Shown one piece after another: positions 1-47,378 of a stretch of 47,378 nucleotides of DNA (the first letter of the stretch is position 1; each line of letters begins with the position of its first letter). The stretch covers positions 1-47,378 of the forward strand of contig CALUVM010000015.1 in the NCBI GenBank assembly GCA_944324255.1, read 5' to 3'. Origin of the DNA: Candidatus Gastranaerophilales bacterium (GTDB taxonomy: Bacteria > Cyanobacteriota > Vampirovibrionia > Gastranaerophilales > Gastranaerophilaceae). A program made the translations under genes and the position numbers. Under the pieces are notes generated by a model. That model saw only the letters and a program-made list of their open reading frames with translations. It did no database searches and was not told the DNA's origin.

Positions 1-74
1 TGGAATTGGTAGACGTGCCAGACTCAAAATCTGGTGTAGGCAACTACGTGCCGGTTCGACCCCGGCCATCGGCA
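1..74 (+). tRNA. tRNA-Leu(CAA), 5'-truncated by the window edge
   Basis: The anticodon stem CCAGA/TCTGG closes the loop CTCAAAA, giving anticodon CAA, which reads UUG. A long variable arm follows, as expected for class II tRNA-Leu. The T arm is GCCGG-TTCGACC-CCGGC at 50-66. The 3' acceptor strand is CATCGGC at 67-73 with discriminator A74. No CCA is encoded. Roughly 12 nt of the 5' acceptor and D stem lie outside the window. Confidence 0.93.
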
Positions 75-107
75 TTTACTTTTTCTTTACTAAAAAGAAA
101 AAGTAAA
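75..107 (+). terminator. AT-rich hairpin directly after tRNA-Leu
   Basis: A perfect 14-bp inverted repeat, TTTACTTTTTCTTT (75-88) and its complement (94-107), has a 5-nt loop and begins at the base after the tRNA discriminator. It could act as terminator or 3'-processing structure for the tRNA. The stem is almost all A/T, so strength is uncertain. The remaining stretch to 357 shows no convincing gene. Confidence 0.5.
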
Positions 108-357
108 CAAAAAGAAAAGAATACTTTGACGGCAGACATTTCTTAAATACCCCGTTTTGATTAACATTACAAGTCTGCCTTATTATACAATTCACTATTC
201 CGCCTAATCGTTTTATTTGCCATATGCAGGAATTATGCCCAAAGCAAAGCTTTTTCGGTTCGAGCGGATTTCTGCACGGGTAAACAATGAGATAAATAGC
301 AGGGTAAACAGTAATGCAGGTTTGAATTTTCTGATGTATATCCTAAAATTTTACCCC

Positions 358-2730
358 TTATCCTCCAAATATATCACCATCAAAATTAAGCCCTTTTGCA
401 TTTTCAAGAAGCGGAAAATCTTTTATATTATAGTTTTTGACAAAATTTATCGCCTCAGAACGTGCAAGCTCAAGTATTTTAGAATCATTAACCAAATCTG
501 CAATAATCATATCCGGAAGTCCGCTCTGACGTGTACCTAAAAATTCTCCCGGTCCCCGGATTTGGAGGTCTTTTTCCGCTATAACAAACCCGTCATTTGT
601 CTGGGTCATTATATTAAGCCGTGCTCTGGTTTCCTGAGATTTTGTTGAAGATGAAAGAACACAATATGACTGCAAATCACTTCTTCCAACCCTTCCTCTT
701 AATTGATGCAGCTGGGATAATCCGAATCTTTCGGCGTTTTCTATAACAATAACAGTTGCATTAGGTACATCAACCCCGACTTCTACAACAGTTGTAGAAA
801 CAAGAATATCATATTCTTTATTCTTAAACTTGTTCATTACGTCGTCTTTTTCATCATTCTTAAGTTTTCCATGCAGTAAACCAATTTTATATTCCGGAAA
901 TACTTCATTCTGCCATCTTTCACGCTCTTTTGTTGCCGCTTTGGCAGAAAGTGTTTCACTCTCATCAATAAGCGGATAAACAATATACGCCTGCCTTCCG
1001 GCTTCCACTTCCCGTCTGATAAGGTCAGCAATCTGTTTTCTGGAATTAGTTAAAGTCGTAAGAATTGGTTTTCTGCCCTTTGGCAGCTCATCAATAATAG
1101 TCAAATCCAAATCACCGTTAAGCGTAATAGCTAATGTCCTTGGTATCGGAGTTGCCGTCATAGTCAGCACCTGCGGATTTTGAGATTTCCTTCTGAGAGC
1201 TAGCCGCTGTTTTACTCCAAATCTGTGCTGCTCGTCAATTACGACCGCACCGAGGTTTGCAAACTCAATATTCTCCTGAATCAGAGCATGAGTACCTACT
1301 GCTATATCAACCTGACCGTTCCTCAAATTGGTTTCGGAAACTTTACGCTGCTTTTTCCCGATACTTCCTAAAAACAGTTCAACCCTTATTCCAAGCGGAT
1401 TAAGCCACTTAGAAATATTATTAAAATGCTGTTGTGCAAGAATTTCTGTCGGCGCCATTATAGCTGCCTGATACCCGTTTTCTACAGCTGCCAGCAGCAT
1501 AGCAGTTGCTACAACTGTTTTTCCGCTTCCGACGTCACCCTGAAGCAATCTTTGCATTGGTTTTTCAGAATTTAAATCATTTAAAATCTCATTTAATGCA
1601 CGCTGCTGCGCTCCTGTTAGCTTAAACGGAAGAGAGTTAATAAATTTCATAACAAGCCCGTTACGCTTGATTTCAAGCGGTATCGAGGTTAAATTTTTGT
1701 TATTTTCTTCTCTTATTAGTGCCAATTTTAATTGGATGAGAAAAAATTCTTCAAAAACTAGTGAATAGTGCGCCCTGTCAAGATTTGTTTTGTTATCGGG
1801 AAAATGTATCTGCCTTAAAGCCGTCCTTTTATCCATTAAATCGTATTTTTTAACGATGAAATCCGGTAAAACAGTTTCAATTTCTGATTCATATGTTTGA
1901 AGAACGTTAAAAATAGCTTTTCTTAAGGTTTTAATATTAAGATTTTCACTCAAGGGATAAATTGGTACAATCCTTGCCATATTGAGATTTAATCCGTCAA
2001 AAACCTCATCATCCATAATGGAATAAGCCGGCTTATCCAGAGTAAGCATTCCGTCATAAGAATTAATTTTGGCAGTACCTGAAACCATAATCCCTGAACC
2101 TTTCGGGAACTGGGATTTCATTCTTTCAAGCATATATTTACTGGATTTTGAGGCAAAAAAGTTTAAATAAAGGCTCCCGCTGCCATCGTTTATTTTAACT
2201 TTTATTATCCCCAGATTATTTTTAGTGGTAAAAGCTTCGACAGACTTAATAGTACCGAAAATTGTTGTTGTCATCCCCGGTTCAAGGTCTTTTATTCTTG
2301 TTCTGGTTGAATAATCGACATGTTTTCGAGGAAAATAATACAATAAATCATTTGCCGTATAAATCCCTAATTTATTCAACATGTAGGCTATTTTCGGACC
2401 AACACCTTTAATATAAGTAACATCTGCCTGTGAAATAGGCTTTTTATCTGCTTTTGCTTCAGATTTAACAGGAGGAGATATATACTCTGCCTTAATTACA
2501 GATACAAATCTTTCTAAAGATTTTTTTCTTGAAGGTGCGGTTTCCATCGGATACCGTTCAAAATGTTCTAAAAGCACCTTCCACTTTGGATTATCCGGAT
2601 GAAGCTTAATTTCATTGCGCAAAACTGAACATATAAACGAAGCGAACGTCCTGCTCCTTCCGTTTATATTGATATACTTGTGTTTTACCTCAATTTCTAC
2701 AGCTTTTTTTACCTGCTCCAGATTATCCAT
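358..2730 (-). CDS. recG: ATP-dependent DNA helicase RecG
   Basis: RecG remodels stalled replication forks and branch-migrates Holliday junctions. The 790-aa protein has a helix-hairpin-helix-like segment (YIKGVGPKIAYMLNKLG, about 106-122) and an OB-fold wedge (about 150-240). The SF2 helicase core has Walker A GDVGSGKT (about 398-405), the DEQH box (about 499-502) and the motif VIENAERFGLSQLHQLRGRVGR. It is longer than typical 690-aa RecG because of about 100 extra N-terminal residues, as in cyanobacterial RecG. The start has TATAAT six nt upstream (2737-2742, minus strand) and no Shine-Dalgarno, suggesting a leaderless mRNA. It is divergent from fliD. Confidence 0.97.
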   Translation of the reverse strand: MDNLEQVKKAVEIEVKHKYININGRSRTFASFICSVLRNEIKLHPDNPKWKVLLEHFERYPMETAPSRKKSLERFVSVIKAEYISPPVKSEAKADKKPISQADVTYIKGVGPKIAYMLNKLGIYTANDLLYYFPRKHVDYSTRTRIKDLEPGMTTTIFGTIKSVEAFTTKNNLGIIKVKINDGSGSLYLNFFASKSSKYMLERMKSQFPKGSGIMVSGTAKINSYDGMLTLDKPAYSIMDDEVFDGLNLNMARIVPIYPLSENLNIKTLRKAIFNVLQTYESEIETVLPDFIVKKYDLMDKRTALRQIHFPDNKTNLDRAHYSLVFEEFFLIQLKLALIREENNKNLTSIPLEIKRNGLVMKFINSLPFKLTGAQQRALNEILNDLNSEKPMQRLLQGDVGSGKTVVATAMLLAAVENGYQAAIMAPTEILAQQHFNNISKWLNPLGIRVELFLGSIGKKQRKVSETNLRNGQVDIAVGTHALIQENIEFANLGAVVIDEQHRFGVKQRLALRRKSQNPQVLTMTATPIPRTLAITLNGDLDLTIIDELPKGRKPILTTLTNSRKQIADLIRREVEAGRQAYIVYPLIDESETLSAKAATKERERWQNEVFPEYKIGLLHGKLKNDEKDDVMNKFKNKEYDILVSTTVVEVGVDVPNATVIVIENAERFGLSQLHQLRGRVGRSDLQSYCVLSSSTKSQETRARLNIMTQTNDGFVIAEKDLQIRGPGEFLGTRQSGLPDMIIADLVNDSKILELARSEAINFVKNYNIKDFPLLENAKGLNFDGDIFGG

Positions 2731-2842
2731 GGTTTAATTATACTATAGAAAGTGATTATTGATTTATCTAAGCTTATAATTTAAGCGTCAAAATTCCTAT
2801 TTATATTATTAACAAATGTAACAATATCCTGCGAACGAAGGG

Positions 2843-2871
2843 TTGAAAAGCTGTAATACATGATTTATAAT
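2843..2871 (+). promoter_or_regulatory. sigma70-type promoter of fliD
   Basis: TTGAAA (2843-2848), a 17-nt spacer and TATAAT (2866-2871) form a near-consensus housekeeping promoter about 50 nt upstream of the fliD start. The predicted transcript starts near 2878. No sigma28-like flagellar promoter was seen. The fliD ribosome binding site is AAGGA, 8 nt before the ATG. Confidence 0.7.
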
Positions 2872-2924
2872 TAGATATATACTATATATACATAGCAGTT
2901 GGAATAAAAAAAAGGATTTTTACT

Positions 2925-4661
2925 ATGACTATTTCATTTAGCGGTCTTATATCAGGCTTGGATACATCTTCATGGGTTGAAGCTCTTGTTTCCGTGAAAC
3001 AAGAAAAAGTTACAGCCCTTCAGGAAGATTTAAAGAGTTATCAAACCGTAAAAGATACTCTTAGTTCTACTAAAACAGTTTTTTCTGATTTAAGAAACGC
3101 AATTGAAAAATTAACAGATTATAAATTTGGCGGTTCATTTGACCTGTTTGCACAAAATACAGCAACTTCTTCTAATGAATCTGTATTTACAGCTACCGTT
3201 ACAAATGCAGCATCAAGACAAAATTATGATATTTTTGTTGAACAGCTTGCAACATATACAAAAGCAATCTCTAAAGAACCTGCGAGTGCTGTAGCCGATG
3301 ATTCTACGGAACTTGCAAATATCGGTATTACAGAAGGTTCTTTTACTGTTTATGTTGACGGGGTAAAAAACTCTATTAACATTGAAGACGGCGATACTCT
3401 GGGGGATTTAAAATCCCAGCTGGCTGCTGCCGGAGTAAAAGCTGAAATAGATGAAACCGGTATTCTAACTCTGTCATCCTATGACGGAGCCTCTGAAATT
3501 AATATCGGAGCAACAACAGACAGTTCAAATATTTCATCATTATTGGGCTTAGCTAAACAAGAAGACGGAACATATACTTCAACAAGTTCTATGTTTAAAG
3601 CTTCTACAGCTTCCATTTTAACTTCAGCAGAATCCGGATTCAATGAACAAATTACTGCCGGCACATTCACAATCGGCGGAGCAACATTTACTATTGATGA
3701 AAATACAACTCTATCTTCATTGATTTCCGAAATAAACAGTAATGATGAAGCTCAAGCCTATGCATACTGGGATGATGCAACAGGTAAACTTAATATTACA
3801 TCTACTAAAGAAGGAGCTTCATATATTAATATTGAAGCCGGAACAAGTAATTTTACCGATGTAATGGGCTTTACAGAGTCTGAATGGGATGCTGACGGCA
3901 ATGTTGTATCTTCAAAAATGTTTACCGAAGCTCAAACACTCGGACAAAATGCTGTATTTACCGTTAACGGAACACAAATTACATCTACTTCCAATACAGT
4001 AACTTCCGATATTTCAAGAATAGAAGGTGTTACATTAACTCTTAAAGGTGTTTCAACCGAAGAAGACGGAAATGCAACCCTTTCTGTAGAACAAGATTCT
4101 ACTAAGCTTGTTGAAGCTGTTAACGGATTTATTGAAGCATACAATGCCGCAATAGATAAAGTAAATGAAGTAACCGCAAGCGGTGCAGACCTTCACGGTG
4201 AAACAACTCTTACAAGCCTTAGAAATTCAATAAGAAGCTATGCTAACAGCAGTAATTCCACAAACGGCGGAGTTTATACTCTGTTATCTCAAATAGGTAT
4301 TTCTACTGCAGAAGCTGATGGAAACAACCTGTCTACAGATACGGATAAATTGAGCCTTGATGAAGATAAATTCCTTGAAGCTCTTCAAGAAAACCCTGAT
4401 TCAGTTGCTTCTCTGCTTGCAGGAGAAAACGGTATTTTAACACATATAGAAAATTCTGTTGAACAGGCACTTTCCGCTACAACCGGATTCTTTGATGTTA
4501 AATCATCTTCCATAGACAGTGATATCTCCCGTATGGAAGAAAAAATCTCCAAACAAGAAAAAAGTATTGATTCTTATAGAACTAAATTAGAAAACCAATT
4601 CTATCAAATGGAAATGGCAATTGCTCAAATGCAGCAAAATTATAGTTCTTTCTTAAGTTAA
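2925..4661 (+). CDS. fliD: Flagellar hook-associated protein 2 (filament cap) FliD
   Basis: FliD caps the growing flagellar filament and guides flagellin folding outside the cell. The 578-aa protein opens with the typical SGLISGLDTSSWVEALVSVK segment. Its Ser/Thr-rich middle contains repeated beta domains. It ends in a coiled-coil FliD C-terminal domain (SRMEEKISKQEKSIDSYRTK, then QFYQMEMAIAQMQQNYSSFL). Cys is absent, as is common in exported flagellar axial proteins. It stands alone: no flagellin, fliS or hook genes are adjacent. A PilZ-domain gene at 14 kb is the only other possible motility gene besides pseudopilin. Confidence 0.93.
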   Translation: MTISFSGLISGLDTSSWVEALVSVKQEKVTALQEDLKSYQTVKDTLSSTKTVFSDLRNAIEKLTDYKFGGSFDLFAQNTATSSNESVFTATVTNAASRQNYDIFVEQLATYTKAISKEPASAVADDSTELANIGITEGSFTVYVDGVKNSINIEDGDTLGDLKSQLAAAGVKAEIDETGILTLSSYDGASEINIGATTDSSNISSLLGLAKQEDGTYTSTSSMFKASTASILTSAESGFNEQITAGTFTIGGATFTIDENTTLSSLISEINSNDEAQAYAYWDDATGKLNITSTKEGASYINIEAGTSNFTDVMGFTESEWDADGNVVSSKMFTEAQTLGQNAVFTVNGTQITSTSNTVTSDISRIEGVTLTLKGVSTEEDGNATLSVEQDSTKLVEAVNGFIEAYNAAIDKVNEVTASGADLHGETTLTSLRNSIRSYANSSNSTNGGVYTLLSQIGISTAEADGNNLSTDTDKLSLDEDKFLEALQENPDSVASLLAGENGILTHIENSVEQALSATTGFFDVKSSSIDSDISRMEEKISKQEKSIDSYRTKLENQFYQMEMAIAQMQQNYSSFLS

Positions 4662-4691
4662 TAAAAGCTAAATGATATAAGTTAACACACA

Positions 4692-4720
4692 AAAACCGGT
4701 TTTTATGGGGAACCGGTTTT
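4692..4720. terminator. Bidirectional terminator between fliD and lepA
   Basis: Inverted repeat AAAACCGGTT (4692-4701) and AACCGGTTTT (4711-4720), 9-nt loop, with T-rich flanks on both strands. It lies between two convergent genes and probably ends both transcripts. Confidence 0.85.
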
Positions 4721-4723
4721 TTA

Positions 4724-6523
4724 TTACTCATCTTCAAGACTCAATACTGCCATGAATGCTTCCTGCGGAACTTCAACACGTCCAATAGCTTTCATTCGTT
4801 TTTTACCACGTTTTTGTTTTTCCAAAAGCTTGCGTTTTCTTGTAATATCACCGCCATAGCATTTATCAAGCACGCTTTTTCTTAATGCTTTAATATTTGT
4901 TCTTGCAATAATTCTGCCGCCGATTGCTGCTTGTATAGGAACTTCAAACATCTGGCGAGGAATAATAGTTTTAAGTTTTTCGGTTAATTTTTGACCAATA
5001 TAATATGCACTGTCTTCATGACAAATAACTGAGAGCGCATCCACAACTTCGCCGGCAAGCATAATATCAAGTTTTACCAGTTTTGAACGTTTGTAGTCTT
5101 CAAACTCGTAATCAAGACTTGCATAACCTTTGGAGCGTGATTTTAGCTGGTCGTAAAAATCCGTAATCACTTCACTCAGAGGCAAATGGTAGATTAAATC
5201 AACCCTTACCTTATCCAGATAAGTCATATTAATAAATATGCCCCGTTTTGTTTGAGCTAAATCCATTAATGTGCCCACATACTCATTAGGAGTAATTATG
5301 GAAACTTTGACATAAGGTTCTTCTATATAATCCCTGTATTGTGCGGCAGGAAGATTCGCCGGATTATCAATCTCAACAACCTCTCCGTTGGTTTTATGAA
5401 CTCTATAGACAACGGATGGAGCTGTAGTTACAATAGAGAGATTGTATTCTCTCTCAAGTCTTTCCTGAGCAATTTCCATATGGAGCATTCCCAGAAATCC
5501 GCACCTAAAACCAAACCCCAAAGCACTTGAAGTTTCAGGTTCAAAAGTAATTGAACTGTCAGAGAGTTTAAGTTTTTCCAGAGCTTCCTTAAGTTCGTGG
5601 TAATCTTCATTATCAACCGGATACATCCCTGAAAATACCATAGGCAAAGCTTCTTTATACCCCGGTAATGGTTCTGATGCGGGATTTTCCACATGGGTGA
5701 CCGTATCACCTACAAAACGGGTAATTTCTTTAATAGAACCTGCAAAATACCCTACATCGCCGCAAATAAGTTCATTTACCTGAACTCTGTTCGGAGTTAA
5801 ATACCCGAGTTCAGTAATTTCATATTCTTTACCTGAAGCCATAAATTTAACTTTATCACCCTGACGGATTTTTCCGTCCATAATCTTAAAGAAACATAAA
5901 GTCCCCAGATAAGGGTCATAAGCACTGTCAAAAACTAATGCCCTTAAAGGCTTGTCAGACGTATCTTCAGGAGGCGGAACAAAATCCACAATCGCTTCCA
6001 GAACTTTATCAATACCTTCGCCGGTTTTAGCACTGACCGGTATTGCCATTGATGTATCAATTCCCAGAATCTCTTCAATTTCTTCCTTAACTCTGTCTAC
6101 ATCCGCAGACGGAAGGTCAATCTTATTAATTACCGGAATGATTTCAAGATTCTGCTCAATTGCCATATATACATTAGCAAGCGTTTGCGCTTCTACACCC
6201 TGTGTAGCATCTACAATAAGCAGAGCACCTTCACAAGCTGCAAGAGAGCGGGAAACTTCATAAGAAAAATCCACATGCCCCGGAGTATCAATAAGATTGA
6301 AAATATATTTCTCGCCATTTTCGGCTGTATAATTCATCCTTGCGGCATTCAACTTAATTGTAATTCCACGTTCCCGTTCAATATCCATCGTATCAAGCAG
6401 CTGGTCCTGCATATCCCGTTCGGCTATTGTTCCTGTTGCTTCCAAAAGTCTGTCAGCCAGTGTAGATTTCCCGTGATCAATATGGGCTATTATACAAAAA
6501 TTTCTTACATTATTTCTTTGCAT
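4724..6523 (-). CDS. lepA: Elongation factor 4 (LepA) GTPase
   Basis: LepA/EF4 is a ribosome-associated translational GTPase thought to help ribosome assembly or back-translocation under stress. The 599-aa length is standard. G1 is AHIDHGKST (13-21), followed by the switch I region [11 protein letters not shown]3 DTPGH and G4 NKID. The lepA-specific C-terminal domain ends [29 protein letters not shown]. It converges with fliD. Upstream lies the repeat-bearing spacer at 6.5-6.8 kb. Confidence 0.98.
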
Positions 6524-6544
6524 TATTCTCTTTCTTTTATTTTA

Positions 6545-6562
6545 TCGGGCTATATAGCCCGA
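6545..6562. repeat. 18-bp perfect palindrome upstream of lepA
   Basis: TCGGGCTATATAGCCCGA is perfectly self-complementary and sits about 20-40 nt upstream of the lepA start. It could be an operator or an mRNA 5' hairpin for lepA, or the edge of the repeat DNA that follows. Confidence 0.5.
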
Positions 6563-6590
6563 CCTGCAGTCCATTTTATTTCCTCTCCAA

Positions 6591-6803
6591 AGACACTACT
6601 GTCCGGAATAAAATATTTTGTCATGCTGAATTTATTTCAGCATCTTACCAATTGGGCGTTATACTTGCTTTCTGGCAAAATCTTGAAACAAGTTCGGGAT
6701 GACATTTTAGTTTATTGTCTTTTCTATATTCCTTATGGTCATAATACATATTTTCACTCATTTTTCAGTTTTTTATACAAAATTATCTCGGACAGTAGTG
6801 CCT
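6591..6803. repeat. MITE-like element with 15-bp imperfect terminal inverted repeats
   Basis: AGACACTACTGTCCG (6591-6605) pairs with CGGACAGTAGTGCCT (6789-6803), one mismatch, enclosing 213 bp with no real gene. A second inverted-repeat element (6619-6704) is nested inside. No clear target-site duplication is visible. It resembles a non-autonomous transposon remnant. No matching transposase is in the window. Confidence 0.55.
6619..6704. repeat. Nested 86-bp TGTCAT...ATGACA palindromic repeat
   Basis: The left end TGTCATGCTGAATTTATTTC (from 6619) pairs with the right end TGAAACAAGTTCGGGATGAC (6684 onward) with about four mismatches in 21. One reading frame gives the peptide VMLNLFQHL, a string known from many spurious annotated proteins. 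This marks it as a widely dispersed palindromic repeat family. Confidence 0.7.
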
Positions 6804-6807
6804 GATT

Positions 6808-6827
6808 GGGGAGGGTCAGGGTGGGGG
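6808..6827 (+). other. Canonical G-quadruplex motif
   Basis: Four G tracts (4, 3, 3 and 5 Gs) separated by 1, 3 and 1 nt. It is exceptional in this AT-rich DNA. It lies just downstream of the AsmA-like gene stop, and on that gene's mRNA it would appear as C tracts. Confidence 0.6.
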
Positions 6828-6843
6828 TTAAGCCCACAATTTA

Positions 6844-9800
6844 TTATTCACCCTCCCGGAGCAGCGGTTTTTCTCCTTCCGGTTGAGAGGTTTGAATATC
6901 AGGTACTACTACCTTTTCTTTTTCGTTTTTATTAAACATGTTTTTAATTTTGTATCTTAATGTACGTTTTTCTGCTTCATGTTCAGCTATAATCTCATCT
7001 ATTGTAGTTGCCTGACTGCCTTCAACAGGTTCAGGAATTGAGTTAACATAATTAACCGCATTTTCATATTCTGTTTGAGAAGCAAGCCATTTAAAAGATT
7101 TAACCAGAGTAAGCGGCTTAGCTGCATCACCTCTTACAACAAGCTGGAATTTGGTTGCAGCATTATCGACATAGCTGTTGGCAAAACTTGGTAATGTAGC
7201 CAGTTCACTTTCCGGAACCATTTCACAGAAAAGCGAGAATGCTTTTGCCGTTACAATATTTAAGCTTGCAGCACTATTAACCAGATTAGCAGGGTTGATT
7301 GCACCGATTGGACCGAGCAAGTTTGATACAAGAGAAGCCATCCTTGCTCTTACTTTCATATCCGCATAGTTTCTTAAGATATCAAAATCTCCAAAAATAT
7401 GCAGGCTCAAAATATCACCCAGAGAAGTCATCGGATCAATATGGCATATACCGTCATTGAAAGTCAAACTTCCGCTTAAATCGGAGAAATGAGTTGTATC
7501 AATTGTCAGAAGTCCGTCAATAATACCCCCGATTGCGGTCTGGAAGAACTGAGATTCTCTTATATTTTCAGCAAGAATAAGATTTTCAATTTTACCAAAT
7601 GGTCCAAACTGTCCGTCTTTTACGGTGAAGTTTACATCACCCTTAAGAGTTTTCATCTGTTCTTCATAAGTAGCACCCTTAAGAGAAAGATTTGCTTTGA
7701 AAACCGCAGTACCTTTAAGCGTATCCTTCATACCTGCAGCCTGACGGAGAGCTGTATCGACATTAATTTTTTCTCCTCTTAAATTCATTGTTAAATATGA
7801 ATATAAAAGGTTCATAGCAATATTTCCGTTAACATTACCGCCAAAAATATTTGTCCTTAAACCTCTCAATCTAAATACGTTATGATCGAGAGCTATTCTT
7901 CCTGTAGTATTTCTGATATCAATATTTCCAGAAATAATTCTGTCCATTTTAATAGAACCGTTCTGAATAACAACCGGAATATTTGCAGGTTGTGATGCAG
8001 GAGCAGGGGCAGGATTTTTAGGAACATATGCCATTGCTCTGTCAGAAACTTTCATAAGTTTGTCTGCATTTAAATATCTTGAAGCAATATCTAAATCAGT
8101 AATAGTCAGCACCGGCGACGGCATAAGACTGATAGAGCTGTCTATCTGCAAATCAGAACCGTTAAGAATCAAATCATCAGCGGCTAAATCGGCATGGTTT
8201 CCTTTGAATCTCAAAGTTCCGCTTCTTAAATCAAGAAGAAGTTCCGGAATAGAAAGGCTCTGAATTGTAAAACCGCCTCTCATTCTCGGAGCAGCAGTTT
8301 CCCCGAGAACAAATGCTCTTCCGCCAAACTTAAATGATGATTGAGGGAAAGCATAAATCTTACCGTTCAAATGCTGAGGCATTGTTATTTTAATAAGATT
8401 TATTCTGTCGCCTTCAATTGTTCCGTCGATACCGAAGATTTCATCCAGATTAACAATTTCGTTTCCTCTTTCATCAACAGTTATTTGACGTTCATAGAAG
8501 CCCGTTTTTTTAATTTTTATTCTGTTATTTTTAAAATCTATAACCGATTGTAATGAAATATTCTTATCTTTAAGTTCAGCCATATCAACCGGTGTAATAA
8601 AGTTATCTTTGTTGCTCAAAGCTTGAACAAAGAGGGTTTGTTTCTTTTTATTTCCGTCAACGGTTAATTTAACAGGAATCTTTCCTGCTGAATGTATAAA
8701 CGGTTTAAATTCATTACCGATTAATTTAACAAGGTCATCTGTAAAGAAATTACCGTTTGCAATCAGGTTAATTGATTTGAGTTTATTATAATCTTCAATT
8801 TTACCTGAGAATTTAATCGAAGATTTATCATTAATAAATATTGAATTTTCTTCAATTTCAATATTTTTATCTTCAATATTAATTTCAACTTCCGGAATTC
8901 TGATTACAGACTTAGTTTTAGGCATAGAAACCGTAAGTTCTTTGTTTTCTAATTCTCCGGTCAGTTCTTTGGAATTACAGAAGAATATTCCTTCAAAATC
9001 TTTGTTGTTAATAACAATATTACCGGCTTTGTCTTGAATATTTAAATCTTTCAGGCCGGCTTTAAGAGAAGCAACCGCTTTTTTAAGCTTACCTTCAAGA
9101 TTAAGTTTTAGAGTCATATCGCCCGAATTAAACTTATAAGCCTTTCTTGTTTCTGCAGGTGCAAAAGCATTAAACAGAACCGGAAGCGGAATCTTATCAG
9201 CAGTAATACTTATATCCGCAACTGATTTTTCATCAATTTGACCGTTAAGATTAACTCTGGAATTATTAACCAGAAGGCTTGAATCCTTGATTTGAAGCAT
9301 ATTATTATCAAGAATAAGATTAATATTGGTATCAGCAAGAACTTTACCGACCCTTTTAACATCCAGACCGCCGTTTTGTACAATAACAGAACCGCTTGAA
9401 TGAAGTTTTTTGAAATTAGTTTTAATATAGCAATCTGCTTTTATAAAACCGGTTGCAGTAATATCTGCTAACTCGTTTCTGATATGCAGTGAATCCATAA
9501 ACGCTTTGGTTAAAATTACCATATCATTAAACTGGATATTTCCGGTTTTTATATTCATATCTACACTCGGATGAGAAGATATTGTTATATTCCCTTCAGA
9601 ATGTATGTTCTGGTCTTTTGCAGCATATATATCGGTATCCAGTTTAATAGTCTTGCCAAAACATTTAGCCTTGATATAACTTGGCGGAAGGACTAGCTGA
9701 GAAACCTTCATAGTAACATTTTCCAGATTGAAATAACCCAGAACCATATCTTCTCTTACCCTTAGGCTTGTATCAAGACTAGCTTTCAGGTCATAATTAC

Positions 9801-10575
9801 GATACATAGTAACAGGGTTTACAAACGGAATATCAATTCTTTCTGCCGGATCATCCTCTTCATCCAGAGCAGGTGCAGGCGGCGGTAAGAAAGTATCAAT
9901 ATTGATATCAGCAGTTATGTTTTTATTTTCATCACTGAATAATTCCGCATAAGTCTTAACCTTCATGGTCTTACCGTTAAAGTAACCAAGGGTTAATTTT
10001 TCACCTTGAAGTTTCAGATAGTGCCCGGATTGTAAATCATTTACAAGAACTTTATAGTTGTTAAGTTTTACACAAGGGATTTTTATTCTGATCCATTTAG
10101 GGTTAAACCAGCCGGCTTCATCCGTTTCCTGCTGATTTTTCTCAAGAGCCTGCTCCTTACCTTTATTCAAAATATGTTCAACAAGCTGTATAACTTTAAA
10201 CTGTTCATTATTTACAATTTCTAAATTTACATACGGATTGTTAATTTCAAGAGCTGAAACTTTTACGGTAAGTAATAAAGCACTCGGAATTGCAACTCTT
10301 GTTTTTAAACTTTCAGCAGAGAATAAAAGCGAATCATCCGGAAGCTTAACCGTAATATTATCAGCTTTAACTCCCGCACCGAGAAGAGGTGTGGTAATAA
10401 TCTTTGCATTCTCAAAATCAATATTGAGTTTTGCCTGTTCCTGTGCAATCTTTTGAATTTCCGGTTTATATTTATTAATATCTACCGCATTTGGCAGCAC
10501 AAATAAAAATGCTAAATAAGCTAAAACCAGAATTGTTAAAACTATATATCCTAAAATTGTTAAGAATTTTTTCAT
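6844..10575 (-). CDS. Large AsmA-family envelope protein
   Basis: The 1243-aa protein has one N-terminal membrane helix (about residues 4-30: FLTILGYIVLTILVLAYLAF) and then a long beta-rich region. Sequence features match AsmA/TamB-type bridge proteins: an AsmA-like N-terminus (NAVDINKYKPEIQKIA), and near the C-terminus repeated beta strands such as DLSGSLTFNDGICHIDPMTS and GDILSLHIFGDFD. Family members sit in the inner membrane, span the periplasm and are linked to lipid transport or outer-membrane assembly, which fits a diderm cell. The C-terminal tail carries a repeat-derived-looking PEPVEG segment (about 7020-7034) and an atypical end, GEKPLLREGE. It is divergently transcribed from the symporter gene. 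A Shine-Dalgarno (GGGGATAAG) precedes the ATG. Confidence 0.85.
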   Translation of the reverse strand: MKKFLTILGYIVLTILVLAYLAFLFVLPNAVDINKYKPEIQKIAQEQAKLNIDFENAKIITTPLLGAGVKADNITVKLPDDSLLFSAESLKTRVAIPSALLLTVKVSALEINNPYVNLEIVNNEQFKVIQLVEHILNKGKEQALEKNQQETDEAGWFNPKWIRIKIPCVKLNNYKVLVNDLQSGHYLKLQGEKLTLGYFNGKTMKVKTYAELFSDENKNITADINIDTFLPPPAPALDEEDDPAERIDIPFVNPVTMYRNYDLKASLDTSLRVREDMVLGYFNLENVTMKVSQLVLPPSYIKAKCFGKTIKLDTDIYAAKDQNIHSEGNITISSHPSVDMNIKTGNIQFNDMVILTKAFMDSLHIRNELADITATGFIKADCYIKTNFKKLHSSGSVIVQNGGLDVKRVGKVLADTNINLILDNNMLQIKDSSLLVNNSRVNLNGQIDEKSVADISITADKIPLPVLFNAFAPAETRKAYKFNSGDMTLKLNLEGKLKKAVASLKAGLKDLNIQDKAGNIVINNKDFEGIFFCNSKELTGELENKELTVSMPKTKSVIRIPEVEINIEDKNIEIEENSIFINDKSSIKFSGKIEDYNKLKSINLIANGNFFTDDLVKLIGNEFKPFIHSAGKIPVKLTVDGNKKKQTLFVQALSNKDNFITPVDMAELKDKNISLQSVIDFKNNRIKIKKTGFYERQITVDERGNEIVNLDEIFGIDGTIEGDRINLIKITMPQHLNGKIYAFPQSSFKFGGRAFVLGETAAPRMRGGFTIQSLSIPELLLDLRSGTLRFKGNHADLAADDLILNGSDLQIDSSISLMPSPVLTITDLDIASRYLNADKLMKVSDRAMAYVPKNPAPAPASQPANIPVVIQNGSIKMDRIISGNIDIRNTTGRIALDHNVFRLRGLRTNIFGGNVNGNIAMNLLYSYLTMNLRGEKINVDTALRQAAGMKDTLKGTAVFKANLSLKGATYEEQMKTLKGDVNFTVKDGQFGPFGKIENLILAENIRESQFFQTAIGGIIDGLLTIDTTHFSDLSGSLTFNDGICHIDPMTSLGDILSLHIFGDFDILRNYADMKVRARMASLVSNLLGPIGAINPANLVNSAASLNIVTAKAFSLFCEMVPESELATLPSFANSYVDNAATKFQLVVRGDAAKPLTLVKSFKWLASQTEYENAVNYVNSIPEPVEGSQATTIDEIIAEHEAEKRTLRYKIKNMFNKNEKEKVVVPDIQTSQPEGEKPLLREGE

Positions 10576-10737
10576 TAATACTTATCCCCTAAATTACTTA
10601 CCATATTCAATTCTACCACAAAATTAAGATATCAGGATTATTTTTTTTGTAAAGATTTTGTAAGAACTTGACTTTTTTCTGTTAAAATAAAAATTATGTC
10701 AAGATTATTACATTAGGCGAATTAAGGAAAAGAGACT

Positions 10738-12240
10738 ATGAAGAAAATTTTTATGCTGTTTTTTATGATGTTAATGAGCTTGCAATCAGCTCAGGCAATG
10801 AATGTTGATGCGTTTATTGACAAACATTTAGCGCCTGTTTCCGATGCTGTTGCAAAAGTGATTTTCTTCTCTATTCCCGTGTGCGGCGGAAAAGTTCCTT
10901 TAATTATTTTCTGGATTATTATTGCAGGATTCTTTTTCACTATATATTACAAAGGTGTTGCTGTTTGGGGATTTAAACATGCAATAGAACTCGTATGTAA
11001 ACCTGTTGAAAAACATCATGAAGGCTGCGGTGAAGTAAGCTCTTTTCAGGCACTCGCAACTGCTTTATCCGGAACTATCGGTATAGGCAGCATTGCCGGT
11101 GTTGCAATTTCTATATCTATTGGCGGGCCTGGAGCAGCTTTCTGGATATTCTTCGGTGCCATTCTCGGTATGTCAATAAAATTTGTAGAAGCTACTCTTG
11201 CCGTTAAGTACAGAAGATTTAATCTGGACGGTTCTGTATCAGGCGGTCCGATGCATTATATCGCTCACGGTTTAACCAGAAAGAAAATGCGCTGGTTAGG
11301 ACAGCCTCTATCTGTAATATTTGCCATCCTTTGTATAGGCGGCGGTTTGACCGGCGGTAATATGATTCAAATTAATCAGACAGCTCATCAGCTTGTATTT
11401 ATCACAGGCGGAGAACACAGTATTCTTCACGGCTTTACCTGGGTAATCGGTTTAATCGTTGCAATACTTATCGGTATGGTTGTTGTCGGAGGTATCAAAA
11501 GTATAGCTAAAGTTACCACGGTTTTAACCCCTACAATGTGTATTATGTACATTGTTTCAGGTCTGATTGTTATATTTGCAAACTTTACCAATATACCTCA
11601 TGCTATCGCTCTTATAATGAAAGAAGCATTCCACCCTACAGCAGTAGCAGGCGGTATTTTCGGAACAATTATTATAGGCTTAAGACGTTCAGTTCAATCT
11701 AATGAAGCCGGAACCGGTGCTGCCGCTATTGTATATGCTACAGCTCAAACAAAAGAACCTGTTTCTCAAGGATTTGTTGCTTTGCTTGAAACGTTCTTAA
11801 CCGGTGTACTTTGCTTATTTACATCTTTTGCAATTGTATTTTCCGGCGCATGCACAACCGCAACTAAAGAGATTTCCGGTATTGAACTTGCATCAAATGC
11901 ATTTCAATCAGTTATTCCGTTCTTCCCTATAATTCTTTCTATTATCGCAATTATGTTCGCTTTATCAACCCTTATTTCCTGGGCATATTACGGACAGAAA
12001 GCCTGGACATTCCTTTTAGGCGAAGGGAAAAAACGCATACTTACATTTAATATTATTTACTGCTTATTTATTATTATCGGCTCTGCGATGAATGTTAAAT
12101 CTATCATTGATATAACAGACGCAATGATGATTTCTATGTGCGTACCTAATATTATTGTTCTTTATATCCTTGCTCCTGAAATTAAAAGAGATTTGAAAGA
12201 TTATCTGGAAAGACATAAAATGAATTTTATGAAATTCTAA
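10738..12240 (+). CDS. Sodium:alanine/glycine symporter (AGCS family)
   Basis: AGCS proteins import alanine or glycine with Na+ across the inner membrane. The 500-aa protein has about 11 hydrophobic helices. The family signature is visible as GTIGIGSIAGVA (112-123) and GGPGAAFWIFFGA (from 129); the usual GVGNI Asn is replaced by Ser. The N-terminus looks like a cleavable signal (hydrophobic run ending SAQA, about residue 20), as in some family members. The start is preceded by AAGGAAAAGAG. The activator-like gene follows 8 nt later, so they are probably co-transcribed. Substrate cannot be fixed from sequence. Confidence 0.93.
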   Translation: MKKIFMLFFMMLMSLQSAQAMNVDAFIDKHLAPVSDAVAKVIFFSIPVCGGKVPLIIFWIIIAGFFFTIYYKGVAVWGFKHAIELVCKPVEKHHEGCGEVSSFQALATALSGTIGIGSIAGVAISISIGGPGAAFWIFFGAILGMSIKFVEATLAVKYRRFNLDGSVSGGPMHYIAHGLTRKKMRWLGQPLSVIFAILCIGGGLTGGNMIQINQTAHQLVFITGGEHSILHGFTWVIGLIVAILIGMVVVGGIKSIAKVTTVLTPTMCIMYIVSGLIVIFANFTNIPHAIALIMKEAFHPTAVAGGIFGTIIIGLRRSVQSNEAGTGAAAIVYATAQTKEPVSQGFVALLETFLTGVLCLFTSFAIVFSGACTTATKEISGIELASNAFQSVIPFFPIILSIIAIMFALSTLISWAYYGQKAWTFLLGEGKKRILTFNIIYCLFIIIGSAMNVKSIIDITDAMMISMCVPNIIVLYILAPEIKRDLKDYLERHKMNFMKF

Positions 12241-12248
12241 GAAGAAAA

Positions 12249-12911
12249 ATGATATACTTAGATGCAGGAACAACATATTCAAAAATAATTTCAAACACAA
12301 ACTGCTTAGACAAGCAGTTTTGTGTTGATATAAAGGACGGAAATTATTACTATATTGCACCGTCAAGCCTGATAAAAGAACTTGATATCAAGCCTGATTA
12401 TTCCTGCGGACATATGGCAAATTCAAGCGAAAATGAGATTATTGCACTGGCTAAGGGAGCCAAAAAACTTAATATAGACCCTGACGCAACTATTCTGGAT
12501 TTAGGAAGCAGAGATGCAAAATGGATACGGTTTAAAGACGGAAAATTTCACGATATGGACTGGAATACCTCCTGTGCAAGCTCGACAGGCGCAACAGTTG
12601 AAATGCTCATGAAATTTTATAATGTAAAAGAAAATGAACTTAAGTACAATCCTGAAAAATTTTCCGTGACCTGCGGAATTTTCGGAATGGAAAAAATTAT
12701 GGATTCAATTTCTGCCGGAATAAAACCCGCTGAAGCAATTTCAAAGTTCATACACGGAATAGCATTCAATACCTGGAGCTTTTCCAAAAAACCGCAAAAA
12801 ATCTATCTTTCAGGGGGGTTTTGTGAAAATGAATGTTTTGTCGATTCCCTTAAAGAATATTGCGAAACTATCCCGCTTGGCAGGTTTGTCCTGTGTCAGG
12901 GCTTGATTTAA
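12249..12911 (+). CDS. BadF/BadG/HgdC-like ATPase (dehydratase activator-like)
   Basis: ASKHA-fold ATPases of this family activate 2-hydroxyacyl-CoA dehydratases or benzoyl-CoA reductases by ATP-driven electron transfer. The 220-aa protein has phosphate-1 LDAGTTYSK (about 4-12), a phosphate-2-like LDLGSRDAKW, the segment NTSCASSTGATVEML, then VTCGIFGMEKIMD and the adenosine-motif-like YLSGGFCEN. The Cys in SCASSTG and VTCGIFG match the positions that bind a shared [4Fe-4S] cluster in HgdC, so a cluster at the dimer interface is plausible. It is somewhat short compared with about 260 aa. No dehydratase is encoded nearby, so the partner is unknown. Confidence 0.8.
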   Translation: MIYLDAGTTYSKIISNTNCLDKQFCVDIKDGNYYYIAPSSLIKELDIKPDYSCGHMANSSENEIIALAKGAKKLNIDPDATILDLGSRDAKWIRFKDGKFHDMDWNTSCASSTGATVEMLMKFYNVKENELKYNPEKFSVTCGIFGMEKIMDSISAGIKPAEAISKFIHGIAFNTWSFSKKPQKIYLSGGFCENECFVDSLKEYCETIPLGRFVLCQGLI

Positions 12912-13031
12912 GAAATTTTTGGATTTTTAATTTTCTGCCCCATCAATTTGTAAATTTATGTTAATAAAAGTCAATTTTTCGAAGTGTAAATACTTTATAT
13001 ATATAACAGGGATAATTAGGAGAAAATTAAT

Positions 13032-13256
13032 ATGTGCTGTTTTTCAGTATTTACACCGCCACCGGTATGCATGCCGGCACCATTCATGGGATGCGGTCCA
13101 ATGCCTTTTATGGGATGCGGCCCGATATTTCCATTGGGAGGCAGGTGTTATAACCCGGGCAATTCTTTCATGTTTGGAATGGGTGCGGGACTCGGTGCAG
13201 GACTCGGCTGTCTTGCAGGAAACATAATCGGAGGACTACTTAACCGCTGGTGTTAA
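13032..13256 (+). CDS. Cys/Gly/Pro-rich small protein
   Basis: The 74-aa product is not recognised. It starts MCCFSVFTPPPVCMP, carries two tandem PFMGCGP units, and ends with a glycine-zipper-like hydrophobic run (MGAGLGAGLGCLAGNIIGGLL) that could insert in a membrane. It has eight Cys. A good Shine-Dalgarno (AGGAGAAA) precedes the ATG. A different frame starting at 12958 overlaps and is judged a shadow. The 3' end overlaps the convergent HAD gene by 21 nt. Lipid attachment, metal binding or surface crosslinking are all possible. Confidence 0.75.
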   Translation: MCCFSVFTPPPVCMPAPFMGCGPMPFMGCGPIFPLGGRCYNPGNSFMFGMGAGLGAGLGCLAGNIIGGLLNRWC

Positions 13257-13925
13257 TTCACTAAATAAGCTTCTGTCAAATTCGGTAAAATCCTTAATAA
13301 TACCATCTACTTCCGGCATTTTTTTATAAAATTCCGGAGATTCTAGTGAAGTTACTGCTATAATTCTGCCAATACCGGCAGCTTTAGCCGCTTTGATTCC
13401 TGCATAAGCATCTTCTGCCACAATACAATCAGAAGGTTTTAGATTAATTTTTTCCGCTGCTATCAAAAATATATCCGGAGCCGGTTTACCCGGAATTTTT
13501 CCGTCGGAATATACTATTTTATCTATATCAAACCATTTATCAAGGTGAAATTCTTTGATATAAAATTCTACATTCTCCCATTCAGACATTGTCGCAATAG
13601 TTCTCGGGATATTTTTTTCTTTTAAATAATCCAGAAACTCAATCGCTCCGGGAGCAAGTTTAAAGTTTTCTTTATCTTTTAAACATCTTTTACGATAAAG
13701 TTCTTCTTTTTCCCTGCCGTATTTTTCAACCAGTTCTTTAGTCGGTTTTTTTCCTATCGCATATTCAATAATATCTTCATTCGTATGTCCGAACATTTTT
13801 TCCTGCATCTCTTGGGTCGTAAATTCATATCCCCTTAAGATTTTAGAATACTCTCTCCAGGCATCATAATGCAGCTGAGAATCCCAGTATAATGTTCCGT
13901 TAAAATCAAAAATGATTCCCTTCAT
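13236..13925 (-). CDS. HAD-superfamily hydrolase (beta-phosphoglucomutase-like)
   Basis: The 229-aa protein has a HAD core with an alpha-helical cap after motif I, like phosphoglycolate phosphatase and beta-phosphoglucomutase. Motif I is DFNGTL (7-12), motif II TIATMSEWEN, motif III Lys in PGKPAPDIF, motif IV VAEDAYAGIKAAKAAG. In motif I the second Asp of the usual DxD is Asn, so general acid/base chemistry may differ from standard phosphatases. Substrate unknown. The start has AAGGTGAAAT before ATG. It converges with the small Cys-rich gene. Confidence 0.9.
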   Translation of the reverse strand: MKGIIFDFNGTLYWDSQLHYDAWREYSKILRGYEFTTQEMQEKMFGHTNEDIIEYAIGKKPTKELVEKYGREKEELYRKRCLKDKENFKLAPGAIEFLDYLKEKNIPRTIATMSEWENVEFYIKEFHLDKWFDIDKIVYSDGKIPGKPAPDIFLIAAEKINLKPSDCIVAEDAYAGIKAAKAAGIGRIIAVTSLESPEFYKKMPEVDGIIKDFTEFDRSLFSELTPAVK

Positions 13926-14003
13926 ATTTCACCTTAATCTTTATCCGGTATTTTGCCTGATAATTACCCTCTTTTATTTATATTATATTCAAAACCCCTT
14001 TTA

Positions 14004-14033
14004 TTGTACAAGGTTTAAAAGATATGCTAAAAT
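14004..14033 (+). promoter_or_regulatory. Promoter giving a leaderless PilZ-gene mRNA
   Basis: TTGTAC (14004-14009), an 18-nt spacer and the extended -10 TATGCTAAAAT (14023-14033). The -10 ends 7 nt before the ATG at 14041, so transcription should start at or next to the start codon. No Shine-Dalgarno is present. Confidence 0.6.
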
Positions 14034-14040
14034 AACTGTT

Positions 14041-14676
14041 ATGAAGTTCAATTTGAATCTGGAAGATATTAAATATGTTAAAATTCTTTATCAGGACAGA
14101 GAAAATAAACCCTGCTCCGCTAAAGCTGCAATAAAAAGTTTTACCGGTACAGAAATCCTTTGCTGTGCCAAATTTGAAGAAAGTCTTTATATTAAAACCC
14201 CGCAGGAAATTACATTAAGCTTTGTTTGCCTTGAAGGTTTATATAGAACAAAAACTGTTTTACAGAGGGTAGAAAATGACGAACCATATACATTTTTTTC
14301 CGTTGCCCCTCCTCAAAACCTTGAATATCAACAAAACAGAGAATATTTCAGAGTAGAAATTGCGTTAGATTGTATTTATTCTTATGAATCCGGAGGAGAG
14401 TTTATTAATATTGATACCAGAACAACTGATATTTCCGCAAACGGCGTCAGTATTATAACTCCAAATATTGAAATCAATACCGGAGAAGCTTACTTAAATA
14501 TTTCGGTATTTAATAAAAAAATAAAAACTAAAGTAAAATTTATCCGCAGTGAAAAAGTTGATTCAGGTTATAAAATTTCGTTCAGTTATAAAGATATTAC
14601 GGAACGTGACAGGGATTTAATTTCACAAATATGTATCCAAAAACAACTGGAAGAAAAGCGAAAACATCTAAAATAA
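14041..14676 (+). CDS. PilZ-domain c-di-GMP receptor protein (YcgR-like layout)
   Basis: The 211-aa product has an N-terminal beta-rich domain (about 1-95) and a C-terminal PilZ domain. Both c-di-GMP-binding motifs are present: R100-x3-R104 (NREYFRVE) and D130-x-S-x2-G135 (DISANG). Such two-domain proteins bind c-di-GMP and control motility, cellulose or surface behaviour. The window's fliD and pseudopilin make motility a reasonable guess. The open frame extends upstream to 13912, but the ATG at 14041 follows a good promoter and matches the domain start. Confidence 0.85.
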   Translation: MKFNLNLEDIKYVKILYQDRENKPCSAKAAIKSFTGTEILCCAKFEESLYIKTPQEITLSFVCLEGLYRTKTVLQRVENDEPYTFFSVAPPQNLEYQQNREYFRVEIALDCIYSYESGGEFINIDTRTTDISANGVSIITPNIEINTGEAYLNISVFNKKIKTKVKFIRSEKVDSGYKISFSYKDITERDRDLISQICIQKQLEEKRKHLK

Positions 14677-14805
14677 AAATCTGATAATTAACCTTTAAAT
14701 TTATTTTTTCATATAGCCCTCTTAACAATTCGTTACATAATGGCAATTTCTTCAAATTTATTGTTTTACATGTAATAGAAGTGTGTTTAATCCTTGGAGG
14801 TTTGT

Positions 14806-15183
14806 ATGTACAATGTTTCACTAAATAATAACGAAGCCTGCGGCAGTCTGGCTTATGGCAAATATAACCAAAACTGCCCGCCTGAAAATCCTAATTGCAA
14901 TCAAGTTAATTTCAGGAGCAGAGAAGATTATTATGAGAAAAAAGATCATACTGCCTTAAAAGCCGTAATAGGTCTGGCAGGAGTAACCGCTCTGGCTATC
15001 GGAGGTTTGGGACTTGCACACAAAAATAATTTAATAAGCAAAATTAAAAATGAAAAACTCAAAGATTTTGTTTCAAAGGCAGAACCTGCCGCTGAAAAAT
15101 GTTACGAATGGTGTGGCAAAGTGAAAAAAGCAGGAATGCAAGGAATAGACTGGGTAAAAAATATATTTAAGAGAAAATCTTAA
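14806..15183 (+). CDS. Small single-pass membrane protein, unknown
   Basis: The 125-aa product is not recognised. Residues 1-40 are Asn/Cys-rich and include NQVNFRSRED (F36). A hydrophobic segment follows (ALKAVIGLAGVTALAIGGLG), and then a basic, helical C-terminus with CYEWCGKV. GGAGG sits 5 nt before the ATG at 14806; a TTG start at 14794 would overlap that site and is unlikely. The stop overlaps the stop of the convergent gene by 4 nt (TTAA at 15180-15183). The NFRS segment resembles the F-[K/R/S] motif seen in other small proteins here. Confidence 0.75.
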   Translation: MYNVSLNNNEACGSLAYGKYNQNCPPENPNCNQVNFRSREDYYEKKDHTALKAVIGLAGVTALAIGGLGLAHKNNLISKIKNEKLKDFVSKAEPAAEKCYEWCGKVKKAGMQGIDWVKNIFKRKS

Positions 15184-15443
15184 TCATTTTTAATTCTAAA
15201 CCAGTTAACAAACTTATTGAAAAGGGTATCCTGCGGGATATCTTTTTCGTCCAGTTCGCTGTCCAAAGAAATTTCACTCTCGTTTTTATCCGAGCTGTAC
15301 TCAAACATATCTTCTTCTTCGTCTTCTTTTTTGCGTTTACCCTGACGCATATACATACCGCCGCCGCCTAAGCCGCCGCCGTCTTTGTAGGTTGATTGTG
15401 TTCTTATCGGGTTGATATCGCTGCTTCCAAAATTAAAGGACAT
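15180..15443 (-). CDS. Gly-rich and acidic small protein, unknown
   Basis: The 87-aa protein has no recognised domain. After MSFNFGSS it has a Gly-rich stretch (GGGLGGGGMYM), a short basic segment (RQGKRKK), a highly acidic disordered middle and a C-terminal amphipathic end (DTLFNKFVNWFRIKND). AGAGGGAAGT-type ribosome binding sequence precedes the ATG. It converges with the gene at 14806. Confidence 0.6.
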   Translation of the reverse strand: MSFNFGSSDINPIRTQSTYKDGGGLGGGGMYMRQGKRKKEDEEEDMFEYSSDKNESEISLDSELDEKDIPQDTLFNKFVNWFRIKND

Positions 15444-15544
15444 AACTTCCCTCTTGGATTGTACTTTTCATGTATATTATAACCTGTTTTTTAAATTTTT
15501 CCAGTGTTTTTATGGTAAAATCATTATATTATAGGAGTTTTAAT

Positions 15545-16333
15545 ATGAAGAAAATATTGGGTTTGGCTCTTGTTTTATTTTTTAGCTGCATTCCGGTTAT
15601 TGCAAAAGATATGAGATTTATTCAGGTTACAGATACTTTATACAGTATTTCTGACGAAAAATCCGTTGAACAGCTAAAAAATATTGTAAATGATATTAAT
15701 CATGAATCCGGAACACAATTTGTTGTATTTACCGGAAATAACATAGCCCAGCCTTCCAGAGAAAACCTTGAAGGATTTTTAAAAGAAGTTAAGGCTCTGA
15801 AAGTTCCTTATTATGTTGTACTTGGAAATAAGGATGTTAACAGACAAAAGAATTTCGGGAAAAAGGATTATATTGAGATTCTAAAAAAGAATATAAAAAC
15901 TCATAAAAAAATTGAATCGCCAAATTATATATTTGAAAATGACGGAGTAATCTTTATTGTCGCAGACGGTTCAAAAGATGTTATTCCAAGCTCTAACGGA
16001 TATTATAAAGCTGATGTAATAAGCTGGCTGGACAGTCAATTACAGCTTTATAAAGATAAAAATGTCGTAATCTTTCAGCATTTCCCTCTGATTCCGCCGG
16101 CACAAAAAGAATCACGATATACGTTTAAGCCTGAAGGTTATTTAAAACTTTTAACAAAATACCCTAATGTAAAAGCAATTTTTACCGGACATTTTGAAGT
16201 TAACAATGAACAGACTGTTAACGGGATTTTACACGTATCTACCAAAAATGCACCGGCATACAGAGTGGTGGATATGATGGATTATGATTCTAAAACTCCG
16301 GTATTCTGGAGTGTAATAAAAGTCAGCGAATAA
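15545..16333 (+). CDS. Exported metallophosphoesterase-fold protein with degenerate active site
   Basis: The 262-aa product has a signal peptide (MKKILGLALVLFFSCIPVIA, cleavage near residue 20) and a calcineurin-like fold. Standard metal ligands are mostly missing: DxH is DTL (30-32), GDxxD is GNNIA (64-68), GNH is GNK (94-96) and GHxH is GHFE (215-218). Only D30, N95, H179 (FQHFP) and H216 persist. It may therefore be a binding protein or have altered chemistry. TATGGTAAAAT (about 15509-15519) supplies an extended -10, and AGGAG precedes ATG 15545. The frame is open back to 15470 but has no better start. Confidence 0.85.
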   Translation: MKKILGLALVLFFSCIPVIAKDMRFIQVTDTLYSISDEKSVEQLKNIVNDINHESGTQFVVFTGNNIAQPSRENLEGFLKEVKALKVPYYVVLGNKDVNRQKNFGKKDYIEILKKNIKTHKKIESPNYIFENDGVIFIVADGSKDVIPSSNGYYKADVISWLDSQLQLYKDKNVVIFQHFPLIPPAQKESRYTFKPEGYLKLLTKYPNVKAIFTGHFEVNNEQTVNGILHVSTKNAPAYRVVDMMDYDSKTPVFWSVIKVSE

Positions 16334-16338
16334 AAAAA

Positions 16339-16608
16339 TCAATCCCGATTGGCTTTACGTGCAGTACTTAAACCCGTAACTGCTCCGGCGGTTGATGCAA
16401 TAATACTGTTTATTGCAATAGAGTTTTTCATCGGAGATTTAGAAAAAATTACATTTCTGGAAACCAGATCAAGCGCAACTCCGAATCCGAACCAGATTCC
16501 AGCAGTAGTTAACCCGTCCTTTACGGGATGAGAAATTGAATTCTCCTGCCTTTGTGAAGCACGATAAGAAAATGCGGGTGTAATGTATTGCACTGATTGT
16601 ATCTTCAT
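16339..16608 (-). CDS. Small membrane protein with MKI...F N-terminus, unknown
   Basis: The 89-aa product has no recognised domain. It begins MKIQSVQYITPAFSYRAS, followed by a polar linker and two moderately hydrophobic segments (TTAGIWFGFGVALDLV and SIAINSIIASTAGAVTGL), suggesting a helical hairpin in the membrane. It is convergent with the metallophosphoesterase-like gene, 5 nt apart. It lies just downstream of typA (14 nt gap on the same strand side), so it may be independently expressed. The N-terminus resembles those at 33177-33479 and 43594. Confidence 0.65.
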   Translation of the reverse strand: MKIQSVQYITPAFSYRASQRQENSISHPVKDGLTTAGIWFGFGVALDLVSRNVIFSKSPMKNSIAINSIIASTAGAVTGLSTARKANRD

Positions 16609-16622
16609 TAACTCTAAACACC

Positions 16623-18416
16623 CTAAATGCTTTTAAATTTAACCAAATCCAATTTACGCATTCTGATATTCTGCGGAGTAATTTCTACAAGCTCATCATC
16701 CCCGATATATTCAAGACAATCTTCCAGAGAAAGTTCTTTATGAGCTTGCAGGGTCACCATAACATCCGCAGTTGCACTTCTCATATTTGTAAGCTTTTTG
16801 GTCTTACAGATATTAACTACTATATCTTGAGATTTATTCCCTTCTCCGATAATCATACCTCTGTAAACCTTGGTTTTCGGAGTGATAAAGAAAACCCCTC
16901 TATCTTCAAATTGAGCAAGAGCATACGGAATAGCTTCGCCCTGTTCATGAGCCAGAATTGAACCGCTTCTCTGTTTCGGAATATCTCCCGCAAATGGTTT
17001 ATACTCATCAAACGTATGGTACATAATACCTTCACCTCTGGTCATACGTATAAACTCGCTTCTAAAACCGATTAAACCTCTTGCCGGAATAGAAAATTTC
17101 ATATGAGTTCTGTTATTTGCACTTTGCATTTCAAGCATTGTAGCCTTTCTGCCTGAGAGTCTGTCAATTGCCGAACCTGCGTATTCTTCCGGAACATCTA
17201 CAATAAGATTTTCAAAAGGTTCGCACTGAACCCCGTCAATTTCTTTATAGATAACTTCCGGTTTGGAAACCTGAAATTCATAACCTTCTCTGCGCATTGT
17301 TTCAATCAAAATTCCGAGGTGAAGTTCCCCTCTTCCGCTTACTCTGAAACAGTCCGTAGAATCTGTTTCCTCTACTCTTAAGCTCACATTCTTTTCAAGT
17401 TCATCAAAAAGACGTTTTCTGAGTTGTCTTGAGGTTACAAATTTACCTTCCTGTCCGGCAAAAGGACTGTCATTTACTGAAAAATTCATCTGAAGAGTCG
17501 GTTCATCAACCTTGATTAACGGAAGCGGATTAATATTATTCACATCACAGAGAGTTTCCCCGATATGAATATCTGAAAAACCGGCAATTCCTACAATGTC
17601 ACCGGCTTCGGCAGATTCAATTTCAACTCTTCCCAAATCTTTAAACCCGAAAAGCTTTGTAATCTTACCTCTCTCAACACTTCCGTCTGCTTTAACCCAG
17701 GCAACCTGTTCTTGTGAAGAAACTTTGCCGTTTGCAATACGTCCGATAACAATTCTACCTACATAATCGTTATAATCAAGAGTTGTAGCCCTGAATTGGA
17801 ACGGTTTCTTAACATCACCGGAAGGTTCCTGAATATTTTCCAAAATACAATCCAAAAGCGGACTTACGTCTTTTCTTTCATCATCAAGATGTTTAATAGC
17901 AAACCCGTTCAAACTGCTCGCATAGATATACGGAAAGTCGATTAAGTCCTCTCTGTCCGTAAGCTCCGTAAATAGGTCAAAAACTTTATCCAGTGTACCG
18001 TCCGGATCTGCAGCAGGTTTATCAATCTTATTTATAACAACAATAATTTTAATTCCCAATTCAAGAGCTTTGGAAAGTACAAACCTCGTCTGCGGCATAG
18101 GACCTTCAGCAGCATCAACAATTAAGAGCGCACCGTCTACCATACCGAGAACACGTTCTACCTCCCCGCCAAAATCGGCGTGACCAGGAGTATCTACAAC
18201 ATTAATCTTTACCCCTTTGTAATTAATAGAAATGTTTTTAGAAAGAATTGTAATTCCTCTTTCTCTTTCTAAATCATTACTGTCAAGAACTCGTTCTTGA
18301 ACATGCTGATTATCTCTAAATACTCCGCTTTGTTTAAGCATACAATCAACCAGAGTCGTTTTGCCATGGTCAACGTGAGCAATTATTGCTATATTTCTGA
18401 TATTTTTCTTATCCAT
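16623..18416 (-). CDS. typA: Ribosome-associated GTPase TypA/BipA
   Basis: BipA is a translational GTPase acting in 50S assembly and stress or low-temperature growth. The 597-aa length is typical. G1 is AHVDHGKT (13-20); the switch region is RGITILSKN, then [16 protein letters not shown] and NKIDKP. The C-terminal BipA-specific domain includes [21 protein letters not shown]. Homologous to lepA at 4.7 kb but distinct. No clear Shine-Dalgarno is visible before the ATG. Confidence 0.97.
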
Positions 18417-18497
18417 TGTTTTTATATTCCATTTTCTCTAGTGTAAGTTCTACACTTATATTGTAAAATTTCAATACTAAAAAGCAAGAGAAATAAA

Positions 18498-18518
18498 AAA
18501 GGTGCCTTGAGCACCTTT
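18498..18518 (-). terminator. Terminator of the accD-accA unit
   Basis: Stem AAAGGTGC (18498-18505) with GCACCTTT (18511-18518), 5-nt loop. Read on the minus strand it is followed by a run of Ts. It lies 11 nt beyond the accA stop. Confidence 0.85.
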
Positions 18519-18528
18519 CTGTTATTTT

Positions 18529-19485
18529 TTATCCTTCAATAAATCTTCCCATTGCACGAAATTTATTATATCTTTGTTCCTTGAGTTCATCAACGGAAAG
18601 CTTATTTAACTCTTTTAACGCCTTGAGGATAGAAGTTTTCATACTTTCAGCGGTTGTCTTATAATCCGCATGCGCTCCTCCCAGAGGTTCCGGAATTTCT
18701 TCATCAATAATTCCGAGTTCCAGCAAGTCTTTTGAAGTAATTTTAAGTGCTTCAGCAGCTTCTGCATACATAGAAGCATCTCTCCAGAGAATAGAAGCAC
18801 AGCCTTCCGGAGAAATAACCGTATAATAAGCGTGCTCAAGCATCATAACTCTATCCGCTACGGCAAGCCCTAATGCTCCTCCGCTGCAGCCTTCTCCGGT
18901 TATAATAGCAACTATAGGGACGGTGAGTTTTGACATTTCTCTTAAATTAACCGCAATAGCAGAACCCTGTCCGGTTTCTTCAGCCTTAATCCCCGGATAC
19001 GCACCCGGTGTATCAATTAAAGTAACAACAGGAATCTTAAACTTGTCTGCATGTTTAAAAAGTCTTAAAGCCTTTCTGTAACCTTGAGGCTGCGGCATAC
19101 CAAAATTATATTCCAGATTTTCTTTTGTGGTTTTACCTTTTTGAATACCGATTATCATAACCGGCTTGCCGTCTATTTTAGCAAGACCGCCTATAATAGC
19201 TCTGTCATCCGTGCCTTCTCTGTCACCGTGAAGCTCAATAAAATCTTCGCACATTAACTCAACAAAGTCCAAAAATTTCGGTCTTTCCTGATGTCTTGCG
19301 ATTTGTAGTTTTTGTGAAGGTTTCAATTTTGAATACAACTCCTTTTTGTAATCTTGAGCCTGTTTCTCGAAATCCTGAATTTGTGCCTCCAAATCCATTC
19401 CGGAATCTTCACTCATTTTCTTTAGTTCATCTATTTTTTTCTGTATTTCAACTATAGGTTTTTCAAAATCTAAAACTATAGACAT
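18529..19485 (-). CDS. accA: Acetyl-CoA carboxylase carboxyltransferase subunit alpha
   Basis: AccA and AccD together transfer the carboxyl group from biotin to acetyl-CoA, making malonyl-CoA for fatty acid synthesis. The 318-aa length and motifs fit: FDELHGDR-type segment (IELHGDREGTDDRAIIGG), PQPQGYRKALRLF, DTPGAYPGIKAEETGQ, and the oxyanion region GEGCSGGALGLAVADRVMMLEHAYYTVISPEGCASILWRD. It follows accD by 4 nt, with GGAG before its ATG, so the two subunits are made together. Confidence 0.98.
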   Translation of the reverse strand: MSIVLDFEKPIVEIQKKIDELKKMSEDSGMDLEAQIQDFEKQAQDYKKELYSKLKPSQKLQIARHQERPKFLDFVELMCEDFIELHGDREGTDDRAIIGGLAKIDGKPVMIIGIQKGKTTKENLEYNFGMPQPQGYRKALRLFKHADKFKIPVVTLIDTPGAYPGIKAEETGQGSAIAVNLREMSKLTVPIVAIITGEGCSGGALGLAVADRVMMLEHAYYTVISPEGCASILWRDASMYAEAAEALKITSKDLLELGIIDEEIPEPLGGAHADYKTTAESMKTSILKALKELNKLSVDELKEQRYNKFRAMGRFIEG

Positions 19486-19489
19486 TTTT

Positions 19490-20365
19490 CTATACTCCGT
19501 GCATATCTAAAATATTGGCAAGTGTTTTTCTCAGGTTCTTTCTTTTGGAAACAATATCAACCTGACCGTATTTAAGCAGGTATTCCGCAGTCTGGAAATC
19601 AGAAGGGAGTTTTTGCCTGATTGTTTGTTCAATAACTCTTCTTCCGGCAAATCCGATTCTTGCACCCTGTTCTGCAATAATAATATCGCCTAAAGTGCCA
19701 AAACTGGCAGTAATTCCGCCGAAAGTCGGCTCCGTAAGTAAATTAATATACAGAATTCCGGCTTCATCAAGTTTTCCGACAGCACAGGAAGTTTTAGCCA
19801 TCTGCATTAAGCTTAAAGCACTTTCCTGCATTCTTGCACCGCCGGATGATGTCACCGCAAGCATAGGAATCTTAAGTGCAAGGGCTTTTTCCATTATTCT
19901 TGTAACTTTTTCACCTACAACACTGCCCATTGAACCGCCCATATAATCAAAATCCATTACGGCAGCTGCAATTTTATGCCCCTCAATCTTGCCTAAACCT
20001 GTAATTACAGCCTCATCCAAACCTGTTTTTGAGTGAGCTTTCTTTAATCTTTCAGCATAAGATTCCGTATCCACAAAATTTAAAGGATCTGTCGGAAGAA
20101 CATTTTTAAATAATTCTTCAAAAGAACCTTCATCAAATAACTGGGCAATTCTTGTTTTTGCATTTATTCTAAAATGATAGTCACAATGCGGACAAACCAT
20201 TAAGTTTTCTTCCAGCTCGCTTTTTAATATCTGTGAATCACAGTGAACACATTTTACCCATAGACCGGAGGCATTTTCTTCAATACCTTTCATATCTTTG
20301 GCTCTGCGTTCTATTTGAGCCTGTTTTCTTTTATCAAACCATTCTTGAATCGTCATATTCCACAT
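19490..20365 (-). CDS. accD: Acetyl-CoA carboxylase carboxyltransferase subunit beta
   Basis: The 291-aa protein has the four-Cys zinc ribbon (CVHCDSQ...CPHCDYHF, about 39-62) and the crotonase-like CT domain (GGSMGSVVGEKVTR, SSGGARMQESALSLMQM, EPTFGGITASFGTLGDI). The start is uncertain: ATG 20365 gives MWNMTIQEWFDKR, while ATG 20356 begins at MTIQEWF, the usual AccD N-terminus. An inverted repeat (20367-20383) lies just upstream and may regulate translation or transcription. Operon with accA. Confidence 0.97.
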   Translation of the reverse strand: MWNMTIQEWFDKRKQAQIERRAKDMKGIEENASGLWVKCVHCDSQILKSELEENLMVCPHCDYHFRINAKTRIAQLFDEGSFEELFKNVLPTDPLNFVDTESYAERLKKAHSKTGLDEAVITGLGKIEGHKIAAAVMDFDYMGGSMGSVVGEKVTRIMEKALALKIPMLAVTSSGGARMQESALSLMQMAKTSCAVGKLDEAGILYINLLTEPTFGGITASFGTLGDIIIAEQGARIGFAGRRVIEQTIRQKLPSDFQTAEYLLKYGQVDIVSKRKNLRKTLANILDMHGV

Positions 20366-20366
20366 C

Positions 20367-20383
20367 CGGTCAAGACTTGACCG
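20367..20383. promoter_or_regulatory. Operator-like inverted repeat at the accD start
   Basis: CGGTCAAG (20367-20374) and CTTGACCG (20376-20383) flank one central base. It lies just upstream of the accD start codon, where a bound protein or mRNA hairpin could control expression. It does not resemble FapR or FabT sites. Confidence 0.45.
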
Positions 20384-20566
20384 TTCCTTTCCCTAATAAA
20401 ATGCGATTGGCATAAATCAATTTTACATCAAAAATTTTATTAGGGGAATATTTTCATAAAATTGTTACGTTTGTATGAAAAATTAACGAAAAAATCCCTC
20501 CTTAACTATAATTTTTCTGCCGCAAAACTCCGATAATTAAAGGATGAAAAAGTGTATTATACAAGT

Positions 20567-20572
20567 TATAAT
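20567..20572 (+). promoter_or_regulatory. Probable -10 box of the lipoprotein operon
   Basis: TATAAT 32 nt before the ATG at 20604. A good -35 is not obvious. The ribosome binding site CGGAGGG lies at about 20591-20597. Confidence 0.45.
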
Positions 20573-20603
20573 AAAGTTGTAATCCTAATCCGGAGGGTTT
20601 TTT

Positions 20604-20849
20604 ATGAACAGAATACCTCTTTTTGTAACGTGTATACTTATAAGCAGTATTCTCCTTTGCGCATGCGAAGTAAAAACAGATACCCCTATGATTAAGGCAA
20701 AACGCAGACTTGCAGAATACCTTCCGTCAGAAGAACAGCAAAAACCCGCAGGTACCGTAGATTTAAGCGAAGGTCCCAAGCTGCGGTATGATGCACATTT
20801 TGGACCAAAAGATTTGAATTTCGATATTAAGATTGTTGACCCTTATTAG
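20604..20849 (+). CDS. Small predicted lipoprotein, unknown
   Basis: The 81-aa product has a signal sequence and lipobox (ILLCAC; lipidated Cys about residue 21), so it should be anchored to a membrane from the periplasmic side. The mature part is about 60 aa, charged, with no known domain (RLAEYLPSEEQQKPAG and GPKLRYDAHFGPKDLNF). A CGGAGGG ribosome binding site is present. The next gene starts 6 nt after its stop, so they are likely co-expressed. Confidence 0.75.
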   Translation: MNRIPLFVTCILISSILLCACEVKTDTPMIKAKRRLAEYLPSEEQQKPAGTVDLSEGPKLRYDAHFGPKDLNFDIKIVDPY

Positions 20850-20855
20850 AATATT

Positions 20856-21218
20856 ATGGATGATACCGCAAACAGAAAATTTATAGGCAGACTTGTTTAT
20901 CAGGTATTAACCGGACAAAAATGTGTGCGGGAAGCAATTAAGCTGTTCCCTGAAACAAAAGACAGAAATATTATATGCGCATATCACGCTCTTGTGCATT
21001 ATGAGGCTGATGAAGATATCAGATACCACGATATAGAGTACAGGGAAGCTCAAGATGAGTATTTGGAATATATTGCACAAACTTTGAGCGAAGGAAAAAT
21101 TCTGCCCAAAAATATTATTGATGAGTATTCTCCTTACTACCGCGGAATTGCAACCCGCTGGCAGGATGGCTGGAAAGGGGCTTTGCATGAGTTTTTGAGA
21201 TTTATTAATATAAAATAA
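20856..21218 (+). CDS. Conserved-looking helical protein, unknown
   Basis: The 120-aa product is not recognised. It looks like an all-helical soluble protein: KFIGRLVYQVLTGQKCVREAIKLF, then an acidic Tyr-rich helix (DIEYREAQDEYLEYIAQTL), ending WQDGWKGALHEFLRF. There is no Shine-Dalgarno, and the start lies 6 nt after the lipoprotein stop, which suggests translational coupling. Confidence 0.65.
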   Translation: MDDTANRKFIGRLVYQVLTGQKCVREAIKLFPETKDRNIICAYHALVHYEADEDIRYHDIEYREAQDEYLEYIAQTLSEGKILPKNIIDEYSPYYRGIATRWQDGWKGALHEFLRFINIK

Positions 21219-21235
21219 TCTCTATTACTTTATGT

Positions 21236-21241
21236 TATAAT
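21236..21241 (+). promoter_or_regulatory. Extended -10 promoter of the phosphohexomutase gene
   Basis: TATGTTATAAT (TGn plus TATAAT) 30 nt upstream of the ATG at 21272, with GAGGAG as ribosome binding site. This suggests the mutase-gtrA-rnhB genes can be transcribed separately from the lipoprotein pair. Confidence 0.55.
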
Positions 21242-21271
21242 AAATATTATTTTAGATGAGGAGAAAATATT

Positions 21272-23536
21272 ATGAATAAGAGAGTTCCTGGCTGTGACTT
21301 GGAAAAAGAGTTGTTTAAAAATGTGTTTGATAAAACACCGGAATATATAAAAAATTTAAATTTATTTGATTTTGATAATGAAAATGAGTTTACTTTTAAA
21401 CTTAAAAAAGAACATCTTTATCCTTATGATGACAATACAAATCCTGAAGGATTGAATCTTCTTGACTGGTTCAAAAATTACTCAAAAGAAGCAAAGGTTT
21501 CGACTGCCGGAATCAGAGGTCCTCAGAATATATTATTTCCACAGGATACAAGATTTCCGATTAACCTTGTAGGTATTATTCTTGCAACTCTTGCCAAAGC
21601 TCTTGTTGCAAGAGAAAAATATGAAGGGAAAGAGATTATAAAACTTGCCGGCTCAGAAGTCCGTTATAATTCCGGATTATATCTTGATGCAATAGCAAGA
21701 ATTCAAGCTGCGCAGGGAATAAAAACTCTTACTCCGGTCGAGAGAAAAACTATTCCTATCTGGCTTGCTTCATTTCTGGCTTTCAAACTCGACCTTGTAG
21801 GCGGAGAATATATTACTTCAAGCCACGGAATTTCTGTAAAAACAGCAACCAAAGACCTGAACTCTCAGGGAAGCCAATACCTTCCGGAAGAATCTCTGGA
21901 ATTTGTTAACAAAATTCAGCAAATTTTTGACGAAACAGAAAAAAACGGTTATTACGAAATCAGAGTCGCAGCTAAAAATAACCCGCTAATTGACGAAGAG
22001 ATTATGAAAAAGCTTAATGACGGTATTGATTTATATGTAGATTACCTGAAATCCGGCGTGGCTCAGAATCTTGACGGATTAAAGAAAATAAAGTCTAAAA
22101 TTGTTATAGAATGTGTAGGCGGTTGTGCATACAGAACTCTGAGCAGAGTACTTGAAAAACTCGGGGTTGCTGACAAATATATTTGGCACAATACCGAAGA
22201 AGATCCTTTCTTCCATTCTATCGGGAAATCAGATACTGACCCTAAAGGAAACAAAGTATTTTATGATTATTCTGTTGATGCAACCGTTATTGCCAAAAGA
22301 CCTGACGGAGAAAAATATTTCCCTGTTATAGAATCTATTCATTATGAAGAATTTTTGAAAGATTCCCCGCTCGGAACTATTGTTCTTATAACAGACCCTG
22401 ACCATGACAGACTGACCGTCTGTCAGATTGAAGCGGCAGGAAATACCCCGACGCTTGATGAGTACGGAATATCATATATTCAGCTCGATGAAGAAAGAAT
22501 TTTAACTGTCTATACCGCTAATCAGGCATTTTTAATGCTTATGAATTACAGAGCAAAACAGTTGAAAACACAAGGTAAGTTCAAAGACCATCCAAGATTT
22601 ATGATAAAAACAACCGCATCAGCTCTCAGCTGGGATGAATGGGCAAAACATCACGGAATTAAAGTTGTTAATGTTCCTGTAGGGTTTAAAGAAATTGCCA
22701 ATATTATGAAAAAGGTTGAACTTCAGATAAGAGAAAACCCTGATAAAAACGTTTTTGTGGATGATGTATTCGGAAATACCATTAATCTCGGTGTACAGCC
22801 AAGACTTATTTTTGGCGGCGAAGAATCCGGCGGTATGATTATGGGGCCGGAAGAACTAATCGAATCCTTAGCCGGACGAAAAGCCGTAGCTATGAGAGAA
22901 AAGAGTGCAACAGAAGCCATTATTGTAGCCTCTGCTCTTGCAGCAAGACTGGAAGAGGATAATAAAACTCTTTCTGAATATTTAATAGAAATATTTGAGG
23001 AAAATAATATCATTGCCAAATATGATGTGCGTGAAGATATTTCTTACTACAACGAATCCGAACCTGATATTGAAAAGCTCAAACTTGCTAAAATTGAAGG
23101 AGAAAAGAAAAGAACAAAAAATGATTTATTCTATCTTTCACTTGCTATTGGAATCAGAGAAAATCTCGCAAGCCTTGATGCGGTGAAAAAAGTTCTTAAC
23201 AGTTCGTTTGCGGAATTATCGTTTGATAATCTGACAGCAGTTAAGTTTGTAGGGGATGGAACTTATCTTGAATTTACGGATAAATATGTTGAAATCCGCC
23301 CTTCCGGAACCGATGCCAAAACAAAAGCCTATGCAGGCGGAGAAAACCTTGAGGAGATTTCAAAATTTGCCAGAGTGCTCGGAAACTATTCAGGAGAAAG
23401 AACTGAACTTCATAAAGAACTTATAGCGGATGAACTTTACGAAAACTCTAAAGATATTGCACTTAAATATTATCTGGAGTTTGTGGATAAAGGGGCTGAT
23501 ACTCAGGACTTTGTTATTCCTGAATACAAATTTTAA
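21272..23536 (+). CDS. Phosphohexomutase (phosphoglucomutase/phosphomannomutase family)
   Basis: The 754-aa protein is long for the family (usual 450-600). Conserved motifs are modified: active-site serine loop TSSHGIS (S184 probable), metal loop DPDHDR (375-380; usually DGDGDR), sugar loop GGEESGG (about 515) and phosphate loop RPSGTDAKTK (from about 676). All four domains are therefore present. It probably interconverts hexose 1- and 6-phosphates for glycogen or cell-surface sugars. A GtrA-like gene starts 3 nt after its stop. Confidence 0.88.
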   Translation: MNKRVPGCDLEKELFKNVFDKTPEYIKNLNLFDFDNENEFTFKLKKEHLYPYDDNTNPEGLNLLDWFKNYSKEAKVSTAGIRGPQNILFPQDTRFPINLVGIILATLAKALVAREKYEGKEIIKLAGSEVRYNSGLYLDAIARIQAAQGIKTLTPVERKTIPIWLASFLAFKLDLVGGEYITSSHGISVKTATKDLNSQGSQYLPEESLEFVNKIQQIFDETEKNGYYEIRVAAKNNPLIDEEIMKKLNDGIDLYVDYLKSGVAQNLDGLKKIKSKIVIECVGGCAYRTLSRVLEKLGVADKYIWHNTEEDPFFHSIGKSDTDPKGNKVFYDYSVDATVIAKRPDGEKYFPVIESIHYEEFLKDSPLGTIVLITDPDHDRLTVCQIEAAGNTPTLDEYGISYIQLDEERILTVYTANQAFLMLMNYRAKQLKTQGKFKDHPRFMIKTTASALSWDEWAKHHGIKVVNVPVGFKEIANIMKKVELQIRENPDKNVFVDDVFGNTINLGVQPRLIFGGEESGGMIMGPEELIESLAGRKAVAMREKSATEAIIVASALAARLEEDNKTLSEYLIEIFEENNIIAKYDVREDISYYNESEPDIEKLKLAKIEGEKKRTKNDLFYLSLAIGIRENLASLDAVKKVLNSSFAELSFDNLTAVKFVGDGTYLEFTDKYVEIRPSGTDAKTKAYAGGENLEEISKFARVLGNYSGERTELHKELIADELYENSKDIALKYYLEFVDKGADTQDFVIPEYKF

Positions 23537-23538
23537 AT

Positions 23539-23973
23539 ATGGGAATGTTAATAAAAAGAATAAAGAATTACTGGTTTAATCTCTCCGATAAAATAAGATT
23601 TCTTTTTATCGGCGGGATTAATGCCGGAATTTCCTATATTATTTATTCTTTTTCCGTATTTATATTAGGAGAACATGCATATCAAATTTCTCTTGCTATT
23701 GCCTGGATAATCTCTTCAATTACTTCTTTTACAACTCAAAGATTATTTGTGTTTAATGTTCCGGGAAATATTTTTAAACAATATCTTAAATGCTGCACAA
23801 CATGGGTTTTCAGTTATTTAATAAACGCTTTCTTTCTGGAACTGTTTGTACAAAAATTACATATAAATGTTTATCTTGCACAAATAGCAGCAACTCTTAT
23901 TGCAGCAGCCTTTACTTATGTATTATTTAAAAAATTCGCTTTCAGGAGAAAAAAACATGAATCAGCTGTTTAA
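23539..23973 (+). CDS. GtrA-family membrane protein
   Basis: GtrA-like proteins are small four-helix membrane proteins tied to flipping or transferring polyprenyl-linked sugars in surface-glycan synthesis. The 144-aa product has four hydrophobic helices and the family opening (KIRFLFIGGINAGISYIIYS) and second-helix (AWIISSITSFTTQRLFVF) signatures. It starts 2 nt after the mutase stop and overlaps rnhB by 17 nt. Confidence 0.88.
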   Translation: MGMLIKRIKNYWFNLSDKIRFLFIGGINAGISYIIYSFSVFILGEHAYQISLAIAWIISSITSFTTQRLFVFNVPGNIFKQYLKCCTTWVFSYLINAFFLELFVQKLHINVYLAQIAATLIAAAFTYVLFKKFAFRRKKHESAV

Positions 23974-24583
23974 TTTTGATAAACAATTCAATTCACCTGT
24001 AACAGGGACAGATGAAGCAGGGCGGGGACCTGCAGCGGGAGGTGTTTATGCTGCAGCTGTTTATTTCGATAAAGTAACGGAAGGGCTGGTTAAAGACTTA
24101 GAGATTCTTAACGATTCAAAAAAATTAACACCCAAAAAGCGGGAATCAATTTACGATATTATTAAGAATAATACTGTTAACGAAATTGTTTGTGTAGAAG
24201 TAGATGAGATTGAAACAATTAATATTCTAAACTCTTCGCTCAAAGCTATGAAGCTTGCCTGTGAAGGAGTTATAAAAAAGACCGGAATCGAAGGCTTAAC
24301 TCTGGTTGACGGTAATAAACTGATAAAAGACTATGCTTATCCTCAAAAATACATAATAAAAGGTGATTCTTTATCTGCATCCATTGCTGCAGCAAGTATT
24401 TTAGCCAAAGTCACACGGGACAGATACATGCAAAAGCTTGATGAAGAATATCCTATGTACAACTGGCGCAAAAATGCCGGATACTTAACGGCAGAACATA
24501 TTAAAGCTATTGATAAATACGGCTTAACTAAGTATCATAGACCTTCTTTTTTAAGAAAACATTTTGAAAAAACCGGAGTCTAA
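23957..24583 (+). CDS. rnhB: Ribonuclease HII
   Basis: RNase HII removes ribonucleotides from DNA and RNA primers. The 208-aa product has DEAGRGPAAG (19-28), LNDSKKLTPKKRE, LVDGN and the GDSLSASIAAASILAKVTRDR block; the acidic catalytic residues D19, E20, D in VDGN and D in TRDR are in place. AGGAG precedes the ATG at 23957. The frame is open upstream to 23900 but the shorter start matches the family N-terminus. Confidence 0.96.
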   Translation: MNQLFNFDKQFNSPVTGTDEAGRGPAAGGVYAAAVYFDKVTEGLVKDLEILNDSKKLTPKKRESIYDIIKNNTVNEIVCVEVDEIETINILNSSLKAMKLACEGVIKKTGIEGLTLVDGNKLIKDYAYPQKYIIKGDSLSASIAAASILAKVTRDRYMQKLDEEYPMYNWRKNAGYLTAEHIKAIDKYGLTKYHRPSFLRKHFEKTGV

Positions 24584-24600
24584 GTTTCGGTTTTTCAAAA
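24562..24600. terminator. Bidirectional terminator between rnhB and pseudopilin gene
   Basis: Stem TTTTGAAAAAACCG (24562-24575) pairs with CGGTTTTTCAAAA (24588-24600), one A unpaired. It overlaps the rnhB 3' end and serves two convergent genes. Confidence 0.75.
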
Positions 24601-24607
24601 ATATCTT

Positions 24608-25660
24608 TTATTCCTCTGCTGATTCTGAATCCGGAATTAAGGTGCAGGATGGATCATAGTCATACATATTAGTACCGACTATATTTAATTGATAACCTTC
24701 CGGACATTTTATATTAGGTTCAAGCGGTCTGCAAGATGCATTTGATAGCCTCGTCCAACCGGAAGGACAACTACAATACCACGAAATACCTTTTGTGCAC
24801 TGCGGGTCAGGAATACCGCATGTAAAATGATCCGATGGCGGCAGCCAATCATACGGACAGGTAACAGTAGGGTCAACTCTGCTTGGTTTTTCCGGCTCAG
24901 GTTCCGGTTCAGGCTCCGGCGTCGATTGAGATTTAGTAATTAATTCCGGAGAAACAGCCCATTCATCAGGAATTGAAGATAATAGTGCACCTTCAGGTGT
25001 TATATCTGTTTTACGCCAGTTCATTCGTGTTTTAAGATATTCTTGTCCCATCGGATCAGATGGTATTACATGTCCGTCGCCGGTTATTATAAATTTAAAT
25101 CTATCAGGTGCTTTACATTTTTTTGAATCATATAAACAGTTATTACCTTTCTCACCATTTAAATCAACATAAATATCTGTTTGATAATTTGTTTGTCCAT
25201 CTGTTTCCGTACCTACTACAAATTGTACGCCTTTATTTGTTGTAAATGACGGAGTGCTGAATATAGTATCTGAATAAGTAATTGTACCTTTTTGACAAGA
25301 TACTTCGCTCTCCAGTGACTGCGGGAAAAACTCTGATAATACTTCACACAATTTAGTTTCATCACCGCCATATTTTTTAAGGTTCCCGTTTTCATCTTTG
25401 CCTATTGTTACTTCTTCAAGATTAAACAATGGTGCCTTGTTATATGAATATGTAAAATTACTATCCGTCAACGGATATATTGCTTGATTTGATGCTATTT
25501 CCCTTATTGTTTCAACTAATGTATAATATGTTTTTACATATGTGGCTTTTATACCATCAGGCTTATATTTATTAGCAAGCGGTAATAATATCGCTGCTAA
25601 TATACCGATAATTCCCAGACATATAAGAATTTCAGCTAATGTATAGCCCTGTTTTTTCAT
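24608..25660 (-). CDS. Type IV pseudopilin-like protein with Cys-rich C-terminal module
   Basis: The 350-aa protein has a class III prepilin signal (MKKQG|YTLAEILICLGIIGILAAILLPLA): peptidase cleavage after G5, Tyr in place of the common Phe, Glu at mature position 5. A pseudopilin head follows (conserved-type segment DIYVDLNGEKGNNCLYDSKK). An EPEPEPEPE linker (about residue 255) joins a C-terminal Cys-rich domain (CPYDWLPP...CGIPDPQC...WYCSCPSGW). It probably belongs to a minor-pilin or secretion filament. No assembly genes are nearby. AGGAGAATT precedes its ATG. An operator-like palindrome lies 28 nt upstream. Confidence 0.85.
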   Translation of the reverse strand: MKKQGYTLAEILICLGIIGILAAILLPLANKYKPDGIKATYVKTYYTLVETIREIASNQAIYPLTDSNFTYSYNKAPLFNLEEVTIGKDENGNLKKYGGDETKLCEVLSEFFPQSLESEVSCQKGTITYSDTIFSTPSFTTNKGVQFVVGTETDGQTNYQTDIYVDLNGEKGNNCLYDSKKCKAPDRFKFIITGDGHVIPSDPMGQEYLKTRMNWRKTDITPEGALLSSIPDEWAVSPELITKSQSTPEPEPEPEPEKPSRVDPTVTCPYDWLPPSDHFTCGIPDPQCTKGISWYCSCPSGWTRLSNASCRPLEPNIKCPEGYQLNIVGTNMYDYDPSCTLIPDSESAEE

Positions 25661-25687
25661 ATAATTCTCCTAATATTTTAATTTTTA

Positions 25688-25709
25688 CAACATAATTACA
25701 ATTATGTTG
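25688..25709. promoter_or_regulatory. Palindrome copy 1, upstream of the pseudopilin gene
   Basis: CAACATAATT (25688-25697) and AATTATGTTG (25700-25709), perfect arms, 2-nt centre. It is 28 nt upstream of the pseudopilin ATG. A near-identical copy lies at 25895-25920. Confidence 0.65.
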
Positions 25710-25761
25710 AACTTTGACTATAATACCATATGTTTATTGACTTGTACAGTAAATTGTAAAA

Positions 25762-25852
25762 GTGAAGCCGGTCGGGGATGTTTCTTCCCTCAAACACGCT
25801 CCCGGCTTCGCCTCCCGCTATCGTTTCGTGAAAAAACACCCCTCCGCTTCAC
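25762..25852. repeat. GC-rich 91-bp insertion-like element
   Basis: A locally GC-rich patch in very AT-rich DNA, starting GTGAAGCCGGTCGGGG and ending CCCCTCCGCTTCAC, which are imperfect inverted repeats of one another (GTGAAGC/GCTTCAC perfect). No gene. It lies between the two palindrome copies and may be a small dispersed repeat. Confidence 0.5.
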
Positions 25853-25894
25853 CAGATTCTGAAACCCTTACATAAACTCCATTTCATATATTTA

Positions 25895-25920
25895 TTCAAC
25901 ATAATTGTAATTATGTTGAA
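25895..25920. promoter_or_regulatory. Palindrome copy 2, upstream of the ACT-domain gene
   Basis: TTCAACATAATT (25895-25906) and AATTATGTTGAA (25909-25920), perfect 12-bp arms, 2-nt centre. It lies upstream of the extended -10 TGCTATAAT (25962-25970) of the ACT gene. It shares its core and 3' flank (TTATGTTGAACTTT) with copy 1. Confidence 0.65.
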
Positions 25921-26002
25921 CTTTTATTAGTCTTACAATAATTAGTAATACCTTTAATTTATGCTATAATATCCATATATAATTCATATTCAAGGAGTTT
26001 TT

Positions 26003-26281
26003 ATGGACGATTACAAAATAATTATTACAGTATCTGGAACAGATAAAGTCGGGATTGTATCAAGTGTTTCTACCCTGCTTGCTAAATATAAAGTTAATAT
26101 TGAAGATATTAAACAAACCCTTATGCAAGGTCATTTTGTAATGTTTATGCTCTGTGATATAAAAAATTCAACCGTTAATTTTAAAGAATTAAAAAACTTG
26201 TTAATAGAAGAAGGAAACAGACTTGAGCTTGAAATCTGGGTACAGAAAAAAGGTATTTTTGAAAAAATGCATACGGTCTAA
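26003..26281 (+). CDS. ACT-domain protein (UPF0237/GcvR-like)
   Basis: The 92-aa protein has the UPF0237 layout: an N-terminal ACT domain opening ITVSGTDKVGIVSSVSTLLAKYKVNIEDI and a second betabeta-alpha part. ACT domains bind amino acids or related ligands and act as regulators. AAGGAG precedes the ATG; the promoter is TGCTATAAT at 25962-25970. Its stop and the next start overlap as TAATG (26279-26283), so the two are translationally coupled. Confidence 0.87.
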   Translation: MDDYKIIITVSGTDKVGIVSSVSTLLAKYKVNIEDIKQTLMQGHFVMFMLCDIKNSTVNFKELKNLLIEEGNRLELEIWVQKKGIFEKMHTV

Positions 26282-26667
26282 TGAATAAATCAAAAATAAA
26301 AAAATCTTTAAAGAACTTAAAAGAAAAAACAGAAATATTCAAGAATTTGTGTATCAACCCTGATGACCCTTGCGCACTAAGAAAACTCGGAATTTCAATG
26401 CAGAAAAAAGGAGATTTTGACAAAGCTCTTGAATATTATAACTATGCGCTTGAAAATTCTGAAGAAAAAGAAGTCGAATATACCCTTATCGGGACTATTT
26501 ATTATTTAAAAGAAGAATTAGACGAGGCTGTAAAATATTTTGAACTGGGAATAGAAGAAAATGAACATTACGAACCCGCCTATGAAGGAAGGAATCAGGC
26601 TCTTCTTGAAAACCAGCTTAAACTTATTGAACTTCAGGAAAATTTGATTTCCAGATATTCAAATTAA
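26281..26667 (+). CDS. TPR-repeat protein
   Basis: The 128-aa product contains two to three tetratricopeptide repeats (DPCALRKLGISMQKKGDFDKALEYY; EVEYTLIGTIYYLKEELDEAVKYFELGIEEN) and a helical C-terminus. TPRs are protein-binding scaffolds; the partner is unknown. It is coupled to the ACT gene through TAATG, suggesting the two proteins act together. Confidence 0.82.
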   Translation: MNKSKIKKSLKNLKEKTEIFKNLCINPDDPCALRKLGISMQKKGDFDKALEYYNYALENSEEKEVEYTLIGTIYYLKEELDEAVKYFELGIEENEHYEPAYEGRNQALLENQLKLIELQENLISRYSN

Positions 26668-26795
26668 AAACTAAAAAAGGTTTAAAAATTTAAAAGGGTA
26701 AAAAATACCTTTAAAAATCTTAATTCTGCAATTTATGTGTATGAACTCCCGATTTAATATTATGATGGCAAATCTTGCCAAACAAGGAGGGTTAT

Positions 26796-27455
26796 ATGCA
26801 AATAAAAATATTACTTGTAGAAGACCAGAAGCTTATGCGTATAGGTATAAAATCTCTGTTTTGCGACTTTCCGGAACTTGAAATAGTAGCAGAAGCAACC
26901 AACGGCAAAGAAGCAATAGAAAAATCCAAGCTTCTTAAACCGGATATTGTACTTATGGATATCGGACTTCCGGATATATCAGGAATAGAGGCTACAAAAC
27001 AGATTTTGGAACATAATAATAATATCCATGTAATTATTCTTACTTCTCATGTTTCGGAAGAAGAGCTTACCGCATCCTTGCAAGCGGGAGCCAGTGCTTA
27101 TGTAATAAAAGATATTAATACCGAATTTTTAATGAATGTAATAAAAATGGTAAAAGAAGGTGCAATGTGGATAGACCCGCATCTCACACCGTTTATCAGG
27201 GATAAAAACTGCGGAGTTCTGCCGTCCAGACAACTCTCACGAAGCGTATTCAAAGAACGGCACTCAAACCTTACACAAAGAGAATACGAAGTTTTAAAAC
27301 TTATAGTAGACGGGCAGTCAAACAGTGATATAGCAAGAACTCTTACAATAAGCGAACATACGGCAAAAGCACACGTATGTAATATTATCCAGAAGCTTGT
27401 AGTAGATGATAGGACTCAGGCAGCAGTCAAAGCGCTTAAAGAAGGATTAGTATAA
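26796..27455 (+). CDS. NarL/FixJ-family response regulator
   Basis: The 219-aa protein has a receiver domain (E9-D10, phospho-acceptor D55 in LMDIGLPD, T in ILTSH, K in YVIKD) and a C-terminal LuxR-type helix-turn-helix (LTQREYEVLKLIVDGQSNSD, ISEHTAKAHVCNI). AAGGAGG precedes the ATG at 26796; the frame is open further upstream but the motif starts here. No histidine kinase is adjacent, so this is an orphan regulator. Confidence 0.94.
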   Translation: MQIKILLVEDQKLMRIGIKSLFCDFPELEIVAEATNGKEAIEKSKLLKPDIVLMDIGLPDISGIEATKQILEHNNNIHVIILTSHVSEEELTASLQAGASAYVIKDINTEFLMNVIKMVKEGAMWIDPHLTPFIRDKNCGVLPSRQLSRSVFKERHSNLTQREYEVLKLIVDGQSNSDIARTLTISEHTAKAHVCNIIQKLVVDDRTQAAVKALKEGLV

Positions 27456-27457
27456 TA

Positions 27458-27484
27458 AAAAAGGGGTATTTGTTACCCCTTTTT
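27458..27484. terminator. Bidirectional terminator, response regulator and M16 peptidase genes
   Basis: Stem AAAAAGGGGTA (27458-27468) with TACCCCTTTTT (27474-27484), 5-nt loop, immediately beyond the regulator stop and just before the convergent peptidase stop. Confidence 0.9.
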
Positions 27485-27485
27485 A

Positions 27486-28814
27486 TTATTTATCCTTAGG
27501 AGAAAGAACCGCAATTACCGCATTATTTATATCCAAATATTTCTTTGCAGCTTCTTTCAAGTCCTCTGCCGTGAGTTTTTCACATATAGGAATATAATCC
27601 TCGGCAAGTGCTAAATCATCACAAACAGTCATATAATAACCGATTGTTTCTCCAATTTCCGACACAGTTTCTACCTCGCAGGCAAAACGTGATTTTAATT
27701 TTTTTCTTGCTTTATTTAATTCTCTTTCGGTTATATTTTCTTTAAGTTTTTCAACTTCATTTTTAACAAGTTCAATAGCTTTGTCTTTATATTCAGGATT
27801 AAAGTTTGCCTGCACAAAGAAATTACTTCCGTCACGGAAAGCATAGTTTTCTGCATCAATTATATTGAAAATTCGTTCCTGAGAATTTTCAATAAGATTC
27901 TGATACAACCTCGAACTTGCCCCTTCGCCCAATATAATGGACAACATTTCAAGCGCAATCAGATTTCTTAAATCCCTTGCAGGAACACCAAGATAACCAA
28001 ACATCATAAAAGAAGAGTTAATATTTGCTTTTTCTTCCAGATAAACCGTACTGCTTACGGGTTTATCCGGCAAAATATTCCTTTCAGGCGGCTCCGGTCT
28101 TTCTCCCCAGTTGAATTCTTTTACAACTTTATCCAGAACTTTATCAAAATCAAACTCGCCGACAATAATAGTTGTAACATTCTTAGGAGAATAGAATGTT
28201 CTGTAATAATTCATAACTTCCTGTTGAGAAACCTGCGAAATTATCTCCGGAGTTCCGATTACATCTCTTTTATAAGGGTGAGAAGTATACATTGCATTAT
28301 TTGCAGCGTTATAAACCTTAGTCCACGGCTGGTCTTTTCTCATCCTGATTTCTTCAATAACAACATGTCTTTCACGCTTATCTGTTACATTTTTATCATT
28401 AACATCAAACGGCGCACCCATTTCGTAATCAGGGATTACAGGGTCAGTCATCATATCGGCATGCAATTCTATTGCAAGATTAAAATTCTCATCATTTTCA
28501 CCCTTAGGTAAAGTTACATAGTAAAAAGTATAGTCTTTCCAGGTTGCAGCATTAACAATCGCACCTCTGGCTTCAAGAATATGGTCAAACTCGCCTGCTT
28601 TATGTTTGTGAGTCCCTTTAAACATTAAGTGTTCCAAAAAATGCGAAATCCCGTTGTTCTTATCATTTTCATTGATAGAACCCGTTTTCACCCAGCTTGA
28701 TACATTAACCATTCCGCCTTCTTTGTATGCAAGGACTATTTTATGTCCATTTTCTCGTTCATAAATCTTAACATCCCTCGTCAGGAATGGATACTTTACT
28801 GATGTTTCTTTCAT
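27486..28814 (-). CDS. M16 zinc metallopeptidase
   Basis: The 442-aa protein belongs to the pitrilysin/processing-peptidase family, with the inverted zinc motif HFLEH (58-62) and a downstream Glu in HVVIEEI (about 154). About 15 extra residues (GAPFDVNDKNVTDK) lie between the two. An M16_C domain follows (ILPDKPVSSTVYLEEK...). No signal peptide, so it is probably cytoplasmic, degrading peptides. AAGAGG precedes the ATG. Many bacteria carry two such genes; only one is here. Confidence 0.93.
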   Translation of the reverse strand: MKETSVKYPFLTRDVKIYERENGHKIVLAYKEGGMVNVSSWVKTGSINENDKNNGISHFLEHLMFKGTHKHKAGEFDHILEARGAIVNAATWKDYTFYYVTLPKGENDENFNLAIELHADMMTDPVIPDYEMGAPFDVNDKNVTDKRERHVVIEEIRMRKDQPWTKVYNAANNAMYTSHPYKRDVIGTPEIISQVSQQEVMNYYRTFYSPKNVTTIIVGEFDFDKVLDKVVKEFNWGERPEPPERNILPDKPVSSTVYLEEKANINSSFMMFGYLGVPARDLRNLIALEMLSIILGEGASSRLYQNLIENSQERIFNIIDAENYAFRDGSNFFVQANFNPEYKDKAIELVKNEVEKLKENITERELNKARKKLKSRFACEVETVSEIGETIGYYMTVCDDLALAEDYIPICEKLTAEDLKEAAKKYLDINNAVIAVLSPKDK

Positions 28815-28893
28815 ATATACCTCTTATCATGTGTACATTATACAATAATCTATGTAGAAATGTAACAATTTTCATGTAGATATGTTAAAAAAT

Positions 28894-28923
28894 TTGACTC
28901 AGCTGCATTAAATTCTTTATGAT
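28894..28923 (+). promoter_or_regulatory. Promoter of the unknown gene at 28936
   Basis: TTGACT (28894-28899), 18-nt spacer, TATGAT (28918-28923). The -10 ends 12 nt before the ATG; ACAAGGA is the ribosome binding site. Confidence 0.5.
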
Positions 28924-28935
28924 AGGAACAAGGAT

Positions 28936-30069
28936 ATGAAAATAAGTGTAGAACCAACAATTTTAAATAGATATTATTATCACAAAGGAACTGCGGTTCC
29001 GGAGAAAAGTACTCCTCCACAGGTTCCGGATACTGAAAAAAGTCTTCCTGCATCTAATTTATCTCTGGTTAATTTTCCAAATGTAACTTTCAGAATGAAT
29101 AGCGATGCAGGATTTTTACTATCACAAAGTAAAAAATTAAAATGTGCATACAGCGGAAGAGATATGCTTCCTCTTGCAGAAGCAAAAATGATATACTCTA
29201 AACTCTTAAAAAGACCGAATGCACAATCCGCAATAAATTATCTGGTGCATTATGCTGACTATATGCACGATATTGAAGGATATATCTTTGAACTATTTCA
29301 GGATGCACCTCATAAAGGAAAACACGATTTCCAATCAATTTTGCAGGCACACCATCCGGCTGCACTGGAAAGATTAAAAGAAAAACAATCAAACATTATT
29401 AATTCCGCAGACAGAATTATTAATACAATGAGCGACCCTGTTGCAGAAACTATGGTTCAAATTAAAAAAGAAGCTATGGACAGAGTCCTTGGTAACGCAT
29501 ACTTTGGCAGAAAATCTTTCCTCGATTCAGTCAAAGTTCTTAAAGTTCCTGATGAAGATTTAGCAAAAGTTATTAAAGTATATCAAAGCTGGTATAAGCT
29601 CCCTGCCTCACGCAATGATATGGATGCTTTTATAGTTAAATATTCTAAAGAATCACATAACAATATAGCAAAACGCCTGATAAGCACTGCCGTAGGCTCA
29701 ATTGAACATATTAAGCCGCAATTCAGAAATGGTGAAGATAAATTGAGTAATTATTTACTAGTATCTGCCGCATATAATAACAACAGACAGTCAATGCCTT
29801 TAAGTGAATATATTATGCTGAACGGCGACTTGAATATTGAACAAAATCTGCAAAAATATATGAATGATGTTATAAAAGAGGTTAATAACCCTAAATCTCC
29901 TTTCTCCCTAAGAAGTTATTATCCTGAAAGTATCAAACGTGCTGTAGAAACTGAAACCCAGGGAAGAGTTATACTGAGCACCAGAGGTTTGAATCTTTCT
30001 AAAGTTCAACAACGTCAGAATACCGCTCCGGATACTTTAAGTCAGAGATATATCGTTGTTTGTAAATAA
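28936..30069 (+). CDS. Unknown protein with MKI N-terminus
   Basis: The 377-aa product is not recognised. It starts MKISVEPTILNRYYYHKG, has a Pro-rich low-complexity stretch to about residue 45, then VNFPNVTFRM and a folded-looking mostly helical region. A KCAYSGRDMLP segment (about 69-79) recalls the first half of an HNH-type zinc knuckle, but only one Cys is present and no HNH core could be completed. No signal peptide or membrane helix. The ATG follows AAGGAT. The gene is followed by a small gene at 30138. Confidence 0.72.
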   Translation: MKISVEPTILNRYYYHKGTAVPEKSTPPQVPDTEKSLPASNLSLVNFPNVTFRMNSDAGFLLSQSKKLKCAYSGRDMLPLAEAKMIYSKLLKRPNAQSAINYLVHYADYMHDIEGYIFELFQDAPHKGKHDFQSILQAHHPAALERLKEKQSNIINSADRIINTMSDPVAETMVQIKKEAMDRVLGNAYFGRKSFLDSVKVLKVPDEDLAKVIKVYQSWYKLPASRNDMDAFIVKYSKESHNNIAKRLISTAVGSIEHIKPQFRNGEDKLSNYLLVSAAYNNNRQSMPLSEYIMLNGDLNIEQNLQKYMNDVIKEVNNPKSPFSLRSYYPESIKRAVETETQGRVILSTRGLNLSKVQQRQNTAPDTLSQRYIVVCK

Positions 30070-30137
30070 ATTTATTCGTACTGCTAACTTTACTTTTTAT
30101 TTTCTTAGCACTAGAATTTAAGCATAAGGAGGCATAT

Positions 30138-30335
30138 ATGTATCAAGTTTATATCGACAGACCAACTTCTTTTGACCCTGATATGGTCGGAGAATTCAAG
30201 GATTATGATAAAGCTCTGGAACTTGCTGAAAAAGAGAAAGCTGCTGATCCTGAAATTTCTTATACTATCGAAGAAACTAACGGTTGTGTAAATAGTTACG
30301 GAGAACAGATTACGACAGTTGTAAAAAGAGGCTAA
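30138..30335 (+). CDS. Small acidic protein, unknown
   Basis: The 65-aa product (MYQVYIDRPTSFDPD...) has no known domain; beta-alpha-beta pattern with a charged helix (YDKALELAEKEKAAD). A strong Shine-Dalgarno (AAGGAGG) 7 nt before the ATG supports translation, and a strong terminator follows. Confidence 0.7.
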   Translation: MYQVYIDRPTSFDPDMVGEFKDYDKALELAEKEKAADPEISYTIEETNGCVNSYGEQITTVVKRG

Positions 30336-30350
30336 ATAAGAAACTCTTAA

Positions 30351-30377
30351 AAAAAGAACCCGAAAAGGGTTCTTTTT
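30351..30377. terminator. Bidirectional terminator
   Basis: Stem AAAAAGAACCC (30351-30361) with GGGTTCTTTTT (30367-30377), 5-nt loop, T-run on the plus strand and A-run on the other side. It separates the small gene from the coiled-coil gene. Confidence 0.92.
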
Positions 30378-30378
30378 T

Positions 30379-30981
30379 TTAATTCATTTTAAAATCTTGA
30401 GCGAATTCCGGTCTTTGATTTGTATAATTTCCCGGAATCTGTCCGTCAGACTCAGCTCTTCTTCTTTCCAGCTGCACCTGACCGTTTTTAACAATTTCTT
30501 GAAGCTGATTTAAATTCTGTTCAAGGTTTACAAGAACCTGTTCTGCATATACAGAAGCTCCGTCTTTGATTCTTAAAGCTTCATCAATAGCTTGATTTCT
30601 CATACTATCAGCTTCTTCAAGAGCCTTGCGTTTAATATCTTCACAATCGGTTATAACCTGTTCTTTAATCTTTTCAGCTTCTCTTTGAACAGCTCTTAAT
30701 AAATCAGATTCACTTAAAAGTCTGTTAGCTTCTGCTTGAGCATCAGCAACAATCTTTTCTGCTCTCTGCTGCGCTTCATATTGAAGTTCATCTTTCCTTC
30801 TCAGAAGAGCCCTTGCTTCTTTAATTTCATCAGGAAGAGCCGCATAAAGTTTGTCCAATATATTGGTCACCGTATCTTTTTTCACAACCGTAAAGCAGTA
30901 TCCTAAAAGCGGAAATCCTTTATCTAAAGCCTCTTCAAGCTCATTCATTAAACCGTATATAACATCTTGTTGTGAATTCAT
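30379..30981 (-). CDS. Coiled-coil protein resembling ATPase subunit B/E-like or DivIVA-like family
   Basis: The 200-aa protein has an N-terminal helical domain (LMNELEEALDKGFPLLGYCFTVVKKDTVTNILDKL, then LPDEIKEARALLRR) and a long central coiled coil rich in Ala/Glu/Lys (EAQQRAEKIVADAQAEANRLL...). Proteins with this layout are often annotated as F0/V-ATPase subunit-like but are not ATP synthase parts; function is unknown. ACGGAGT precedes the ATG. Confidence 0.78.
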   Translation of the reverse strand: MNSQQDVIYGLMNELEEALDKGFPLLGYCFTVVKKDTVTNILDKLYAALPDEIKEARALLRRKDELQYEAQQRAEKIVADAQAEANRLLSESDLLRAVQREAEKIKEQVITDCEDIKRKALEEADSMRNQAIDEALRIKDGASVYAEQVLVNLEQNLNQLQEIVKNGQVQLERRRAESDGQIPGNYTNQRPEFAQDFKMN

Positions 30982-31042
30982 TTTATACTCCGTAACTGAT
31001 AGTTAACAGAATTGTACAACAAACAACCAAAAAAAGTCAATC

Positions 31043-31423
31043 CTAGACCATGCCTGATTCACTACTGTAAATAAAGCTTATGTCACCCGGAAGAGTAGAC
31101 ATAATACCGGAAAGAATTCTATTCGCATCATCAACATTTACGGAATACGCATTACTGTTTAAAAAACTTTTATTTTTTATGACAGTCTGTAATTGCTGAA
31201 ACAGTTTATAACTTTTTACTCTGCTCGCAAGACCGTATCTTTCTATATATCTTTTATATTCTTCCGGAAAAGAACCTTCAATACAGCATAACATATCCTC
31301 AACACGGGATTTATTAACTGATTTTTTACCAAACCAGCCGCCGGTAGATTCTTCATTTAAAATTCTTTTAAGTTTTTTAAAATACTTTTGTAATTCTAAA
31401 GTTACTTCATCAGGATTTAACAT
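31043..31423 (-). CDS. Helical protein, unknown
   Basis: The 126-aa product is not recognised. It appears cytosolic and all-helical at the N-terminus (PDEVTLELQKYFKKLKRILNEES) with a central Gly-Trp segment (GGWFGKKSV). It lies 61 nt upstream (in gene order) of the coiled-coil gene on the same strand and may share its transcript. AAGAGG is the likely ribosome binding site. A TATAAT box on the minus strand lies within 40 nt of the ATG. Confidence 0.62.
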   Translation of the reverse strand: MLNPDEVTLELQKYFKKLKRILNEESTGGWFGKKSVNKSRVEDMLCCIEGSFPEEYKRYIERYGLASRVKSYKLFQQLQTVIKNKSFLNSNAYSVNVDDANRILSGIMSTLPGDISFIYSSESGMV

Positions 31424-31485
31424 TATCTTTCAACCTCTTTAAAAAATTATACAAGATTCTTCATAAAATCTCAAGGTTAACTTTT

Positions 31486-31496
31486 TATGCTAAAAT
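31486..31496 (+). promoter_or_regulatory. Extended -10 box of leaderless rpe
   Basis: TTATGCTAAAAT-type extended -10; TAAAAT at 31491-31496 ends 6 nt before the ATG at 31503, so the transcription start should coincide with the A of the ATG. Confidence 0.6.
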
Positions 31497-31502
31497 GGGA
31501 GA

Positions 31503-32141
31503 ATGGATAGAGTTATTATTTCACCTTCAATACTTTCTGCGGACTTTATGAATCTTGAACAGGAAATATTTTCTGTTAAAGAAGCAGGTGCCGGATGGAT
31601 TCATATAGATGTAATGGACGGTCATTTTGTCCCTAATATTACAATAGGGGTACCCGTTGTAAAATCTATCCGCAAAAAAACAGATATTTTTCTTGATGTA
31701 CATTTAATGATAGAAAATCCTGAAAAATATATTAAAGCCTTTGCTCAAGCGGGAGCTGACTTAATAACATTTCACTATGAAGCAGCAAACGACCCTTTAA
31801 AAGTTATTTCTTTGATAAAAGAATGCGGCAAAAAAGCCGGAATTTCTATTAAACCGCAAACTCAAAGCAAAGAAATTTTTCCATATCTCAATGACGTGGA
31901 TTTAGTACTTGTAATGACTGTAGAACCCGGATTCGGCGGACAGGAATTTATGCATGACTGCGCAATGAAGATTCCTCAAATTAAAGAAAAAGCTCCGGAA
32001 AATCTTATTATTCAAGTAGACGGCGGAATCAACAATCTTACAAGCAAAATTTGCAAATCTCTGGGAGCAAATTCACTTGTTGCAGGAAGTTATATTTACG
32101 GCAGTGATGATTATAAAAAAGCTATTGAGAGTCTAATCTAA
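31503..32141 (+). CDS. rpe: Ribulose-phosphate 3-epimerase
   Basis: Interconverts ribulose 5-phosphate and xylulose 5-phosphate in the pentose phosphate pathway. The 212-aa TIM-barrel protein has SPSILSADF, HIDVMDGHFVPN, DVHLMIENP, VMTVEPGFGGQ, QVDGGI and GANSLVAGSYIYG. His in HIDVMDG, both Asp residues (DVMDG and QVDGG) and DVHLM His fit the metal and catalytic sites. The oppD-type gene follows 43 nt later with its own promoter. Confidence 0.97.
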   Translation: MDRVIISPSILSADFMNLEQEIFSVKEAGAGWIHIDVMDGHFVPNITIGVPVVKSIRKKTDIFLDVHLMIENPEKYIKAFAQAGADLITFHYEAANDPLKVISLIKECGKKAGISIKPQTQSKEIFPYLNDVDLVLVMTVEPGFGGQEFMHDCAMKIPQIKEKAPENLIIQVDGGINNLTSKICKSLGANSLVAGSYIYGSDDYKKAIESLI

Positions 32142-32172
32142 CCTGCGGATTCAAAATTTTAACAACCGGCGG

Positions 32173-32178
32173 TAAAAT
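32173..32178 (+). promoter_or_regulatory. -10 box of leaderless oppD-like gene
   Basis: TAAAAT ends 6 nt before the ATG at 32185; no Shine-Dalgarno. A weak -35 (TTCAAA, 32150-32155) sits 17 nt upstream. Confidence 0.5.
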
Positions 32179-32184
32179 GGTCTT

Positions 32185-33144
32185 ATGGAAAATATTTTAG
32201 AAATTAAAAACCTTAATCTATGTTTCAGAGGAGAAGAGCAATCTTATCAGGCGCTTTATAATGTAAATTACAACTTAGAAAAAAGTTTAATCCACGCTCT
32301 TGTCGGAGAATCCGGCTGCGGAAAGACAATGACCGCAATGTCCGTTATAAGGCTTCTGCCTAAAAATGCTTATATTAAAAGCGGAGAAATTATTTTTCAG
32401 GGAGAAAATCTGCTCGATTATAAAGAATCTCAAATGCGCAAACTTCGTGGAAACAAAATCGCACTTATTCCGCAAGATCCGATGACTTCTTTAAATCCTT
32501 TATATACAATAGGAAACCAGCTTCTGGAATCCGTACAAACCCATTCTAATGTTACGAAAAGACAGGGAATGAGAAAAGTACGGGAGGTTTTGGATTTAGT
32601 CAAAATTCCGGATGCGGAAAATAAACTTAATTTTTACCCGCATGAATTTTCCGGCGGAATGAAGCAGAGAATAATTATAGCAATGGCACTTGCCTGCAAT
32701 CCCGAACTTATTATTGCAGATGAACCTACTACAGCACTAGATGTTACTATTCAAAAACAAATTATGGATTTAATTCTGGAAATTAAAAAAGAATTCGGCT
32801 TGACCGTTCTTTTAATTTCACACGATTTAGCCCTTGTAAGTAATTATGCAGATACCATTTCTGTTATGTATTCCGGGCATATTGTAGAGCAGGCGACATC
32901 GGATGAATTTTTTCAAAACCCTAAACACCCTTATTCTATTGCTCTTTTAAATTCGCTTCCCGGAAATAATCCGGCACAAAAATTAAAAACAATTACCGGC
33001 GCACCGCCAAGTATTCAGGAAGTAATCTCCGGATGCAAATTCCACCCCCGATGTGAATTTGCAGAAGCCGGTTTGTGTGAAATAAAAGAACCGGAATTAA
33101 CCCTCCGCAATGAAAAACACTTCGTTTCATGTCTAAGATTTTAA
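32185..33144 (+). CDS. Oligopeptide/dipeptide ABC transporter ATP-binding protein (OppD/DppD-like)
   Basis: Nucleotide-binding subunit of an ABC importer for di- or oligopeptides (or nickel). The 319-aa protein has Walker A GESGCGKT (about 41-48), the Q-loop, signature SGGMKQR, Walker B LIIADEPTTALD and H-loop LISHD, and the extra C-terminal OppD-type region with FHPRCEFAEAGLCE (three Cys counting VSCLRF). No permease or binding protein gene is nearby, so the rest of the transporter is elsewhere. Confidence 0.95.
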   Translation: MENILEIKNLNLCFRGEEQSYQALYNVNYNLEKSLIHALVGESGCGKTMTAMSVIRLLPKNAYIKSGEIIFQGENLLDYKESQMRKLRGNKIALIPQDPMTSLNPLYTIGNQLLESVQTHSNVTKRQGMRKVREVLDLVKIPDAENKLNFYPHEFSGGMKQRIIIAMALACNPELIIADEPTTALDVTIQKQIMDLILEIKKEFGLTVLLISHDLALVSNYADTISVMYSGHIVEQATSDEFFQNPKHPYSIALLNSLPGNNPAQKLKTITGAPPSIQEVISGCKFHPRCEFAEAGLCEIKEPELTLRNEKHFVSCLRF

Positions 33145-33176
33145 TACAATTTTTTAAAAAGTATATTTATTTCATA

Positions 33177-33479
33177 TTACAGACGGAATAATTTTTGAAA
33201 CCAGTTTTTTTCAGGCGGAAAATATTTGTTTTTTAGATCAATTGTTCGCCTGTCTGCTTCCCGAAAAAGCCGGTTAAAAGCTTTTTCTTTAGCAGCACTG
33301 TTTTTAGGGTAATAACTATGAATCAAATTTATTCTGTTATGAATTTCTCTGTCTAAAGCTTCAAGTTCACGTTCATAAGGAGATTGAGAAAAACGATATA
33401 AATTAGTTTTTCCTTCCTCAATATCTTTAAAATTAATATTATGATTATAAGTATGCCGGTTGATCGGTAATATTTTCAT
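33177..33479 (-). CDS. Small MKI...F-type protein, unknown
   Basis: The 100-aa product has no recognised domain. It begins MKILPINRHTYNHNINFKD (F17-K18) and continues as a charged helical protein with EREIHNRINLIHSYYPKNSA- and RRTIDLKNKYFPPEKNWFQKLF-like segments. AAGGATAAG precedes the ATG. It lies just beyond the ftsZ terminator, on the same strand. Confidence 0.65.
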   Translation of the reverse strand: MKILPINRHTYNHNINFKDIEEGKTNLYRFSQSPYERELEALDREIHNRINLIHSYYPKNSAAKEKAFNRLFREADRRTIDLKNKYFPPEKNWFQKLFRL

Positions 33480-33502
33480 AAACTTATCCTTTCGTAACTA
33501 AA

Positions 33503-33531
33503 AAAGAGAGAACAGTTAAACTGCTCTCTCT
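33503..33531 (-). terminator. ftsZ terminator
   Basis: On the minus strand AGAGAGCAGTT pairs with AACTGTTCTCT (one G-U), followed by a T-run. It lies just downstream of the ftsZ stop. Confidence 0.8.
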
Positions 33532-33552
33532 CTTTTCTTTTAATTACTTAAA

Positions 33553-34737
33553 TTATTTTCTTAAGAAATCAGGAATCTGAATTTCTGAGAAAGATGACAT
33601 TGTAGGAGCCTTAGGAGCTGCATTATTAAATGCACCTGAGAAGAATTCCGCTGCGCTGATTGAACGGTTTTCAACTTTTTCTTCTATAGGCATTTGTGAG
33701 CGGAGTTCAAATCCTGTTGCAATAACAGTAATCTGAATTTCACCTTGAATATTGTCATCAACTACAGCACCAATAATAACTCTTGCATCATCTAATACTG
33801 CATCATTTATAATATTTGTAGCATCTGTTACTTCATGAAGTGTCATATCAGGTCCGCCTGTAATATTAACAATTACACCGCTTGCACCGTTGATTGAAGT
33901 TTCAAGAAGCTGAGAGTTAATAGCAATTTTAGCAGCTTCAATAGCTCTGCCTTCACCTGTACCTCTTCCGATACCCATAAGAGCTGAACCCGATGCCTGC
34001 ATTACACTCTTAACATCAGCAAAGTCAACGTTAATCAAACCAGGAATTGTAATAATATCAGATATACCCTGAACACCTCTTAAAAGAACTTCATCAACTA
34101 CGATGAACGATTCTTGAAGTGATACTCTTCTATCTACAACATCAAGAAGTTTGTCATTAGGAATAACAATAAGAGCATCAACAGCTTCTCTTAATTTTTC
34201 TAAACCTTGTTGTGCCTGGTTTTGTCTGCGTTTTCCTTCAAAAGAGAACGGTTTTGTAACAACACCGATTGTAAGTATTCCTAAATCTTTTGCAATCTTA
34301 GCAACTATAGGAGCTGCTCCGGTACCTGTTCCGCCGCCCATGCCGGCAGTAACAAACACCATATCTGCACCTTCGATAGCCTGTGTAATTTCTTGTTGTG
34401 CCTCTTCAGCAGCCTTTTCACCAACTTGAGGCTCTCCGCCGGCACCAAGACCGTTTGTTAATTTAGCACCGAGCTGAATTTTGTTCGGGCAGGCAGAATA
34501 ATTTAATACCTGCAAATCTGTATTCATTAACCAGAATTCAACACCTGTTAAACCTGATTTAATCATTCTGTTTACAGCGTTTCCGCCGCCGCCGCCAACA
34601 CCTATTACTTTAATCTTTGCAGGGCTGACACCCGGTGCAGGAGGAATTACACTGTCAGATGATTGTATATTGTAATTCATATCAGATGTTGTATCTGCAT
34701 CTTTTCTTCCAAAAATATCCGGTCCTAAATTGTCCAC
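33553..34737 (-). CDS. ftsZ: Cell division protein FtsZ
   Basis: Tubulin-like GTPase that forms the division ring. The 394-aa protein has the signature [10 protein letters not shown] (134-143), an NxDxQ-like T-loop segment (NTDLQVLNY) and the conserved C-terminal peptide (IQIPDFLRK) that binds FtsA/ZipA-type partners. The N-terminal 40 residues are disordered. Start is GTG with AAGAGGAAA upstream. No ftsA/ftsQ or mur genes are adjacent; coaX and WYL genes lie upstream. Confidence 0.98.
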
Positions 34738-34852
34738 GATTTTTCCTCTTATTTATTTAACTATACTATTAACGATATAATAACATACTATTTTAAATAG
34801 AAAAAATTGTAAAGTTTTTTCGGGTATTTTTTGAGGTTATGTTAATATAAGT

Positions 34853-35656
34853 TTACATGACAAAACCATGTGCAGACAAGGTTTTTGACGTTTCTGAACC
34901 TGCTTTGCAATTGAGTTTGTAAAGCTCTTTTAACCCTTCTAGAGTCAGCGACGGATTAACTTTATTAAACTTTCTTGTCATATACTGCGAAATTAGCCCG
35001 CTGTATCCGCCCGTTGCCACAACAAAAGCTTTCTGACCCAATTCTTTTTCGCACTGGGCAATTAAACCTTCTATAGCGGAAGCCGAACCCCTTATTACGC
35101 CTGATAAAATAGCAGATTCGGTGGAGTTTCCTATTGCTCTTTCCGAAATTCCCGCTTCTATTCTCGGCAGTTTGGATGTATTAGCTTTCAAAGAACGAAA
35201 CTGCATATTTAATCCGGGCATTATTACCCCGCCTACAAAATTTCCGTCTTTATTAATAATATCAAATGTAGTTGCAGAACCTAAGTCTACCACTATTGCA
35301 GGTTTAGGATATTTTATATATGCCCCGTAAGCATTTGCAATCCTATCAGCTCCAACCTCTTCCGGTTTAAGCAGATTAACCTTTATTCCTAAATCCGAAT
35401 CATTGGCTAACAAAAAGGAATCTATGCCGAAAACTTTATCCGAAGCCCGTTTTAAAACCGAACTCAATTCTTCTACAACAGAAGCAATTATACAACTGTC
35501 TATACTATAATTTTTTAATAATTTTTCCAGCAAAACTTCATATTCATACCGGGGCAATTCTTTATCAGAAGTTAAACGCAATGTATCTATAAGGTTTTCA
35601 CCGTCAAAAACACCCAGTGTAATATTAGTATTCCCTATATCTATAGCAAGAAGCAT
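34853..35656 (-). CDS. coaX: Type III pantothenate kinase
   Basis: First step of coenzyme A synthesis. The 267-aa ASKHA-fold protein has LLAIDIGNTNITLGVFDG (phosphate-1, 2-19), EEVGADRIANAYGAY, VVDLGSATTFDIIN and the adenosine-region ATGGYS. Its start has GGAGTGTAGA before ATG and lies 1 nt after the WYL gene stop, so it is co-transcribed with the WYL pair. Confidence 0.95.
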   Translation of the reverse strand: MLLAIDIGNTNITLGVFDGENLIDTLRLTSDKELPRYEYEVLLEKLLKNYSIDSCIIASVVEELSSVLKRASDKVFGIDSFLLANDSDLGIKVNLLKPEEVGADRIANAYGAYIKYPKPAIVVDLGSATTFDIINKDGNFVGGVIMPGLNMQFRSLKANTSKLPRIEAGISERAIGNSTESAILSGVIRGSASAIEGLIAQCEKELGQKAFVVATGGYSGLISQYMTRKFNKVNPSLTLEGLKELYKLNCKAGSETSKTLSAHGFVM

Positions 35657-35657
35657 T

Positions 35658-36521
35658 CTACACTCCGTAATTTTTAAGCATCGCTGATATTATCTGTTTC
35701 ATTTCTTCACGATACTCTTTCGGTTCCAGTATCTCACAGGAACTATCATAACGCAAGAGCCTTGAAAACAAAATTTCTCTATTTTCTCCGTTATTTGAAA
35801 CAACCAGCTCATTTGAGTTTTTTGTAAGAATCGTTTCTGATTCTTTTAAAGTGTATCTGTCTGCCAAATCACCTTTTAACCTGTATATAACAGGCTGCCC
35901 TGCCGGCATTTCACGAATTCTTTCAAGAAGAATTTCTATTCCGGCAAGTCTTTCTTCTGCTATCATTCTTTCTTTGTTTTTAAATAAAACATTGAAATAT
36001 GTTTTTCCTTTATGAGATGAAATATTTATAGGAGAACATTCCATTTCTGCTTTTGCTTTAAAGAGTAATTTAACTTTGCGCTGCTTTTCTATTGCCAGCT
36101 CAAATGCCTCTTGAAAATATTTTGAAGAATTTTTTTCGATTCTTACTATTTGTTTGTTTGCAAATTTGTTTATTTTTTCCAGAAACTTATCAAAAACCCG
36201 ATTACTTCCGGAAGACATATTTTCTCGTATACTGCGTTGTATATCCGTAAGTAAATCTTTTTCTTCAGTATTTAGATTTAAACCGAACGGCAGATTAGTC
36301 ACAAAATATCTGTTTTGAATCTTCGGAATATCAATTCCGCAATAACGGCAGGTATTTATATATTTACTGATTACACTGTTATTAAAAACCGGTTCAGGCT
36401 CCTGTTTGTTAAGCTTTACAATAAGCTCACTCATCGTATAATTACCCTGTACAAGGACTTCCAGTGTTTTTAATACTTGCATAGAGGAAAGATTTTTCTT
36501 AACTGCATTACTATACACCAT
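35658..36521 (-). CDS. WYL-type transcriptional regulator (downstream member of tandem pair)
   Basis: The 287-aa protein has an N-terminal winged-helix-like region (about 1-90), a WYL-like beta domain (AIEKQRKVKLLFK, AEMECSPINISSHKGKTYFNVLFKNKERMIAEERLAGIEIL) and a C-terminal WCX segment (SCEILEPKEYREEMKQIISAML). WYL proteins sense nucleic acids or nucleotides and regulate transcription; tandem pairs such as PafB/PafC control DNA-damage genes. It overlaps the upstream WYL gene by 11 nt. Confidence 0.78.
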   Translation of the reverse strand: MVYSNAVKKNLSSMQVLKTLEVLVQGNYTMSELIVKLNKQEPEPVFNNSVISKYINTCRYCGIDIPKIQNRYFVTNLPFGLNLNTEEKDLLTDIQRSIRENMSSGSNRVFDKFLEKINKFANKQIVRIEKNSSKYFQEAFELAIEKQRKVKLLFKAKAEMECSPINISSHKGKTYFNVLFKNKERMIAEERLAGIEILLERIREMPAGQPVIYRLKGDLADRYTLKESETILTKNSNELVVSNNGENREILFSRLLRYDSSCEILEPKEYREEMKQIISAMLKNYGV

Positions 36522-37440
36522 AGACCTCTCCCATCTCCGTTATTTTTTTAATAATATTCCGCTTAAAGTCCGCCGGCTCCAAAACCGTACATTTCGCACC
36601 GAAAGATAAAATCCGCTGTGCTGCCCAAAACTCATTATAATATCTGCCTTCTATAATAAAACCGTTTTCATTAGATTCTAAAATTGTTTCTTCAGGTTCC
36701 AGTGCGTCTATTCCGAAACTGCGAAGATGATATTTTACTTTAATTGTTTTTAAATCAATATCTTCTCTCTTCGGTTTTCTTCCTAGAATTTTAATAATTT
36801 TGTTAATAAGCAGAGTTACAGGCTCTCCGCTTTGCAGATTTAAACCGTAAAGATACATTTTATCATTTTTAAATACAATCTGTCTAACCGCAATTTCTTT
36901 TACGGAATCTATCTTCGCACCTGCTTTGCGGTAAGTTAAATCAACAATATTGTTATATCTTGCATCAATTATTAAATCTTTAACCAATTCAAGATTATAT
37001 CTGTTAAATATTGATATTCCTAAAACAGATTCTTTAACTTTTTCATCACAAATGCAACCTGCTATTTTTTTAAAAAGACTGTCATACTTAATTAAAATAT
37101 CTATGTCATTTTTTTCTTTAATTCTTTTATAAAATTTCTTCAATAAATTTACTTCATCCGGCGTAATATTCATACCAAAAGGATGTTTTAGCAGTACATA
37201 TTTATAATTAGTTCTGGCAGAAGCTCTGGAGATTTCATATCCTGCATTTCTTAACGTATTCAGGTCTATTCTCAATATGTCATTAGAATTTGTTTCTTCA
37301 AGTATATTTAATTTAATAAACTCTTCTCTTATTTCCTCAAGAGAACGAGGCGCTTCAACCAAAAGACTGATTAGAGCTAACGCCCGCATACCGGTTAAAG
37401 AAATTTGACCCAGAATCTCTTTTTCTACAGGTTTAAACAC
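36511..37440 (-). CDS. WYL-type transcriptional regulator (upstream member of tandem pair)
   Basis: The 309-aa paralogue has the same architecture: N-terminal wHTH (about 12-80, GMRALALISLLVEAPRSLEEI), WYL-like core (NNIVDLTYRKAGAKIDSVKEIAVRQIVFKNDKMYLYGLNLQSGE) and C-terminal WCX (AKCTVLEPADFKRNIIKKI). Start GTG with AAGGAGG upstream. It is the first gene of WYL-WYL-coaX. Strong divergence from its partner suggests an old duplication. Confidence 0.78.
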   Translation of the reverse strand: MFKPVEKEILGQISLTGMRALALISLLVEAPRSLEEIREEFIKLNILEETNSNDILRIDLNTLRNAGYEISRASARTNYKYVLLKHPFGMNITPDEVNLLKKFYKRIKEKNDIDILIKYDSLFKKIAGCICDEKVKESVLGISIFNRYNLELVKDLIIDARYNNIVDLTYRKAGAKIDSVKEIAVRQIVFKNDKMYLYGLNLQSGEPVTLLINKIIKILGRKPKREDIDLKTIKVKYHLRSFGIDALEPEETILESNENGFIIEGRYYNEFWAAQRILSFGAKCTVLEPADFKRNIIKKITEMGEVYGV

Positions 37441-37459
37441 TCTGCCTCCTTACTGATAA

Positions 37460-38032
37460 TTATTGACATAAATTTAACAGATATTCAATGGTTTTTTCAC
37501 AATAATATCTGTCTGCAGCACTAAACGGAAGAACCTCGCCGGAAAAAACCTTCTTAATATCAGAAATAACTTTTTGTACCTTACCGCGCGGTACATAATC
37601 AATCTTTGTAACTACGGTAAATACCGGTAAATTGTACGCCTCAACCCACTCACGCATCTGATAATCATTCTTCTGCACTTCATGTCTGGCATCAATAAAT
37701 TGTATTAATGACTTTATCTGCTTTCTGTTCAAAAGATATTCTTCAAGATATTTTTGCCATTTTGCCTGTGCTTCTTTAGAAACCTTTGCATACCCGTAGC
37801 CCGGTAAATCCGCAACCATAAACGTATTTGAAAAATTAAAAAAATTAATCAATCTTGTTTTTCCCGGAGTATTTGAAGTTTTTGCAAGTTTTTTATTATT
37901 TGCCAGTGCATTTATAAAAGAAGATTTTCCGACATTAGAACGCCCGAGCAGCGGGAACTCCGGATACGGAAAATCCGGACATTGAGAGAGTTTCTCCGCA
38001 CTTATTATAAATTCTGCATTGATTTGTTTCAT
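37460..38032 (-). CDS. engB: Ribosome biogenesis GTPase EngB/YsxC
   Basis: Essential GTPase for 50S maturation. The 190-aa protein has G1 GRSNVGKSS, the conserved NTPGKTRLINFF switch region, G3 DLPGYGYAKV and G4 TKIDYV. The start ATG has TAGGA just upstream. The small gene at 38035 begins upstream with a 2-nt gap, so the two are co-transcribed. Confidence 0.97.
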   Translation of the reverse strand: MKQINAEFIISAEKLSQCPDFPYPEFPLLGRSNVGKSSFINALANNKKLAKTSNTPGKTRLINFFNFSNTFMVADLPGYGYAKVSKEAQAKWQKYLEEYLLNRKQIKSLIQFIDARHEVQKNDYQMREWVEAYNLPVFTVVTKIDYVPRGKVQKVISDIKKVFSGEVLPFSAADRYYCEKTIEYLLNLCQ

Positions 38033-38034
38033 TC

Positions 38035-38298
38035 CTAACCTTGATTTGTTCCGTTTTTAATTCCGGAAGTTTGTTTCTTTTTCATCTCAGCTCTGTGATT
38101 TGCCATAGATAACAGGTTATAAACCTTTTCATTATTAATTACTGTTACCTGCGTTCTGTCTTTTAATACACTTACATCCACCGATGGTTTGTTTGCAAAT
38201 ATATTTCCTGTTTGAATACTGACTATTTGAATAATGTTTTCCCTCAATATACTTAAAGGTTCTTTTAAAAATGTTTCAAATGTCTTAAATATATTCAT
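38035..38298 (-). CDS. Small protein upstream of engB, unknown
   Basis: The 87-aa product (starting MNIFKTFETFLKEPLSILRE) has no recognised domain; helical N-terminus, two short strands (DVSVLKDRTQVTVINNEK) and a basic tail. The frame is open to 38385, but that ATG would place coding over the divergent promoter region (TATAAT near 38335) and xerD start, so ATG 38298 is preferred. It ends 2 nt before engB. Confidence 0.58.
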   Translation of the reverse strand: MNIFKTFETFLKEPLSILRENIIQIVSIQTGNIFANKPSVDVSVLKDRTQVTVINNEKVYNLLSMANHRAEMKKKQTSGIKNGTNQG

Positions 38299-38388
38299 AA
38301 ATCCGCTTTTTACTTCTATCTTATTACAAATTATTGTATAATAATTACAACAAAATGTAAAATTATAAATCTTTTCTGAAGGCAAATT

Positions 38389-39300
38389 GTGGATAGTAGA
38401 GAAAAAGAATATATTGAGGGTTTTAAAGCTTATTTAAGTGTTGAAAAAAACTTTTCAGAACATACAGTTTCAGCTTATTGTTCTGATATTTTGAGCTTTA
38501 TTCTATGGCTTGATAACACAAGCTGTATTAATGCTGATTTTAATAAGCTTCGGGAATATTTACATTTTATTCAGCGCTTTGATTATAAAAAAACAACTAT
38601 TGCCCGAAAAACAGCAGCCATCAGAACATTTTATAAATATCTCTTTAGAGAAAGATATATTGAGTCAAACCCTGCTTTATCTCTTTCTGCCCCCAAAAAA
38701 CCAAAATCACTTCCGAAGTTTTTAACACCGGACGAAATAGAAAAAATCCTTAATAACGTTAAAATAGATACACCGGCAGGTTTCCGCAACCGTGTTATTC
38801 TCGAACTCCTCTGGGCAACAGGAATGCGTGTTTCAGAACTTTCTAACTTAAACTTCGGAGATCTTAATCTTGAAGAAAATGAAATAAAAGTTTTTGGTAA
38901 AGGCGCAAAAGAAAGAATAGTTTTGATTTCCCAGCGTGCCAGAGATTATCTTGAACAATATATTAGTCACGCAAGAAATCTTATTGCGCCGGCTTACAAT
39001 ACGGGAGAAATCTCCGAAAATACCCCTTTATTTATTAACAGTACAGGTTTCAGGCTCCAAAATAAAACCATCAGAAAAGCTATTAATGAAGTAGTGGAAA
39101 GAATAGAACTCCCTAAAAAAGTTACCCCGCACGTATTCAGGCATAGTTTTGCAACAAGACTTATTGAAAACGGAGCTGATTTAAGAGTAGTTCAGGAGCT
39201 TCTCGGGCATGCCGGAATTTCTAATACACAAATTTACACCCATATTTCTATGAAGCATATGAAAGATGTTTACGAATCCGCTCACCCGCATGGGAATTAG
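38389..39300 (+). CDS. Tyrosine recombinase XerC/XerD
   Basis: Resolves chromosome dimers at dif. The 303-aa protein has the N-terminal SAM-like core-binding domain (about 5-95) and the catalytic domain with R147, K171, H248, R251, H274 and Y283, the full catalytic set. Start is GTG with GAAGG five to seven nt upstream. Only one Xer is in the window; whether it is XerC, XerD or a single-recombinase system cannot be decided. The octamer repeats start in its last codons. Confidence 0.94.
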   Translation: MDSREKEYIEGFKAYLSVEKNFSEHTVSAYCSDILSFILWLDNTSCINADFNKLREYLHFIQRFDYKKTTIARKTAAIRTFYKYLFRERYIESNPALSLSAPKKPKSLPKFLTPDEIEKILNNVKIDTPAGFRNRVILELLWATGMRVSELSNLNFGDLNLEENEIKVFGKGAKERIVLISQRARDYLEQYISHARNLIAPAYNTGEISENTPLFINSTGFRLQNKTIRKAINEVVERIELPKKVTPHVFRHSFATRLIENGADLRVVQELLGHAGISNTQIYTHISMKHMKDVYESAHPHGN

Positions 39301-39355
39301 GGAATAGGTGAATAAGTGAATAAGTGAATAAGTGATTAGGTGACTGAGTGATTGA
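39292..39355 (+). repeat. Octamer tandem repeat (GTGAATAA-type)
   Basis: Eight units of 8 bp: GGGAATTA, GGGAATAG, three perfect GTGAATAA, then GTGATTAG, GTGACTGA and GTGATTGA. It begins inside the last codons of the xer gene. It is too short and irregular for a CRISPR. Copy number may vary between strains. Confidence 0.75.
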
Positions 39356-39411
39356 CCTATACTCCTTGCTTCACTCAACATAACAGAGTAACCTGCCTTA
39401 ACAAAAAGGAA

Positions 39412-39434
39412 AGTCTTGCAGAATGTGCAAGACT
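39412..39434. terminator. Hairpin downstream of recA and xer
   Basis: Perfect 9-bp stem AGTCTTGCA (39412-39420) with TGCAAGACT (39426-39434), 5-nt loop. On the minus strand it is followed by a T-rich run and sits about 125 nt past the recA stop. Confidence 0.55.
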
Positions 39435-39559
39435 CAAAAATATACATTTACCCCACTAACTTTATATCATATTCCGCCATGCTTGTCAAGCATTCAGAAA
39501 AATAGAGATATAAAGCTCTTTAGAGGGGTATCCCCTTCTCTTCCCAAAATTATCAAATC

Positions 39560-40576
39560 TTAGTTATTAGCAAGTTTTTCTCTGACTAATGTTTCAACTT
39601 GATTCAATATATCAGGGTTTTCAGCTAAAAATTCCTTTGCTTTATCTCTTCCCTGACCCAGTTTCTCATCATTGAAACTAAACCATGAACCTGCTTTTTT
39701 CACAATATCCAAATCAACAGCTACGTCTAAAATATTACCTATCTTGCAAATACCTTTACCGAAAATAATATCAAATTCAGCTGTTCTAAACGGAGGAGCA
39801 ACCTTGTTTTTAAGAATACGTACTCTGACATGGTTTCCGATTTCTTCTCCGTCACCTTTTAATCCTTCTACACGTTTAATTTCCAAACGAACAGAAGCAT
39901 AGTATTTTAAAGCGTTGCCGCCTGTTGTTGTTTCAGGATTACCGTACATAACCCCGATTTTTTGTCTTAACTGGTTAATAAATATAACCGTTGTATTGGT
40001 TTTACCTATAATACCGGTTAATTTTCTTAAAGCCTTAGACATTAACCTTGCTTGAAGTCCCATTTGCTGGTCTTCCATAGAACCTTCTATTTCAGCTTTC
40101 GGAACAAGAGCTGCTACAGAGTCAACAACAATAACATCTACAGCACCTGAACGTACAAGCTCTTCTGTAATATCAAGAGCCTGCTCGCCTGTATCAGGCT
40201 GGGAAATCAATAATTCATCAACATTAACACCTAAATTTCTTGCATATTCAGGGTCTAGAGCGTGTTCTGCGTCAACAAATGCTGCAATACCGCCTTTTTT
40301 CTGACATTCTGCTACAATATGCTGGGCAAGAGTTGTTTTACCGGATGATTCAGGCCCGTAAATCTCAATAATACGTCCTCTCGGAATCCCGCCTACACCA
40401 AGAGCCACATCAAGTGCCAGAGCTCCTGTCGGTATTGTTTCAACACTAACAGCCGGCTTGTCGCCAAGCTTCATTATCGCACCTTTACCAAAATCTTTTT
40501 CTATCTTTTCTATAGCAAGTTTTAGCGCCTTGCTTCTTTCATCAGCAACAGCAACTGCAGTATCTTCTTTTGCCAT
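39560..40576 (-). CDS. recA: Recombinase RecA
   Basis: Catalyses strand exchange and drives the SOS response. The 338-aa protein has Walker A GPESSGKT (74-81), [17 protein letters not shown], and the nucleotide-binding site [31 protein letters not shown]-like sequence precedes its ATG. No LexA-type SOS box was recognised upstream, so regulation is unclear; the tandem WYL pair nearby is one candidate. Confidence 0.99.
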
Positions 40577-40612
40577 TTTTTCACCCCAAGTTTTTTATTA
40601 AACTACAATTTT

Positions 40613-41125
40613 TTAAAGTAATATATTATTTTCTTCTTCTTTTTTGATATAGAATCCGCACATTAGCGGTTTAAAGCTGTTCAGGATATTTTTAAGCTTA
40701 AAATTTTCTTTATTAAGTTCATTAACTTTGTTCTTAAGATTTTCATTCTCAGTTTTGCATCTGACAAGCTCTAATACTACATCATCCATACCTTCAAGTT
40801 TTTCATCAATAAGTTTGGTCATAGAAGTTGTAATATTATTTTCCATCTTGTTTAAAGTATCAAGAAGATTGTTAACAACAGCCTGAGAATTAGGTTTTGT
40901 TACAACAGAAAGAGCGGATCTTTTTTCATTCATCTCAGCAACTATAGAAGATTTTGCGTTTCTGAGTTTTTTTACTTCGTCTACTGAAAAATAAATTTGT
41001 CCTTTGCTGTTTTTCTTAGGATTTACTGATGTTTTTTTACATAACTCAACGATTTCTTTATTATCAACATTCAACAATTTTCTAACATCGTTAGGTAAAA
41101 GTATTTTTTCCGGATTAGCGTTCAT
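40613..41125 (-). CDS. MerR-like HTH plus coiled-coil protein
   Basis: The 170-aa protein has an N-terminal MerR-type recognition-helix region (LLPNDVRKLLNVDNKEIVEL, then QIYFSVDEVKKLRNAK; about 9-60) and a long coiled coil (about 85-150, DKLEGMDDVVLELVRCKTENENLKNKVNELNKEN). Such a layout suits a DNA-binding dimer, perhaps in replication, segregation or regulation. AAGAGGGG precedes its ATG. It lies 36 nt upstream of recA on the same strand. Confidence 0.7.
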   Translation of the reverse strand: MNANPEKILLPNDVRKLLNVDNKEIVELCKKTSVNPKKNSKGQIYFSVDEVKKLRNAKSSIVAEMNEKRSALSVVTKPNSQAVVNNLLDTLNKMENNITTSMTKLIDEKLEGMDDVVLELVRCKTENENLKNKVNELNKENFKLKNILNSFKPLMCGFYIKKEEENNILL

Positions 41126-41255
41126 TTAATAATTTCCCCTCTTTCTTCATCCAGTACAATAAACATTCTAATTAATAAAAGATTTTATTTCTACACTTTG
41201 TAACACTTTTTTACATTTAAATTTTATTATACTTTTCTTTTTTACATCCAAAAAA

Positions 41256-41289
41256 AAAACAACCGCTATTTAAAAATAGCGGTTGTTTT
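41256..41289 (-). terminator. Strong terminator of the two small genes
   Basis: Perfect 16-bp stem AAAACAACCGCTATTT (41256-41271) and its complement (41274-41289) with a 2-nt loop; minus-strand T-run follows. Confidence 0.93.
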
Positions 41290-41297
41290 AGCTTTCT

Positions 41298-41540
41298 TTA
41301 CTGTACAAACTCTCCGGAATAAAAACCCATTAAATTTGCCAGTCTGTGCTGCTTTTCGGCAGCTTTTTCAATACTTTGTTTGATTTCTTCTAGTTCTTTT
41401 AATAATGTATTTAAATCTTTACGTCGTTTGCTCTCTAGGCGTTCCTCCTTTACTGTCTGTGCCTCTTTTGCATCCCGCAAATCAACCTCAAGCCAATTCG
41501 GCGAGAAACAATTATTCTTAAAATCTTTTTTAGTTGTCAT
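41298..41540 (-). CDS. Small coiled-coil protein, unknown
   Basis: The 80-aa product (MTTKKDFKNNCFSPNWLEVD...) has a central charged coiled coil (KEERLESKRRKDLNTLLKELEEIKQSIEKAAEKQ) and ends AFYSGEFVQ-like. AGAGGGA precedes the ATG. It is in one short operon with the gene at 41563 and is closed by a strong terminator. Confidence 0.68.
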   Translation of the reverse strand: MTTKKDFKNNCFSPNWLEVDLRDAKEAQTVKEERLESKRRKDLNTLLKELEEIKQSIEKAAEKQHRLANLMGFYSGEFVQ

Positions 41541-41562
41541 AAAATATCCCTCTCAACAGCTA

Positions 41563-41739
41563 TTACACCTGTGCCGGTCTGAATCTGCTTATAAAGTTTT
41601 TTACAAGCCAATCAAAACCTGTTACTGCTTTTTTGCATTCTAAATAATCCTGCTTTACTTCCTGATACTCCTTTGAATTAAAGTCAAATGCGGTCATCTC
41701 TGAATATTCAACCAGCATTTCATGTTCATCGTTTGTCAT
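41563..41739 (-). CDS. Small protein, unknown (start revised)
   Basis: The 58-aa product from ATG 41739 (MTNDEHEMLVEYSEMTAFDF...) has no known domain. The longer frame would need a TTG start; AAGAGG sits 7 nt before ATG 41739. It is followed by the 80-aa gene. The leader shows a 16-nt segment (GTGTATTAGCTGTTGA) that recurs with one change just before the downstream gene. Confidence 0.6.
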   Translation of the reverse strand: MTNDEHEMLVEYSEMTAFDFNSKEYQEVKQDYLECKKAVTGFDWLVKNFISRFRPAQV

Positions 41740-41882
41740 AACATACCTCTTAATCAACAGCTAATACACTATGTTTTGCTTTTTCTTATTTTCTGCTTAC
41801 AAGTTACTTAACGGCATGTTTTTGAAAAACTTTAGAGATTTTAATTATATTGTTACAAAACTTTATATTTTTATATTTGTGA

Positions 41883-41888
41883 TAAGAT
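41883..41888 (+). promoter_or_regulatory. -10 box of leaderless prmA
   Basis: TAAGAT with TGn (TGATAAGAT) ends 6 nt before the ATG at 41895. No Shine-Dalgarno is present. Confidence 0.55.
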
Positions 41889-41894
41889 GGAAAT

Positions 41895-42848
41895 ATGGAT
41901 AATTACTACGAATTAAAGATTTCTATCAATCCGGATATGGAAGAAGTTATATCCGATATATTCTTTACAAATTTTGATTGTGAAGGAGTTGTTCTTGCTG
42001 AAGAAGCATATAAAGACCTTGAAATGACATCAACTACAAGAGGGACATTGAGAGTATTTTTGCGTACAATTCCGCAAAATATAAGAGAAATTCTTCATAC
42101 TGAACGAGAAATACTTAAATCAAGAGGTTTTTCAGATAATGAACTCGGCAGCTGGGAAATTGAACTTGATGAAAAAGAAAATCAGGATTGGTCAAAAAAA
42201 TGGAAAGAAAAATGGGATGTAACCCGTGTTACTGATAAAATTGCAGTTGTTCCAAGCTGGCTTAAATATAGTCCTAAACCTGATGAAATAACAATAACAC
42301 TTGACCCCGGATGTGCTTTTGGAACAGGAACTCATCAGACAACACAATTATGTATGAAAGCTCTTGAAAAATATATGCCTCAAGGCGCTTCTGTCGCAGA
42401 TATAGGAACAGGTTCCGGAATACTTGCTATTTGTGCAATAAAACTCGGTGCAGATTCAGCATACGGATGTGATAATGACCCGACTGTTATTGATGTTTGT
42501 AAAGAAAATGCCCAAAAAAACGGAATAACAGAATTAACCCGACTCCCCGGGATAGAATCTCCAAAAAGGGATAATAATACCGCAAAAATAATTTTTGAAC
42601 TCAATACAGCAGATAAAATTACTGATAAGTATGATTTTGTCTGCGCAAATATTCTTCATAATATTCTGGCGGAAATTATGCCGGATTTAAAAAATATTAT
42701 GAAACCTGATGCTAAAATGGTTTTAAGCGGTATTCTTGATGAAAAGAAAAATATTGTACTTGACGCCGTTGATAAAGAAAATCTACAGGTTATAGAAATT
42801 CTGCATCAAGACCAGTGGGTCGCTATTGTAGTTACTAATACATTATAA
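41895..42848 (+). CDS. prmA: Ribosomal protein L11 methyltransferase
   Basis: Trimethylates L11 lysines using SAM. The 317-aa protein has an N-terminal L11-binding part and the SAM domain (DPGCAFGTGTHQTTQ; VADIGTGSGILAICAIKLGA), an acidic SAM-ribose segment (YGCDNDPTVIDVCKENA) and the NPPY-like NIL motif (VCANILHNILAEIM). Leaderless-type promoter at 41883. Confidence 0.95.
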   Translation: MDNYYELKISINPDMEEVISDIFFTNFDCEGVVLAEEAYKDLEMTSTTRGTLRVFLRTIPQNIREILHTEREILKSRGFSDNELGSWEIELDEKENQDWSKKWKEKWDVTRVTDKIAVVPSWLKYSPKPDEITITLDPGCAFGTGTHQTTQLCMKALEKYMPQGASVADIGTGSGILAICAIKLGADSAYGCDNDPTVIDVCKENAQKNGITELTRLPGIESPKRDNNTAKIIFELNTADKITDKYDFVCANILHNILAEIMPDLKNIMKPDAKMVLSGILDEKKNIVLDAVDKENLQVIEILHQDQWVAIVVTNTL

Positions 42849-42901
42849 AATATACCTGATAGGAGAATTAAATTCAGGTAAATTTTATATATTATTTAAC
42901 T

Positions 42902-43291
42902 ATGCAAAATCTTATCTGGTATAATACATTGGTTCAACCTGAATTTACACCGCCGGCGTGGGTTTTTCCGCCTGTTTGGACAGTTTTGTATTTAACCATG
43001 CTTATATCAGTTATTCTTTTTGGTATTAAACCTGCTTTTGAAAGTAAAAAAAGCGGTTATATATTATTTTTCAGCCAGCTTATAGTAAATCTTTTATGGA
43101 GTCCGGTATTCTTTTATTTAAAAAACCCTCCCGGAGCTTTATTTATAATACTAATACTGGATATTCTGGTATTTTTAAATATTTTATCATTTATTAAAAT
43201 ATCAAAAGCTGCAGGTTTAATTCTTCTTCCGTATTTTGTCTGGATAATATTTGCAACTTATCTTAATCTCGGGTTTGTTTTATTAAACTAA
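42902..43291 (+). CDS. TspO/MBR-family membrane protein, short form
   Basis: TspO proteins bind porphyrins and sterol-like ligands and respond to oxidative stress. The 129-aa product starts directly at the family motif (WYNTLVQPEFTPPAWVFPPVWTVLYL), and has AFFSQLIVNLLWSPVFFY, AGLILLPYFVWIIFATYLNLGFVLLN and two further helices. About 30 residues forming TM1 of ordinary 160-aa TspO are missing; only 53 nt separate this start from the prmA stop, so no room exists for it. A weak TATATT -10 is 8 nt before the ATG. Confidence 0.85.
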   Translation: MQNLIWYNTLVQPEFTPPAWVFPPVWTVLYLTMLISVILFGIKPAFESKKSGYILFFSQLIVNLLWSPVFFYLKNPPGALFIILILDILVFLNILSFIKISKAAGLILLPYFVWIIFATYLNLGFVLLN

Positions 43292-43297
43292 TTTTAT

Positions 43298-43556
43298 TGT
43301 AGAAAAAAATGTTCATAACTTGAAAAAAAATGTAGAAAACTTGTTAGTTTTCTACATAGCTTGTTTTTATATTTTCTATCTATGTAGAAAAATGTTCATA
43401 ACTCGTAAGTTTTCTACATTTTTTCTACATAGTTTTCTACATTAAAAATCCGCTATTTTTGATACTTTCAGATAGTTTTCTACAAATAATAAGAGCTTAT
43501 TATGATGATGATTAATTATATATATAAATATATTAAATAATAATAATATATTAAAA
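43298..43556. other. Candidate replication origin: DnaA-box-like repeats plus A/T-only DUE
   Basis: Eight TTTTCTACA copies: minus-strand starts at 43298, 43331 and 43383; plus-strand starts at 43348, 43410, 43421, 43433 and 43476. Two TTATGAACA sites (43310, 43393, minus strand) are further DnaA-box-like. A 46-nt stretch of A/T only (43511-43556) follows. The consensus differs by one base from TTTTCCACA, the cyanobacterial box, and by two from TTATCCACA. The block separates tspO from the next gene. No dnaA or dnaN is nearby. A regulator-binding array is the alternative. Confidence 0.6.
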
Positions 43557-43577
43557 GCTGACAAAAAAAATTTTTAG

Positions 43578-43591
43578 AGAATTTAAATTCT
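43578..43591. promoter_or_regulatory. Perfect palindrome before the M2/M3-like gene
   Basis: AGAATTTAAATTCT, 14 bp, ends 2 nt before the ATG at 43594 and could occlude translation or bind a regulator. Confidence 0.4.
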
Positions 43592-43593
43592 AT

Positions 43594-45273
43594 ATGAAAA
43601 TTTTAAAAATAAATCCTTATATAAATAGTACTTCTTTTAAATCTAAACCTGTTTTGACAAAAGCATTAAAAACTTCTAAAATTGACATGTTTTGTAAATC
43701 AAACGAGGTAAAAGAAGCTTTGAATAAAAATTTTGTTAAACTAAGAGATGAATTTTCTAAAAACTGGTATAAGTTATATCTAAAAAGCAGCTGCTGTGAC
43801 TGGAATTTTTATATAAATTCAACGGAAGAAAACCTTAAAAAAATGACTCTGGCTCAAGATGAATTTTCAAATCTTTTTCATAATAGAGAAGCTTATGAAG
43901 AATTTAAGAAAATAGATTCTTCAAAACTAAGTAAACATGAACAAAAACAACTAAAAAATATTCTTAAAAATTTTGAAGAAGAACTTGAAACAGGAGATGA
44001 TTTAAAACTTTTAAGAGAAAAAGAAAACCTGATAGCTAAAAAATATAATTCATTTGTACCCCGTATTGACGGTAAGGAAACTACAAAAACAGAAATTTCA
44101 AAAATACTTCAAACCGAACCTGATGAAGAATTAAGAAAAAAAGCATATCTTGCAAAACTTGAAGGCGGAGATTTAATAGCGGAAGATATTAGAGAATTTG
44201 TTAAACTAAGAAACAATTTTGCTCGAAAAAAAGGATATTCAAACTTTTTTGAATACAAACTTAAAGAAAATTATGAAGTAGAACTTCCGTATCTTGAAAA
44301 ACTTATAGATGAAGTTTATTCAAATACTAAAGACAGTATAAAATCAATTCTTGAGAAAAAACATCAGGAATTAAAAGACTTTTTTAAAACAGATAAATTA
44401 AAACAGTATCATTACGGTTATTTGACGGATTCTAATCCTGATAAATACTTAAATGAATCCATAAAAACCAGAGAACAGGCAGTTGATATATGTTTAAATA
44501 CCTATAAATCAATGGGATACGATATAGATAAACTTCTCGAAGAAAAAAATCTTACTCTTGATTTATTTCCAAGAAAAGGCAAGAATACCCACGGATTTTG
44601 TTTTAATATTGATGCCGGAAAAGATGCAAGAATCTTAGCAAATCTTACAAATGATATTAATAGCATAGATACACTAAACCATGAGCTGGGTCATTGTGTC
44701 TATACCCTTGGTGTATCAAGGGAACTTCCGTTTATAGATAGAGAAGAATATCCTGCCATGACAGAAGCTATAGCTATGATGATGGGTGATATAGTTAAAA
44801 AAGAAAATATTTTAAAAAATCTTGCAGAACCAAAAGTTTTTGAAGATTTTAAAAATACATTTAAAGAAAATGAAGCATCTTTTGTAACTAAAGCTTTGAC
44901 TATAATAGATTTTGAAAAAGAAATGTACAAAAACCCTGATCAGGATTTAAAAAAACTATGGCATGATATGAGGGTTAAATACCAGATTGCTGATAAAGAC
45001 GAACCAATTGACAATAGCTGGGCAACGATTCCTCACTATTTATCTCATCCAGCTTATTATCAAAATTATTTCAGAGCTTCTGTTATAAAAGCGCAGATTT
45101 ATAATTATTTAAAAACAAAACTCGGAAATATAAGTGAAAATAAGAAAACAGCAGAATTTTTGAAAGAAAATCTTTTTAAATACGGAATTTCTATGGAAGA
45201 AAATGAGCTTATTAAACAAATGACCGGAAAAGATTTATCTGCTAAAGATTTTATAGATAATATAGTTTTATAA
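43594..45273 (+). CDS. ACE-like (M2/M3) zinc oligopeptidase
   Basis: The 559-aa cytosolic protein has HELGH (363-367) and a third ligand E391 (PAMTEAIAM) 28 residues after the first His, the spacing of peptidase family M2 (angiotensin-converting-enzyme-like). C-terminal similarity includes HYLSHPAYYQNYFRASVIKAQI. It probably degrades oligopeptides. The N-terminus (MKILKINPYINSTSFKSK) is an extra MKI...F segment ahead of the fold. It overlaps comF by 6 nt at the convergent 3' ends. Confidence 0.85.
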   Translation: MKILKINPYINSTSFKSKPVLTKALKTSKIDMFCKSNEVKEALNKNFVKLRDEFSKNWYKLYLKSSCCDWNFYINSTEENLKKMTLAQDEFSNLFHNREAYEEFKKIDSSKLSKHEQKQLKNILKNFEEELETGDDLKLLREKENLIAKKYNSFVPRIDGKETTKTEISKILQTEPDEELRKKAYLAKLEGGDLIAEDIREFVKLRNNFARKKGYSNFFEYKLKENYEVELPYLEKLIDEVYSNTKDSIKSILEKKHQELKDFFKTDKLKQYHYGYLTDSNPDKYLNESIKTREQAVDICLNTYKSMGYDIDKLLEEKNLTLDLFPRKGKNTHGFCFNIDAGKDARILANLTNDINSIDTLNHELGHCVYTLGVSRELPFIDREEYPAMTEAIAMMMGDIVKKENILKNLAEPKVFEDFKNTFKENEASFVTKALTIIDFEKEMYKNPDQDLKKLWHDMRVKYQIADKDEPIDNSWATIPHYLSHPAYYQNYFRASVIKAQIYNYLKTKLGNISENKKTAEFLKENLFKYGISMEENELIKQMTGKDLSAKDFIDNIVL

Positions 45274-45915
45274 AGGAGTTGAAGCTGCAAAGCATACAAT
45301 TTCTTTAACACCGCAATTACTTAAAACTTTTATTATTTCTTCAAATGTAGAACCTGTTGTACATATATCATCCATTATTAAAACAGGTTTTTCCGGTATT
45401 TGTGTTTTATTAACTTCAAATGCACCGTCAAGGTTAATTAAACGCTCTTTTCTTGAAAGTTTATACTGGGGTTTTGTATCCTTTATTCTTTTTATTAATT
45501 CAAAATTTGTTTCAAATCCGCTGAACTTGGAAAATTCTTCGCAAACAAGTTCCATATGGTTATATTTTCTTGTTCTTATTCTGTTTTTATGCAGAGGAAC
45601 AGGTACAAGCTGAAAATCTTTGTTTTTTAATTCATCCGATTTTGAAAAATATTCATACATAAATTTCCCAATGTAATAAGCTAAATCTTTTTGTCTGTGA
45701 TATTTAATACCCCTTATAATTTTTTGCAGCTCTTTATTATAATACCCTGCAACATAAACATTGACCCCGTTTATAATTCTGTTTGCGCCAATCGGATAAA
45801 ATTCAAGTTTGTCATAACATTCGGGACATATTTTAAGAGAATATTTTGAGCTTTTGCAAATATAGCATTTCTTTTTATAAATAAGGTCTAATAAAGAATT
45901 TATAAGATTTTTCAT
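45268..45915 (-). CDS. comF: ComF-family phosphoribosyltransferase-like protein
   Basis: ComF proteins support DNA uptake and are related to phosphoribosyltransferases. The 215-aa protein has an N-terminal four-Cys zinc finger (C17-x2-C20...C30-x2-C33) and the PRPP-binding motif VLIMDDICTTGST. RTRKYNHMELVCEEF and ELIKRIKDTKPQYKLSRKERLINLDGAF are typical. TATAAT (45923-45928, minus strand) ends 7 nt before the ATG with no Shine-Dalgarno, so the mRNA is probably leaderless. Confidence 0.93.
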   Translation of the reverse strand: MKNLINSLLDLIYKKKCYICKSSKYSLKICPECYDKLEFYPIGANRIINGVNVYVAGYYNKELQKIIRGIKYHRQKDLAYYIGKFMYEYFSKSDELKNKDFQLVPVPLHKNRIRTRKYNHMELVCEEFSKFSGFETNFELIKRIKDTKPQYKLSRKERLINLDGAFEVNKTQIPEKPVLIMDDICTTGSTFEEIIKVLSNCGVKEIVCFAASTPL

Positions 45916-45945
45916 AGCTAAAATTATATAATAAAAATTAAAATA

Positions 45946-45974
45946 TTGACCTTTAGAATAAAATAATATATTTT
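45946..45974 (+). promoter_or_regulatory. Likely glnA promoter
   Basis: TTGACC (45946-45951), 17-nt spacer and TATTTT (45969-45974). The ribosome binding site TTGGAGGG is about 8 nt before the ATG. No NtcA box (GTA-N8-TAC) was seen. Confidence 0.5.
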
Positions 45975-46006
45975 ATACAATGTAACACAGAATTGGAGGG
46001 TTTTTA

Positions 46007-47368
46007 ATGGATTTTCAACATACACCGCTTAACGGTTCAAATTATACTGATGCGGATATAAAAAGACTTATTACTGAATATAATGTACAGTTTGTTAAAC
46101 TACAGTTTGTGGATATAAACGGACAGGTTAAAAACCTTGCAATTCCTTCCGAGCATATAGACAGAATACTCAATAACGAAATTATGCTTGACGGTTCTTC
46201 TATTAAAGGTTTTAGAAATATTGAAACTTCCGATATGTTTTTCCATCCTGATAAAAACACTTTTCAGATTCTTCCGTGGCAGGAACGTGACGGCAGAAAT
46301 TCTGCCCGTTTAATCTGCGATATTTATAATGCAGACGGAACACCTTTTGAAGGCTGTCCTAGATGTAATTTAAAAAGACTTATGGCAGAAGCCAAAAAAT
46401 TAGGATTCTCAATGAATGTCGGACCGGAAGCAGAATTTTTCCTGTTTGAAAAAGATGAAGAAGATAGAATTACTACAAAAACTCATGACAGAGCCGGTTA
46501 TTATGATGTTGGACCTGATGATTTGGGTGAAGCAGTTCGTTCTGATATTGTAAGTACTCTTCAGGAAATGGATTTTGATATAGAAGCTTCCCATCATGAA
46601 GTTGCTGACGGTCAGCATGAAGTAGATTTTAAATACTCTGATATTTTAACAACTGCTGATAACGTTGTTACTTTTAGAGTCGCAGTAAAAGCTATTGCTG
46701 CACAATACGGTTTGCACGCAACATTTATGCCGAAACCTGTCTATGGTATAAACGGTTCCGGTATGCATTGTAATATTTCTTTATTTAAAGACGGAAAAAA
46801 TGCTTTTTATGATGAAAAAGCTGAATATCAGCTTTCTGATACCGCAAAATATGCAATAGGCGGTATGCTAAAACATATTAAAAGTATTACTGCTATTCTT
46901 AATCCTACAGTTAACAGTTATAAAAGACTTGTTCCGGGGTACGAAGCTCCTGTTTATATGGCATGGTCGCTTGCAAACAGAAGTGCACTTTTAAGAGTTC
47001 CGGCTAAAAGAGGTATTTCAACCCGAGTTGAACTCCGTTCACCTGACCCGAGCTGTAATCCGTATCTTGCTTTTGCAACAATTCTCGCTGCCTGCCTTGA
47101 CGGAGTAAGAAATAAAATTGAACCTCCAAAACCTGTTGAAGCTAATATTTATAAACTTACCGATAAAGAAAGAAAAAAATTCAAAATTGAATCTTTGCCG
47201 GGAAGTTTAAAAGAAGCACTTTATTATCTTCAAAATTCACTTATAGCTAAAACCGCTCTCGGTTCGCATATAATGGATGAATTTGTTACTGCAAAAGAGA
47301 TTGAATGGGATTCATTCAGAACCTACGTTTCTCAGTGGGAAATCGACAGATATCTTGCCAGGTATTAG
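46007..47368 (+). CDS. glnA: Glutamine synthetase, type I (GSI-alpha-like)
   Basis: Assimilates ammonia into glutamine. The 453-aa protein has the beta-Grasp N-domain (EYNVQFVKLQFVDINGQVKNLAIPS), GPEAEFFLFE, HHEVADGQHEVDFKY, NGSGMHCNIS, and the ATP-site NPTVNSYKRLVPGYEAPVY with RVELRSPDPSCNPYLAF. It lacks the tyrosine-containing adenylylation loop of GSI-beta enzymes, so control is more likely by feedback or protein binding. Just after its stop the sequence reads TGACTGGTGA and the window ends. Confidence 0.97.
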   Translation: MDFQHTPLNGSNYTDADIKRLITEYNVQFVKLQFVDINGQVKNLAIPSEHIDRILNNEIMLDGSSIKGFRNIETSDMFFHPDKNTFQILPWQERDGRNSARLICDIYNADGTPFEGCPRCNLKRLMAEAKKLGFSMNVGPEAEFFLFEKDEEDRITTKTHDRAGYYDVGPDDLGEAVRSDIVSTLQEMDFDIEASHHEVADGQHEVDFKYSDILTTADNVVTFRVAVKAIAAQYGLHATFMPKPVYGINGSGMHCNISLFKDGKNAFYDEKAEYQLSDTAKYAIGGMLKHIKSITAILNPTVNSYKRLVPGYEAPVYMAWSLANRSALLRVPAKRGISTRVELRSPDPSCNPYLAFATILAACLDGVRNKIEPPKPVEANIYKLTDKERKKFKIESLPGSLKEALYYLQNSLIAKTALGSHIMDEFVTAKEIEWDSFRTYVSQWEIDRYLARY

Positions 47369-47378
47369 TGACTGGTGA

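Follow-up and report, generated by a model that had tools for sequence, protein, structure and literature searches.

A Chromosomal Replication Origin with a Variant DnaA Box and a Variant Unwinding Element Predicted in a Gastranaerophilales Bacterium

Introduction

The intergenic DNA near the right end of the stretch analyzed here (the window: 47,378 bp, the entire contig C15 of a 1.89-Mb assembly with 99% completeness) raises the question of whether a dense group of nonamers is the chromosomal origin (oriC) of a Gastranaerophilales bacterium and, if so, by which signal DnaA would open it. In the published layout, a DnaA box is followed by a spacer and then by 3'-GAT-5' DnaA-trios (PMC8287927). 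In the complex of B. subtilis, the trio guanine is bound by Arg202 and Glu228, and the amine of the central adenine by Asn187; strand separation in vitro survives a central A-to-C change but not a change to G or T, cells with a central C also grow better than cells with G or T, and recognition of other sequences by DnaA homologues was suggested as a possibility (PMC10721633). The box itself is recognized by domain IV, of which segment 432–435 was described as making base-specific contacts (PMC5043019). No paper pairing TTTTCTACA with DnaA, or Gastranaerophilales with "origin of replication", was found in the open literature, its absence elsewhere being unproven. The f and g numbers used below are working labels for families and genera; the genus of the window is g1, of family f1.

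Results

Box Array and A/T-Only Run

The array lies in an intergenic region of 302 bp (19% G+C). Its neighbors, both on the plus strand and outside the origin, are an ORF at 42902–43291, which by sequence recognition we take to be TspO-like, and an M3-type peptidase-like ORF at 43594–45273, which some sister species likewise have next to their array. A window scan located all eight exact TTTTCTACA copies that a preliminary description had reported on both strands of about 190 bp: they occupy 187 bp (43298–43484) in the orientation order - - + - + + + +, with minus-strand boxes at 43298–43306 (leftmost), 43331–43339 and 43383–43391 and plus-strand boxes at 43348–43356, 43410–43418, 43421–43429, 43433–43441 and 43476–43484, the last being trio-proximal and oriented to the A/T-rich side. 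Variant boxes TTATGAACA, probably weak, were found on the minus strand at 43310–43318 and 43393–43401. At matching array sites of sister species (L116, L118, L120, L124 and L130), as at 43310 and 43393 of the window, TTTTGAACA or TTATGAACA replaces TTTTCTACA, which suggests a second class of box.

The window contained 10 copies of TTTTCTACA against 1.26 expected, a number matched by none of 100 shuffles. The genome-wide count, proposed earlier as a check, gave 81 copies (39 + 42) versus 86 for the reversed-pattern control; hence, there is no general excess of TTTTCTACA in this genome. Same-strand pairs no more than 30 bp apart occurred in the 1.89-Mb genome only within the array at 43298–43484, and the Poisson expectation of eight copies per 187 bp in the whole genome was about 3 × 10−16. 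Neither dnaA (contig C5) nor dnaN (contig C4) is adjacent to the array, as had been noticed, and no box cluster was found at either gene.

The 46-nt A/T-only stretch noted after the boxes is real (43511–43556). It is the sole run of at least 30 nt in the window. At segment lengths of 46, 60 and 100 bp alike, the DNA of lowest stability in the 47 kb is found at this run, which is a probable DNA unwinding element (DUE). Thus, of the features defining an oriC that could be tested, both a genome-unique box cluster and an adjoining low-stability region on the expected side were present.

Homologous Arrays, GC Skew and Location

Of 117 genomes from the order Gastranaerophilales, 30 contained three TTTTCTACA copies with short gaps, and none contained the reversed pattern. 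In most of the 30 genomes, the array lies directly upstream of an ORF of about 373 aa, identified as dnaN by profile and position; arrays of TTTTCTACA and its variants (TTTTATACA, TTTTAAACA) precede dnaN in families f1, f2, f3, f4 and f7. On the 852-kb contig of genome G013 (family f7), GC skew was sampled in 10-kb windows: 16/16 lying left of 260 kb gave negative values and 24/24 beyond it positive ones, and the array is situated at this flip, at 262.87–262.97 kb. A skew switch of the kind proposed as a check was thus seen at the array of G013 and roughly in G018 (switch between ~30 and 60 kb, array at 49.3 kb), while the cumulative minimum of the window was at 41.8 kb, near the array start at 43.3 kb. 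Within genus g1, the picture varied between species: skew near the array had the expected sign in the own genome, G140, G125 and G121, but on both array sides was opposite to the expectation for an origin in G103 (L199–L200) and G134 (L205–L206). Since the signs conflict between species, local skew within the genus was dropped as decisive evidence. The direction of the named core genes (recA and others leftward, glnA rightward) was as stated; however, prmA, tspO and a XerC/D-like gene to the left of the array point rightward.

The unusual location of the array proved to be peculiar to this genus, its relatives keeping the array at dnaN. The distance from dnaN to the array was ~5 kb in G084 and ~80 kb in G094, the two lie on different contigs in G000, G103 and G106, and in the sister genus g15 (G096) the array, dnaA and dnaN are all found within 2 kb. 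A comparison with related genomes, also proposed earlier, showed that the array is conserved and its immediate gene neighbors differ between g1 species. The internal layout is kept, as seen from the offsets and strands of the boxes in the window (0-, 33-, 50+, 85-, 112+, 123+, 135+, 178+) and in L128 (0-, 21-, 33-, 50+, 84-, 111+, 134+, 177+); differences in array length in some g1 species amount to approximately one or two helix turns. Because many of the genes flanking the array in other g1 species are genes of the 47-kb window in a new order and orientation, we infer rearrangement around the origin, and long-range jumping of the origin is disfavored.

Box Sequence and DnaA Residue 433

All triple box clusters in the phylum sample were TTTTCCACA in cyanobacteria and TTTTCTACA in Gastranaerophilales. 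The preliminary remark that the box is one base off the cyanobacterial type thus applies throughout the order; the change is C6 to T, and C at position 5 is retained in the consensus. DnaA residue 433 (E. coli numbering) shifts at this level of the taxonomy too, from D, present in 16/16 cyanobacteria examined, to K, with a few N or R. The order-wide re-coding of the box is therefore matched, as a correlation in the sequences, by a change of residue 433, and the changes in DNA and DnaA would compensate each other. The DnaAs L171–L175, from the sister order f8, have T at this position (SNRTHSS). In G292, also from a sister order, TTTTCTACA is present inside an 18-bp tandem repeat, which may be unrelated to box arrays.

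Trio Element

In family f1, the last box is followed by a 12-nt spacer and triplets in register. In the window, the spacer AATAATAAGAGC (43485–43496), similar across the genus, precedes a minus-strand element at 43497–43514 that, read 3'–5' in the published layout (PMC8287927), is the deviant DnaA-trio series AAT AAT ACT ACT ACT AAT. Families f2, f3 and f4 carry plus-strand CTACTACTACTA, i.e., repeated 3'-GAT-5' on the minus strand, which corresponds to canonical trios, and the same succession of box, spacer and GAT trios was found at one cyanobacterial locus. Within family f1, G-first trios dwindle (TTACTACTACTA, TTATTATTACTA): they were present in 18/25 origins of other f1 genera and in 0/23 readable origins of g1, whereas central-cytosine trios (3'-ACT-5', 3'-TCT-5') were present in 6/25 and 22/23, respectively. 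Element lengths vary in steps of three. The spacing rule of the basal unwinding system (BUS), a box no more than 16 bp from the triplets, holds here with the 12-nt spacer; at least three successive central-adenine trios on the 3'–5' strand, the second BUS rule, were found in families f2–f4 and were absent from the own element, which nevertheless probably works like a BUS. A second lineage deviates as well: in its origins L049, L050 and L083, the last box is followed by the unusual element TTATTATCATGAAGT.

DnaA Pocket

Among g1 DnaAs, residue 202 was N and residue 228 was Q, N or R in 5/5 proteins and in 33/33 from another collection, with a possible overlap of species between the two sets. 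In the other Gastranaerophilales DnaAs (n = 37), R202 was present in 36 and E228 in 34. Of the BUS pocket residues N187, R202 and E228, the own DnaA has thus lost the last two and keeps N187, as do 30/33 g1 DnaAs of the second collection. In addition, R260 (E. coli R281, box VII) is A in 33/33 (L004, L297–L329), a position where the remaining DnaAs of the alignment retain arginine; none of the 33 has lost the arginine finger R264. One sequence of the g1 type, L323 (ONVC01000016.1), is titled uncultured Acinetobacter sp. RUG672, and this title is probably wrong.

In the DnaA tree, g15 stands beside g1 (support 1.0). Because R202 and E228 are both intact in the one g15 DnaA compared and the g15 trios are GAT GCT or ACT, central C may have preceded the changes in the pocket. 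Two further ideas about DnaA were considered and rejected: that a five-residue ISM insertion brought about the trio change, since it is also present in f1, f6 and f7 with ordinary trios, and that Q408H is exclusive to g1, since it also occurs in g2, g6, g11, g12, g10 and g8. The DnaAs of the lineage with TTATTATCATGAAGT (genus g7; L096, L109 and L113) have N187K, E228D and a long ISM insertion, which, together with that element, possibly represents an independent trio change. The L106 DnaA of family f6 has I in place of R202 and N in place of E183.

Discussion

In all likelihood, the array is the chromosomal oriC of the Gastranaerophilales bacterium, as the preliminary description had proposed: homologous arrays are linked to dnaN in the order, and the array of G013 coincides with a skew flip. 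Neither a skew switch elsewhere, nor numerous clusters, nor boxes of another type at dnaA or dnaN, the contrary results named beforehand, appeared. DnaA binding, unwinding and firing at the array are predictions made from the sequence. According to them, domain IV of a DnaA with lysine instead of aspartate at position 433 would bind the TTTTCTACA boxes; DnaA would then load from the rightmost box (43476–43484) over the 12-nt spacer onto the minus strand, where its pocket, no longer guanine-reading, would capture the central-cytosine trios (3'-ACT-5'), and the A/T-only region 43511–43556 would be opened for helicase loading. We lean slightly towards the view that the opening signal of g1 has been re-coded, with central-C trios read via N187 after the loss of R202 and E228, on top of the order-wide C6-to-T box and D433K. 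Since the altered trios and the altered pocket fall on a single branch, their agreement counts as one evolutionary coincidence, which published chemistry backs, and not as a replicated correlation. G-first trios are also missing from some genera whose pocket is intact.

The reading that comes next accepts a true origin in which the g1 triplets are not DnaA-trios at all: the trios would have been lost, the A/T-rich DNA would melt alone, and the constraint on the pocket would be relaxed. The joint disappearance of R202, E228 and R260 would be expected under such relaxation, and some family members have AAT-like triplets only. On the other hand, the triplets stand in register after the 12-nt spacer with lengths differing by three, central-C triplets are near-universal in the readable g1 origins, and N187 is mostly kept; trio loss is thus possible but appears unlikely. 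Somewhat more doubtful is the assumption that the C6-to-T change merely reflects an A+T-rich genome, with DnaA recognition unaltered. The genome does have a high A+T content, and boxes that deviate from the consensus, for example TTTTATACA, exist, but only position 6 changed while the C of position 5 was kept, and residue 433 shifts at the same level. It is very improbable that the GAT-like plus-strand repeat (GATGATGAT) is the element itself, engaged by DnaA on the opposite strand: its 5'–3' letters do read GAT, a complement image of the ancestral element, yet such reading requires reversed filament polarity with box orientation and spacer unchanged, and central-C reading fits the tested chemistry. 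Finally, a non-origin DnaA-binding locus (datA-like, DARS-like or an autoregulated promoter) with the origin elsewhere, which would explain the missing adjacency of dnaA and dnaN and the inconsistent skew of the genus, is scarcely tenable given a genome free of other box clusters even at dnaN and dnaA, the homologous arrays that relatives carry at dnaN and, in the case of G013, at the skew switch, and the DUE adjoining the array.

The cyanobacterial oriC of Synechococcus, Anabaena and Cyanothece (PMC4674748) likewise combines a box array with an A/T-rich stretch, and most relatives of the window resemble it in having the array upstream of dnaN with dnaA elsewhere. The window origin itself is not of the cyanobacterial type, as its box is TTTTCTACA instead of TTTTCCACA, its DnaA has K instead of D at position 433, and its array, unlike that of most relatives outside g1, is not next to dnaN. 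The B. subtilis BUS (PMC8287927, PMC10721633) shares with the predicted element a box facing it, the 12-nt spacer, in-register triplets followed by A/T-rich DNA, and a DnaA with Asn187 and the arginine finger; here, in contrast, cytosine replaces the central adenine, a G-first trio is absent, and Arg202, Glu228 and Arg260 are lost. Epsilonproteobacterial origins (PMC5043019) also have a lineage-specific box, for which changes in helix 5 of domain IV were proposed as the explanation; they have T for C at box position 5 with residue 433 described as conserved, whereas the box of the present array has its T at position 6 and goes with a changed residue 433.

The locus would thus be a known kind of object, an oriC, with a variant box and a variant unwinding element, the latter in a form that only laboratory work had previously suggested to be possible. 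If the reading of central-cytosine trios is true, nature would provide an example of the alternative trio recognition that work on B. subtilis mutants led to propose. Canonical GAT trios, eroded trios and central-cytosine trios, with matching changes in the initiator, form a natural series, which makes it testable how an essential protein and its DNA site switch their code without losing replication. For practical purposes, TTTTCTACA is a usable box for finding origins in metagenome-assembled genomes; a search guided by dnaN adjacency or by canonical trios would miss the origin in g1. The array locates the origin for an uncultured order of the gut and rumen, and many of the genomes of close relatives come from rumen collections.
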